Source: Arctopsyche grandis (Eukaryota > Arthropoda > Insecta > Trichoptera > Hydropsychidae). From it: DNA of 64,000 nucleotides. Numbering within the stretch: the first letter of the stretch is position 1; every line of letters begins with the position of its first letter. Positions 1 to 64,000 of this stretch are shown here, piece by piece. A program made the position numbers and the translations under genes. Under the pieces are notes generated by a model. That model saw only the letters and a list, made by a program, of their open reading frames with translations. It was not told where the DNA came from and ran no database searches. The DNA is taken from the NCBI RefSeq assembly GCF_051622035.1, contig NC_135355.1:30196986-30260985 (forward strand). The letters are read 5' to 3'.

Positions 1-1
1 A

Positions 2-120
2 TTAACCAGCTATGCAAGTCAACAACTAGGCAGAGCACTGCACGGAAGAGACTACTTCTATTCATACTATACAGCACCGCTCATTTTTGGCACGTTCATA
101 CTAGTTTTGTTTGAGTGCAA
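2..120 (+). CDS. Candidate internal exon of a membrane protein, cut by the window edge
   Basis: The frame starting at base 2 is open to base 120 and is followed by a plausible splice donor (AAG|GTAAAA). The last third of the roughly 40 residues is hydrophobic (APLIFGTFILVLFE), like a membrane span. The upstream acceptor would lie outside the window. I do not recognise the family. A chance open frame of this length is possible, so confidence is low. Confidence 0.28.
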
Positions 121-736
121 GGTAAAATCAGCTAACATATATTTACATTACAAAGCGCGACGATACAGCGAAATATTGTTTAGGTCGTATCGTCGAGTCA
201 ATATTGTTACAATAAGACGTTTCTGATAAAATTCAAATGCGCATGACAGCACTTTAGATAGTACGGGTGCACTCGCCACTATAACATTACTTCATGCTCG
301 AACACAGTGGCCAAAGAAAAGCAATACTGTTTGATACGTTTCGGTGACATATACTGCCGTATAATATAGTGTCGGTACTGCTGTTACTTATACGCCACAT
401 ATGTACATATGAATGTGTCTATATTGAGTGTGTTAAATAATATTTTTCGTACTGCTATTTATTAACATGCAGTTACCAGCTTGAGTTGTACTGATACGTA
501 TAAACAAACCTTCAAAGGTAACATAAAAATGTTGCTTTTGATGAAAATTAGATTTACTAGGTTTACTAATATAACGATGTACACCAGAGAAATGTTATAA
601 TAATAGAAGTGGCTTTAGGCGTTATATTGTTGTCAAGTGACGATTGTCCAGACATTCCTAAATAATTTTAGCATCAGTCATATTTGATGCTTGGTGGTCG
701 ACGTATGTCTAATAAAAACTTCTCTGGGCAAGGGAA

Positions 737-813
737 ATGGGTAAGTGCATCGTTAAAAATTGCACGATGCATTCAAAAACACACAATAAACAACATGGGA
801 TACATTTTTACAA
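737..813 (+). CDS. THAP-like first coding exon (gene or relic)
   Basis: An ATG at 737 opens a 25-codon frame beginning MGKCIVKNC and ending near IHFYK, followed by a good donor (GTAAGT at 814). The Cys-x4-Cys near the N-terminus and the His-Phe before the donor match the start of a THAP zinc finger (C2CH), a DNA-binding domain of insect proteins and P-element-type transposases. I could not find the second THAP exon (the conserved W and final Cys/His) in the next 2 kb, so this may be a relic of a transposase or a gene with a long first intron. Confidence 0.38.
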
Positions 814-3165
814 GTAAGTTGATCATTTAAGTAACATATTATTCAATTAACATCGTATATGAAAGTTTTCATGAAAGCGTCATGGCGACAGCTAGCATTC
901 AGCAATAGCATACGTATACGCGTACACTATTGCATAGTTATGGAAACGGTACGCGTGTTATTGAAACAAGAAATGTATTCTAAAGGGCGCTTCTATTATT
1001 ATAACATTTTTCTGATGTACACTGTCCATCTAGAAAACTAACCCTTCCATAGATACCCATAAGTTCAGCCGAATTTGGCAAAGATATGTCAGTTATAAAC
1101 TCGAATAAAACAGCACACAAACATGTGAAGTGTTCCATACGACGATTGTCCATTTTAATGTCTTGATAATCTGTAAGCAATTTTTTAAATAAAATAAAAA
1201 TTATGTTATATTACCTACGTATTCAAAACGTAAATATAACCAAGATAACATACGCGACATTAGATCTTTCCATACTCGGAATGACTTCTCCGTGTAGTGT
1301 CCCCGAACATGGCCACCACCGACGGCGAGCTTTCGTATCAATTTCGCCAGAAGACGGGCAGCATCAGGGAGAACTCTTGGCAGTACTCGTTTAAAACCTG
1401 AACACTCATGCTAAATGCGATCGAATAGTTATAATATTAGATGATAAATACAATTGTAAATAGCCTCACTGAATGTGGATGGGATACAAAGTCTATGCAA
1501 TATTTATAGTTAAAAATCTGGCAACACAATGTTGAGGATATTCACAACTAGTATATAACATATAACTCAGAATTTGTCAAATGGTAACATTGGAAGCTAC
1601 CTTTTTATAATTTTCTCTATTTTATATGTATATACTATGCATGCAGTAATAGAAATATTAACGAACGGTATCTATGTACTATTTTTTAAAGGTGACTGGA
1701 GCAGTACATGCTGGGCATATAAAACAATATTTATGCAGTTAGGTAAACAGTTTTTAAACATAGGATTTTTATCAAAAAAATTCTGCATAAACACAAAGCA
1801 TTCCAATATGTACCTGCCGTTGCCCTCATTTATTATTAATTAATAATCCAATTAAATTTTTTAGTATATTAGATTTTAGTAACACCTTATGTTCAGCCCA
1901 TGCCTCTTTCTGGCAAATTCTTCCGCAGTAATAAATATAATGACATCCGGAACATTTTAGGACTTTTGTTCTGTAAAAAATATCAATATGAGAATATGGA
2001 ATTTGTATATAAAAAAAAAAAATAATGGTATAGAAAAATAGTTAAATACTTTAGAAAACAGTAGTCGCATCGGAATGTGCGTTCCTTTGATGATAAAATA
2101 TATGCAAAAGGGTTTTCTTCGATGATAGTTGTCCCAGCTTTGATTGGTCCCGAAACGTTCTTCATATAAGTCTTCATACTTTATAAATTCAAACTGTAAT
2201 CTGCAAACGTAAGTCAAAACAATTACAAATATAAAAAAGATTCTAACAATGAAGATATTAAAAAAAATCCAAATTGCTAACAAATCGTCAATTATGAAGT
2301 TTGATCATAAAAAAGCTTTATCTCATTATTTCAAAGAATATTGAAAAGTTTATGCACCGACCTGATATATTTTTATTAAAGAAGAACAGAGTTCATTGTG
2401 AATTATTTAAGATAACCTCTAAACCTTTCAACGTGAATAAACACTCTACGCCGAAAAATGGTTAAACACTGAAATAAAAACCCATACGGATTTAACACGG
2501 ATTATATTTACTAAACGAGAAATGTGCCACCGTCTCTTTCTCGCCGGCACCGAACAATGCATCAAAAAGAGTGCAATGTATGTTTTGAATACGAAAATAA
2601 GTTCAGTCACTACAGCGATTTTCAAAATGTTGCAGTAAAATAATAAAAATACATATATGTATAGACGAAAGTGCATCACTAGTGTACTATAATAGGATTT
2701 GACGTTAACTTAAGCGGTATAATAAATCCTTATTTCACATAATATTTTTATAAGGAAAGAAAATATGGTGGCAATTAAGTGAAAAATTGGATTGTCAATA
2801 GAAATTTAAAAGCTATTATTTAATATTCGTAAAAGGTCGAAGTTACACTTCTTAAAATCATATTTATTACATATATTGCACACACATACTAAAGTTTGAG
2901 TGCAATGGTGTGAATCGTACCTGTTTTGGCGGTTATATTTAGCCTACTATGATGCAGGTTAGTTGGCTATTTGTGGAGCTCCGGGCGAGATTCCGCCCCA
3001 CCCCACCCCACCCCACCTCACCCACCCCTTCTCTCCTACCTCCCACGGCCACTTGCGTCACCACCACACGTGCTCATCCCAAATTACCGAACTGACAGTT
3101 GTCAAAACTTGTTTCTCGCCAGTATTGGTCGTAGCAGCTCGAACTTCGGCACGTATATTTTATTT
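814..3165. other. Gene-less AT-rich stretch
   Basis: No convincing exon was found on either strand. The short open frames have no recognisable domains or splice context. Positions 2994-3030 hold a C-rich run (CCCCACCCCACC). Confidence 0.4.
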
Positions 3166-3265
3166 CAATGGGGCCGTCGACACCAACAATATTACTTACA
3201 ATATTTTCCATATCCAGCTCCCATACAGAATATGGAAAATATTGTCGGTGTCGACGGCCCCATTG
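3166..3265. repeat. 100-bp palindromic MITE-like element
   Basis: The ends are near-perfect inverted repeats of about 28 bp starting CAATGGGGCCGTCGACACC. A second inverted pair (CCATAT/ATATGG) lies near the centre. A wider pair, CGCCAGTATT near 3116 and AATACTGGCG near 3335, flanks it and may be the outer ends of a larger element. No clear target-site duplication was seen. Confidence 0.55.
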
Positions 3266-4169
3266 ACTTACGCGAAATTTAAAATTCATAATTTTAATCA
3301 AGAAAAATCATGTATTTTTCTCCCTACTGAATACTGGCGTGAAATGCCGTGGGGAGGATAGAAACCGCAATAATTACTCTGTTTATAGTATATAGAATGC
3401 AGCTCCTTCGATTTTAACGTTTAAATTTAAATATACATTACTGTTGATTAATATTGCGCCAAATAATATGAATGTGCGGTATAAAATTTATCATTTAATT
3501 CTAATTTTAAGGGATTCGATAAAAACCCTTAATTTTTCGGTAGTGTGGCCAACGATTATGGCGAGGCTAACGATTGTCGTATGTTCAACGACTGTCCGTA
3601 GTGTTTCCCCTACCTACAAATATAATGAAAAAGACGCCACCAAGATATATTTATTTACCCAGAGCCGGCTCAGACGTCGGTTTTCCAGGATTTTATCCTG
3701 AAAAATTCGAAATTTGTTTATATAAAAATAGGATTTGTTTAGAAAAAAAAATCCTCTATCTTCCTTTTCCCATAAAATATTATCATCACTCCTACCTACA
3801 TATGTATGTAGATAGTTGGAAATTTAACATCTTAAAAATCTTTTTCAATACACATGTCACTAATCTTCTTCCATGCGGTCATGCTCGATTCCCCTAAGGT
3901 GGTGAATGCTTTTATAGGTAAGAATAAATTATTGCTATACTCCTTTCGTAGATTTTCTTTGAATGGTTTATTGACGTTGACATTCGTCAATTTAGTTTTT
4001 TTTTGTGCAAAGGGGGCTCCGCTAATAGTAATAATATGGTGAAGAATATATATATTTTTTATATAAACCATAACCGAAGCAATTCAAGAGCTTTGTAATA
4101 AAATAAAGTAAAAATAAAATTTCCTTTAATTTTTTTAATACTTCTTTGTATAACGTTTTTTTTATATTA
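3266..4169. other. Gene-less stretch
   Basis: AT-rich sequence with short uninformative open frames and poly-T tracts. No gene, RNA or bounded repeat could be supported here. Confidence 0.35.
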
Positions 4170-4329
4170 TGGAGGATGAACGAATGAGACGACTGGCATG
4201 TTAATGCACGTGTTTATTATATGACAGCTGGAGACAGAGTGAGTAGTAGCTCTCCGAACCCAGCCGGGTTGGTCCCCACTCGCAGGAAGGCAACCAAACT
4301 CGACCATGTCGTATAAGCGAGCCGCCACA
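4170..4329 (-). repeat. Solo LTR (160 bp), same family as the pair at 5424-5770
   Basis: Read on the minus strand the unit starts TGTGGCGGCTC, carries an AATAAA-type signal about three quarters along (ATAATAAACACG), and ends in CA, the TG...CA form of an LTR. It is close to identical to the two copies at 5424-5583 and 5613-5770. Target-site duplication is not clear. Confidence 0.6.
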
Positions 4330-5257
4330 ATATAATAAATATTTTGGATTGGAAAAAGTATTTACTTGATTTACGTGGAGATATAATATGATAATGATAA
4401 AAATATGAGAAATTCATTATTATCTACACATCCATGTACATATGTATGTGTACACATGTACATCTACACATACATGTACGTGTGAAATATAATATTTATA
4501 ATATTCTTCAGTAACTTTTTATGTTCCAGTTACATTCATGTTTTTGAGCATATAGAGGCAGGAAACAGACTATATAAAAACATTAAACTTTAACAAAAAC
4601 CGTAAACTTGATTATGCAATACACAGAATTTGCAGATTATCATTCGGCGAATTTTATGTTACAAAGGAAATTTCGAAATTCAATGTAACCACGAAAAGGT
4701 ATCATTATAGTGAACGGAATACAACGTAATTCCTTTTACACATACATACATAAGTACATAAGCATAAGATTGAATTGAATCAACGTGAAATACAGCACGT
4801 AGCCATTCGTATAAATGGGACAAAGATTATTATACACTTGTGTTTATCTTATCAAAAGCGATTTCATTATTTGGAATCGTTAATATTATTTTTATTTTGA
4901 CTTTTTTCACTGGTCTAATACGACTAATTCTGGTGTCGCAAGACCTCTAATTGAACCGTTTGACCTTAAATATCACGAGACCGGTTGCAACCGAATTTAG
5001 TGCTCATCGCGTTTTTTTTCTAGTATTTGAGTAAGCTTCAATGTAATAATTAAAAGTAATAAATGTATGTAGCATAAACTCTAAAATAGATTTTTTTTAT
5101 CATAAAGACTTATCGTTAAATTAGTGCAGGTACACAGTACATATGTACATGCATTTGGTATTAAATTCCATAGAATGAGATCCAAGATGGATAACTAGTA
5201 ATCATTATCGTGGCGCACCTAGATTTAATTTGGGGAAGGGAGGGAGGGGGGGGGGAT
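4330..5257. other. Gene-less AT-rich stretch
   Basis: TACATA/TATG microsatellite around 4430-4480 and a G-run at 5236-5256. Nothing else is recognisable. Confidence 0.35.
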
Positions 5258-5418
5258 GGTTAAAGAGATAAGTTCGATATTGAAAAATAATCGTAATAAA
5301 CAAGTCTAAGATTGCGAAATTTTCGAAGACGGTGAAGTTTGATAGCTAGTAGCCTTATATGTTTGACTTTCCGCCACCCACTCGTTTTTTCAGATTTTAA
5401 TTGTTTAAACGCCTATAA
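5258..5418. repeat. Dispersed repeat, copy 1 of 3
   Basis: Shares blocks such as AGTAGCCTTATATGTTTGAC, CCACCCAC and TTTTAATTGTTTAAACGC with 45412-45652, and the GGTTAAA...AATCGTAATAAACAAG block with 7385-7592. The copies have different lengths and no terminal motif that fixes a class. Confidence 0.5.
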
Positions 5419-5423
5419 CTTTA

Positions 5424-5770
5424 TGGGGGATGAACGAATGAGACGACTGGCATGTTAATGCACGTGTTTATTATATGACAGCTGAAGGAAGAGTGAGTAG
5501 CGGCTCTCCGAACCCAGCTGAGTTGGTCCCCACTCGCAGGAAGGCAACCAAACTCGACCATGTCGTATAAGCGAGCCGCCACATCACTCCCCCCCCCAGC
5601 ATCAGCCAGTTATGGGGGATGAACGAAAGCGACGACTGGCATGTTGATGCACGTGTTTTATTTATGACAGCTGAAGGCAGAGTGAGTAGCGCTCTCCGAA
5701 CCCAGCCGAGTTGGTCCCCACTCGCAGGAAGGTGACCAAACTCGACCATGTCGTATAGTGAGCCGCCACA
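5424..5770 (-). mobile_element. TRIM-like LTR retrotransposon: two LTRs around a 29-bp interior
   Basis: Two near-identical LTRs (5424-5583 and 5613-5770) are separated by only 29 bp. Read on the minus strand the interior is TAAC, then TGGCTGATGC (a TGG start as expected of a tRNA primer-binding site), then a G-run ending GAGTGA directly before the second LTR, like a polypurine tract. LTR-PBS-PPT-LTR with nothing else is the minimal layout of a terminal-repeat retrotransposon in miniature. It would depend on proteins supplied by a larger relative. LTR length is 158-160 bp. No clear target-site duplication was found, so an unequal-recombination product of two adjacent copies remains possible. 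Confidence 0.6.
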
Positions 5771-5847
5771 TCGTTATTAAAATGCATATTTGGAATACGT
5801 ACATGTCCTAGACATTCGGTGTAAACATATGGAAATATGTACATAGA

Positions 5848-6716
5848 CAGAGCCGTAGCTAGAGTAGATTGCGCCAAGGGGCAAACATACTAAGGTCATC
5901 GCCCCCTATTATATATTTAAATTTTTACTAAAAATTTTCGAATATAGGTTCATTAAGTAAAATATAAAAATTACCGTTTTATCATTCAATACGAGCAACA
6001 AATAGATTCAAATTTAAAATAATAAATTTAATTAAGAGGGCTGTACACCCGAAACTTTAATTTTGTTGTCGTTCCTTTCTTCGATATATATATTGAGTGA
6101 ATGCGACAATATATATATATATATATATTGAGTTGCGCTTCGACTAGATAAAACGTATTTTAAATCGATAAAATCGAGGTTTCGTATTCTCCAAATTTTA
6201 TCCTCTGAAACTGGACCAATTTAAAAAAAAAATCATCATCGGTATGAGAAAGATATTTTCTGTGCAACTATGTGCGTATTTTTTTTAAAATCGACCGTTA
6301 AATAAGCACGCTGTACTCTTTTCGTGGGTGTAAAAAAGAGGCGATTTTATAGATGTTTGGTGGCTCCTAGCTCCTATAAAAAATAACTAATCAAAAAAAT
6401 AAAACGATAGATGCATCCAAATGGTGGATGTCCATAGAATATTAAAAAATAATTGCTCTAGTGCCATAATTGAGGAAGGGAGAAGTGTAATACGTTTGTA
6501 TGGACAAGGCGCTGGTGTCCAGCCCTCTTAATGGAAAATATTCTAATTTTCGTTAATAGGTAAATCAAATGGCGCCCTTCTTTGTAACGCTCGTTTGCAT
6601 TTTAAATTAACATTAAAATAGAAAATGATAAAAAAAAAAGTACCAGCCGCGTTTTGGCGCCCCCCTAAATCTTGCGCCCGGGGTCATCTGCCCCCCCCCC
6701 CCACGCTACAGCCCTG
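5848..6716. mobile_element. Non-autonomous hAT-like element interrupted by a second MITE
   Basis: The ends are CAGAGCCGTAGC on the left and GCTACAGCCCTG on the right, inverted repeats of hAT type. The flanking octamers TACATAGA and TATGTATA match only in part, so the duplication has decayed or the ends are slightly off. Next to each end lie C-rich blocks with GCGCC. The interior holds a separate element at 6036-6527. Confidence 0.45.
6036..6527. mobile_element. Nested MITE with TTAA target duplication
   Basis: Inverted ends GAGGGCTGTACACC and its counterpart (GAGGGCTGGACACC on the other strand) are flanked on both sides by TTAA (6032-6035 and 6528-6531). TTAA is the target of piggyBac-type transposases, although the terminal bases do not resemble canonical piggyBac ends. 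An AT-rich inverted repeat occupies 6080-6132. No coding capacity. Confidence 0.55.
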
Positions 6717-7384
6717 TATGTATATATGTAGATACTCATACTGGTTAACTGCATCGTGATTTATGTATATACGTGGCGTCTTAATGCCTTCTGTCAACTG
6801 CTCCATACGGTGCAATAACCAGTTTTCGAATACCTTGGTTTGCCACTCGAAACTTAGCTTCTGTCTTTCCTTTGAGCGTCTCTGTGTATTTTCCGAGAGC
6901 ATGATATTAACCGTAATTTCGAATAGGGAAAATAAATAATTTGACATATTTTCCGAATGATGCAATTCGATAGAATGGCTGCGACCGCAAATTGTTAAAT
7001 TTTTGACACTAAAGGGTCTTTAATAATATTTAAACAATAATATTCTTTACATGTAGTCGGTATTATGCGTATGTGAGTGTCAGCTTGAAGAGACAAAGAC
7101 TTGTGTGGACTCAAAGAAGTCACGTTCGCATTTCTCACACGAAATCGTGACGTTCATTTTTAAATGCAGCGGTAAAAGTCGTTTGTAATTCAATGCAAAA
7201 TTTTCGGTGCAATTTTCCTTATATGTACATACATACATACGTGGCATCATTTCTTTATTACTCAAATGTGTATCACTAAGACATTTGATAATTAAGTACA
7301 TACATACATATCATAATTAAATTTGACACGTTTGAACAAATATACATATAGTTCGAGCTTAGCATTGAAATTAATTAGTCTCGG
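6717..7384. other. Gene-less stretch
   Basis: Moderately AT-rich sequence with short open frames on the minus strand that match nothing I know. No bounded repeat was recognised. Confidence 0.35.
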
Positions 7385-7592
7385 CTTTCAAAGCCCTTAC
7401 TAAAGTTTCAGTTGGCCAATCGGTCTGATAAACTTCCTACATTATTTCGATCGCTTTGAAACTTTGCCATTTGGCGAGGTTTCGCCGCTGATACAGATTT
7501 CAATTATGGTTAAATATAATCGTTAACTAGTTTGATGGTTAAATATAATCGTAAACTAGTTTGATGGTTAAATATAATCGTAATAAACAAGT
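7385..7592. repeat. Dispersed repeat, copy 2 of 3, with internal 29-bp tandem repeat
   Basis: Contains GAAACTTTGCCATTTGGCG and a GGTTAAATATAATCG unit shared with the copies at 5258 and 45412. Within it a 29-bp unit (GGTTAAATATAATCG then AACTAGTTTGAT) is repeated about 2.5 times from 7508 to 7580, so this copy has expanded internally. Confidence 0.5.
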
Positions 7593-8517
7593 TTTCCAAT
7601 AAATAAAATCCAAAATATGTTGACAAAGTCGATTCCATATTATATAAAAAAACGCACTGTTTACTTGTCGCTGGCATCACTGCTAACTAAATATTCTCTG
7701 CTTACAGATTCACCCAAATAATAATAATTTTCTCTCAGAGAAGGTAAAAATCATTTATATGGTTGAATTATATAAAAATCATTTATATAACATTTAATGT
7801 ACATTATTAATATAAATTTTACATTTTTTAAAATATGAACAAATATAATATTAATTTAGTATATGGTTACTAAACAGTTGGAAATCGGGAATTTAATTCG
7901 AATGCTGACCAATGCCGATCGGCGTTTTGCCAACAAGTCCATGAGCCTGAAATATACCGATAGGCGTTGTATTTTGAGTATATAAAAAATAAAAAAGAAT
8001 ACTACCCGCTAGGCCTTTCCAGGTAACATTGAAAAAAGATGTATTAAACGTGGGTCGTGTAATTCGTGTCAATTACACGACCAATTGTGTCAATTATAAA
8101 GATTGGTTTACACCGGAATTTCTAAATTTATAACCATAGCAGAATTTCAAATGGAATTCTCCAACTGCTGAGTATTTTAGATTCTGGTTTGGCATTTAGA
8201 TTGTGAGCATTACATTTTAACAACAATGAAGAAGATGGAACTAGTTTTGGAAGAATGCATTCATTAATAGACTTCTTTTGTTTATTTTATATTGTTGCAA
8301 TATATATTAGAGTCTAAACACACCTTTACAAAACTCGAAATCCTCGGTGGTATTTATCTAGGGTTTGTTTGGATTAGCTACAATTTTTTATACTTGCTTT
8401 CTATTATATTTCTAAATAATTCTAGTTGGATATGCTGGCGAAATTTTCAGCGTGCCGAGCTTTCAATAGAAAAGACGTCAGCACTCAAAGGGTTATAACT
8501 CTTTTTTCTTTAACAGT
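7593..8517. other. Gene-less stretch with a small hairpin
   Basis: A perfect 12-bp inverted repeat (GGTCGTGTAATT / AATTACACGACC) lies at about 8053-8082. The remainder is AT-rich with no recognisable gene. Confidence 0.35.
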
Positions 8518-8838
8518 CTAACCAAAGACTTGAACGGTGAACTGTATGTAGGCTTGATCTAAAGTAGAATCAATAATACATATCATCCTTGTCTTAGAAT
8601 ATAAATAGTTTTCGAATACCTCACCAGCATTGTTGAGGCTCAGTGTCTTGTCCACAAGACAATATGCATATACTACACAGGTTGCGGCCCCAAAGCGAAG
8701 TTGCCTTTCCTCGAAAGCAAAAAGAAAAAAAGTGAAGCTTGTACCATTTTGAATATGGCGCTTAAGATGATTCAGCAAAACACACGAATCTCCCTGGAGA
8801 AACCGGATAGTATTTATTTGTTCAAGACAAAGGCTCAA
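8518..8838 (-). pseudogene. Unidentified protein-like open frame
   Basis: A 106-codon frame on the minus strand contains a stretch with natural-looking composition (FGAATCVVYAYCLVDK, then GEVFENYLYSKTRM and STLDQAYIQF). It very loosely recalls the C-terminal part of an inactive second domain of receptor tyrosine phosphatases, but no catalytic motif is visible and I would not rely on this. No splice structure is evident. It may be a gene relic or chance. Confidence 0.2.
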
Positions 8839-9169
8839 AAGCGTCCTTCATCAACTGACCAGTGTCCAAGGTCAGTCTGGGCGCTCTTGGAAGCTTCTGA
8901 TCATTTTTAATTGCGATTGCTATGATTGCATCTCGATTGTTCCTCGAATTCTTCAGCTAAAAAAGTCGACAGGTAACACGGTGAAAAATTAGAAAACGAA
9001 AAAGTGGATGCTTACCGTAACTACATATATTATCATCACGACTCATCAGTGCAAAATGTACACGAGAGCTGTGAAATGGTCCTGGTTTGGTTTTAGGCAT
9101 GGTGAATAACTTATCTTATAAACTTATTACAAGTAATAAAAAATATGAATTTACACTACAATATATGTA

Positions 9170-9651
9170 TCTACTATATAAAACACTAATGTTTGTGCCG
9201 TTGTTGTGTGGTCGTCGTTGTTTGTGTCGTCGTCGCTACGTCGTCAACCGTCGCGTCGGTCGTTGCTTGTGTCCATCGAGGTGGGAATAGCACGTTCGAT
9301 TTATTTTTTTTTCGATTCAAAGGATTCAAAGTCCCCGCAGGGGGTACAGCCAGATGGGGCTCCGCCAGGGGGAACCCCCATGGGGCCCCGCTGAAGGCGC
9401 CACAGGGGGCACAGCACCCATGGGGCACCGCCGAAGGGGGCGCAGCCCTTATGGGGCCCCTGTCGGGGGCGCAGCCCCCATGGGGCCCCTATCGGGGGCG
9501 TTACAAGGGGCGCAGCCCCATGTGGCCTCTGTCGGGGGCGCAGCCCCTAATTAAATATTTTTTTTTTAAATTAAAAAAAAAAAATTTTGATTTTTAAAAA
9601 AAAAAAATTTTTTTTTTTATACACCCCGGGTAAAGCCGAGTAATAAAGCTA
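9170..9651 (+). mobile_element. Helitron-like element, copy A, with GC-rich array
   Basis: Starts at a TC (TCTACTATATAAAAC) preceded by T and runs into the family's terminal hairpin (CCCCGGGTAAAGCCGAG) followed by AATAAAGCTA, where copy B begins. Positions about 9340-9555 are a GC-rich array of GGGGCGCAGCCCC/ATGGGGCCCC units. Homopolymer A and T runs separate array and hairpin. No coding sequence. The terminal CTAG is altered, probably by insertion of copy B. Confidence 0.5.
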
Positions 9652-10097
9652 TCTAATATATTATTTGGAAAGAGACTTTGTATGTATCCTTGGTTCGTTC
9701 GTTCGTTCGTTGGTAGATCCGTGACATCATCGAACAAATGATTCGATTCATAGGCGCTGATTCGATTAGGCGTTGATTCGCCTTGGTTCAGGGGGGGCGC
9801 AGGGGGCGTAGCCCTAGACGGCAAATGCTCAGGGGGGTGCAGGTGGCGTAGCCCAAGACGACAAAGGTTCAGGGGGGCGCAGGAGGCGTAGCCCTAGACG
9901 GCAAATGCTCAGGGGGGCGCAGGTGGCGTAACCCTAGACGGAAAATGCTCAGGGGGCGCAGGTGGCGTAGCCCTAGACGGCAAAGGTTCAGGGGGGCATT
10001 TTATAAATTTTAATTTTTTTTCTGGCTTTTTTTATATTTTTTTAAAATCTTTTTTATTTTTTTATACACCCCGGGCAAAGCCGGGTAATAAAACTAG
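9652..10097 (+). mobile_element. Non-autonomous Helitron, copy B, with GC-rich array
   Basis: Begins A|TCTAATATATTATTTGGAAAG and ends with a GC hairpin (CCCCGGGCAAAGCCGGG), about ten bases, then CTAG|T. TC at the 5' end, a 3' hairpin followed by CTRR, and insertion between A and T without duplication are the Helitron hallmarks. The interior (9788-9995) is a roughly 40-bp minisatellite containing GGCGCAGGTGGCGTAGCCC. It sits head-to-tail behind copy A. Confidence 0.75.
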
Positions 10098-10301
10098 TGT
10101 ATAATAAAAGTGTAGTAAACAGTATTGATTCTTTGAATTTCTTTACAATTTCAACTTTATTATCATCAGTTTATCACAATAAATTTAACTTATGATCTTA
10201 CATAAAATCTTTATAGCTCTTAAGATTAGGTATATGTACGTATGCACTACTATAAAATAATATTATGAAGAATTGGCATAAAATAATGTATTGGATTATA
10301 T

Positions 10302-10463
10302 CAGTGGAGTGACGGGAAAATCTTTATTTTTGTCGCACAGCTTTACTTACGTGTTTGAGAGCAGGATACAAGGTGACTCACCTAGTACCCTCGAATCCTG
10401 CTCGCACACACGTTAAGTAAGGCTGTGCGACAAAATCAGGGATATTTTCACGGCACGCTATTA
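10302..10463. mobile_element. hAT MITE with 8-bp target duplication
   Basis: A 162-bp palindromic element with about 50-bp inverted ends (shared core TTTTGTCGCACAGC). It is flanked by a perfect 8-bp duplication GATTATAT (10294-10301 and 10464-10471). The left end CAGTGGAG fits hAT; the right end has decayed. No coding capacity. Confidence 0.75.
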
Positions 10464-10570
10464 GATTATATGTGCATACATTATAAATATGTACATACAT
10501 ACATACATACATAATCATTCAACATGGTTTCTAGCTACCTATCAGAATATCTTCTGCCTGTACATATTCA

Positions 10571-10815
10571 TTCGGTAAATGGGCTACATCCCAAATGTGA
10601 ATCGCTACTAGGATAATCGCCGCTACGAAAATCGCTCGAGCGGTTTTCCTGTCGCACGAAAATTTGTTGCACAATAATATTGCAAATGCTTTTTTATACG
10701 AGATTTGGGCAGTTTTCTGTGCGACGAATTTTAATGTGACGGGAGATTCGCGCGAGCGATTTTCGTAGCGGTGGTTGTCCTGGTAGCGATTTACATTTGG
10801 GATGTAATCACCGAA
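10571..10815. mobile_element. Palindromic MITE with TTCGGT ends
   Basis: The ends are inverted repeats of roughly 75 bp (TTCGGT..., then TACATCCCAAATGT, then CGCTACGAAAATCGCTCG). The terminal TTCGGT is shared with the fold-back element at 29287-29550. No clear target duplication. It directly abuts the innexin-derived palindrome that follows. Confidence 0.65.
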
Positions 10816-10817
10816 CC

Positions 10818-11064
10818 ATTCATACACATTTATGCATATACATACATACAAACATACATATGCATGTTTGTATATATATATATATATGAGAAGATCTACG
10901 CTATTTGTGGTTCTGGTTCGTGATCCTCCCCATATTCTCAGGCCTGAGAAAATGGAGAATATCACGAACCAGAACCACAAAATAACGTAGATCTTCTCAT
11001 ATATGTACATACATACAAAATTACATATATATGTTTTTATGTATATGCATAAATGTGTATGAAT
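10818..11064. repeat. 247-bp palindrome containing both orientations of an innexin fragment
   Basis: The two arms (about 10818-10943 and 10944-11064) are inverted copies meeting at CTCAGGCCTGAG with no spacer. The inner roughly 60 bp of each arm matches the part of the inx2-like gene encoding the fourth membrane segment (EKIY...WFWFVI). The minus-strand reading of the right arm is the intact-frame copy (EKIYVILWFWFVIFS). The left arm has lost one base and is out of frame. The outer parts are TACATA-rich sequence also shared in inverted order (ATTCATACACATTTATGCAT). Bases such as GAGAAGATCTACGCTATT tie the left arm to the inx2-like gene rather than to inx2. It lies about 0.8 kb past that gene's stop codon. 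A transcript across it would fold into a long hairpin. Confidence 0.8.
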
Positions 11065-11561
11065 ATACATATGTATATGCATTAATGTTTATGAATTAGA
11101 AATAATTAGCTATTAGGCTATATCTAACGTAAATAAATAAATATATGTACGTTTTCAATTGAATTCGATTAATAATATTAATTTTTAGAATAAAGGAAAT
11201 TCTCGAAAATAACTCGTATAGATATGGAAGATAACTGACTTATCATGTAACGATAGACATAAAACGTATGTACATATGTATTATACGTTTATTATGTATT
11301 ATACATATACGTTTTATCCCCGATAAAATGATAAATCGATAAATCCCCCATAAAATAAATCGATAAATCGATAAATCCCCAATTGATTGGAATTTTATTT
11401 CGTCATTATTTTTGAAACATGTTTTTTAAATAAAAAAAAATAGATAATCTTAAAAATTCTTCAAAAACATGTATATGTATGTACATACATACATACACAT
11501 ACATAGGTACATATATTCGCACACACACACACACAAAATGAAATTAAACTATGCTTAACTA
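11065..11561. other. Gene-less AT-rich stretch
   Basis: Holds a cluster of ATCGATAAAT(CCCC) repeats at 11325-11390 and a CA microsatellite at about 11519-11535. It lies beyond the likely 3' end of the inx2-like gene. Confidence 0.4.
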
Positions 11562-11576
11562 TTTATTTATTTTATT
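11562..11576 (-). terminator. Candidate poly(A) signals of the inx2-like gene
   Basis: Read on the minus strand, three overlapping AATAAA hexamers occur about 255-270 bases past the stop codon at 11830. This is a normal 3' UTR length. In such AT-rich DNA the hexamer is also expected by chance. Confidence 0.4.
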
Positions 11577-11829
11577 TCCGGAAACTTAAAATATTCTTTA
11601 CATTATTGCAAAACTTAATTTATTATAATAATAAAATATCGATTTTTACAAATTTGAATATCGTAAAATTTTTCACACATCTTACGAATATATGTAAGAG
11701 AATTTATGTATATTAAATGCACTCACGGAGTGGCACGGTCACGTTGTTGTTTTTTTTATTAGAATTCATCTCGAAGTAAAAAAATAATAATTAGCTGAAC
11801 TGAAACAGAACTGCTATTTGTAATAGTTT

Positions 11830-12933
11830 TTAATAGCACGTTTTCGAGTTTGGCTTTTTTTTGAAATCTTTATCATCAGCTAGGGCAGTTATGAATTCTT
11901 TAAATATTAATCCATCCATATTTTTCTTCAGTTGAACTAGAAGGAACCAATCGCCTATTTGTCCCTTGTCGATTACGGATTTCAATTCGTTTTTGTATTC
12001 AACTTGATGGCCGAAAGGTAATATAATGTGTCTAGTGCAATGGCAGAAGATAATAATGATTCTGTATATTAGAACTAGTCCTGAGAGGATGGAGAGGATC
12101 ACGAACCAGAACCACACAATAGCGTAGATCTTCTCATTGAGGATATTGACAGGAAGCACACAAAGTCCATCAAATTTTTGCACACCACCTGAAGGACCAT
12201 ATTTGTGGAAAGTACATTTTGTTACCTTCGGAAAAACCCTCGCCATCGGATCTTCATCGTTAGGATGGACATAAGAGTGTGTGAATTGGAATACTCTATG
12301 GCCATATGTTAAGAAGTCACCGTCTAAGAAGAAGTTCATGAAGAAAATCTGTCCCACAACATTGACAAAGTTCAGTATTTCGCAGGCAAAGAATTGCCAG
12401 AAATAAATGTTATGTGAATTAAGATTATGTGAAAAGTAGTTGATGAAGGCTCTCTTTCTTGCTTCTTTGACTTTTTGCTCTACAATAGGTTGTTTCATAT
12501 CAAAGCTGAGAGTCTTAATACGATTTCCCTCGAAGGTCTTCCAAAGATATCGAGGCACATAGAAAAGCACGGCTTGAAACATAAGTACGAAACATACCCA
12601 TTGATAATATTTATGATATTTGACCTCGTCTTCCTGGTGGACGTAGGGCGCTACTCCAGGATGAGCCACATCTTTTCCAACTGTTCCCGTCAGTTTGCTA
12701 GGGATTGTGAATGTAGAATAGATCCAGCAGTATGTATCCATGACAGATTGGGGAATAACTTCATCTACGATGCAGTCTATTGGATCTCCTATGTACTGCT
12801 TCGAAGTTGCAACCAAGGAAAAAGCCACCAGCATCATAAATGTGGCCTTGTAGTGGAGTTTGAATATGGTGTTGTCGATACATAGTTTGCTAACTTTAGC
12901 TAAATGTTTAATCGATCCGAATAAATCAAACAT
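11830..12933 (-). CDS. Innexin, inx2-like paralogue (367 aa, single exon)
   Basis: Innexins form insect gap junctions and hemichannels in the plasma membrane. The frame is complete, from MFDLFGSIKH to a lysine-rich tail, and close to the usual 360-370 residues. The innexin signature YYQWV is at residues 109-113. Each extracellular loop has its two cysteines (C54 and C69; C240 and C258). Four hydrophobic segments lie at roughly 31-45, 113-127, 181-201 and 270-291. It resembles inx2 throughout. The second-loop block from TKCTFHKYGPSGG to CVLP is identical to the inx2 copy at 27677, although the DNA differs at many third positions. Main differences from inx2: an extra residue in the first loop, a divergent cytoplasmic loop and a different C-terminus ending KTCY. 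Codon use is AT-rich, unlike inx2. No intron interrupts it, so it could be an old duplicate or retrocopy. The start is chosen because MFD is conserved with inx2. I cannot assign a specific orthologue. Confidence 0.93.
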   Translation of the reverse strand: MFDLFGSIKHLAKVSKLCIDNTIFKLHYKATFMMLVAFSLVATSKQYIGDPIDCIVDEVIPQSVMDTYCWIYSTFTIPSKLTGTVGKDVAHPGVAPYVHQEDEVKYHKYYQWVCFVLMFQAVLFYVPRYLWKTFEGNRIKTLSFDMKQPIVEQKVKEARKRAFINYFSHNLNSHNIYFWQFFACEILNFVNVVGQIFFMNFFLDGDFLTYGHRVFQFTHSYVHPNDEDPMARVFPKVTKCTFHKYGPSGGVQKFDGLCVLPVNILNEKIYAIVWFWFVILSILSGLVLIYRIIIIFCHCTRHIILPFGHQVEYKNELKSVIDKGQIGDWFLLVQLKKNMDGLIFKEFITALADDKDFKKKPNSKTCY

Positions 12934-12977
12934 CGTATTGACGCGTGTTATTCTATTAACTCTTAGTAAGTGACTAT

Positions 12978-13016
12978 ATCTCCCAATCTTAGTAAGTACA
13001 TATAAGATTGGGAGAT
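12978..13016. repeat. Short hairpin upstream of the inx2-like gene
   Basis: A perfect 14-bp inverted repeat (ATCTCCCAATCTTA / TAAGATTGGGAGAT) separated by 11 bases sits 45-83 bases before the start codon. It would form a stem in the 5' UTR if transcription starts upstream. It could equally be the remnant of a tiny MITE. Confidence 0.6.
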
Positions 13017-13030
13017 TTATGAGATATGAT

Positions 13031-13071
13031 TCACTGGGTGTTCGCGGAGTTTATATATATATATATATATA
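13031..13071 (-). promoter_or_regulatory. Possible core promoter of the inx2-like gene
   Basis: On the minus strand a TATATA tract ending TATAAA (13071 to 13050) is followed about 20-30 bases later by CCCAGTGA (initiator-like, A at 13035). The predicted leader of about 100 bases would contain the hairpin. TA dinucleotide runs are common here, so this rests only on spacing. Confidence 0.35.
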
Positions 13072-13076
13072 TCTTA

Positions 13077-13970
13077 CTAGCTGTATTACCCGGCTTCGCT
13101 CAATGTTTATAATATAAACCGCTTAAACATGACTAAGCTAATTTAATTAAAAAAAAAAAAAATTTAAAAATTTAAAAAAAAAATAAATAAAAAAGGAATA
13201 AAAAAAATCAAAAAAAAATCAAAAAAAAAATCAAAAAAAAAAATTAAAAAAATCAAAAAAAAAAATCAAATTTTTTTATATTGCCTTCTAGGGCTTCGCC
13301 CTCGGCGCCCCCCTGAGCCTTTGCCTTCTAGGGCTTCGCCCCTCCACGCCCCATGAGCAATTGCCGTTTAGGGCTTCGCCCCCATGATCAGTTGCCTTTT
13401 AGGGCTTCGCCCCTCCGCGCCCCCATGATGAAAAGCCGTCTAGGGCTTCGCCCCCCTAAGTTAATGCCTTTTAGGGCTTCGCCCCCCGCGCCCCCAAGAT
13501 TAATTGCCGTTAAGGGCTTCGCCCCCCTTAGTTAATGCCTTTTAGGGCTTCGCCCCTCCGCGCCCCCATTATTGAATGCCGTTTAGGGCTTCGCCCCCCT
13601 TAGCTAATGCCTTTTAGGGCTTCGCCCCTCCGCGCCCCCATTATTAAATGCCGTTTAGGGCTTCGCCCCCCTTAGTTTATGCCTTTTAGGGCTTCGCCCC
13701 TCCGCGCCCCCATTATTAAATGCCGTCTAAGGCTTCGCCCCCATGATCAGTTGCCTTTTAGGGCTTCGCCCCTCCGCGCCCCCATTATTGAATGCCGTTT
13801 AGGGCTTCGCCCCCCTTAGCTAATGCCTTTTAGGGCTTCGCCCCTCCGCGCCCCCATTATTAAATGCCGTTTAGGGCTTCGCCCCCCTTAGTTTATGCCT
13901 TTTAGGGCTTCGCCCCTCCGCGCCCCCATGATTAAATGCCGTCTAAGGCTTCGCCCCCATGATCAGTTGG
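13077..13970 (-). mobile_element. Helitron remnant with 70-bp GC-rich minisatellite
   Basis: Minus-strand 3' end: GAGCGAAGCCGGG hairpin, about nine bases, CTAG (13080-13077) and then T. An A-rich tract (13150-13275) is followed by a minisatellite from about 13276 to 13968. Its unit is about 70 bp and alternates two half-units, each carrying AGGGCTTCGCCCC. The 5' TC end is missing because the array runs straight into the CCGGAAGT repeat that follows. Confidence 0.6.
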
Positions 13971-14298
13971 TCAGTTTTGGTCAGAATTCGTAAACCGGAA
14001 GTAGTATTTTTTTTAAAAACAATATTTCATTATTTTATTTTGACCTTTTAAATTATTTTTATCCTCTTGATATTTAATGTGTATAATAATTATACTGATT
14101 TTAAATAATTAAAAAAATTTGAAAAAAATCCGCCAACCGGAAGTAGAAATTTTGTCTTGTGCAAGTATTTGCATATATTTGCGCTCAATTTGTATCGCTA
14201 TCATAGTTATTAGTTCAATATCGAATTTTGTTTTGTAACCTTCTTATATTCCTCAAATACATAGATAAAGTCGTGGGTTGGTCACACCCGAATTTTTT
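13971..14298 (+). repeat. Dispersed CCGGAAGT repeat, partial copy
   Basis: Nearly identical to the end of the larger copy at 44780-45110, including the closing block ATAGATAAAGTC then GGGTTGGTCACACCCG. It carries CCGGAAGT twice, about 150 bp apart. It is sandwiched between two GC-rich arrays. Confidence 0.7.
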
Positions 14299-15030
14299 TT
14301 TTTCGATCCATGGGCGCCGATTTGTTTTTTTCGATTCAATGGATTCACCCCCGCGGGGGCGCAAGGCGAGTAGCTTCATGGGGCCCCACCAGGGGCGCCA
14401 CAAGGGGCGCAGCCCCGTGGGGCCCCGAAGGGGGCGCAGGGGGGCCCAGCTTTATGGGGCACAGCCTTATCGGCCGCAGGCTTATGGGGCGCAACCTTAT
14501 GGGGTGCAGTCTTATGGGGCGCAGCCTTATGGGGCGCCGCCTTATGGGGCGCCGCCTTATGGAGCTTAGCCGCATGGGGCCCCAAAGGGGGCGCAGGGGG
14601 GCGCAGCGTCATGGGGCGTAGCCTTATGGGGCGCAGCGTCATGGGGCGTAGCCTTATGGGGCGCTGTCTTATGGGGCGCAGCCTTATGGGGCGCCGCCTT
14701 ATGGGGCGCAGCCTTATGGGGCGCTGTCTTATGGGGCGCAGCCTTAGGGACGCAGCCTTATGGAGCTTAGCTGTATGGGGCCCTGAAGGGGGCGCAAGGG
14801 GGCGCAGCCTCGTGGGGCGCAGGGGTGCAGCCTCATGGGGCGTAGCCTTATGGGGCGCCGCCTTATGGGGCGCCGCCTTATGGGGCGCCGCCTTATGGAG
14901 CTTAGCCGCATGGGGCCCCGAAGGGGGCGCAGCCTCATTGGGCCCCAAAGGGGGCGCAGCCTCATGGGGCGCAGCCCCATGGGGCCCCGAAGGGGGCACA
15001 GGGGGGCACAGGGGGAAAAGGAATTGAAAC
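14299..15030 (+). repeat. GC-rich 15-bp tandem array in a truncated Helitron-like element
   Basis: After a TTCGATCCATGGGCGCCGAT lead-in related to the Helitron copies, positions about 14440-14900 consist of a 15-bp unit of the form ATGGGGCGCAGCCTT with GCCGCC and TGTC variants, interleaved with longer GGGGCCCCGAAGGGGGCGC blocks. Because 15 is a multiple of 3 and the unit has few stop triplets, long open frames appear in several frames on both strands (for example MGRSL or IRLRP pentapeptides). These are almost certainly not genes. Confidence 0.7.
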
Positions 15031-15784
15031 TCGAATAAAAATAAAGTTAAAGATATTGAATCGACTGGTTTCGGAAAGAAATTGATGCACGAATTAGAAA
15101 TTACGAATTACAAAATGCGAAGTGATTACGAATTACGTTTTGTGCAACGCCGACGCCCCAACGCCTTTGCCCCCAGCGCCCCCGATGCCTCTGGCACCCC
15201 GGGGCCTTTGCCCCCGGCGCCTCCGACGTTCTGGGGCCTTCGCCCCCAGCGCTACCGACGTCTCCAGCGCCCTCAGCGCCCTCGGGGCGTCGTTTTCAAA
15301 AAAACGAAAAATATGAAAAAAATGAAAAATATGAAAAAAATGAAAATATGAAAAATATGAAAAAAATGAAAATAATTGGTTCCCCATACAGGTTGATGGT
15401 TGATCGTCCGTCACATACAAATATATAAATATATATATATATATATTTAACGACAGTAGGTTTTTATATATAGAATATATGTATATGGTTTGCCTATGAT
15501 GCAATGGACTCTTTTCTTGGGAAAGGCGTATGTATGTAGTACGAAAAATACAATTTATTCTGTAAGTATATTTATTTATATATCTACAAAATATTTCCAT
15601 TCTCGTTAAGCGCGTAAACTAAACTGCGAAGCTTCAATCGCGCCGTAAGCCGGAAACTCCGTGTGTGAGTTTGTGAGTGTGTTAGTGTTTGCGTTACGCG
15701 GCTGGAGGCCTGCCCCATTTTTGGCGGGGAACTTCGAAAATGCAACACTTCCAGTAGCGTAGTTACCATTGTGCATAAATGATA
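15031..15784. other. Gene-less stretch with GC-rich and A-rich simple repeats
   Basis: Positions about 15140-15290 hold further GC-rich units (CCTTTGCCCCC, GCGCC), and 15295-15372 a GAAAAATATGAAAAAAAT-type tandem repeat. The rest shows no supported feature. Confidence 0.45.
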
Positions 15785-15792
15785 CAAAGCAT

Positions 15793-18513
15793 CAGTGGCG
15801 TATATTGGGTGTGTGCTAGGTGTGCGGCGCACACCCGTGAAAACCAAGTAGTATTTTAATACAAAATAATGTGTTGTTGTATAAGCAGGCATTGATGTGT
15901 ATGGTGTATTTACCGCGTGCGCTAAATGTATGGTGTATGGTGTGGTGTGCAGTCTGCAGCGTGTTGTGTGATGTGTGTATGTAGTTTGTGCGCCGCGACG
16001 AGAGAATACCTATGCCGTGCAGCAAATTGGTGGGTTTGGTTGGAGTGTGCAGGCGGATATTCGCTTGTATAGGTTTGTTCGCGATATTAAGACGTACGGT
16101 GTGCTACGACTTCAGAGCACCGCGCACCGCATCGCACCGCACCGCACCGCACCACTCGGCAATTGACCGAATGCGATGCGGCACGTGGTCTCGTACTTTT
16201 TCGCACATTCGTATTTTTATGGTCATATTATTACCTCTAATAACTAATAATGGCTAACAGTGTTCAAGACATTTTAACTATTCCGTTTTCAAATAGAAGT
16301 TTTGAGATAAAATTAAAAATAATTAAAGATGGGAAACCGTGTCCGTCTCTTCCAAATTTATCCAGTTTGCATAAAGAAAAAACAAAAGTTTACACTAGAC
16401 ATTTTTGCGTTTCAAATTATAAAAAATTCGTATGGATTACAGGCTGTGAAATTCGATCCAAACTTTTCTGCTGGCCATGTTTATTGTTCTCCAAAGATAT
16501 TAATGTGTGGAACAAAGAAGGATTTGCTGATCTCAACCATTTGACAGCAGCACTGAAGAAACACAAAGGATCGCAGGCACACGTTCAATCATTTCTTTCC
16601 ATACAAATGTTTGGCAAACAACGAATCGACGTATTAATTGACAGTCAACGTAAAGCCGAAATAAGTCGACATAATGAACAAGTAAATAAAAATAGAGATG
16701 TTTTAAAACGAATTATTAACGCAATAATCTATCTAGGAAAACAAGAACTGTCCCTGCGAGGTCACGACGAGTCATGTAATTCCGTAAACAAAGGCAATTA
16801 CATTGAATATCTAAATGCTCTTCGAGAATATGATTCTGTTTTAGATACTCTAAATACTGCTACTACCTTTCGTGGTACTTCTCCAAGTATACAAAATGAC
16901 ATAATCGAAGCAATCTCTCATGTTATTAAAGTTCATATAAAAAATGAAGTAGAGTCAGCAAGTTTTGTTGCTATTATTCTCGATGAAACTTCAGATATAA
17001 TGACAAAATCACAGCTCTCAACAGTTTTACGTTTTGTATGTAAAGGCAATGTACATGAACGGTTTATTAGTTTTACAGACGTTAGTGCTGATAAAACATC
17101 TAATGGTCTATTCTAATGGTGAACATAGTTGAAGAATTTAAAATTCAAGACAAATTGGTTGGACAGACTTATGATGGAGCAAGTGTAATGAGTGGACACG
17201 TAAATGGTTTGCAATCCAAAGTCCTCAATGCTTATCCTTTTGCTCTTTTTACACACTGTTATGCTCATGTATTGAATTTAGTATTGCAGCAAGGTCTTTC
17301 TGATATTAAAGAAAGTAAATCATTTTTTCAAACTTTAAATGGATTGTCTACATACTTTTCAAAATCTTCCAAAAGAGTATTCGCTTTACAGGAATTTGTG
17401 ACAAAAAGACTTCCCTCTGTAGCACCCACAAGGTGGAATTTTACATCTCGTTTAAGTAGCACAGTACAACAATACAGAAGTCAATTTACATATTTTTTTT
17501 CGACATGTTATAGAAAATTGTGAATTATGGGACACAGATACTGTTATAAAAGCACGAGGGTTTTTAGGCTTTTTAGAGGATTTTCAAACAATTAAACTTC
17601 TTCAATTTTTTTCAAAACTGTTTGGAATAACTGATGTTTTGTATAACATTCTTCAATCTAAATCTTCGGACGTTTTATATTGTTGTAAAAAAATTAATGA
17701 TGTTTTGCAGCAACTGAAATACGAAAGGTATAATAATTTTGAAATGTTATGGAATAATTATTTAAATGAAAAAAATGATGATCATGATCGTGGCCACAAA
17801 GATTAAAAAATTATTCAGAAGTAGAAGATAAAACTTCATTTCGTCAATTATATTTCAAAATAGTTGATAGCATAATCGCACAAGTCGAATGTAGATATTC
17901 TTCACTTTCCAAATTAGAATATTTCCACCTTCTTTGTAATGATAAATATGACGAATATAAAGAAAATTTTCCAAATGTTTTAATTAATAAATTAAAAGAT
18001 TTTTATGGATCACTGTTTGATTATATTCGATTGAAAAACGAACTCATTGTGCTATATTCCAGCTCTGAATTTTCAGAGAAACCTGTTCATGAATTAATAC
18101 AATTCATGACAAAAAATAACCTCGAATCTGGTTTTAAAGAGGTGTTTAAGCTGGGAGAATTAATATTAACGATACCAAGCAGTACAGCTTCAGCAGAACG
18201 GTCTTTTTCGGCGCTGAAAAGAATAAAAACTTGCTATAGAGGTACGCAAGGTCAAGATAGATTATGTGGCCTTAGCTTAATTTCAATAGAAAAAAAGTTA
18301 TTGGTGGAATTAAAACAGAAAGACACATTCTATGCAGACGTGATTGAAAAGTTTATGTCTCAGAAACGTCGCATTGAACTTATGTATAAATAACTAATAA
18401 ATTAAACATTTTTGTAATGCAAAACGAGTATTTTTTTTTAATTGCTAATTTTATACCCTACGCCCTACGGCATACACAGCACACCCGGTATTAACACCCA
18501 CCGTCCGCCACTG
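15793..18513 (+). mobile_element. hAT transposon, full length with intact ends
   Basis: The 2721-bp element is bounded by inverted ends CAGTGGCG (left) and CGCCACTG (right); similarity continues imperfectly for about 35 bp (GGGTGTG and GGTGTGC blocks). A perfect 8-bp duplication CAAAGCAT lies on both sides (15785-15792 and 18514-18521), the hAT hallmark. The element encodes a broken transposase (next entry). The left 450 bp is a GT-rich non-coding leader. Intact ends and duplication suggest fairly recent insertion. Confidence 0.92.
16250..18393 (+). pseudogene. hAT transposase with TTF-type zinc finger, frameshifted
   Basis: A cut-and-paste DNA transposase, also similar to the ZMYM-type nuclear proteins derived from such enzymes. 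Three segments in different frames cover it: 16250-17116 (288 codons), 17116-17523 (135 codons) and 18031-18393 (120 codons). Between the last two, coding similarity continues with several stops. The first segment has the TTF-like finger (FCWPCLLFSK, then KKHKGSQAH) and the acidic motif ILDETSD. The second has YDGASVMSG, THCYAHVLNL and a PTRW motif. The third has the hAT dimerisation region (STASAERSFSALKRIK). The start is the ATG before ANSVQDIL. At least two frame breaks plus stops make it inactive, though it could still be mobilised by an active relative. Confidence 0.88.
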
Positions 18514-18521
18514 CAAAGCAT

Positions 18522-18937
18522 ACGGCCCATGCTGTATGAAACAAACAAACTATATGAAACAATTTCACCGTACACCACTGCTATAAACTAAGTAGGCGTG
18601 GCAAGTAGGCGTGTCAATAACAAATCAGGCGTGTAGCCCTCGAGTAGAAACATCGATTGTAGAAAAGAGATCTTACTTTAAAGTTTAGACGACGCCACTT
18701 TGGTGTTTGATCGTATATATGAGAATGTTAGTAAATTACGAAATTCATACGAAGAAATAAAATCAGAAGCGAACAAACTGGCTAGGAAGTGGGGAGAAAT
18801 TTTTGCATCAGGGCCCAAAATTCTAGCTACGCCACTGGCACGATTAAAGTAAAAATATGTTAGTAAAAAGATGTCACTACACTCGCAGATTCGCGGCGCG
18901 ATTTCGCGCCGTGTTCGCACGCGAGTGAAGAGCCCGC
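18522..18937. other. Gene-less stretch with an isolated hAT end
   Basis: Read on the minus strand from 18838, the sequence begins CAGTGGCGTAGCTAGAATTT, a hAT-type terminus. No partner end or duplication is seen nearby, so it is a truncated copy. Confidence 0.4.
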
Positions 18938-19560
18938 ATATATATATAATTTGGAAAGGGACTTTGTATGTATCCTTGGTTCGTTCGTTCGTAGATCCGT
19001 GACGTCATCGAACAAATGATGCGATTTATTTATTTTTTCGATTCATAGGCGCCGATTCGATTTTGGCACTGATTCAATTAGGAGTTGATTCGCCTTAGTT
19101 CAGGGGGCGCAGGGGGCGTAGCCCTAGACGGAAAATGCTCAGGGGGGCGCAGGTGGCGTAGCCCTAAACGGAAAATGCTCAGGGGGGCGCGGGTGGCGTA
19201 GCCCTAAACGGAAAATGCTCAGGGGGGCGAAGCCCTAAACGGCAATTGCTCATGGGGGCGCAGGTGGCGTAGCCCAAGACGGCCAAGGTCCAGGGGGGCG
19301 CAGGGGGCGTAGCCCTAGACGGCAAATGCTCAGGGGGGCGCAGGTGGCGTAGCCCTAGACGGAAAATGCTCAGGGGGGCGCAGGTGGCGTAGCCCAAGAC
19401 GGCAAAAGTTCAAGGGGGCACGGGGGGCGTAGCCCTAGACGGAAGATGCTCAGGGGGTCGCAGGTGGCGTAGCCCTAGACGGCAAAGGTTCAGGAGGGCA
19501 TTTTATCAATTTTTATTTATTTATTTTATTTAAAAAAAAATTGTTTTTTTAACATTGCCC
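18938..19560 (+). mobile_element. Helitron-like copy with GC-rich array, 3' truncated
   Basis: Starts with the family's ATATATAATTTGGAAAGGGACTTTGT-type head and continues through GATCCGTGACGTCATCGAA, as in copies B and 57130. A minisatellite of about 40-bp units (CGTAGCCCTAGACGG) fills 19090-19500. The hairpin-CTAG end is missing; a fold-back fragment follows instead. Confidence 0.6.
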
Positions 19561-19567
19561 CCGATTT

Positions 19568-19703
19568 GGGTGTGACCAGTTTTCTCGTGACCAATTTTTG
19601 ATTGTCACCAGTTTTAGTGTGACGGGTGACGACGTGTGACCGATCTACAGCGACTGGTTATCATGTTACCGGTTCACATATGACTAGTAGTCCGTTTACC
19701 TAA
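19568..19703 (+). repeat. Half of a fold-back element
   Basis: Matches the right arm of the palindrome at 29287-29550 (GTGTGACCAGTTTT, GTGTGACGGGTGA, GTGTGACCGATCTA), ending GACTAGTAGTCCGTTTACC, which corresponds to the left terminus of that element. Only one arm is present. Confidence 0.6.
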
Positions 19704-20370
19704 TTTAAATCGCTGCAGATCTGGCAGATTCGCCACACGAATCAAATGACAAATTTCGACAGGTTCGAAATCTTTTTGGTTTAGTAATGACTCATCGCGA
19801 ATCCCGTGCATGTTGAAAATGCGCATGAACTTATGGACTTACCTGGTATATGTACTCACAACAGAAGGTAAAAATTTGCCAAAAAATATTAGTCTAAAAA
19901 ATTTTTAATAAATGTGACGTATTAAAAATTTTTGTAAACTCTGTAACTGATTGATGATTAGATTAGTGTGTAGTAAATTTTTAAATAAGTATTCTATCGG
20001 AGGTGCTCCATTAGACAAGGCCTGTTTACAGTTGTTCAAGGTAATTTGATAATCTATTTTTCACCGTATTGGCACCGTCATTGAAAAACACTTTAATTAA
20101 GATCAATATCTAATATCATCAATAGATATGTGCTTATCTTAAATGTCTTCAGCATGATCATATACATATATAGCTATTCTAATTATTAATGGAAATCATT
20201 GAATAAAGACTATTGGAGATGATATATTTATGTATACCGATATATTTATGTATATTTGAACGCTAACTACAAGCTGGGGATGGATAATTCTCGGCGGTAA
20301 GTTTCCGGATGGTTAATATCTGGTCTTCTAGTAACTCGTTCAGTGTAGGGAAAATTTTCACTTACATAAC
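19704..20370. other. Gene-less AT-rich stretch
   Basis: No gene, RNA or repeat with boundaries could be supported. Confidence 0.35.
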
Positions 20371-20490
20371 ACTTACATACACTTACACTTACATACACTT
20401 ACACTTACATACACTTACACTTACATACACTTACACTTACATACACTTACACTTACATACACTTACACTTACATACACTTACACTTACAT
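20371..20490 (+). repeat. 16-bp tandem repeat (about 7.5 copies)
   Basis: The unit ACTTACATACACTTAC is repeated without change over 120 bp; degenerate copies flank it. The uniformity suggests recent expansion. Confidence 0.85.
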
Positions 20491-20984
20491 AAGAAGTTTC
20501 ACTTACATATAGAGGCTCACCCCTACTCGACGAAGAAAGTGAAACAATTAACAATCTAATCAAGCCTGGGTTTAAGATCTTATCCGTATCTTATCCCAAG
20601 CTCTTATCTGTATATAACTTATTATTATTTGAAGTTTGGACCATTGTGGCATTACAGGAACTCCTAATGCGCCACAGTGGTCAAAAATATTACCGTAAAA
20701 TAAACTAAATAATTAACTATACAGACATTAAATACATATTTATTCATACAATTCGTAAAAAATAAAAGTTCAACCAATAGAATCAGTCACACATAAATTT
20801 GACTTTGTTATTCTCTGATTAGTGGAAGGTTACTAAATCTTTTCAAAGCCATAAGAGAAAATGTGCACGCTCTGCTTGCTAACCACGAGTGCCATTAAAC
20901 CATCGGTGCACACCATTTTCCGAACATTGAATACGCGCTGGTTTTATCACTTTTAGATTAGTTCTTGAGTAAAATCGCTAGATT

Positions 20985-21052
20985 GAACTTTATTTCAAAT
21001 AAAGTTCTTTTATTTGAAATAAAGAACTAAAACGAACTTTATTTCAAATAAA
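20985..21052. repeat. Triple palindrome of CTTTATTTCAAATAAAG
   Basis: The 17-bp perfect palindrome CTTTATTTCAAATAAAG and variants of it occur three times in alternating orientation. About 340 bases upstream (20636-20685) lies another short inverted repeat (GACCATTGTGGC / GCCACAGTGGTC). Confidence 0.6.
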
Positions 21053-21184
21053 ATATAAAAAATATTGAATTTTAAAGGTAAAAATAGATTTTTTATAAAT
21101 GGCTCTAGGGTTCACACATGGCTCGATTTTTTTATACATACATATGTACAAATATCGAAAAAAACTGTCCTCACCAAATGCACC

Positions 21185-22345
21185 CATTATTATTTAAAAT
21201 CAGTATAATTATTATACACATTAAATATCAAGAGGATAAAAATAATTTAAAAGGTCAAAATAAAATAATGAAATATTGTTTTAAAAAAAATACTACTTCC
21301 GGTTTACGAATTCTGACCAAAATGTTATCAGCTCTAAGTTAGTACATACAAAATAAAAATATACTTTTTCAGCTTAATACGTTCAGGAGTGTGGACAGGA
21401 TCCAGGCGACAACATTTTTGACCTTTCTAAGAAGAGAAAATCCCACTTCCGGTTCGTTAAATTTGGTGATTTTATTTTTTATTTTTACTTAAAATCACTA
21501 TCTTTATTATACACAATAAATATCAAGAAGCTTAAAATAATTAAAAAGGTCAAAATAAAATAATTAAATATTGTTTAAAAAAAAAATACTACTTCCGGTT
21601 TACGAATTCTGACCAAAATGTTATCAGCTCTAAGTTAGTACATACAAAATACAAATATAATTTTTCAGCTTAATACGTTCAGGGGTGTGGACAGGATCCA
21701 GGCGACAACATTTTTGACCTTCCTTCCGGAAGCTTCCGGAAGGGAAAAAATCCCACTTCCGGTTTATTAAATTTAGTGATTTTTTTATTTTAATCACATT
21801 GATACAAGAATTATACTTGAATTTTTTCGTGAAGACCACACATGTTTAAGGGGTCGAAAAAATAGTGGAAGAAAAATCGAACAAGAGTAAACTGCCACTT
21901 CCGGTCGACGGACGCTTACCAAATTTTATACATAACTTGGTATTAAGCTTAAACTGATAGATATGAAATTTCAGTTCGATAAATCAAAAGACTTTTGAGA
22001 AAAACATAAAAAACCTCGATTCTCTAGAGTAAAAGTAGTACTTCCGGTTCAGATAAAAATATAAAATTATAAAAATTATTATTTCTAGTATATGTAAAAA
22101 AATTCAGTCCGATTCAGTTAGTAGTTTGGGAGAAAATCGAATTCAAAAACTTAAAAAAAAGAGGACACCTATAAGGGGAGGTACCATTTCCAGTCAACTT
22201 AAAAATTTGAAAAAAAATTACGTCGTGTCGATAAGAATTTCAGTAACCGATACTAATTTTCAGTTCGATAGGACTAACGGTGTTCAAAAAATCCCCAAAA
22301 TACACAGACACACCTTCAACCGTAAAATAAAATTTCAGGCTGAAA
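21185..22345 (-). repeat. Dispersed CCGGAAGT repeat, copy at 21-22 kb
   Basis: An inverted-orientation relative of the array at 42715-45110, with the same order of blocks: the GACAGGATCCAGGCGACAAC block twice, then GTACCATTTCC and GGACTAACGGTGTT. ACTTCCGG occurs six times at about 21297, 21446, 21592, 21757, 21897 and 22032. It stops inside the CACAGACACACC tract. It contains two long units where the 43-kb copy has about four. Confidence 0.75.
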
Positions 22346-22628
22346 ATATCAAATAAACATATTTCTGTCTTTATCACACAATAATACATATATAGAAATG
22401 ACCAAATAAGAGTTTTGAAAGAAAAGACTGTTGTTTTCGAGCATCCCATCAAAATAGGAATGGGAATGCGAGGTCTAATTTTATTTCTGTAAATAAGTTC
22501 GTTTTGTTTATTGACTTCGAAAACACTTCAATCTAATTTGCTTCCATGTTTTGCGTTTTTTTTTTTTTTGTATTACAGTATCGTAAATAACGTAAATTAT
22601 TTTCCGTGTATTTTTATTTATCGTTATC

Positions 22629-22886
22629 ATGGAGGAAGAAGTGCAATTTGAATATTTTGAAGAAGATATTTCATTATCGACACCCGAATCAGATGATGAA
22701 GACGGGCGTGTGTTAGGTGTTTTTCTTGAATATAGCAGTGACATTAGTGATGACGAAGAACTAGATGATCCTCTGGCTTTTGACAGACCTTCTACTAGGC
22801 AAGCTGCAACTTTGATTGAAAAGAAGATATATTTTCACCTAAACTTCATTCGTTCGACTCCAGTAATTCTGGAATGGTTGACATAG
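22629..22886 (+). CDS. Small acidic hypothetical protein or transposase N-terminus
   Basis: An 85-codon frame begins MEEEVQFEYFEED and stays strongly acidic to about residue 50 (SDDEDG, SDISDDEELDDP). The ATG follows a TATCGTTATC context in a transposon-rich stretch. Acidic N-termini of this kind occur in piggyBac-type transposases and some short nuclear proteins. No catalytic domain follows before the stop, and no splice donor is convincing. Treat as hypothetical, perhaps the remnant of a transposon gene. Confidence 0.3.
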   Translation: MEEEVQFEYFEEDISLSTPESDDEDGRVLGVFLEYSSDISDDEELDDPLAFDRPSTRQAATLIEKKIYFHLNFIRSTPVILEWLT

Positions 22887-23205
22887 GAGATAATGTACGA
22901 GAAATCGACTTTTATGAAATATGTATATATGGACAAAGAAATAATTTCATTCATTGTTGCGGATACAAATCGTCATTATCGTTATTACAAAAGTTCTTTT
23001 GTATGTATGCGTTGTGATAATTTTTTCTTTTTTATTTGTTTATAATTTTCATTTTATTTTTTGTGGTGGTAACCCTAACATTTTATAATAATCGTAATGT
23101 ATAAACAATATTAAACTTAATAAAATATTATAAAAAAAAACACTTATTATATTTTTTATTTTGTGACATCCTTAATTTTTAATTTGATGGGAACCATGAC
23201 GTTTC
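22887..23205. other. Gene-less stretch
   Basis: AT-rich sequence with an AATAAAATATTATAAAAAA stretch near 23118-23137 that could be a poly(A) signal for the preceding small frame or a retroelement tail. Confidence 0.3.
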
Positions 23206-23213
23206 ATTATCAT

Positions 23214-23346
23214 TAGAGGTAGGCTAGTCACTGTGCTATCCATTATTCCATTGTTGTAAATCTTTTGTAAAAAAGGTTCGGCAAACCTTTAACAATGCAT
23301 TTACAACCTTTGAACAATACGCGGCACCTTCTGGATCCGGTGACTA
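23214..23346 (+). mobile_element. hAT MITE (TAGAGG family), copy 1
   Basis: A 133-bp element beginning TAGAGGTAGG and ending CCGGTGACTA. It is flanked by a perfect 8-bp duplication ATTATCAT (23206-23213 and 23347-23354). The interior carries the family core GGTTCGGCAAACC with flanking TTGTAAAT/ATTTACAA, which folds back on itself. Confidence 0.85.
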
Positions 23347-23354
23347 ATTATCAT

Positions 23355-24160
23355 TGTTATATGCAGAGATCGGCGCGGAAATGCGTCAGCACAGAAAAAA
23401 ATGGGGATCCTTTTGTCAATTTCTATTGTTAACCTATTTTTTTTGCTCTCTAGAGAGTGGTATAGTGCTAAGTAAAAAAGAACCAGGGCGGTGTTTAATT
23501 TTTATGAGCCCCCCTCTTTTAACTCCCCCCCCGGACTCTTTTTTCACCACTTAAAAAATGTATATCCTAATATTGATAGTTCAAATATTTAAAAAAATTA
23601 TGTTTTTTGAAATTGAAATTTGATTGTTGAAATTATTAAAACATCCTTCCATACATATGTACTCTTCAACATCTTTGATTTTTCTAACCCGTGTTTATGT
23701 GTCAACAGCAACATTTGCTTCTAGTAATGTCAAAACTATATGTACATATGTCAAAATACTATGAAATTTTAACATGTGAATTCAGAGATCTATTTATCTA
23801 TTTATTTAAGCTGAGTTCCCTTATTTTATCTATCTTCAAGTGGTTAATAGTTCAAATAATGTTTCCTTTCGAAGTTTGAGGTGTTTTTAGATGAAAAAGT
23901 CCATAAATTTCATCAAAACGTCTTTTAAGTTTTGAATATACTCAGATTACTGTTTGTTTGTGATCACCAAATGTTAGAACGAGTTCTGAGTCTGCTCATA
24001 ATATTGGGTATAAAAAAAGAATATATATATTTTTTTGGAGTCACCTCTAAGATGAGTGTTTTCATTGTACGTAATGAGTTTGGACATAGGACATTTATGA
24101 TAATCATTTATTATTTTTAAGACTTCGATTAAGTCGTTTCTTATTCTTCTCGTCTCAAGT
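23355..24160. other. Gene-less AT-rich stretch
   Basis: A C-rich block (CCCCCCTCTTTTAACTCCCC) lies around 23510-23530. No gene supported. Confidence 0.35.
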
Positions 24161-24168
24161 GTTATTAC

Positions 24169-24270
24169 TAGTCACCGGAGCCTGAGGGGGCCGTGTATTG
24201 TTCTAAGGTTGTAAATGCATTGTTAAAGGTTTGCCGAACAATGGATAGCACTGTGACTATCCTACCTCTA
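24169..24270 (-). mobile_element. hAT MITE (TAGAGG family), copy 2
   Basis: A 102-bp copy in opposite orientation (TAGTCACCGG ... CTACCTCTA), with a perfect 8-bp duplication GTTATTAC (24161-24168 and 24271-24278). The fold-back core is partly deleted. Confidence 0.85.
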
Positions 24271-24278
24271 GTTATTAC

Positions 24279-25109
24279 TATAAGCCAAAATATTTTTTAA
24301 TTGTACTCAAAAAAAATTTCATATCAAAGTGCCAGGGCGGCGACCTGGCACAAAAATAAGTACCAGACCGCAACCTGGTACTTCTTTATACACCACTGGA
24401 TAATCAATTAATTCACATAGACGTTGAACACTACTATCGATTCTTAGCCATCTAATGTGGTTATAATTAAGCAATATATTATGTTTTTCGTTGTTGATTT
24501 CACATATACATAGATTTAAACAAGTTCGACAACTTATTACTAGTATTAATTGCATTTAATACTTTTCTTACTGTTAATTCCATATTTTCCATACATTACA
24601 GCTTTGCTAGCAATTTTTGATGCGCAATACAATATACATTTGCGAAATATTTCATTTTCTTTAAACAAATTTAAACCTCTCTTTCTTTCGATCTTTATAA
24701 CCGCAACTTCATCAGCAGTTAAAGCAGACAAGTTTTATACTTTTACTTGATTGAATCCTCTTTAATAGCATTATAAATATTAATTGTATTCGAACTCTTT
24801 CAATACATTCTGGCATAGAAAAATTTCAGTAAATTCACCTTTTTCAACACTAAAATATCTTGCAAATACTAAAATTTGGACAACTCTAGTGTATTCAACC
24901 AATTTCATAATTTGACAATAAATTTTTGAAATATTACTATGTAAATCGTTGGTGACCACAGCAAAATCCTCTGGCCGCTTGCGGCCACCATGGCCGCACT
25001 AGGATATTAGTCTTAACGATATCTTTGATTTAATTTAGAATGCACATTCGTAATCGGAGATGCAAGTGAAGGGTGGATGTGTATAAATGAAAAGGCGAAA
25101 ATGTTGTAG
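24279..25109. other. Gene-less stretch
   Basis: Contains a GGCGACCTGGCAC...CAACCTGGTAC repeat near 24334-24381 and a short GC-rich inverted patch (GGCCGC...GCGGCC) near 24974-24996. No gene supported. Confidence 0.35.
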
Positions 25110-25118
25110 TAATATTTT

Positions 25119-27676
25119 TTTATTACAAATTAACGTCTAAAAGTCATTCATCACACTACGTTATTGACAATTTTCTTGTTACAAAAATAAAATACGCAAA
25201 AATAATAGTAATCGAAGACAATTAAAGAAATTATTAAAACGGCACGATTTGCTGATATTTTCAAAAATGAATATAATATCAATGTAATTATTAATATCCC
25301 GATAAAAAATACAATAAAATATAACTAGACTAGTTGACAAAATCAGTATTCATATATAAAATAATCAAAATAGTGCCCACGAAATAATTTCGTTAATTTT
25401 AAATTCGAAAAATTATACTACACAATAATAATATTAACTGTCTCATGATACACAGCGTGCTAAATAAATTACAAAACACGAGGATACTAAAATTAATATA
25501 TTATGATAATAATAAACATAATCAGTACTGTATAATTTGATTTGGGCGTACAATAAAAGTATTTTTATATATGTGTGTGTGTGTGTACTGTGGAACGACA
25601 AAAAAATGGAAATGTTTAAAATGTCTTATTCTTAATAATTATATAATATATAATATCAAAAAGTTCATGTATAAAATTCAACAATCGTACGTATAAAAAG
25701 TTTAATGATTCGAAAGTTAACGCCGCAAGATTGGCATCGTCTTATAATCTCAATGTAGCGATATAATGTGTATAAATTAATTTAGAACATCCTATGATAT
25801 CAAAAAAATATTAATTATAGAACAATGTTACCGCATATATCACATATTATATATATATGATATGCTTTATCCACACTGGTGCCGTCATACATGGTCAAAT
25901 AAAGTGAATTCGAAATTTAAAGTTTAAACATGACATTGTTTTATATTTAATTGATGTATCTTTACATAATAAAAATAATATGAAAGCAGTTTAAATATGA
26001 TATAAATTCGCTTGATTTGCATTGAAAGAATCAAAGGAGATCTAAAAATCATTACACCGCTACTTGGAACACATTGCAAGGAATGAAAATTCATAATGAA
26101 AAATAAGCCGTTTGAGCTAATGGCACTTGACAATACATATTACAACCAAATTGCAAAATAATTGCATTTCAATTAGTTAGAATCCATCAATAATGTAAAA
26201 CGAGTTCGACGACCGTCGACATTATACAAATTTTGATACAAAACCTGCAACGAGATAAAGAGAAGTTTGTGCGTTATACAATAATTTCAACGATGAATAC
26301 AATAATATAAAATACATTATTTGAATTGAAGAGGACGTGTTCTTGTTTTCTCTCAAAATAACAACATTACAATTAAGCCAACACGTCTCATCACATACAT
26401 ATAATATAACAATTAATACATAATTCGAGATGTTTCTATCACAAAAATTTCACTCTCAGATCCTTCAAAATATAATAATAATAATTCATAAATGATATTA
26501 TAAAATGGAAAATTCTAATTTTAATTATAAGTCATATAAAAATTGACTGTGTATAATAATCGAATAGTAATGTAAAAACTAGATAATAATGAAATGTATA
26601 CAATCATATAAAATCATTGGAAAGAAAAATAAAATGGTCCCTTAATAAATTCATTAAAATATATACTTATATACATGTAAATTTGTATATACGTATAAAC
26701 TGTGAGTCAATTGTAAGAGTCTCAGTATACCTGAACAGAGCGTGACGTATGTTTTCATGCAATCAAATTTTGATTTTGTTTATGGAATGTATATGATTTA
26801 TGTTATGTGCATGGAGTTTGGATCCTTATATGTCTATATTTGAAGCTTTCGTTATAATTTAAATGCGACGAAACATATACAATGCTGTTTGTTTGTATAC
26901 AAAACATTATGTACGGAACAAATTTTACTATTAACATTGGCACGACACTAGTTTGTTACTTCGGACACGTCAATTAGCACTTTTAGAAAGTCAATGGACG
27001 AAATAAATATTGCATCACAAAGAATATATGTTTCCAAATTTACATCAGATTCATTCTCCGTACATCAATTGTTTCGTTTTAATTTTCCTCAAAAGAATTT
27101 CTTAAAATTCAATATATAGAGTTTTGATTAAAGATTTTGGATGTAGTCATATTGCCTATAGAGGGCGACTAAATTAATGCTGAATATTTCATAATTTGCA
27201 AAATGCAAATTTTAGGACTTTTTTATCGATTTAATTCATTAATTATTTTAACTAATGAGATGTTAGCAGGCAATGGGGAATAAATTTGATATGTATTAAA
27301 TTGAGTTTGTAGTGAAAATTGCACGTGTACTGTCGATTTGATCTCGTTTGTTATGTTTTCTGGCGTTTACCATAACCTGCATGGTAAGGTTAGGTCGTTA
27401 ATTAGTCATACGACAACATAGTGAAATACCACCATGTGATTATCTTTCAATTTCACCTAGCCAATAGGGTTTACGCCTCGGCCATACACGAATACACTTT
27501 TGATAACGACACGTCCAAAATGCGTGATCAAATAAGCTAAATAGAAGTAAAATAAACAAACAAACAAATAAAAATACGTCACACACTGTTTGGAGGTTCG
27601 AGACGAGCACAGTTCATGAGATTACATATATATATTTGAATTCGAAGTCGATCGTATCGTCGTGTTGAACGTCGTT
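25119..27676 (-). other. Transposon-poor AT-rich block, possible long 3' UTR of inx2
   Basis: About 2.5 kb directly after the inx2 stop codon lacks every repeat family that fills the rest of the window. There is no open frame of note. An AATAAA on the minus strand at 25124-25119 is a candidate distal poly(A) signal; many nearer ones exist. Drosophila inx2 is known to have long untranslated regions, so I infer a long 3' UTR or a retained regulatory region. Transcript data would be needed to fix the end. Confidence 0.4.
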
Positions 27677-28756
27677 CTAAACGGGCGCCTTCCCCACCAG
27701 ATTGTCCGCCAGGGCCGAAATCAACTCCTTGAAGATCAGCGGATCGATATTTTTGCCCAGTTGGTACAGGACGAACCAATCTCCGATGTGGCACTCGTTG
27801 GCCACGGCTTTGACCTGCTTGTAAGGGGCGAGTCTGGAGCGGACTCGCAACAAGTACAACCTCAAACGCGTACCGGTAATTACGGCGACGCGATACGCCA
27901 GAGAAATTCCACTCAAAACGCTCAAAATCACAAACCAGAACCAGAGGAAAACGTAGATCTTCTCGTTGACTATGTTCAGAGGCAGCACGCACAGTCCATC
28001 GAACTTCTGCACCCCGCCGGAGGGACCGTATTTATGGAAGGTGCATTTGGTAACCTTAGGGAAAACCCTAGACATGGGATCTTCGCGTTCCTCCGGTTCC
28101 ATATGGGTGAAGCGCACCACGTCGCTGCCGTACGTCGAGAACTCCCCGTCCAAGAAGAAGTCCATGAAATAGATCTGACCCACGACGTTGACGAAGTTGA
28201 GGAACTCGCATATGAAGAAGCGGTAGGCGTAGAAGTTGTGCGTGTGGATGTTCAGCGAGAAGTACTCGACGAGGGCCTTTTTGCGATCGTCTTTGCACTG
28301 CTCGCTGACGATGGGGCAGTTCAGGTCCAGGATGAGCGACTTGATGCGGCCGGCCTCCCAGGTCTTCCACAGGTAGCGCGGCACGTAGAAGAGGATGGCC
28401 TGGAAGAAGAGGACGAAGCAGACCCACTGGTAGTACTTGTGGTACTTGACCTCGTCTTCTCCGTCGACGTGCGAGGCGACGCCCGCTTGCACCACGTCTT
28501 TGCCCACCCGCCCCACCAGTCTGTTGGGGATGGTGAAGGTCGAGTAGATCCAGCAGTAGGTGTCCATCACGTTCAGAGGGATCTCGTCCACGATGCAGTC
28601 GATCGGGTCTCCGATGTACTGGCGCGACGTCACCAGCAGCGAGAACGCCACCAGGATGATCACCGTGGCTTTGTAGTGCAGCCGGAATATGTTGTTGTCG
28701 ATGCACACCTGGTCGATCTTCAGCAGCCCCTTCACGGAGCCGAATACGTCAAACAT
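27677..28756 (-). CDS. inx2: Innexin 2 (359 aa, single coding exon)
   Basis: Gap-junction subunit used in epithelia, glia and germline-soma contacts in flies, usually with ogre or inx3. The frame begins MFDVFGSVKGLLKIDQVCID, matching insect inx2 almost exactly, and runs to KAPV. The first-loop cysteines are C54 and C68, the second-loop pair C238 and C256. The YYQWV signature is at 108-112. Hydrophobic segments lie at roughly 31-44, 112-126, 180-200 and 267-289. The C-terminal block GDWFVLYQLGKNIDPLIFKE is typical of inx2. The start is supported by conservation and a good context (CACCATG). The coding DNA is clearly GC-rich, unlike everything around it, and the open frames on the opposite strand are by-products of that composition. 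Length is normal and no intron is present. The neighbouring inx2-like and inx7-like genes suggest a conserved innexin cluster. Confidence 0.97.
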   Translation of the reverse strand: MFDVFGSVKGLLKIDQVCIDNNIFRLHYKATVIILVAFSLLVTSRQYIGDPIDCIVDEIPLNVMDTYCWIYSTFTIPNRLVGRVGKDVVQAGVASHVDGEDEVKYHKYYQWVCFVLFFQAILFYVPRYLWKTWEAGRIKSLILDLNCPIVSEQCKDDRKKALVEYFSLNIHTHNFYAYRFFICEFLNFVNVVGQIYFMDFFLDGEFSTYGSDVVRFTHMEPEEREDPMSRVFPKVTKCTFHKYGPSGGVQKFDGLCVLPLNIVNEKIYVFLWFWFVILSVLSGISLAYRVAVITGTRLRLYLLRVRSRLAPYKQVKAVANECHIGDWFVLYQLGKNIDPLIFKELISALADNLVGKAPV

Positions 28757-29095
28757 GGTGGTGCTGGCTTGTGCTCTCCCAGCGTTCCAGCTACTGGCTC
28801 AATACCAGCGGAGTGCGAGTCGACCAACGCGCCGCACGTGCAACGTTTGCACCAACACTAGTCACACTACCGCGCCGTTGCCATTTGCCTCTCACCCCCT
28901 CCTTCCTCCTTTTCCTTCTCCTCTGACTCGTTCGGGTCTTTCTGTCTCTGTCTCTGGCTCTGTTTCTGTCTCTGCTCTACTCTGTATCTGCCTCGTTCAC
29001 GCTCGTTTGTCTGCACACTCTGCAGTACTGCAGCCGCAGACCCCCGCGGCCCGCAGTACACGGTAGCGATTCACTCGCCCAACGCCACACACGAT
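28757..29095 (-). promoter_or_regulatory. GC-rich, GAGA-rich upstream region of inx2
   Basis: The 340 bases before the inx2 start are CpG-rich (GCGCGTTGG, CCGCGG) and on the coding strand contain a long GAGACAGAGACAGAG-type purine tract (28935-29000), resembling GAGA-factor binding sites. No TATA box was seen. It probably contains the promoter and leader, but the start site cannot be placed. Confidence 0.45.
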
Positions 29096-29286
29096 ACTAT
29101 TTTTCAACAGACTGGACATTTTCAATCGGGGATTCTATGATACTAATAGTTTGTCTACGTTCTCGTTTTCTCTTTCCTCGAGGAAACTTGTCAAACCTCT
29201 TTTCCCCAAGTAATGAAAATGTCATTATCGTTTTTATCTTTCAACGGCTCATTTTTTTCAACTTCGTTTTGAATAGTATGTTTGTT

Positions 29287-29550
29287 CGGTAAACGGACTA
29301 CTAGTCATATGTAAATCAGTCACAGGACAACCGGTCGCTCTAGATCGGTCACACGTGATCACCCGTCACACTAAAACTGGTCACACCCTAAAATCGGTCA
29401 ACCAGTTTTCTCGTGACCTATTTTAGAGTGTGACCAGTTTTAGGGTGTGACCAGTTTTAGTGTGACGGGTGATCCTGTGTGACCGATCTAGAGCGACCGG
29501 TTGTCCTGTGACCGGTTCACATTTGACTAGTAAAATCACCGAACCGTTAG
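29287..29550. mobile_element. Fold-back element upstream of inx2
   Basis: Two arms of about 110 bp are inverted copies (left TTCGGTAAACGG..., ACTAGTCA, CAGGACAACCGGTCGCTC; right the reverse). They are separated by a short spacer with TCTCGTGACC. The phrase GTGTGACCAGTTTTAG occurs as direct repeats next to the spacer. Terminal TTCGGT is shared with 10571-10815. It lies about 0.5 kb upstream of the inx2 start codon. No coding capacity. Confidence 0.75.
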
Positions 29551-29584
29551 TTCAAAAATTGAAGCATAAGCTCATTTAAAATAA

Positions 29585-29816
29585 ATATAATATCGAGAGA
29601 CTTTGTAACTATGATGTAAGGTTTGGGTGGGAGCATCGAAAACAAATCAAAGTTTCTATGACGACAACATCGATATCGTTGAATATTGTTTTTTTTCGAT
29701 TCAAATAAATTTAATAAAAAAACAAATGAATGTTTACCATTATATAAGCCATGTTAAAGTGGTTTATATTAAGAATTATATTACAAATACCGAGCGAAGC
29801 CGGGTAAAATCACTAG
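29585..29816 (+). mobile_element. Non-autonomous Helitron copy
   Basis: Decayed head (TATAATATCGAGAGACTTTG), body with ACATCGATATCGTTGAAT, then the terminal hairpin CCGAGCGAAGCCGGG, TAAAATCA and CTAG|T. The TC start is lost. Confidence 0.7.
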
Positions 29817-29940
29817 TTAAAAATATAAAGAATAAATTTCGGCATTACGTTTGTCGCATTATGGGAAAGACACTTGATTTTAATCAAAATTATTTAATAC
29901 TAAAGACCTCACAAAAAACTAATAAAAACCTTGTAAAAAG

Positions 29941-30410
29941 CAGGGCTGTGGAATTAGATAAAAATTTACCGACTCCGACTTTATTTTATGATTTGACTCT
30001 GCATCGGACTCTAACTTAATCGATTTTAGTAAGATCAACTTTTCTTGCCAATGTATAAAATTGTAGATTTAAAGCTTTGTAGATTTTCAAAATACAAAAA
30101 AAAATTGAAAATTGAAATGCAACATACATATGTACATAAATACATCAATGCAAAAATTAGAATAAAAAAAAGTATGAGACGGAGGAAACAACACTTTTGG
30201 CATCAAATTTTAAATTCCTGCAATTCAAAGATTTTGTTTATAATGTAATTTAAAATCATGATATTTATAAAGAAATTATTGAATTTGAATTTATTAGTCG
30301 ATTTACTTGAGTAAAATTGGAAACTTTAATCATAATACTGTTAACTAAAGAAAAAATAAAAAAGGATTCGGAGTCGGTTGATTTTTTACTACTCCGGTTC
30401 CACAGCCCTG
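29941..30410. mobile_element. hAT-like MITE with CAGGGCTGTGGA ends
   Basis: Left CAGGGCTGTGGAATTAG and right CCGGTTCCACAGCCCTG are inverted ends, with CGACTCCGAC / GGAGTCGG blocks next to them. Flanks (TAAAAAG and CAAAAAG) suggest a slightly decayed duplication. The interior is AT-rich and non-coding. Confidence 0.65.
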
Positions 30411-30919
30411 CAAAAAGCCATAAAATATAAAATATTTAAATTAAGATATTTATCATATTCCAATGATTTTTATATAAAAATAGCTCTTATGATTGAAAAA
30501 AGCATCGTACATTATTTTTGCTAAAATATTAATCATAGAAGATCTTTTTGGAATTTCTGTAAAAATATTTACAATTTTTTTTATTCTTCCTCAATATGTA
30601 TATGTACATAACTGATCGTACAAGTTTAAATACTGATTAAATTATTATTTTCCTCAAGAAAAAATCACGTATTTATTTAATGAAACCATCCTGGTTGAAT
30701 GTCGATAATTTGGGTGACTTAGCTATTGTAATTTTCAAAAGTTCAATTTCGAAATAAACATACATACATACATATGGTACATCAGTATGTATTGTGAATT
30801 ACAATAAACCTGTCACTAATAAATAAAGTCACTATGGTCTAATTTTTATATTTTGAAATAAATCGTATAAAATATACGAAAAGAGCACATATTATTAATT
30901 TAAAGCCGAATTTCAAATC
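30411..30919. other. Gene-less AT-rich stretch
   Basis: No gene or bounded element could be supported. Confidence 0.35.
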
Positions 30920-30990
30920 CGTGGTTTACTCAACGGTAACACGTTAGAGTTATCAGTGGGAGACTCACGAGTTGGAGAACCACCCAGGGC
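30920..30990 (+). repeat. Possible tRNA-like (SINE head) sequence
   Basis: The phrase GTTTACTCAACGGTAACACG loosely resembles a pol III A box region and CGAGTTGGAGAACC a B box, about 45 bases apart. No cloverleaf with a clear anticodon stem could be drawn. It may be a decayed SINE or chance. Confidence 0.22.
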
Positions 30991-32257
30991 GAAATTTTTT
31001 GTATCGTATCAAATATCATATTATGTGTACATATAATAAATAGTGTTATTACATACGGATGGAATTGGTTTATTATACATATAAATAATGTTAAAAAAGG
31101 CACTTATATATCAAAAAAATTAAAATGCTATTCACTGCTGAAAAACTGTGAATGAATTAAAATTCAGTAGACCAACTTTTTATGTAATTTCCCTTCTTCA
31201 ACATTTTTGTTCGAAGAGAAAGGAAGTAATTTAAGAACATGCGAAGTTTATATACATAACAGTATCAAATGAAGGATACGATGAATCAACAGGTGAATTT
31301 TACACTTATGTAAGGACGCACGTACTACAGGATAATTGGATTGGTCGAAGACAAAAAGGAATGGAGGTGAGACCTTAACCCTAATTTTGTATAAGTGAAA
31401 ATATTCATGCACATATGCAACAGAAGTTCAACTTCCGTGTGCTGTACTGTAAAATGCAGCGACCTACATAGATTTATTAGTTATTACATACATATGTATA
31501 AATAAATTGCATTGTGATTACACTTTCATTATTACTAAATCCTGACTACAGTAGATATAACGGCAAAGCGAGATAGTGGTGTGTGGGGATTTCTGTGATT
31601 TTAGAAGATATTTCTAAAAAAAAACTAAAAAATTTTGATTTGCGAAGCGAATCTTAACATTTTTGAAGTTATCGTGCCAAATTTATAATAAAAGGTACTA
31701 ATTGGCACACTACCAGTGTAACATTCGACCACTCAAAAAACGAACTCGCTAATACTCGTACGTTCACGATATAAATTTCATTGTGAATATACCAAAGTCG
31801 ATTAATTATGCATGCCAACGAGATTGAGTTGTAACCGCGGCACCAATTTAGGATGTGGTCCTATCTAAACAGTCAGGTAATTTATTTGGAGCCATTTAGT
31901 CCCAGAGAGAAAACCACCTCTCGGAAGATTACAAAAAAAAACCAAAAGTTGAGTAGAAATGCTATTTTTGTCGCTGTCGTCACTAAACACAGACATTTCT
32001 ATGATTTTGATTGTGAAATTGTAAACGTTGGCTATGCAAATGTTTAGCTGTTGTTGCAATTTGTGATGTGAGTGGGGATGATTTGGGGGAAGCGAAAAAA
32101 GGCAACGTCGCAGGGCGGTTGGTGCTGCTGCGATCCGCGACCGATGGAATGCAGTTCGTCTGCACCACCTGGGTGGGGTATTCAAGCACTTACATATGTC
32201 AATATCACCACTTTTACAAATGTATTATCATCTAACATAATTTATTCAGAATGTGTA
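30991..32257. other. Gene-less stretch with an unexplained GC-rich patch
   Basis: Mostly AT-rich. Positions 32050-32190 are more GC-rich (GGGCGGTTGGTGCTGCTGCG), with open but unconvincing frames on both strands. This could be a leader exon or conserved non-coding DNA. No domain is visible. Confidence 0.3.
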
Positions 32258-32493
32258 TTTAATATATAATTTCGAAAGAGACTTTGTATGTAACTATGTA
32301 TGTAAGGTTTGGTTGGGAGCATCGAAAACAAATCAAAGTTTCTATGACGACGATATCGATATCGTTGAATATTGTTTTTTTTTCGATTCAAATAAATTTA
32401 TTAAAAAAAAACAAATGAATATTTACTAATAGATTCGCCGTGTTTACGCTGTTTATATTACAAATACTGAGCGGAGCCGGGTAAAACAACTAG
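32258..32493 (+). mobile_element. Non-autonomous Helitron copy
   Basis: Head TTAATATATAATTTCGAAAG (first bases TT instead of TC), body closely matching 29585-29816 (GGGAGCATCGAAAACAAATC), hairpin CTGAGCGGAGCCGGG, then TAAAACAA and CTAG|T. Confidence 0.8.
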
Positions 32494-32979
32494 TACTCAA
32501 TAATTCATAAATCAAACAAAATTTTTAGTCATATCGAAACTACTTTTTCAATTTTCGTGTTGGCAGTTTAATAATTCAAGCATTCTGTGAATGTATGGAT
32601 CTATATACATATGTGTTTCAGTCGAAGTGTACCATCCCACCTGGTATCAAATTGTAGTTGAACTGTATTTTCAGTTGTAATATATTTTGACCAGTTGGAA
32701 TGTAACTCGCCATATGAATCAACTTTCGCCTCCCTGTACAACATGGAGTGATTTGGCTAGTAAGATTTCATTTCTGAAAATATAAGCAGAATATGATTAT
32801 ATATGAACCATAAAAACATTTGAAAATAGGTTTTTTTTTTAAACAAATAAAGGTCATCCAAACAAATGAAAATTCCATATAAATGTAACAAAATGGCAGT
32901 GCGATTATTCAATATTTTTATTGATTATACTTCGAACCTGCGTATTTCGTTTTCTATCTCTTCCCTTTATGCTGATCAG
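32494..32979. other. Gene-less stretch
   Basis: AT-rich; nothing supported. Confidence 0.35.
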
Positions 32980-33208
32980 TGATCATTAAAGAGCGGCGCA
33001 ACATTGCGCTGAAACGAGCTGGCGCACTTTAGGGCCGCTCACTAGTGATCATTAGTGAGCGGAACGGAAGCGTGCTGTTCATTGTTAGTTGTTGGCCGTG
33101 CTTTGTAAAAGGTTCGCCGTACCTTTTTTTTGCAAAAAGCTTTATAAAAAGACCCAAAACGCCCGATTCCTGGAAAAAGCACGCTTGCTATCCGCTCTTT
33201 AGTGATCA
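32980..33208. mobile_element. Palindromic MITE with TGATCA ends
   Basis: Inverted ends TGATCATTAAAGAGCGG and CCGCTCTTTAGTGATCA bound a 229-bp segment. An internal inverted pair (CCGCTCACTAGTGATCATTAGTGAGCGG type, 33033-33061) uses the same terminal motif, as if two copies are nested. No duplication identified. Confidence 0.6.
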
Positions 33209-33956
33209 TACAGCGTTCCATACGTAGTGCATTGGACTTTATGCAGCATTCTGGCGTTCAATATCTAAATTTCGAATCCACACATACGTGATCACTAGCA
33301 AAACGCGTTGATCAAAGATCTTTTTCTTCAGGCTTATTGACTTATAGGAAGACATAAAGAATAGAAATTCAATATAGCGGTTCCTGATGGACTGGGCAGT
33401 GGTAGATTGGTTCTGGTTGAACAGACCTGATCTGTGGCAGAACAGGTTCCGTGTTACCCGACCGTGCTGTAACCTGTCCAGAGACGGAACTATCTATCTG
33501 CCTCCGTCTGTCTGAGCGACCCAGACAAGTCTGGATTTGCCAAATTAACGATTTTACTAATTAGTTTTGGGTTCTCCACGTGGACCTTGTTGCTTGAATT
33601 ACATATGTACATAATTTGATATTATGTAAGCATGCGTCATTTAAATACTGTAGAACTTTAATGAGGAAAGTGAGACCGCAACGCTTTATCAGAATATTTA
33701 TCCGGTGAATCATCGTGGTCGTTGGTCACCAAGTTTATTTTCATTTGTAGCGAAGTTAAATTTGTAAAAGTTTGTATTAGTACCTAATAGGTAGGAGTGA
33801 AATTAGGTGTGGTATAAAAAATATAAAAAAATCTATCACCGACTGTTTTCTTAATTCATACCCTAGTCTACTGGGAACCGTTAATTAAGGATTAGAATTT
33901 TAAAATACATACATATGTAGTTTCTGTATGTGTAATGGTCCGCAAATATATATGAA
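33209..33956. other. Gene-less stretch
   Basis: Includes a moderately GC-rich patch (about 33390-33535) with no recognisable frame. Nothing else supported. Confidence 0.35.
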
Positions 33957-34345
33957 CTAGTGTTGTGCCCGATGACATATCATCGCATGGGTGCTGGAAT
34001 ATTAAGTTATTAAATTAAAAAAAAATTAAATGAAATTTGTCGTCGGTCATGTGTTCGGCCCCCACGCGGTCGAATTTTTTCAAATACTTTTCAATTTAAT
34101 CATTTTATTAAATAAATTTTCAATAGATTGCGGTAAATTCTCTTCCAAGAGGATACATTGGTAGAAAATAGTATTTTTTGTAAGTTAATTTCTTTTGTTA
34201 TTGTATTGTATAAACGTTTTGGCTTTAGCTGTGACGTACATACATATGTATATCGAATCGAAACGACTATTATAGTACGACGAGCGTTATCTCAGACAGA
34301 TAGACAGACGCACAGACAGACAGAATAGCGATATTATATATATGA
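33957..34345 (-). mobile_element. Second Helitron family, complete non-autonomous copy
   Basis: On the minus strand it begins A|TCATATATATAATATCGC, passes a CTGTCTGTCTGTGCGTCTGT tract, and ends with a perfect hairpin (CGATGATATGTCATCG), about ten bases and CTAG (33960-33957), then T. 389 bp, non-coding. The hairpin differs from the main family, so this is a separate lineage. Confidence 0.72.
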
Positions 34346-35142
34346 TGATTATTTAAAGTTTTTCTCAAAAATGAAACAAAAGTAACTTTTTATTTTCTAG
34401 ACTTATTGCATTTTATAAATACAGCCTATAAAAAATACAGATGCAAAAAAAAATGCAAAATTTAATATTTTTCTATGCTTCATAATATCTTCTTTTGAAA
34501 TTTAAGTCGGCACTGGGTCAAAAATCGTATTGTGATAAGATGCATTATCTATCATTTAACCATTTCATATAATTGTCGAAGTTTCGGGAAAATCTCGTGA
34601 ACTTCACAACCACGCTGTCACTGAAAGGCCACGCCTTTACCAAGGAGCAAGAAAGGCATGCATTCACCTCGGCAGCCGGAGCCAGACTAACGAGCTATGT
34701 ACACAAGAGCACGCACACTATCTCAATTTTCTTCACTTGCTGAACGAACTCTACAGAAATGCATTTGTAATTTTACAAATCAATGCGATGAATAGGTCAA
34801 TTTTCGAATATCTCTGGCCGCTAATACAGGTACAAGTAATTTACATATATGTATGTATATGTTACTGTGAAATTGTTATTGTCAGTGAAATTATAATTTA
34901 GACACCGGTAGCGAGCACGGATGTAACAATATAATTAAAAATTCACTTTTCAATTTCAGTGGAGCAAATGATTCGTATCCGAACCCGCTCTCACCACAAC
35001 CACGTTTGTTCATCATCAGTGATCTTCTCCATATTCTTGATAATGATAACCAACCACCCGAATCTGTTTGTTTGTCCGAAATTGTTTATCTACATCGCTA
35101 ACCTCTATATTATGAACAACCCGCGACCCAGCATATCTACTG
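34346..35142. other. Gene-less stretch
   Basis: AT-rich with short open frames around 34960-35190 that overlap the next repeat. No gene supported. Confidence 0.35.
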
Positions 35143-36284
35143 ATGGTCCGTACGCACCAAACCAACGACGATTTTGGGCCAACTTTTAAAACCAGTAGCG
35201 TACAAAATATCGAAATAAAAATTAAATTAAATATCAAAATTAAGCTAACGAGCGAGATTGAGCTAAAATTAGATCATCGTTGATGTTTTGAATTACAACA
35301 ATGTTTTGAATTACGACGATACGCATTACAACCAGAGAAATATTATAATTACTAGAGGTCGGAATTTGAAGGGGCCGGAAACGTGCCGCCTATTGTTCAA
35401 TTGTTGTAAATGCTTTGTAAAAAAGGTTCAGCAAACCTTTAACAATGCATTTACAATCTTTGAACAATAAACAGCCCCTTCAGATTCCGGCCTCTAATAA
35501 TTACGAGCGAAAAAAACCTTGTTATTGTTTCTTATAAGTCGTCACGATATACTACTTTTTTTCGCCGTCGATGAAATATTTAACAAAAAAAATGTCGGTG
35601 ATTTGTCAAAGGGTTTTTTTTTTTTCGTCGAAATAAAATTAATAATCACACATTATCCGATAAATTTTACCTCTGAGATGAATTTGATTATTTGATTTAT
35701 TTCGACGACAAAAACAATTGAAGACATTATCCGATAAAATTTACCTCTGAAATGATTTAATTAATTGATTTATTTCGACGAGAGAAACAATTGAAGACTA
35801 AAAAAAATTCGATTGATAGACCGACAACGCTCCGGATTGCGATCATCGATCGGTCACCCATACTAATACATCAGATATTCTCAGTAACTGCGCATTACGG
35901 GGAAGTAAAAATAATAATTCTTTGATTTTTTTTTCGATCTTAGTGCGTATCTTCGTAAGTCAAAACATCTTCGACAAACAAAAGTCGAGGATTACCTGTA
36001 TGTGATTGTTGATGATCTAATTTTAGGTCAATCTCGAAAATTTGTTTAAATTGGGCATGTTCTGTTTTAACATTCAATATTTTATTTTAATTTTAATATA
36101 TTGATTATAATTTTATTTTGATATTTTAATTTAATTTTAATATAATAATAATAGTTTTAATTTTGATATTTAATTTCAATTTTTAAATTTAATTTTTATT
36201 TCGATATCTTGTACGCTACTGGTTTTATCCTGTTGGTTAAAACGTTGGACCAAAATCGTCGTTGGTTTGGTCCGTACGCAGCAT
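35143..36284. mobile_element. Large fold-back element, copy 1
   Basis: The ends are long inverted repeats: ATGGTCCGTACGCACCAAAC..., ACCAGTAGCGTACAAAATAT, GATTGAGCTAAAATTAGATC on the left, and the reverse complement of these from about 36010 to 36284. The centre carries TATTTCGACGA repeats. A hAT MITE sits inside (35353-35496). A related copy is at 41591-42302. No coding capacity and no clear duplication. Confidence 0.7.
35353..35496 (+). mobile_element. hAT MITE (TAGAGG family), copy 3
   Basis: A 144-bp element with ends TAGAGGTCGGAATTTGAAGG and its inverted partner (...CCGGCCTCTA), flanked by a perfect 8-bp duplication ATAATTAC (35345-35352 and 35497-35504). The best preserved member; it inserted into the large fold-back element. 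Confidence 0.92.
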
Positions 36285-36845
36285 TACACAAAGAAATTAA
36301 ATTATATATTGAAAATTAATAAAGAGCCCCCAAATAACTTTATTTTCATAGTACGTAATATCAATTAATTATTGAATTGTAAAGCATTCTATAAAATCTT
36401 ATGCTGGTATTTCACTATGATTCAACTGTGAAAAATTATAATTTCACTGATAGGGGCCAGTGTTATTTCTGTAGTAAAATATAAACATACCAGTGAATGT
36501 GCTATTGGATATGAATTCATTGAAACGGCAGTGTAATCATAATTTCACTATAACATATATGTATGTACATACACTGTGTAGGTAGTGATTTTGATATAAT
36601 TTTTTTTCTAATTTTTTTTCTTTCAATATTTATTATTTTTATTTATACACATGTAGTTGATTTCTTTAATATGCACTTGGGAAAATATATTTCATTAATT
36701 GGTAAATAGGCCGCAAATTGCCGTCATTTTTAGTTTCAAATTATTGTCAAGCTGATTCGAACGCATTTTCCATCACTTTTATTAGGATTTCAAATCTTTA
36801 GGTCTATTTATATTAGCACACCACAGACCGACAACTGCACGTTGC
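36285..36845. other. Gene-less AT-rich stretch
   Basis: Nothing supported. Confidence 0.35.
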
Positions 36846-36962
36846 CAGCAAATACGGAAAGTATTCTTTAATATATTCTATGTATATGGAAACATTTATA
36901 TACGCATGCGCGTTCATGTGCGTCCATATAAAATGTACCAATAATACTTTCCGTTCTTGCTG
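36846..36962. mobile_element. Small palindromic MITE
   Basis: Inverted ends CAGCAAATACGGAAAGTATT and the reverse of CAGCAAGAACGGAAAGTATT bound 117 bp. The centre is TATG/CATATA rich with GCATGCGCG. Confidence 0.55.
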
Positions 36963-37024
36963 ATTAAACTTTTAAGGCGGAAAAATACTGAAGGGAACAT
37001 TACGGGACGTCTTACGGGAATAAC

Positions 37025-37105
37025 CGTTATCGATCACTGTCAAGCCTATATCAATACAAGGATAAAATATCACCGAAAACACTCCAGAGGGTGATTTTTG
37101 GGACT
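37025..37105 (+). repeat. Fragment of the 62-kb fold-back family
   Basis: Matches the half-arm at 62390-62460 (TCAATACAAGGATAAAATAT, then GAAAACACTCCAGAGG). Only one arm segment is present here. Confidence 0.55.
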
Positions 37106-37262
37106 GTGTGCCTCAGGAATGGCTATGCGTGCTTGTGTTTTTTTGCATGTGCAAGAGTATGTAAAAAACACGTGCCGCGTGCTTCTAACGGTGTTTTCGC
37201 CCTTACGCTCGTTAGTCCCTTCTTTAATAGATAATGTCATATCGAACATTTTTGTACAAAGC

Positions 37263-37378
37263 TATTGAAATTATGAATTAATCTATTGAAATTATGAATC
37301 AATCTATTGAAATTATGAATCAATCTATTGAAATTATGAATCAATCTATTGAAATTATGAATCAATCTATTGAAATTG
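37263..37378 (+). repeat. 21-bp tandem repeat (about 5.5 copies)
   Basis: Unit ATTGAAATTATGAATCAATCT repeated almost without change. No coding role is evident. Confidence 0.85.
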
Positions 37379-38079
37379 TTTTATCTATTAAATCTATAAT
37401 CTATTGAAACATTGTAGTAAAATACGCTCATATAGATTTCGTGGAGCTTCGTCACTATCATGGAATTCATTTAAAACTTTTCTCAAAATTTTAAATTATT
37501 TTTAATCGATAATTTTCAGATAATGAGCGGCAATAGTCCGGGAGATTTTATACCACCTGTTCTATTTACCTTTGATTTCTTCATACCTGAAACTTCGTGC
37601 TTCGTTAAGAAGGTAATGCATTAAATAACAATGACGATCACACAATAAAACAATATGTTCATAAAATATACCTGCGGACTGGGTTGACAATTCTTTTAAT
37701 TTATGAACGACATTTCAAATATGCATATAATATCTTGCAACTGATATGATTTCATGCGGTACTAATTTTTAGAACAACAATAGTTAAATTATTGTAGATA
37801 CATAATATTTTTTGTAAAGTGCATTATTTGAATGCTTACGGCCAAAGCGCGAGTAAAGCGAGTAAGTAGTTAGTCCTGTCGGCTTGCACAGGTTCGGTCG
37901 CGCTCGACTCGTATCCCATTTTGGCCTGTTTTTAGGTCACCTACCCCCAAAACGAAACTCGGAACTGCTCCATGTGGCCCTTAAACCCATCGTAAACTAT
38001 CAAAACCGTTATGTGACTACGAATATCTATGTCTATGACATTTGACTAGTTTCGCGCCAAGTGTTACCACCTCGAAAAA
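37379..38079. other. Upstream region of the SAM-domain gene
   Basis: The last 270 bases before the ATG are less AT-rich than their surroundings (GGTTCGGTCGCGCTCGACTC at about 37891) and may hold the promoter and leader. No TATA box or bounded element was recognised. Confidence 0.3.
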
Positions 38080-40212
38080 ATGTCTCACTCTCAACCGAAC
38101 AACTCTCAACCGAATTCTGAAATTACTCACCCTCATTATCTACCTCCTCAAGTGGTGTCATACGATGGGACACACATGATTCCAGTTCATTGGATTCCGG
38201 GTGGACAAGGAATTGTGCCGAGGTATCCGAAACCATTCGAGCAATTGTATCAATTGAATGCCGATGGGACAGTGCAAGTGCTGGTCGTTGGCAGTTCTAG
38301 CAACTGGAACGGTATGCCACCGGCGAATACCCAAAATGCAACCTTTTCATTTCCACATCATTCCACTAGCAATATGCCAAGTCAGCCTTTTCTTTCTGGT
38401 GCTGGTGTTGCAAAAGTTCCCGACGTCCTACACAATGTTGAGGCTGAGTCATCGCGTCAGAATTTGCAATCTGTCGATTCGATGAATTCTCGAAACGAAA
38501 TGCCATCGAATACTTTCAACGAAAATGACATCCAGCAGTTCCGGATACCAGTTCCAACCGTTTTAAATCTATCCAGCAGGCTGGATTTTCCGATGCTTGA
38601 TAATTCATATAAGGAACCAACGCAGAGTTCTTACAATTTGTGGAAATCAAATGCACAAAACCTACAACGGATACACCGGGATGAAAATGTGACTGTTTGT
38701 CATGAATTGTATGACATTCGAAATCAAACATTGTTTAACAATGCAGTGCAAAGTACTCCAATGAGTCAAAATTTTTCGGGTTTAAAACCTTCGATCGGAA
38801 ACGAATTAAACGTTGACGTTGAATCTGGCAGCTTGAAAGTAGCCCCACGCCTGGATGATACAGTTAATGGACAACCATTCAATCAGCAAACAATGTGGAG
38901 TGTTAGTGATTTGAATAATGATTGTGACAAAATGCAAGTTTCCCCATTCAGTTCAAATCAACCCTCTTGCGATAAAAATATCCGAAATGATCATACCCAA
39001 GAATCATCAATGAGAAATACGTCACTTGATTCCCAAGATTTAACTCCAGTCATCGGACCTTTCGCTGGTGCAAATGTCGTCCCCGTATTGCCGTTGTATG
39101 CTCAGAAGAAAATTCTGAATCGATTTAAGGAAACAACTTCAAAACGTTCCATGAAAAGTGTAAATGTTACACCAAATCAATCGTTTTTGAAGATTGCACC
39201 AAAGTCACAATTTTTTACTCATCCTTATCCGCCTAAAGTTCAAAAATCTGCGAAGAAGGCTGATAATGATATTTTCACTATTAAAAAACTTGCTGAGATT
39301 TGCCCCAATGAATTTTTGAAGAATTGTCAACCTCACGATTCCGAGATGATTCTGAAACAGCCTGAGAAGCTTTCAAAACAGCCTGAAGTGATTCCGAAAC
39401 AGCCTGAGATGATTTCGAACCAACCTGAGATAATTTCGAAGCAGCCCGAGATGATTCCGAAACAGCCCGAAGTGATTTCAAAACAGCCTGAAGTGATTAC
39501 GAAACAGACTGAGATGATTTCGAAACAGCCCGAGATGATTCCGAAACAGCCTGAAATGATTTCAAAACAGCCTGAAGTGATTCCGAAACAGCCCGAGATG
39601 ATTCCGAAACAGCCTGAAATGATTTCAAAACAGCCTGAAGTGATTCCGAAACAGCCTGAGACTATTTCGAAACAGCCTGTGAAAATTTCAAAACAACCTA
39701 AGATGAAATCGAACCTGTTGGGGACGATTTTGAAAAAGCCTACGATGATTTCGAAACAACCTGAGATGATTCTGAATCAGCCCGAGAAGATTTCAAAACA
39801 GCCTGAAGTGATTCTGAAACAGCTAGAGATGATTACGAAACAGCCTGAAGTGATTCTGAAACGGCTTGGGATGATTTCGAAACTAGATAAGCCTAAGATA
39901 ATTTCTAAAGAGTCTGAGATGATTTCGAAACACCCTGAGCTAATTTCGAAACAGCCCGAGTTGCTTCCGAAGCAACCTAAAGTTGATAGCTATAAAGAAA
40001 AAAGGATCGAAACATGGACAGTTGAGGAAGTTGTAAAATTTGTGAGTGAAGTGTCTGGATGTCAATCGTTTGCCGAGGACTTTGTAAATCACGAAATTGA
40101 CGGTCAGGCTCTCGTTCTGGTGAGAGTTTCAGATTTAGTGACATCCATGTCCATGAAGTTGGGACCTGCGTTGAAGTTGGTATCTCGTATTCACCGTTAC
40201 AGTCTGATATAA
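38080..40212 (+). CDS. Heptad-repeat protein with C-terminal polyhomeotic-type SAM domain (710 aa, single exon)
   Basis: Unlikely to be chance: one open frame of 710 codons with a good start context (AAAAATGTC). Residues 1-420 are low-complexity, rich in N, S, Q and P, with PPQVVSYDGTHMIPVHWIPG near the start. Residues about 423-633 are some 30 heptapeptides of the form KQPE(M/V)I(S/P). Residues 643-710 form a SAM domain (TWTVEEVVKFV, then GCQ, EDFVNHEIDGQALVLV, MKLGPALK). The GCQ...DF...EIDGQAL...MKLGPALK pattern is that of polyhomeotic and related Polycomb proteins, where the SAM domain polymerises. The FCS zinc finger found upstream of the SAM domain in polyhomeotic is absent. The absence of introns and the different architecture suggest a retrocopy or lineage-specific gene. 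It could act in chromatin or as a self-assembling scaffold; that is inference. Confidence 0.82.
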   Translation: MSHSQPNNSQPNSEITHPHYLPPQVVSYDGTHMIPVHWIPGGQGIVPRYPKPFEQLYQLNADGTVQVLVVGSSSNWNGMPPANTQNATFSFPHHSTSNMPSQPFLSGAGVAKVPDVLHNVEAESSRQNLQSVDSMNSRNEMPSNTFNENDIQQFRIPVPTVLNLSSRLDFPMLDNSYKEPTQSSYNLWKSNAQNLQRIHRDENVTVCHELYDIRNQTLFNNAVQSTPMSQNFSGLKPSIGNELNVDVESGSLKVAPRLDDTVNGQPFNQQTMWSVSDLNNDCDKMQVSPFSSNQPSCDKNIRNDHTQESSMRNTSLDSQDLTPVIGPFAGANVVPVLPLYAQKKILNRFKETTSKRSMKSVNVTPNQSFLKIAPKSQFFTHPYPPKVQKSAKKADNDIFTIKKLAEICPNEFLKNCQPHDSEMILKQPEKLSKQPEVIPKQPEMISNQPEIISKQPEMIPKQPEVISKQPEVITKQTEMISKQPEMIPKQPEMISKQPEVIPKQPEMIPKQPEMISKQPEVIPKQPETISKQPVKISKQPKMKSNLLGTILKKPTMISKQPEMILNQPEKISKQPEVILKQLEMITKQPEVILKRLGMISKLDKPKIISKESEMISKHPELISKQPELLPKQPKVDSYKEKRIETWTVEEVVKFVSEVSGCQSFAEDFVNHEIDGQALVLVRVSDLVTSMSMKLGPALKLVSRIHRYSLI

Positions 40213-41098
40213 TTTGATTCTCATAAAAATTATCTGTTAAAATTAAGGTCCTTTTTTAATGTTCCTTCTAGTCGCTAATTGTAAAATAAGTAGGATATGT
40301 TTAAATTTTAAAATTTCAAGTTATTTTCAAATGTAGTTAAAAACCCTTGATTTAACGGTTTTGAAACATTTCGTCTATATCTGACATTGGCTGTAATTAC
40401 TTGATACATACATACATATATGTACATACATATTTGTTTTAATATTCTGTTATATTTGTTTTAATTATATTTTATTTTTTTCTTAAATTTTGTAAAAAAG
40501 TTTTAATTAATATACATATGTATATACATACGGATAGTAATTAATATTATTTCTGACGTTCGACTATTTTAAATGTTTATTTTGACCAAAAATTTTTCGC
40601 TTATATTCTAAATAACGTTATATGTATTGTATATATGTAGTTATTAAAAACACGTTGTGTAATAAACTGGAACAAATACTTAATCTACATATACGCGAAT
40701 TTAATTATTTACATATAGAACCCGATTAATTATTAATTATTGTAATCGGGTGAAGGGTCCAATTGGACTCATTATTATGTACCTTGAGATTTTGACTAAA
40801 ATGTATCAGGAAATGTCCCCTGATCACATTTTTGTCTCTTAACTGTTGATATTATTGATACATACATATTTTTTTTTTTGAAAGATACATATATAGAGAG
40901 AGATATGAATTCTTTTGGATTTTTTTTTATTCTTCAATTCATATTTTATTGTATATAAATTTTAATGTCAATTTTATATTTCGAACATTTTTTTACGTAA
41001 GATGATCTTTTAACATGTGATTGCAATTGAAAACTGCTTCATGTATGTATGTATGAATAAACATATTTTTTTTTATAAATTTACTTTTTATTTAAGTA
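40213..41098. other. 3' flank of the SAM-domain gene
   Basis: AT-rich, with an AATAAA at 40661-40666 as a candidate poly(A) signal 450 bases after the stop codon. TACATA microsatellites. No other gene. Confidence 0.4.
40661..40666 (+). terminator. Candidate poly(A) signal of the SAM-domain gene
   Basis: AATAAA in GTGTAATAAACTGG, about 450 bases after the stop. Chance occurrence cannot be excluded in this composition. Confidence 0.35.
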
Positions 41099-41510
41099 CT
41101 AGCTGAACCTGGCATGCGTTGCAATGCCACAATAACGCATGCAATTCCCGTTCCCGTTCCCGTTTCTCGGTGTGTTTCGATAATTAAATGTTTCAGTGTC
41201 AAATTAATACTTAATAATCAAATTGAATTACAGTACTAATAATTTGTTGGAAAAACGCAGGCGACGAATACATTTGAAATTATTCAATTATTTGTTTATT
41301 TTACCCTAACAACGCAGGCGGCGACGCGAACACATTGTAATTATTATTTAGTTGCAATGCCACTAATTTCTGTTTTCCCGTTCCCGTTCCCGTTTTTGGG
41401 TGATTTTTTTACAGAAACCATCGTGGGGAAACACAATATTTCATGTAAGTTTCATCGCAATCGGTTGAATGGTATAGGAACGGATACGCAGTGGTGTTGT
41501 CGGGGAAGGT
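41099..41510 (-). mobile_element. Third Helitron-type element, 5' end uncertain
   Basis: On the minus strand the 3' end is a hairpin (GGCATTGCAACGCATGCC), then AGGTTCAG and CTAG (41102-41099), then T. Internal blocks include CCCGTTCCCGTTCCCG twice (about 41147 and 41376) and TTTCATCGCAATCGG. The 5' TC end was not located. Confidence 0.5.
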
Positions 41511-41590
41511 CGCTGCCCTGGCACTTCAATTGATATGAAAATTGTTTTATGAGTAAAATTAAAAAATATTTTGGCTAATTTTAACACTTG

Positions 41591-42302
41591 ATGGTGCGTA
41601 CGCACCAGGCCAACGAATGGCAACACCACAGGCCAACTTTTAAAACCAGTAGCGTACAAAATATCGAAATAAAAATTTAATTAAAAATTTGAAATTAAAT
41701 GTCAAAATTAAAAGTATTATTATTACATTAAAATTAAATTCAAATATCAAAATATAATTATAATTATTATATTAAAATTCAAATTAGATATTGAAATTTA
41801 AAACAAAACACACAATTTAAATAAATTTTCGAGATTGATCTAAAATCAGATCATCAACAATCATATACAGGTAGTACTTAACTTAAGATGTTTTGATTTA
41901 CGCACTATGATCGAAAAAAATCAAAGAATTAATTTTTAAAAGTTGGTCTTTAAAACAACCGTATATAGGCCATAGTGTGATGCCGTATAATTGTTTTCCT
42001 TGAGGACAGTGGATATTGTGATTCGTGACGACTTTTAAGAAATAATAACAAGATTTTTTTTCGCTCGTAAGCAGAGAAATTGTAATATTTCTCTGGTTGT
42101 AAATGCGTATCGTCGTAATTCAAAACACTGTTGTAATTCAAAACATCAACGATGATCTAATTTTAGCTCAATCTCGCTCTTTAGCTTAATTTTGGTATTT
42201 AATTTCAATTTTTTAATTTCATTTTTATTTCGATATTTTGTACGCTACTGGTTTTAAAAGTTGGCCTGTGGACCGTTCATTGGCTTGGTGCGTATGCACC
42301 AT
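41591..42302. mobile_element. Large fold-back element, copy 2
   Basis: Ends ATGGTGCGTACGCACCA (41591) and GGTGCGTATGCACCAT (to 42302) continue as long inverted repeats containing ACCAGTAGCGTACAAAATAT and GATGATCTAATTTTAG. Related to 35143-36284 but with a shorter centre. Confidence 0.7.
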
Positions 42303-42639
42303 GAGACGAGAAGAATAAGAGGCGACTTAATCGAAGTCTTTAAAATAATAAATAAACATCATAATTGTCTTATGTCCAAACTCATTACGTTCAATGAAAA
42401 CAATCATAGAGGTTACACTCTCAGACTCCAAAAAGAAAAAATCGAATAAATTGATCAGAGATTCCTTCTTTTCAAACAGAGTGGTTAAAGTTTGGAATAA
42501 TCTTCCCAACAATGTAGTAAATTCTGAAAACCATAATATTTAAAAAAAAAAAGCTAGAAGTCATTCTTAAACTTGAAGATTTTTGTAATTCTTCTTTTCC
42601 AATATCTTTTCTATATATATTTTTTTCATTTAGTTATTA

Positions 42640-42714
42640 TTAAAGCCCGGACCCAGAGCGTGCCGCGTATTGTTCAAATGTTGTAAATGCATTGTTAAAG
42701 GTTTGCCGAACCTT
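42640..42714 (+). repeat. Truncated TAGAGG-family MITE
   Basis: Contains the family core (CGTATTGTTCAAATGTTGTA, GTTTGCCGAACC) but lacks the right half, which is replaced by the CCGGAAGT repeat. Confidence 0.5.
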
Positions 42715-45110
42715 TTTACTTTATCTATGTACGTAGTAACAATAGATGAAGTTTTGTGATCATGCAAAAATTCGAACTCGAGATTTTGACTGATTCTAAC
42801 TCAGAATCGATTACTGATCACGTTTTAATGATCTAGAAAAAATGTGTGTGTGTGTCTGTGTGTGTGTCTGTGTACTTTGGGGATTTTTTCAACACCGTTA
42901 GTCCTATCAAACCGAAACTTAGTATCGGTTAATGAAATTCTTATAGACACTACGTAAATTTTTTTCAAATTTTTAAGTTGACCGGAAATGGTACCTCCCC
43001 TTATAGGTGTCCTCTTTTTTTTAAGTTTTTGAATTCGATTTTCTCCCAAACTACTAACTGAATCGGACTGATTTTTTTTTACATGTACTAGAAATAATAA
43101 TTTTTATAATTTTATATTTTTTAAATATTTTTATCTGAACCGGAAGTAGTACTTTTACTCTAGAGAATCGAGGTTTTTTATGTTTTTCTCAAAAGCCTTT
43201 TGATTTATCGAACTGAAATTTCATATCGATCAGTTTAAGGTCAATACCAAGTTATGTATAAAATTTGGTAAGCGTCCGTCGACCGGAAGTGGCAGTTTAC
43301 TCTTGTTCGATTTGTCTTCCACTATTTTTTTCGACCCCTTAAACATGTGTGGTCTTCACGAAAAAATTCAAGTATAATTCTTGTATCAATGTGATTAAAA
43401 TAAAAAAAAATCACTAAATTTAATAAACCGGAAGTGGGATTTTTTCCCTTCCGGAAGCATCTGGAAGGAAGGTCAAAAATGTTGTCGCCTGGATCCTGAC
43501 CACACCCCTGAACGTATTAAGCTGAAAATTTATATTTATATTCTTTATGTACTAACTTAGATTTGGTAACGTTTTGGTCAGAATTCGTAAACCGGAAGTA
43601 GTATTTTTTTTAAAAACAATATTTCATTATTTTATTTTGACCTTTTAAATTATTTTAAGCTTCTTGATATTTATTGTGTATAATAGAAATAGTGATTTTA
43701 ATTAAAAATAAAAAATAAAACCATAAAATTTAATGAACCGGAAGTGGGATTTTCTCCTATTAGAAAGGTCAAAAATGTTGTCGCCTGGATCCTGTCCACG
43801 CCCCTGAACGTATTAAGCTGAAAATTTATATTTGTGTTGTTTATGTACTAACTTAGATTTGGTAACGTTTTGGTCAGAATTCGTAAACCGGAAGTAGTAT
43901 TTTTTTTAAAAACAATATTTCATTATTTTTTCATTATTTTATTTTGACCTTTTAAATTATTTTAAGCGTCTTGATTTTTATTGTGTACAATAAAGATAGT
44001 GATTTTAAGTATAAATAAAAAATAAAACCATCAAATTTAATGAACCGGAAGTGGGATTTTCTCCTATTAGAAAGGTCAAAAATGTTGTCGCCTGGATCCT
44101 GTCCACAACCCTGAACGTATTAAGCTGAAAATTTATATTTGTGTTGTTTATGTACTAACTTAGATTTGGTAACATTTTAGTCAGAATTCGTAAGCCGGAA
44201 GTGATATTTTTTTTAAAAACAATATTTCATTATTTTTTCATTATTTTATTTTGACCTTTTAAATTATTTTAAGCGTCTTGCTATTTATTGTGTACAATAG
44301 AGATAGTGATTTTAAGTAAAAATAAAAAATAAAATCAGCAAATTTAATGAACCGGAAGTGGGATTTTCTCCTATTAGAAAAGTCAAAAATGTTTTCGCCT
44401 GGATCCTGTCCACACCCCTAAACGTATTAAGCTGAAAATTTATATTTATATTCTTTATGTACTAACTTAGATTTGGTAACGTTTTGGTCAGAATTCGTAA
44501 ACCGGAAGTAGTATTTTTTTTTTAAACAATATTTCATTATTTTTTCATCATTTTATTTTGACCTTTTAAATTATTTTAAGCGTTTTGATATTTATTGTGT
44601 ATAATAAAGATAGTGATTTTAAGTAAAAATAAAAAATAAAACCATCAAATTTAATGAACCGGAAGTGGGATTTTCTCCTATTAGAAAGGTCAAAAATGTT
44701 GTCGCCTGGATCCTGTCCACGCGCCTGAACGTATTAAGCTGAAAATTTTTGTGTTGTTTATGTTCTAACTTAGATTTGGTAACGTTTTGGTCAGAATTCG
44801 TTAACCGGAAGTATTTTTTTTAAAAGCAATATTTCATTATTTTATTTTTACCTTTTAAATTATTTTTATCCTCTTGATATTAATTGTGTATAATAATTAT
44901 ACTGATTTTAAATAATAAAAAAAATTTGAACAAAATCCGCCAACCGGAAGTAGAAATTTTGTCTTGTGCAAGTATTTGCATATATTTGCGCTCAATTTGT
45001 ATCGCTATCATAGTTATTAGTTCAATATCGAATTTTGTTTTGTAACCTTCTTATATTCCTCAAATACATAGATAAAGTCATGGGTTGGTCACACCCGAAT
45101 TTTTTTTTTA
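42715..45110 (-). repeat. Large dispersed repeat with tandem 300-bp units and a CCGGAAGT motif every ~150 bp
   Basis: About 2.4 kb. Between 43140 and 44951 the octamer CCGGAAGT occurs 13 times (starts 43140, 43283, 43428, 43592, 43738, 43888, 44045, 44195, 44352, 44502, 44659, 44805, 44944), with spacing 139-164 bases. From 43577 to about 44800 four units of 296-307 bp repeat in tandem, each with two octamers and the block GTTGTCGCCTGGATCCTG. The left part holds a TGTG microsatellite and the phrase CCGTTAGTCCTATCAAACCG. Other copies are at 13971, 21185 and 53020. No coding capacity; the transposon class is not clear. Confidence 0.8.
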
Positions 45111-45411
45111 ATTATCATAAACTATTTTAGATCGACCAGCGGTCAAGATTGGACATCAAATTTAAGCATATTAACAATATGCAATAATATGAATCCACGA
45201 AAAAAATAAACGTTGGTAATATAATAATAGACTTTATAAACGATAAATGAACGACAAAAGAATATATTTATAAAAATAATATATAAAAAAATGAATAAGG
45301 AAAAATATTTTTATTTTATTTTTAAATTTTCAACTTGGAACTTTTTTTACTTTTACAAAACATTTAAAAAAATAAAAATGTTTTGAAAAATTGAAGGCTT
45401 TCTATGTTTCA
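45111..45411. other. Gene-less AT-rich stretch
   Basis: Nothing supported. Confidence 0.35.
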
Positions 45412-45652
45412 CTAATGATTCAGTCGAAATTACTTCATTTTTCCGATCGGTTTGAAACGTTGCCATTTTGCGTGGTTTGGTCACCGATAGAAATTTAAAT
45501 CGCTTCTGATAGTTCGATGGTGAAAAATAATCGCAATAAAGATATGTAACGGCTCAAATGTTTTGAAGACGTTGACGTTTGATGGCGAGTAGCCTTATAT
45601 GTTTGACTTTCCACCACCCACAAGTCTTGTCAGGTTTTAATTGTTTAAACGC
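45412..45652. repeat. Dispersed repeat, copy 3 of 3
   Basis: Shares GTTTGAAACGTTGCCATTTTG-type sequence with 7385-7592 and AGTAGCCTTATATGTTTGAC and CCACCCAC with 5258-5418. The most complete of the three. Confidence 0.5.
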
Positions 45653-46349
45653 TTATTTACAATATAAATTGTCAAGATATTTACATATAAAATTAAAAAA
45701 AATTTTGGTTCTTGTAATTTTATTTTGATTTCGTTTTATATTTATATTTTAATACAGTAAAAAAATAAATGGGCGCCAAAAATATTGCTACAGCTCAAAA
45801 ATATGCAGTATACATATGTATGTATACGAACTTTGAATAGATGATGTTTTTACCATGATTATAGTATGCTATCATAAGCTCACTATTACATCTCACAATC
45901 GGTACGATAAATGAGTTTCGAAACAATAAATGTTTACAAAATTGCCACGTGGAAACTATTGAGGTCGCCCAATCAAAACATCCCGATAACAATATTGTTG
46001 TGTACGTTTTCTTTTATTATCGGCCGTATATTTCAAAATAAACAGCAATAGAACCTGACGATGTTTAATCTTCTGTACGATTGTCAATCGGAATCCGGAA
46101 CGTTCAACAATGCTGGTGATTTCCGGACCCGTTAAAAGTGAAAATGATTCACTCGATGGCCAATCATTAATCATCCCATTAAACGGCCGTTGGGTCTGCA
46201 TAGGTAATGAATTTTTCTCAAGCTTACTTTTCAAATTGCAAAAAATGAATCACGGAATTTGACGAAGCGTTTCGAGTATTTGCGGTTCAAGGTGAGAGCA
46301 TCATTCATAAGACATGTTGGGAATTGCTTTGTGATTCACGAATGATAAC
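45653..46349. other. Gene-less stretch
   Basis: AT-rich, with a somewhat richer patch around 46080-46200 open on the minus strand without a recognisable domain. No gene supported. Confidence 0.35.
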
Positions 46350-46451
46350 AGTAAATCGTCCGAAACAAATGCATATTAACTATTATGTAGATTCGCCATG
46401 TTTAAGCTGTTTATATTACAAATACTGAGCCAAGCCGGGTAAAACAACTAG
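46350..46451 (+). mobile_element. 3' fragment of the main Helitron family
   Basis: Body end (GATTCGCCATGTTTAAGCTG), hairpin CTGAGCCAAGCCGGG, then TAAAACAA and CTAG|T. The 5' part is missing. Confidence 0.65.
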
Positions 46452-46563
46452 TAATACACATGTATAAAACACACTTTTCATAACTTCCATAAAATAATTG
46501 AAAAATATTTGAGTGTCTTCTCTAGGAAATTTAATTTTACATATATGTATATATCTGTAGATC

Positions 46564-47387
46564 AGTGGCGTCCCATCCATGGATGCTGTGGATGCTGCGC
46601 ATCCCTTAAAATTTACGTCAAAAATATTTTCATAACGTTTGTTTTGTGAATTTATTAGTATTATTTCTCTTTCGTTTATTTTTGATTACATGATTATGAT
46701 ATATACGATATTTTATCTGATCAAAAATTGACATACATAAACAAGCATCCCCGTTGAGAGGCCGTAGCCGACTGCGCGACTGGTGCTTGTTTTTTCACAT
46801 CACGCTCGTATCGCCATGGATGCTGAAGTTCTCTACAAATCTTTTGCGCAGGCGCACAAGTGAGCTGTTACTCTTGCGTATGCGCACGAGTGAGACGACT
46901 CTACAGCCGTCTCGCTCGCGCAACACTTGCTCTGGAAGCAAAATCTCCTTTTGCGTATGTATGGACTTGATTCGCTTTTTATGTACGGACTTTCGCTTGA
47001 TTCGTTGATTGATATTTCGTACGTTACGTCTTAAGTTATTTACTTTTATTATTTTATTGTAATTTATTACATCCTAAATTATTATTTATTATGGCCCTAA
47101 ATATAGATAGCCAAAGTAACAATGCAAGTGGATTTATCGCCAATGTTAATAATAATTGCAATTGTTTAATTAAAAAATGATCATATAATGAAAAAGAGAT
47201 TATTGTTCCAGAGCCCAAAACCCACACCAATATTGAATATTCATTCAATAAAAAACGAAAACATATCAAAGACATTTTAATAAATATAAATATGACAGTG
47301 TTTGGTAGAATAAAATAAAATTTTAAAAAGTAAACTGATCGTGTTTTGGGCAGCATCCTCTGGTTGAAAAGCCACCGCACGCCACTG
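46564..47387. mobile_element. Non-autonomous hAT element with 8-bp duplication
   Basis: Ends CAGTGGCGTCCC and the reverse of CAGTGGCGTGCGG; perfect flanking duplication CTGTAGAT (46556-46563 and 47388-47395). Both ends contain GGATGCTG blocks. 824 bp, no intact transposase. Terminal CAGTGGCG is shared with the hAT element at 15793. Confidence 0.88.
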
Positions 47388-47423
47388 CTGTAGATGCCTA
47401 GATACATATAATTGGCGTGTTTT

Positions 47424-47560
47424 CATGTTATTGTTAATTCGTACGATCTTATTATTTCGGCAAGTTTCTCCTACAAGGATAAAATATCACCGATATTTAT
47501 AAATAAAATATCACTCCAGGGGTGAGTTTTGACCTGGACGCCATAGCATAGATCGGGTAT
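47424..47560 (+). repeat. Fragment of the 62-kb fold-back family
   Basis: Contains ATTGTTAATTCGTACGATCT, TTATTTCGGCAAGTTTCTCC, then ACAAGGATAAAATATCACCG; same order as the left arm at 62314 with an internal deletion. Confidence 0.55.
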
Positions 47561-48201
47561 CCTAGCGTTTTTTCACATGAGCAAAATTATCTAAAAAAAA
47601 AGCACTCTGTGTGTCTGCATAGATAATAGATACATAATTTAAATCCACTGTTGCATGTACAGTGCTTTTGTCTCACAAATGCGTATTTTACAATTTCTAT
47701 TGGGCTACTTTAAGCAAACACATGTACATATGTACATAAATACACAATGAAAGTAAACAGTGATTGTAAAAATCTTATATATCGTTGTATCGATTGATAT
47801 TTTGGTGATGGAAATGTAAATCGTGACATAAAATACGTGGTTATGAAATAAAAATACTGTGCATACATTTAATATTTATATATAATACATACAAATCTAT
47901 GTACGTATAATAACAAGATGGTTATGATTAAAGCACTTTAAAAAGATAATTTATAAAAAAAATCTCTAGAAAGTTGTATGTATGTACATTGTACATATTA
48001 AAACTTTTTAAAGATGTACATTGCATATTATACATACATATATGTATTAATATATGTTAATTGAAACATTTTCAGTTTCCTTCGTGAAATAAAGCTTTCA
48101 TTTGAGAATCATTCTCAGAAAAACAGACCTTCACGCAATCGATTAATCAAATTTAATTGCTCTTATCATTCTTATTGTTATTAGGATCCTGAAATTTGAA
48201 A
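47561..48201. other. Gene-less AT-rich stretch
   Basis: TACATA microsatellites; nothing else supported. Confidence 0.35.
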
Positions 48202-48447
48202 TCTAATATATAATTTCGAAAGAGACTTTGTATGTGTGTTTGTTTGGGTTGTAGAATCCGTGACGTTCAATTTAATAAAAAAAAAACAAATGAATATTCA
48301 AATAAATTTCAATAAAACCAAACTATTCAAATAAATTTCAATAAAACTTAACTATTCAAATAAATTTAATAAAATGTTTACTATTAGAATGGCCATGTTT
48401 AAGCGGTTTATATTACAAATACCGAGTGAAGCCGTATAATAACACTA
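48202..48447 (+). mobile_element. Non-autonomous Helitron copy (246 bp)
   Basis: A|TCTAATATATAATTTCGAAAG at the start; ATTCAAATAAATTTCAATAA direct repeats inside; hairpin region ACCGAGTGAAGCCGT, then ATAATAACA and CTAG|T. Complete by terminal motifs. Confidence 0.85.
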
Positions 48448-48794
48448 GTAAAAAATAAAACCAAGTCCAGCTTTCTACGAGTGAATTGAGATGAGTCTGC
48501 ATATGTACATATGTATATGTACATAAGTTTATCTCGGCAAATAACGCAAGCGCATTACAATCTGACTCGTCATAATGTTCTTATCTTAAATATTTTGTAG
48601 TGTCATATACACATATAATATATGTATATGTATATACTTATACATATACACTCAGTACAATGATTTGATTGTGATTACTGGGCACTTGATTCAACACAAA
48701 ACAACGCATTTTGATAAAATCCTTCATTCTTCAAATCCTTCATTCTTCAAAAAAAAACTTCAAATCTACTTACTTTTGCTAACATTCTTACTAT
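48448..48794. other. Gene-less stretch between two transposons
   Basis: AT-rich with TATG microsatellite and a duplicated TCCTTCATTCTTCAAA; nothing else. Confidence 0.35.
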
Positions 48795-48802
48795 GTCCCG
48801 TG

Positions 48803-49650
48803 TAGGGATCCCAAATATTCGTCGACTTCACCTATTCGAATATCTAATAGTAAATCAATAGCTATTCGAATATATTCTAAAATTGAAAAAAGGTAATTAC
48901 ATATGTACTAAGCATAAATTACATTATGTTTATATATGTAATATATTACAATTAATAAAACATAATTTTAAGAAAATTAAAAAAAAAACATAAAACTAAA
49001 ATACACACATAAAATATAAGATAAAAATTTATAAACTCCTTTTGCTGTTATTAAAGATGCACTATTTTTACAAACCTCATTTTTTCTTAATTCAATGATT
49101 GCGGTTTCAACGGGAGTATGAACATCAATAAAATTTTCAAAATATCAATTCCATTCTTAGGCACAGTATTGAAATTATATTCTTTTATTGCTATGTTTAC
49201 ACTTTCTTAAACTTGAATAAATTGTCTTATCCATAGTTCCCATCTTCTAAAAAGGTATATTATATTTCGCCTGTGACTTCTTAAATATTCGTAATATTTT
49301 CTGATGTTATCTAAAATTTCGTAGAGATTATTATCGATTGAAAAGTGATTTTCTTCAAACATTTCTGTATTTAATTAATAAAAATCCGTTTCTTCATATG
49401 TAGACATTTCATCTTCCTCATTATCTTCATTTTCATCACAATTATCCCCATTACATATTTCATTTTCTTCATAATCGTCGGCTTCTTCGTCATCACTCTT
49501 TTCATATTCATTTTGTGTATTTATTTTATAAAAACATATATACACGATTAATATTCGAATAGTTGATTAAATATTCGAATAACGAATGGCTGAAAAATCG
49601 GAAGAATAATTTTAATACTCGAATATTCGAATATTCGATTGGGATCCCTA
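48803..49650 (-). mobile_element. Degenerate hAT element with 8-bp duplication
   Basis: Ends TAGGGATCCCAAATATTCG and the reverse of TAGGGATCCCAATCG; perfect duplication GTCCCGTG (48795-48802 and 49651-49658). The minus strand encodes a decayed acidic stretch (about 49385-49530, KSDDEEADDYEENE), as found between domains of hAT transposases. 848 bp. Confidence 0.88.
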
Positions 49651-49658
49651 GTCCCGTG

Positions 49659-50552
49659 ATCAAGGTGTCTTTAATTATGTTATTTATATTGGCTTTGAAT
49701 AAGCCCTTGATAAAGTTAATTACAACATTTTAATTCATAAAGATTACATTTTGGGTTTTCTAATAGTTTAATTCATCTTTTCACTGACTAGCTATTGATT
49801 GATTGACATCAATTTCTTGAATATGTTCATTGTTCTTCTATTAAATATCTTGGGCCATTGCATTTTATAAGGTTTGTCTTAGTTTCTCTTCGTTCAAAGG
49901 TAATTAAAATATTTATTACTGATATTTACAAAGCCATTTCCCATTATTACTTTTTATTATATGCTGACGATTTAAAATGAATCGGGAGCATCATTGGCCT
50001 ATCTGATGCCCAATTATTACAGAGTGATTCACCAAATGATTGCGCTACGGATAGCTTTCAACTGTCCGCTTGTTATCTGCTTGAATCGGACAAGGGTTAT
50101 TTTACTAATTTGTTTTGGATATTGTGAAGAGGGAACTGACCATTTTGAACACCAGAATAGATCTTTTCCTACATTTTATTATGCCATAAGTAGGTAAAAT
50201 CCGTTACATTTTGCTTAGTGTTCAAAAAACCCTAAAAGTATATTGGCCAAATAATGCTTTTATACCTTTGCTAAAAATGTACATATTATTTGCGGGGGCC
50301 CCGGGTCCCCTTCGAAAGCCGGGCCCGGGTTATTTGCATACCCTTCCCCCCCCTCTCGTCGACCCTGTGAGTATGTATTTATGTATTATGTTCCTGTCTC
50401 TATATATGTACATATATTATTTGTGTTCATAATATTTTGATTTTTTGGTCATAGTGACGATTTGGGATTACCTGTTATGTCGCAATGATCCAATAATACA
50501 TACAAATTAAAATAAAATAAAATCTCAGGCATATCTTTTTTTTCGATTTCAG
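49659..50552. other. Upstream region of the inx7-like gene
   Basis: A splice acceptor (TTTTCGATTTCAG) ends directly at 50552, before the ATG, so the 5' UTR is split and its first exon lies upstream at an unknown place. A GC-rich patch at 50293-50335 (GGGGGCCCCGGGTCCCC, GGGCCCGGG) is probably a transposon end. Confidence 0.45.
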
Positions 50553-53500
50553 ATGTTAGATCCATTCAAAGCAGTGAAGGGCCAGTTGAAGATAAGATTC
50601 GACAAAGCCAGCATCGATGATGTAATTTTCAAGTTACACTACAGAGCAACATTTATGTTGCTCTTGGTGAGCAGTATACTAGTCACACAACGGCAATATG
50701 TGGGAGAGCATATTAAATGCTTGAGCGACTTGGATACATCTGAAAAAAAGTTTATAAATGTTATCAACACGTACTGCTTCTTCTCCAGTACTTTCACAGT
50801 TGTAAGTGTTTTTTTTTCTTCCCAGGAATGTTTTCTTGCAGATTACATAGCTGTTTAATTTTGTGCGCAAAGCACCAACGAGAAAGTAAGTAATATGTAG
50901 CGAGAATATAAATATTGTACTAATTAGGAGTCCAAATTGATAACTCGAATATTACCCATTTTTCAGTATTCATAAATTCCAATATTTATAAAATCATTCG
51001 AATGTTATTCGTTTTTTTCTCAATATTGTATAAAAAGCAGTGGCGGCTCATCCATATGGGCTGCGGGCTGCAACCCTCCCAGTACAGTACACATGCATGC
51101 TATTTTTGTCGTCTATACGGACTACGGGGCTGCAGCCCTCCCAGTATAGTACATATGCATGATATTTTTGTTTGCATTTGTTCATCGGTTTGGCAACACG
51201 CTACTACGATTCATCGCTGCAGTCCCCCCACTGTGAATTCTCACGAGGCAACACTGATTAATAGTCAACATTTCTAATCGTAAATATTAATCTATTACCA
51301 CTAAGTATAAATTGAGAAGTGGATTTGTTACACTACATAAAATGATCTACTATTACAATTACTTGCTGAAAACCAAGAATACAGGAAAATGATAATCGTT
51401 AGGATAATTAGTTATTCTTTCATTGTTTTATTTAAGATGTAGTTATATTCCATTATTTACACTATTTAAAAGATTAGAAGTGTGGAATTATTTTTTAAGA
51501 AGAGAAAATAATTTTGTAGCTGTATATAAAGTATATATATTACATTCGAATATTTTACGAATTTCATATTCGAATATTTGGGACCCCTGGTAGCAATGTC
51601 TGCCAATAAATCTGGAATCAGGTAACTATTCTGTAATCAGATTAACATTAGCCGGAGTCTGGATCATTAACTGACAAGTTGAACAGTTGCTAAATAGCTT
51701 AGTTCAGTGACATTTACGAAAATACAATATACATACTAGGGTTTCTGATTTCCCGCACTTTTCTTAGGGTGTCTGAATTCCCGGGACACGGGACGGAGCT
51801 CAGGATCGTTCCCGGGACACATGTAAAAAAAACTTTTTTTTTTCAATTTAATATATTTTTTGTTAATAAAAATATATTTATTTATTTACAAAACAATACA
51901 TAATATATCTATTAACTTGAAAAAATTTAAATATAAAAGAAAACTTATTTAACGTAGCTTTTTAAAAATACTAAAATATTTAAATGAGAATCCGAAAGTC
52001 TAATTCTAGATTTGGTACAAAAATTTCCAGCAATGGAAAAAACTCTTTTAGTCTCGGTCGAAGTTGGTTTTATTGTTAAAAGGGACGAAAACAATTTTTA
52101 ATAACCTCTTCTTATTTTAAATTATCGGTTTTTTCTCCTGTCAGCATGTATATTTTAATTTCTTTTTTAAAGTCGATGTTATTTTTATTTACGTTATTTT
52201 GTATATTCGTCTTTGATAACTCCTTATTTAATTCTTCATTAATCGTCAAATACACAATTGTTTAATCTTCATCCGAATCTAAAATAGTGTCTTCCATTGT
52301 GGAATCGTCAATACAAGAAGGATATACTCGCTTCATAATAGTTTCACCGTAGGATATACCTATACATTCGCTTTTATTACAACATTTAAATTTTTTTTTT
52401 CAGTATAAAATCAGAATTATTTAACATTTGTGTGAAAAAAACCGTTTTATGCTTTTTCTTTCTTCGATTTATTATTTCCCTTCGTGCAGTCGTGAAAATG
52501 TTGTATGTTTTCAAGATTTTTTTAAATCCAATTCCCGGGATTAAAGATAAGAATTTCCGGGACACGGGAAAACAAAAATTTCGTGAATTCCCGGGAATGT
52601 CTGTCCCGGGTCAGAAACCCTAATACATACATATGTATTGCTTTGCACTATTACGGGTACGATTTAGGTTTCAAACTGGTCTTTCAGTTGATATTTTAAT
52701 ATTAATATTTAAAGGTGAAACATTTGAACGAGAGTGCATTGCTTACTGGTAATATTCCTCATCCTGGAGTTGGCCCAGCTGTTGAAGAAGATGAGGTGAT
52801 CCATCATGCTTATTACCAATGGGTGCCTTTTGTACTCTTCGCACAAGCGTTGATGTTTTATTTGCCACATGCAATATGGAAAACGAAGGAAGGTAATATA
52901 TGTATATGTATAATAATTCCAAAGCTCTTGTATAATACTTTCTAATATATTAAATGTCGTATTTGAGGAATATAAGAAGTATAAAAAAATTCGATATTGA
53001 AACATATGTATGTACCTACACGTTGTCACATACCGGCTATGAGAGCATTTTCGATACAAAATTAAGCGCAAATGTAGGGAAAATTACACAAGATAAAAGT
53101 TCTACTTCCGATTGTTGGATTTTGTCCAAAATTGTTTTATTACTTAACATATAAATATGTTAATTTAAAAGCTCAAGATAAAATCATGAAATATTACTAC
53201 TTCCAGTTTATGAATTCTAACCAAAACCCAATCAACTCTAAGTACATAAAGAATACAAATATAAATTTTCAGCTCGATAAGTTCAGTGTTGTGGAAAAAA
53301 TAATGTGGTCACAACATTTTTGACTTCTCTAAGAGGAAAAAGTCCCACTTCCGGCTAATTAAATTAAATTTCTTTTTTATTTTCTCGTGAAGAGCATACA
53401 TGTTTAAGGGGTCGAAAAAATAGTCGAAGAATAATTGAAATAAAGTAAACTGCCACATCCGGTTGATGGGTGTTCACCAAATTTTTTATATACATAACTT

Positions 53501-55989
53501 GGTATATAAAAATTAAACTTCTAGATATGAAATTTCAGTTCAATAGACTAAAATTTTTCTGAGAAAATCATAAAAAATCGTGATGTTCTAGAGTAAAAGT
53601 ACTACTTCCGGTTGAGAATTAAAAATTTCTATTACGAGTAAAAAAAAATCAAAATTTCAGGAGATAATTTAATCCAAAAACTTAAAAAAAGAGGACACTT
53701 GTAAGGACAGGTAAAATTGTCGGTTAACTTAAAAATTTGAAAAAAAAATTGTCGTATCGATAAGCATTCCAGTAACCGATACTAAGTTTCAGTTTGATGG
53801 GACTATCGGTGTTCAAAAAATCCCCAAAATACACAGACACGCACAAACATTTTTTCTAGATCATGAAAACGTGATCAGTAATCGATTCTGAGTTCGAATC
53901 AGTCAAAACGTCAAGATCGAATTTTCGTATGATCACAAAACTTAATTGTATTGTTATTTTACTATATTGTTACTACGTACATAGATAAATTTAAAAAAAA
54001 ATCTTGACTTGGGTCTCCAAACTATGGTCCGTACGACAGAATGTGGCCAGCGGCCGTCTTTGGTCTAGCCTGTAAATTAATTTTAAAGAATCTATAAAAA
54101 CCATAAATGGGTAACATGAACTCTAGTAAATTTCCAGAATGACCGAAAAAAATGTGTCTGGTTCAGTCCGGTTCTAGTAGTTCTTAAAATATTCCTTAAA
54201 TACTTAAAATATTTGAGCATTTTCCTAAAAGGTTTAGAAACCCCTGTTTGTAATCTCTAGTGGCGAGTAAGAAATGCAATTATTACAAACACTAACTAGA
54301 TTCACCGCACATGAATTATTTTAAGTATATCGATTGTTGGTGATTACCACTGTGGATTAAATAATATTTTTTTAATTCACAACATTATTGTCAAACTTAA
54401 CTTTCAGACGGTCGATTGCAAGCATTCGTGTCTGGACTACATTTAGCTTTCGTTCCGAATTACGAAGAAGATCAAAAGAAAGATGATATGATTATCCTAT
54501 CGAAAAAAAATATTGATAACAGAATACAGGAGTTGAAAATTGAATATAAGAATAGGTTTGTTTAATTATTCAATAATGCATCAGACACATTTTTTCTGAT
54601 GAGTACATTTATATTTTTTTCTGCTTTATTAATTCAGATTTCATGCGTGGAGATCATGGTCAGTGTGGTTGGTTAGTTGTGAAGTTCTTAATCTGCTGAA
54701 TCTGATGTTTCAAATCTATCTTACCGATGTGTTCTTAGGTGGATATTTTTGGGGCATCGGTAGCCAAGTTTGGAATAATGTTGATTGGGATGACTATTTG
54801 GATCCTTTGGATGTCGTGTTTCCCAAGGTTCGCTTGAAATTTTTATAATAATACATATAATTCGTTAATTTTATCGTTGAGTAAGTTTTTTTTCCGAATT
54901 TATAAGCACAATTTAATTGGATTTTTTTTTAAAGATTGGCAATGTCATACACGATTTTCAATGTGATTTCAAAATTGCATTTGAATATATAAGTTTTTGG
55001 GTGGTGAAAAATTTTCCGAATCGATTTGGGATAGTAAAATCGGTGATCGGATAAATGCACTCAAGAGAGTCGTACTCTCGAGACATCCAAAATTTTAATG
55101 ATGCTCAAGAACTAACGCAATAGAATTCTGCAATAAAGCGTCAAGGGGTATATGTATGTTATCCGAGGGTGCTAACCTTTTTTGTGGAATTCTATTACGT
55201 AAGTTCTTCTTGAGAGCCTTTGAAAATTAGGAAACAGTGAAATCATATTAGCTTCGATATACATAAATATCGTAGCCAGGGATCTCTACAACCAACAAAT
55301 AAGTGGCAAAATTATTTCAACTGTAGGCGAAGAGTACATATTAAGATCCATAATAATTTTTTATTTTACTTAAAAATACCTTTTGATTCTTTTTAAGGTC
55401 ACAAAATGTGTTTTTTATAAATATGGTCCTAGTGGTGTAATTCAGAATAATGACGCAATGTGTGTGATGGCTTTGAACGTAATCCATGAGAAGATTTTCA
55501 CAATTTTATGGTTTTGGTATGCGATCGTCTTCATCTTTACGGTTTTAGGTAAAAAATAATTTTTGATAATGCAGACAAAATTACCTGTTCTATATTATAT
55601 TTTTCTATATATATTTTTTTTTAGGTTTAATTCATCGATTTTTAGTTTTCATACTGTTTCCAAGATCTGTAGGTTTTAATCATTTCATGTTTAAGTACGC
55701 TTGCCCTGGGAATTATAAGAGTCAAACTTTAAACATTATTAGGAGGAATTGTTATTTCGGTGATTGGTTGTTCCTATATTATTTAGGCAAGAATATGAGA
55801 GTCTACGTTTTCAAGTGAGTATTATAGATGAATAAAATATTTTGCTTTTAACATATTGTGTTATTTTATTATATTTTTTTCAGAATGTTTTTAAAGGGTG
55901 TAGCAGAAGATTTTGACCGTGGTACATTGTCGAATACTGAAGACGTCGAAACAGTTGATGACATAGAAAAACATCCTCTAAAACCATGA
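50553..55989 (+). CDS. inx7: Innexin 7-like gap-junction protein (seven coding exons, 403 aa)
   Basis: Exons: 50553-50801, 52715-52892, 54408-54555, 54638-54827, 55398-55548, 55625-55814, 55884-55989, all with GT/AG introns; summed length 1212 bases including stop, in frame throughout. First-loop cysteines fall at C56 and C75, the signature YYQWV at 116-120, second-loop cysteines at C259 and C277. Residues RQYVGEHIKCLSD, NTYCFF, YYQWVPFVLFAQAL and EKIFTILWFWYA resemble fly inx7 more than inx2. Exon 3 encodes the variable cytoplasmic loop and is the least conserved part. The C-terminus is short (ends KHPLKP). Four hydrophobic segments are present. An acceptor immediately before the ATG implies a spliced leader. 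Introns 1 and 2 (1.9 and 1.5 kb) are full of transposons. Gap-junction subunit; inx7 in flies acts in nervous system and embryonic epithelia. Confidence 0.93.
50925..51589. mobile_element. hAT-like element in inx7 intron 1
   Basis: Left TAGGAGTCCAAATT and right ATTTGGGACCCCTG resemble the ends of 48803-49650. Flanking octamers GTACTAAT and GTAGCAAT match at six of eight positions. A separate CAGTGGCGGCTCATCC terminus near 51040 suggests a second, nested insertion with an undefined right end. ATATTCGAATAT palindromes occur near both ends. Confidence 0.5.
51737..52622 (-). mobile_element. hAT element with 8-bp duplication in inx7 intron 1
   Basis: Ends TAGGGTTTCTGA on both sides in inverted order, with CCCGGGACACGGG subterminal repeats; perfect duplication ATACATAC (51729-51736 and 52623-52630). 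The minus strand from about 52076 to 51955 still encodes the hAT dimerisation signature (KRVFSIAGNF, then RIRLSD and LVFLKSY). The rest of the transposase is deleted or decayed. Confidence 0.88.
53020..53995 (+). repeat. Dispersed CCGGAAGT repeat in inx7 intron 2
   Basis: Opposite orientation to the 42.7-kb copy. Motif positions are partly mutated (ACTTCCGATT, ACTTCCGGCT, ACATCCGGTT, ACTTCCGGTT). Ends with GATCAGTAATCGATTCTGAG, then TACTACGTACATAGATAAA, the same terminus as at 42720 in reverse. Confidence 0.7.
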
Positions 55990-55995
55990 TGCCTA

Positions 55996-56001
55996 AATAA
56001 A
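55996..56001 (+). terminator. Poly(A) signal of the inx7-like gene
   Basis: AATAAA seven bases after the stop codon (CCTAAATAAATATATG). A Tc1-like element begins only 50 bases further, so the 3' UTR is short or extends into the transposon. Confidence 0.55.
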
Positions 56002-56051
56002 TATATGTACATATTTCTACTTTATCTACGTTTGTATGTACTTTGTATGTA

Positions 56052-56795
56052 CAGTCCCTGACCAGAATATTACGCCACCCCTCTCAAGATGCGTTTGGGT
56101 AAATTTGTCACGGTCGTAAATAACTCATTATGGGAACTTTTGGCCTCATTTTTTTTGTGATCTTATCCTTAAATGCAACTCTATTCACTAGTAAAAAATA
56201 TCGGTGGATTATCCCTCAAAAGGTCTTCAAAAACAAAAGAAAGATGTTTGAAATCGGTTTGCGTCTGAATTTTGTTCAATATTGACTTGCGTTTCCGTTA
56301 AAATCATTCATTATTTTGTGAAAAGCACTGTGTTTTTTTCTCTTTTACTGCAACTTTATCATATTTCTAAGGTAAGTTGGTATTTAATATCTCGAAATTT
56401 TACTTTGTTTTATGATTTAAATTGCTTGTAAAACTTTTATTGGATTTTTTTAGATGGGTAGAAAATCAGATCTTTCTAATGAAAAAATTGCAAGCATTAC
56501 ATCATTATTAAATACAGGAAAGTTTTCTCAAAACAAAATCGCGACAATGGAGGGTGTTAGTAGGGCGTCTATTAGAAAAATAAAACAAAATCTGGAGACT
56601 GATTGCGACCCCACACTCGATCGGCGAGCTATGAGTGGTACTAAAAAAAAATTTGGCCCTCGTGTGGATCGAAAAATCGCCAGGCTTGTTTCCAAGAATC
56701 GATTTATTGCAAAAAAAAATATTCAACAAAAATTAAAGGACGAAAACGTGAAATATCTACGTCAACAATACGACGTCGTTTCTGGTCAGGGACTG
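56052..56795 (+). mobile_element. Deleted Tc1/mariner-type element
   Basis: Ends CAGTCCCTGACCAGAA and its inverse, flanked by TA on both sides (56050-56051 and 56796-56797), the Tc1/mariner target. 744 bp; carries only the start of the transposase gene and lacks the catalytic DDE part. The inverted end is short (about 16 bp). Confidence 0.85.
56454..56795 (+). pseudogene. Tc1-type transposase, N-terminal fragment
   Basis: Begins MGRKSDLSNEKIASI with a helix-turn-helix (GKFSQNKIATMEGVSRASIRK) and continues to a second HTH-like region (KIARLVSKNRFIAKKNI), the two DNA-binding modules of Tc1/Tc3 transposases. The sequence then jumps to the right end of the element, and the frame runs out by chance to 56867. 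No catalytic residues remain. Confidence 0.8.
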
Positions 56796-56867
56796 TATAT
56801 GCGTATTAACAAAGATGCCGTTAGTCTTAAAAAAATATTTTTAGTTTATTTCAAGTACTCGAAATAA

Positions 56868-57129
56868 TCAAGAGTACACATGATCATTTTTTTGAATTTT
56901 TGCTTGTTTTTTCAAATTATTACGTCAGAATTTTTTTATTTGCAGTCATCATTTAATGAGAAGTATTTTCTTTTCAGTCAGTTATAATTGTAATGACTTT
57001 TTATTTTGATTGAATATCAATAATGTTTTCATTTTTAGTTTTATTAATTTCTTCGATAGTTTTGTTTTACAGAAAAAGATAAATATATAATTTAAAAATA
57101 GTAATCGTAAATGTTAGTAACTAATTAAA
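56868..57129. other. Gene-less AT-rich spacer
   Basis: Nothing supported between the Tc1-like element and the next Helitron. Confidence 0.4.
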
Positions 57130-57446
57130 TCTAATATATAATTTGGAAAGAGACTTTGTACATATATATGTATGTATGTATATATGTATGTATCCTTCGT
57201 TCGTAGAAATCCGTGACGTCATCGAACAAATAATTCGCTTTTTTCCGATTCAAAGGATTCTATACTTACTATATATGTTTGTTTGTTCGTGACAATCAAT
57301 TTAATAAAAAAAACAAATGAGTATTCAAATAAATGTATATAAAATAAAACTATTCAAATAAATTTAATAAAATGTTTACTATTAGATTAGTCATGTTTAA
57401 GCGGTTTATATTACAAATACCGAGTGAAGCCGGGTAATACAGCTAG
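57130..57446 (+). mobile_element. Non-autonomous Helitron copy (317 bp)
   Basis: A|TCTAATATATAATTTGGAAAG start, GATCC/GTGACGTCATCGAAC block, hairpin CCGAGTGAAGCCGGG, then TAATACAG and CTAG|T. The most complete copy of the main family. Confidence 0.88.
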
Positions 57447-58077
57447 TTTACTATATTTCTTGTTAATTTCGGCTAAAAAGTTATAATGAAAGTGAATGAG
57501 TGGGTGAGACTACTTGGGTTTTATTACGCGTATCGTATAGTTGTTTGACGCGTTGAAGTCTCTCCTGAGTCCGACAGGTAAAGTTCACTCAGGTGTGTTG
57601 ACCCGTTGTATAATGTTGCACGATGCTCGTTGCATGAACACAATAAACCGGGAAGATGTGCAAATAATTGTAAATTAGGGGGGGGGGGGGGAGAGGATTC
57701 ATATTTTGCGAGATATATCTTTGCTTACGTCGTACTCGCGAGACGATTGCTCGTTACACTCCAATATTAATCTGTCACCAAATTTTGTAACGTTTGGTAA
57801 CAATTTTACAAAGTCTTTCATGTATACCTACTGAGTATTTATTGTAGGTGGCGCATAACGTAATATCTATAATTATGTAAATTTTTCAATTACAGTATTT
57901 ATTTTATTTTATTTTTACATACATATATACATATGTGTCATTACAGGAACCACTCCAAGGCGATACATAAGATTAGATTAATTTTTTGTACTTAAGTAGG
58001 TAAAAACAATTTTTTCGTTAACAATTAGTTCAGAATCGATTTTAACATAACAGTACATACATAGAATTATAGAATAC
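57447..58077. other. Gene-less stretch
   Basis: A G-run at 57677-57691; otherwise AT-rich with no supported gene. Confidence 0.35.
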
Positions 58078-58087
58078 ATAGAATACA

Positions 58088-59164
58088 TAGAAGTCAATTA
58101 TTACTAATCAATATCAATTAAATCATTCAATCCTTAACACGTCATCTTCTATTAAGGATCTTGGTGTAATACTCAATAATAAACTAGATTTCTCTGAACA
58201 TATTTCTTTTATTACCAACAAAGCATTTAAATCTCTTGGATTCCTACTCCGCTCAACAAAACCCTTTAATGATCCTTATGTACTAAAATTACTTTATTTT
58301 TCCTTTGTAAGGTCTCACCTTGAATTTGCCTTAATTATCTGGTCACCTTTTTATTTATCCCATATTAATTGTATTGAGAAAGTTCAACTTAAATTTATTA
58401 AATCCTTACGCTACCTTTTTCCTACCTATACCCATTCTACTGTTTCCGACATTTTAAAAATCCTTTCTTTTAACAATCTTTCTGTCAGGCGATGACATTC
58501 TGATGCTATATTCTTCTTTAAGCTCATAAATGGTTTCCTTGATTGTTCTGATTTACTGAATAAGGTTAATTTCAGAATCCCAGTTGATCCTTTCAATACT
58601 AATTCCCAAAAATATTTTTATCTGCAGCGCGTTTATCGTATGTTTAACGGAGAGCTGAATGAGGTTGATCTGTGTGGTATTTCCCTACATCAATTCAGGT
58701 CTAACATCAAGAGAATCTTGACCGATTGATTCATTTTTTCTCCTATTCTATTTTTCCAATATTTCCATTATTTTTATACTTTAGTTTAGTTATGAAATGT
58801 GCTATTTAATCATATTATAGCTTTCATTCTTTTCCTTTTCATTTGTTTATTTTGTATTTACCTTTTTCATTTGTTTTTTATATTTGTAAATTTCAATTTC
58901 TTCTTATATTCTATCTTATAACCTTTTCCAAATATTTTAATACTATAGTTTAATTATGCAATGTACTACATATTTTGTCATGCCTTTATTCTTTACTTTT
59001 TAATTTGTTTTCCTTATATTTATCTTTTTCATTTTTGTAAAAATCTATTATTGGACTCGGATGTTACATATATTATTTATTTACTTTTTGTTTATTTATA
59101 CCTATCTCTGTACATCCTGTCTGTTGATTTTTCAATTAATAAAATAAAAAAAAAAAAAAAATAA
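58088..59164 (+). mobile_element. 5'-truncated LINE (CR1/Jockey-type) with A-rich tail
   Basis: From about 58133 to 58729 one frame encodes the end of a reverse-transcriptase protein (KDLGVILNNKLDFSEH, then RSHLEFALIIWSP and QLKFIKSLR), broken by one TGA at 58493. A long T-rich 3' UTR follows, ending in an A-rich tail at 59143-59163. ATAGAATACA occurs just before (58078-58087) and just after (59165-59174), a likely 10-bp target duplication. The catalytic core is absent. Confidence 0.85.
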
Positions 59165-59285
59165 ATAGAATACAAAATAGAGACATGTATGGACAGTCAA
59201 CAAATTTTTTGAAACATGGCAAATTTGTGAGAAATACATTATGTAAGTAGCTTTTTGTATGTTCAACAAATTTGAGATGCTAATA

Positions 59286-59426
59286 TACTGAGCAACAAAA
59301 TATCACGCTCATTACTCGTAAACGATCACCAACCAACAAAAATCATTATCATATTTGAATTCAGTGGGTTAAACCTAGTAACGATTGGTTAGTCTCGGCT
59401 CTGGTATTTTTTTTTGTTGCTCAGTG
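59286..59426. mobile_element. Mariner-type MITE
   Basis: Ends TACTGAGCAACAAAA and the inverse of CACTGAGCAACAAAA, flanked by TA (59284-59285 and 59427-59428). 141 bp, palindromic termini, no coding capacity. Confidence 0.7.
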
Positions 59427-59767
59427 TAACCAGTAGTGTCACCCCAATTTTGGAACAACGGGTTTCCAAATTTTTTTTCAAAATTATTTTAAAAATATCT
59501 ATATGTATGTATTTACGTGTGTACATATATATGTATACATTTATTTCACCCAAGGCACTATTAAATGAAAGTTCAATAAATTTTCAAGACTTATATGAAT
59601 TTTTAGGTTAAATAACGGGTTTCCGGAATTTTGATTAATAAAAGGTTTCAAAAAATGTAGATTTAACAAAAGGTTTTCGAAAACTCATGGAAACCATAAT
59701 AACTCGAATTTTCGAAAAACTGTGGGGGAAGATATGGATTTATTAGATCCGTCACAGCAATTAAAAA

Positions 59768-59830
59768 GTTTTGAACCCACGACCTATCTCTTGGTATGCA
59801 ATAGCTCTACCAGTGCACTTACACGCTGTA
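59768..59830 (-). repeat. tRNA-like sequence (SINE head or tRNA relic)
   Basis: On the minus strand: AAGTGCACTGGTAGAGC (A-box-like, with the GGTAGAGC of a D arm), then about 25 bases and GTGGGTTCAAAAC (B-box-like T arm). The anticodon stem and acceptor stem do not pair well, so this is more likely a SINE or tRNA relic than a functional tRNA. Confidence 0.4.
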
Positions 59831-61883
59831 ATATATTTACATACATATATTTGAGTAAAAAAAATTACTGAGAACTTGTATGACTGAATGACTTTTAGTG
59901 ATGTTGTTATGAATATAGCTTTTAACGAGTGTTATTCCAATTTTTTTTTGGAACTATAGATTAATTTAGTTTTTTTTAATTCGATTTACATATAATCAAA
60001 GTGTATATATTTTTATGTGATTATTTTAGTTTACATTTGCTGTACTTGTATTATTCGAGTTACTAATTTAGTAACTCGTAAAGTTTATTACCGGTGATTA
60101 CGAATTTAATTCATGTTGCAATGATTTAAATGAATTTATTGTCCTCTCCAAAATCACCTGTTGATATACAGGCACAACAGTAGTATGTAAAATAAAATAA
60201 TTTTATAAATATTTGATTATCTTTTTCTGATTTGTAATGTTTTAATTAATACATTTTTTTTGTTTTATAAATATTTATAGAAAATACTTTTTTTATTATT
60301 AATTTCGATAATATAATACATATATTACAGATTGATAACAAGCTAACGTTAACTTGCCTGAAGATTAATGTTTAACTGGTAAAAAAATATTATAAAAAAG
60401 ACTTTAGGTTAAATATTAGAAAATAGAACTTTTGCTAATTAATCGTCATTTTAATTGGATTCCATTATAAAAATGTACTTTTTATAATACCTGTAATACT
60501 TACAAGTGTGTAACATCGTGCAACATTTTCTCTCAATTTTAAGGATATAACGTCTGGATAGATTCTCATGTGAACTGTTTCTGCCGTGTACTATTTCCCA
60601 CGATATACATACATATATTCGAATATTAAAAATGATATATGTATTTACATGCATCAATTAAAAGCTTTCGTATACCTAGAGGCTAGTGGTGACGAACTAT
60701 AGAAGTAATTCATAATCTTTTTCAACTGCTTCGATTTTAATTATTCATTTGATATGTATCTTAACTTAATTCTAATGATTGTATGTACCATGTAATGTAA
60801 TTTTAATGATAGTATGTCAACAATCAACGTTCTCGGTCATAATCCTAAGCTTAATCCCTTGTTTTCACAACACACATTATAATTGTTCATTGTTTATGTA
60901 TAAGTACATATGTATATTGTGCTAATTTCTCCGTATATTGATTTTAACTATCCTATATGTATGTATATTGCTTATCTGTGAATATTTTTAATTATTTATC
61001 AAAACGTTAAATATAATAATGTAATAATAAATATAATATAAAGTATGTAATATAATATAAAGTAAGTGGTTTAAAGTATGTAACTTCAAGTATGCTATAA
61101 TACTTCAAATATCAAATAGCAACGTTTCGTATCAAGATAGTTGTCATTTTAAATTACACGTACATACATTTCTTTATAATCTTCGATTGTATCATTGTTT
61201 GTTAACAAGTATTAATCAATACATATATTTCACATTATACATTACAAAATACAATGATAGGGGTTTTTCAAGATGGTTTTGTTTCGAAAGAGATTGTAAC
61301 GATTGATAATATTTTTTTCTATATATTATCTTTGAAGCATAGCTGTATTCTGTAAGAATATTCCATTTATCATCAGAGATTATTTTGTACTTTATATACA
61401 CTCATTTTTTAAATAAAATTCACCGCCCACCTAGAAAGTCATTCCTTATTGGGCAAAAATTTTCCCCCCCCCTGGGAAAAGCTGTAATGACGCCCCTGAT
61501 ATTAAATGAGATAGATAAAGTAATTTTTAAAATGTAAATAAGTTTATATTTTATAAATCTTTTCCATCAAGGAAAAAGTAAATGAGGACAATAGAAATAT
61601 TATAATCAAGCAATTTCCTTTGCTTGCATTATTCACAGAAAATAGCTGTTATTTAAACCGCAGACAGTTTTTTTGTAGTTTGACATGTGTTTTGAATACT
61701 AAAAAAATCAGTGTCAGATAAGCGAATTTGAGACTGAATTTTCAATCAGGGGCGCTCAACTACTCATTTTGATAAGCAGAACGTTGTGTTGTATTGCAAT
61801 ATATGTATGTACATACATACATAGGTGTAGCAATTTCCATGTGCTGGGCACGTACACATACATAGTACACCCATATAATAGAT
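59831..61883. other. Gene-less AT-rich stretch
   Basis: Two kilobases without a convincing frame. A hAT-like right terminus (TAATGACGCCCCTG, ending 61499) and a left-type terminus (CAGGGGCGCTCAAC, about 61748) are isolated and were not paired. Confidence 0.35.
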
Positions 61884-62093
61884 TTGCATAACTTCCTATC
61901 GGATGGTAAACATTGGTCTATATCGGAGTGTGTGTATGTAGGAGGTCGTCAGTGCAATGAGTTAATGGGAGTTGCAATAGCCGCAATTGCCTATCAATGC
62001 CACGGTTGGGGTCGCCATATTAAATGTCGTCACAGGCATGGGTATAATTTTCTCATTTTCCAATTGAAAAATGAAAAACGTCCTCGTCTAAAA

Positions 62094-62147
62094 ATGGCAC
62101 GTAAAACAAAACAAACTGATTCAATCAATAAACTGGAAACAAATATG
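62094..62147 (+). CDS. Candidate first coding exon of an unidentified gene
   Basis: An ATG in an excellent context (AAAAATGGCACG) starts MARKTKQTDSINKLETNM and is followed by a strong donor (ATG|GTAAGT). The frame is open upstream to 61884, but the better start is at 62094. The upstream 200 bases are less AT-rich (about 61920-62040) and could be the leader. No continuation was found in the last 1.8 kb, so the remaining exons would lie beyond the window. Family unknown. Confidence 0.38.
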
Positions 62148-62313
62148 GTAAGTCACTTTTCAAATTTACTATGATAATGTTATTTAATGCACAGCTCATC
62201 CTAACACACTTAAATGTAAAGACACGCAGTAATGGTAGGATACTAAGTTCATGCTGAATCATACGGCATGGACGTGTTCGTGGTTTCCAGCTGTGATGGG
62301 TGTATCTTCATGT

Positions 62314-62694
62314 CAATGTTAATTCGTACGATCATATTATTTCGACAAATTTCTTCTACATTTCTTTAAATATATTAATCACAATTATCGACCACTGACA
62401 AACCTATGTCAATACAAGGATAAAATATTACTGAAAACACTCCAGAGGTTGAGTTTTGCCCTGGATAGCGAAAGTATAGATTAGGCATGCTAACCGCTGC
62501 TATGTCAAATCTGTATCGTCGTGTTTCTTCGCAAAACTCACCCTTGGAATGTTTTCAGTGATATTTTATCCTTGTATTGACATACAAACATACATATGTA
62601 CCTTACATAGGTTTGACAGTGATTGATAGCGGTGATTTTCATATTTGAAGAAATGTTGAATGTCGAAATAATAAGACCTTACGAACTAACAATG
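62314..62694. mobile_element. Fold-back MITE, complete member of its family
   Basis: Left GTTAATTCGTACGATCATAT, ATTATTTCGACA, AATACAAGGATAAAATATTA, AACACTCCAGAGG; the right half repeats these in reverse (CCTTGGAATGTTTTCAGTGA ... ACGAACTAAC). About 381 bp. Partial copies at 37025 and 47424. No target duplication identified. Confidence 0.7.
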
Positions 62695-63503
62695 ATATTA
62701 ATCTTACGAATTACACTATCAATATGTATCGTGATTCTACATAGTATTGTGGATTTCAAAACAACCCGGATTCACCACTGATTATCAGGATACTTACCTA
62801 TTAATGACTATTACGCTATCAATACGAATCGCATGATAATATTGAGAGTGTGACAGGCTTCAAAGACATGAACACAAGTCTATGAACAGCTGGAGTTAAT
62901 CTAAGCGTTCCGTACTGTACTTTTGAGCGTGTTCTTACATACAATGTCCATGAATTGTTAATTGATATGGCAAATTTAATTTATTTATCTAGGCGAGTTG
63001 TTTAAAATTGGAAACTGGAGTACGCATCTAATACCGTAGTCCAGGCAGGTCATTAAGTAATTGGTCAGTAATGAAGCAATCTATCTCGCGTTTCATGTCC
63101 AAGATCTGCATGCTCCGCGGCCGGCGAAGGGGTCAATTGGATGCTTCGTGTCTTGAGAATTAGCCGTGGCCATTAGATCGGTGCGGATCACATGGTACTC
63201 GCTAATTCCATGTCCAAGACAAATCGTCATTGTCGTTTCGTGTACCAACCGACGGTCTAACGGACGGATCAATTTGAACCCCTTGATTGTTCACTATATA
63301 CCTACATATACATAGTACTAAGGTAAGTCGAGAATTGAAGAATAAAACAGTTATCAATTTGTATCGCAAACCATAGGATGTCTCAAAATTAGTTTTGGAT
63401 TTTTTTCCATATATACTCAAAGAGACAGTCATGTTTCTGAATTTAATTCTGACATCTAAAATATTACATATGTATTCTTCTCAACCTTGAACCTTGTAAA
63501 GAG
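62695..63503. other. Gene-less stretch
   Basis: A moderately GC-rich region (63100-63260) has no coherent reading frame. Nothing supported. Confidence 0.35.
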
Positions 63504-64000
63504 CAGTGGTGTAGTGGGGCGGGCGCGGCTCGGCACGGCACGCCGGTTAATATTTAATGCATTTCCAATATGAAGACCAACATTTATTTGTTGTAAATTA
63601 TTATTTTTAAATAGTGGGCAAATGGGCAAGTGCCAAGGCTACTCGATGTGAGAGGCGCCAAAGGCGCCTCTCGCCTACTTTTTTAATAAAAAATAACATT
63701 TGAGATTAATTCAATGTGTTTTTGAAATATCCATTTGTATATACATATGGTATTTTTAACTGATGATGGCTTATTGACTTAACTGAACAAAATTTAGAAA
63801 ACCAAGGGATAACACATGCTCAAAAATAGTTGGAAATAGACTGTGATCGATTTCTAAATGAACTTAAATGTTTAAAACTTAAATTACAAAGTTTTTACGA
63901 GGGTAAAGACCCCAGGAGAATGTATCACATTGATATTTTAAATATACTATGTATGTATAATAGATAGATCAGAGTTACAAGAATCCTATCTCAATATCGA
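63504..64000 (+). mobile_element. Decayed hAT element reaching the window edge
   Basis: Begins with a hAT-type terminus CAGTGGTGTAGTGGGGCGGG. Further in, short coding traces are seen in shifting frames (DCDRFLNELKCLKLKLQSFY, then ELQESYLNI), of the kind found before the dimerisation region of ZMYM-like hAT transposases. The right end lies outside. Confidence 0.4.

Follow-up and report, generated by a model that had tools for sequence, protein, structure and literature searches.

A spacer-less palindrome built from a fragment of a neighbouring innexin exon in Arctopsyche grandis, probably an inert relic of an inverted duplication

The window, by which we mean the whole analysed stretch of 64,000 nucleotides, was taken from contig NC_135355.1 of Arctopsyche grandis (assembly GCF_051622035.1, forward strand, positions 30,196,986 to 30,260,985). 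It contains an intact minus-strand innexin ORF (Pfam innexin, PF00876, E 3.4e-116), called the parent below, and a palindrome that carries a piece of it (Table 1). A search of the Protein Data Bank returned Innexin-6 as the sole match, and a literature search for an intronless inx2 innexin gave no match. Two innexins had been counted in the window by the original prediction. There are three, when tblastn pieces on the plus strand at 50553-55815 are included. The third innexin is apparently multi-exon, with pieces at 50553-50807, 52742-52897, 54675-54830, 55395-55547 and 55624-55815. The window thus appears to hold an innexin cluster, in which two members are single-exon ORFs and one is split.

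Several other features were recorded in the window. A GC-rich minisatellite with a 72-bp period and GGGCTTCGCCC units occupies 13281-14026, about 350 bp upstream of the innexin start, and an inverted relative of it lies at 9792-9991. A foldback element, distinct from the one in Table 1, is present in two copies at 29299-29532 (about 540 bp upstream of the start of the second innexin) and 19587-19703. A plus-strand ORF at 16250-17116 has a DUF4371 match and is followed by further ORFs at 17116-17523 and 18031-18393; together these presumably represent a broken hAT-like transposase. A 710-aa ORF (38080-40212, plus strand) combines a long tract of ISKQPEM-type repeats with a SAM domain close to the C-terminus. 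Rfam 15 gave no match in the window at gathering score, and a tRNA search returned none.

Table 1. Coordinates of the palindrome, its innexin-derived parts and the neighbouring features (positions within the window).
Feature	Positions	Strand	Remarks
Foldback (MITE-like) element	10572..10817		abuts the left arm
Left arm of palindrome	10818..10942	+	125 nt; outer part TACATA/TA-rich, then innexin fragment in gene sense
Left-arm innexin core	10886..10942	+	93% identity to 12080-12137; longest exact match 23 nt
Right-arm innexin core	10943..11000	-	90% identity to 12080-12137; longest exact match 19 nt
Right arm of palindrome	10943..11064	-	122 nt; repeats the left arm in inverted orientation
Three AATAAA words on the gene strand	11562..11576	-	first bases 11576, 11571 and 11567; between gene and palindrome
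Parent innexin ORF	11830..12933	-	intact, single-exon, 367 aa
Parent stretch within the innexin ORF	12080..12137	-	residues EKIYAIVWFWFVILSILSG

The two arms abut at CTCAGG|CCTGAG with a spacer of 0, as was seen in the sequence itself, with a repeat finder and by gapped alignment. Of the 126 columns in the alignment of arm against arm, 109 were identical, 12 were mismatches and 5 contained gaps. Both arms are identical over their outermost 27 nt, up to the first gap. The TACATA/TA-rich outer portion measures 68 nt in the left arm and 64 nt in the right arm. Together with the match to the innexin ORF, these results bear out the original prediction of a spacer-less palindrome built from an innexin fragment, with arms of about 125 bases and shared TACATA-rich flanks. 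When centres with zero spacer were required to match in at least 75% of 39 ungapped pairs, the window yielded 10942 alone and three Markov-simulated windows yielded none. A 183-aa ORF spans the palindrome on the minus strand (10531-11082). It was set aside as a coding sequence, and is probably a chance ORF in palindromic, microsatellite-rich DNA.

The innexin core of each arm was compared with the parent by blastn within the window. The left core was identical to the parent in 54 of 58 columns (E 1e-16), the right core in 52 of 58 (E 3e-14). By the general topology of innexins, the matching stretch, EKIYAIVWFWFVILSILSG, would be the fourth membrane segment. Both the predicted match of about 60 bp in each arm and the predicted distance of about 0.8 kb to a minus-strand parent were thus recovered; 766 bp separate the palindrome end (11064) from the stop-side end of the parent ORF (11830). 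The original prediction had also proposed that the arms be aligned with the innexins, and here the parent was the best source. The second innexin shared only 40 (left) and 43 (right) of the 58 positions and was rejected; blastn showed a 38-bp match to it at 27927-27964 (84-87%). The third innexin was rejected likewise, with alignment scores of 32 and 34 versus 94 and 86 for the parent.

We then considered how the two cores have diverged. They differ from each other by about 10% (6 of 58 columns). Relative to the gene, and numbered in gene sense, position 51 is changed in both arms. Positions 21 and 50 show three different states across left arm, right arm and gene. Private changes are found at position 45 in the left arm and at positions 16, 41 and 42 in the right arm. 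The common stem is therefore short compared with the private branches, and capture of the fragment and its inversion probably took place nearly simultaneously, some time ago. Coding constraint is not seen: of the seven variable core sites, five fall on codon position 1 or 2, and a one-base gap is present in the left arm. The right arm shares the state of the second innexin at positions 16, 42, 50 and 51. With the second innexin it shares 43 of 58 positions, against 39 of 58 for the parent, which fits a copying of the present parent sequence less simply. This likeness may reflect chance C-to-T change in AT-rich DNA; an older state of the parent is another possible explanation.

Copy number was addressed by searching the 475.7-Mb genome. 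With the 115-bp core as query, the matches listed were the locus itself (on both strands) and the parent gene. A longer query, 10780-11100, gave at least 59 matches, with 40 of 326 candidates scored. Among the matches listed for this query, those that contained the core were again the locus itself and the parent gene, each on both strands. The other listed matches covered the end of the foldback element (query positions 1 to about 61), the TACATA/TA parts (about 38-110 and about 213-313), or both. Two of the sites matched by outer parts were inspected, and consisted of a foldback-element end plus TA repeat and of plain microsatellite. Further copies of the core were thus not found, in a search that skips common words, that can let weak copies slip by and whose empty result is not proof of rarity. 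Indeed, the search passed over the second innexin, where blastn had detected a 38-bp match, and therefore weak partial copies may be missed.

As a comparison, palindromes with a spacer of up to 10 nt were collected from 264 kb, made up of the window plus twenty stretches of 10 kb. This gave 32 centres, of which 22 were removed as TA-repeat-rich or of low entropy and 10 were kept at a triplet entropy above 4.0, a cut-off set post hoc. Eight of the nine other non-microsatellite palindromes had further copies within the 264-kb sample, some of them just partial. The ninth, the one without further copies, has arms of 31 nt. Short-spacer palindromes are therefore common here and are mostly part of repeats. 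Viral and prokaryote collections were also searched for relatives or host contamination, and nothing was found.

The foldback element next to the left arm was considered separately. A possible 6-bp target-site duplication, ATTCAT, is present at 10566-10571 and 10818-10823, the latter copy inside the left arm. When the flanks of the element were joined at three trial cuts, pairing increased from 126 to 143-145 columns and the score from 163 to 167, 172 and 170. The gain lies in TA-rich sequence, and the cuts differ from an exact collapse of the possible target-site duplication. The possible duplication and the small gain in pairing suggest, in highly repetitive sequence, that the element may have been inserted later than the palindrome. 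A longer palindrome interrupted by the element is possible.

RNA folding was calculated for both strands. For 10800-11080 the plus strand gave -139 kcal/mol (z -19.3) and the minus strand -161.2 kcal/mol (z -20.9), and in both cases 0 of 200 shuffles folded as low. A long stem, as originally predicted, is therefore supported on both strands, and the strand of the gene folds better. For 10818-11064 alone the values were -156.3 kcal/mol on the minus strand and -135.0 kcal/mol on the plus strand. The differences between the arms comprise 8 transitions and 4 transversions. G:U pairing is retained on the minus-strand RNA for seven of the transitions and on the plus-strand RNA for one, a bias with a binomial probability of 0.035 one-sided and 0.07 two-sided. 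Neutral simulations, which begin with a perfect palindrome and omit gaps, reached an energy gap of at least 21.3 in 10 and 12 of 600 runs (one-sided) and in 23 and 22 of 600 (two-sided). An initial simulation of 200 runs with a cut-off of 22 had given 1% and 3%. The energy asymmetry of the core taken separately was unremarkable (42 of 600 and 87 of 600).

The same G:U count was applied to other inverted repeats. Seven others in the window, picked from 25 listed repeat pairs, were split 20 to 18 when pooled. Outside the window, the eight foldbacks of the sample gave 15 plus to 19 minus (hand-summed). In the adjoining foldback element (10585-10806), G:U pairs are kept on the plus-strand RNA 11 to 1 (two-sided 0.006), the opposite way to the palindrome, and thus a strand bias need not mean function. 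A mutation asymmetry, with C-to-T and A-to-G changes on the transcribed strand, would lead to this pattern in both arms even in the absence of selection. Support for a self-targeting hairpin from the strand-biased G:U pattern is weak.

Four explanations of the palindrome were weighed against each other. An artefact of assembly, or of a read folding back, comes to mind because spacer-less palindromes are a known kind of library artefact, and the original prediction had named it as an outcome that would refute the hairpin. A single-molecule fold-back would yield near-identical arms. The present arms show 12 mismatches and 5 gapped columns against each other, and both carry changes from the gene that the other arm lacks, so we regard an artefact as highly improbable. 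Membership in a mobile foldback or MITE family that captured a gene fragment would agree with the frequency of foldback elements in the window and sample, one of which adjoins the left arm. This origin was set aside, since dispersed copies of the core were not listed in 475.7 Mb (weak copies may be missed), in contrast to the eight of nine other palindromes that recur within 264 kb. By eye, no clean target-site duplication was seen flanking the whole palindrome. A mobile-family origin is accordingly rated as improbable.

The original prediction had gone further and proposed a self-targeting hairpin locus. An active hairpin RNA (hpRNA) would require that a minus-strand transcript, made by read-through from the gene or from a unit of its own, folds and is cleaved by Dicer-2, and that the resulting siRNAs silence the innexin. 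In this route, antisense siRNAs from the left arm would guide Ago2 to the innexin mRNA. Several observations are consistent with it. The stem spans several siRNA lengths, the homology is antisense to one innexin gene over the 58 columns, and the minus strand is the one that folds more stably and on which divergence preserves G:U pairs 7 to 1. The antisense arm of a minus-strand transcript would be the left arm. This arm resembles the gene more closely than the right arm does and contains the 23-nt exact run and all three exact 21-mers. With up to two mismatches to the gene, 17 of 105 21-mers of the left arm and 30 of 102 of the right arm qualified, compared with 0 of 1260 controls. The second innexin had at least 3 (right arm) or at least 4 (left arm) mismatches per 21-mer, while the third was compared by alignment score. 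There is also a published precedent, the hpRNA locus hp58, which is situated adjacent to its progenitor gene (PMC10317233).

Against this stands the small number of exact gene-matching 21-mers, 3 of 105 in the left arm and 0 of 102 in the right arm. AATAAA words on the strand of the gene also stand between gene and palindrome. They start at 11760, 11624, 11576, 11571, 11567, 11399 and 11293, and normal gene transcripts therefore probably end without the palindrome. The adjoining foldback element, which has no known gene target, shows a stronger bias on the opposite strand, and the core-only asymmetry is unremarkable. Thus the inverted gene fragment, the long stem, the intact parent nearby and the failure to find core copies elsewhere agree with the predicted hairpin locus, while the scarcity of exact 21-mers and the poly(A) signals ahead of the hairpin do not. 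On sequence grounds the locus has features of an hpRNA and is not classed as one. We consider an active self-targeting hpRNA possible, yet unlikely. The fuller version is more doubtful: a single-copy hpRNA outside Drosophila, derived from and downstream of its own target, in which innexin read-through would give a 120-bp stem and left-arm siRNAs, and thereby a cis-linked negative feedback with selection for G:U-tolerant pairing on that strand.

We favour, as the probable explanation, a single-copy relic of an inverted duplication involving the neighbouring innexin exon, capable of forming an hpRNA and probably inert. In such a history, a TACATA/TA-rich stretch located about 1 kb from the innexin exon would have received a copy of a 58-bp piece of it. 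The fragment and about 65 bp of the receiving stretch would then have been duplicated and inverted without a spacer, for which a template switch during replication or fold-back repair would be the simplest route. A copy and its parent, part of what a template switch would leave, are both present. The arms would since have diverged by drift. Any RNA crossing the palindrome would form a hairpin of about 120 bp, and the present state is most likely inert and slowly decaying. Both the mechanism of origin and the lack of function are inferred. Counting against the relic, the G:U bias towards the minus strand and the asymmetry in folding energy could point to transcription of, or selection on, a minus-strand RNA.

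The locus was compared with known systems. In Drosophila simulans, hp58 lies adjacent to its progenitor CG17385 and, like the palindrome, is an inverted repeat from a one-exon fragment near the progenitor gene (PMC10317233). Its siRNAs are fully complementary, and pri-hp58 and its target rise in dcr-2 mutants (PMC10317233). In contrast, the palindrome described here is known from sequence alone, and its gene match is 58 bp long and imperfect. Another locus of that report, hp88, originated within the 3' part of a non-coding transcript, and genuine hpRNAs are identified there by two signs, Dcr-2-dependent siRNAs of 21-22 nt and an increase of the primary transcript in dcr-2 mutants (PMC10317233). 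In the moth Trichoplusia ni, the share of non-transposon siRNAs that map to predicted hairpins is below 4.6% (PMC5844692). Template switching is a documented source of perfect stems in a single event (PMC8794818). Hairpins of this kind have a nearby reverse-complement copy and a stem made in one event without a mobile element, as is proposed for the palindrome, which differs in having also brought in a gene piece from about 1 kb away. Plant MIR genes are likewise reported to be inverted duplications of a target-gene fragment with the capacity for antisense small RNAs (Allen et al. 2004), whereas the palindrome is of animal origin, with a stem of about 120 pairs, and is known from its sequence. 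MITE and foldback elements resemble it as inverted, stem-forming DNA and differ in that the palindrome has a gene-derived centre, of which further copies were not found in the genome search. A literature search on innexin and endo-siRNA, limited to titles and abstract openings, gave no innexin hairpin within that scope.

The origin of hairpin siRNA loci has been termed an ongoing conundrum in one hpRNA study (PMC10317233). If inert, the palindrome would be an ordinary rearrangement scar. As a gene-fragment palindrome for which no further copies were found, which lies beside its intact parent and whose arm changes can be ordered against the gene, it cleanly illustrates the first step, at the level of DNA, toward hairpin siRNA loci. 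The locus thereby lets one ask whether such births are mostly silent or are quickly recruited for silencing.
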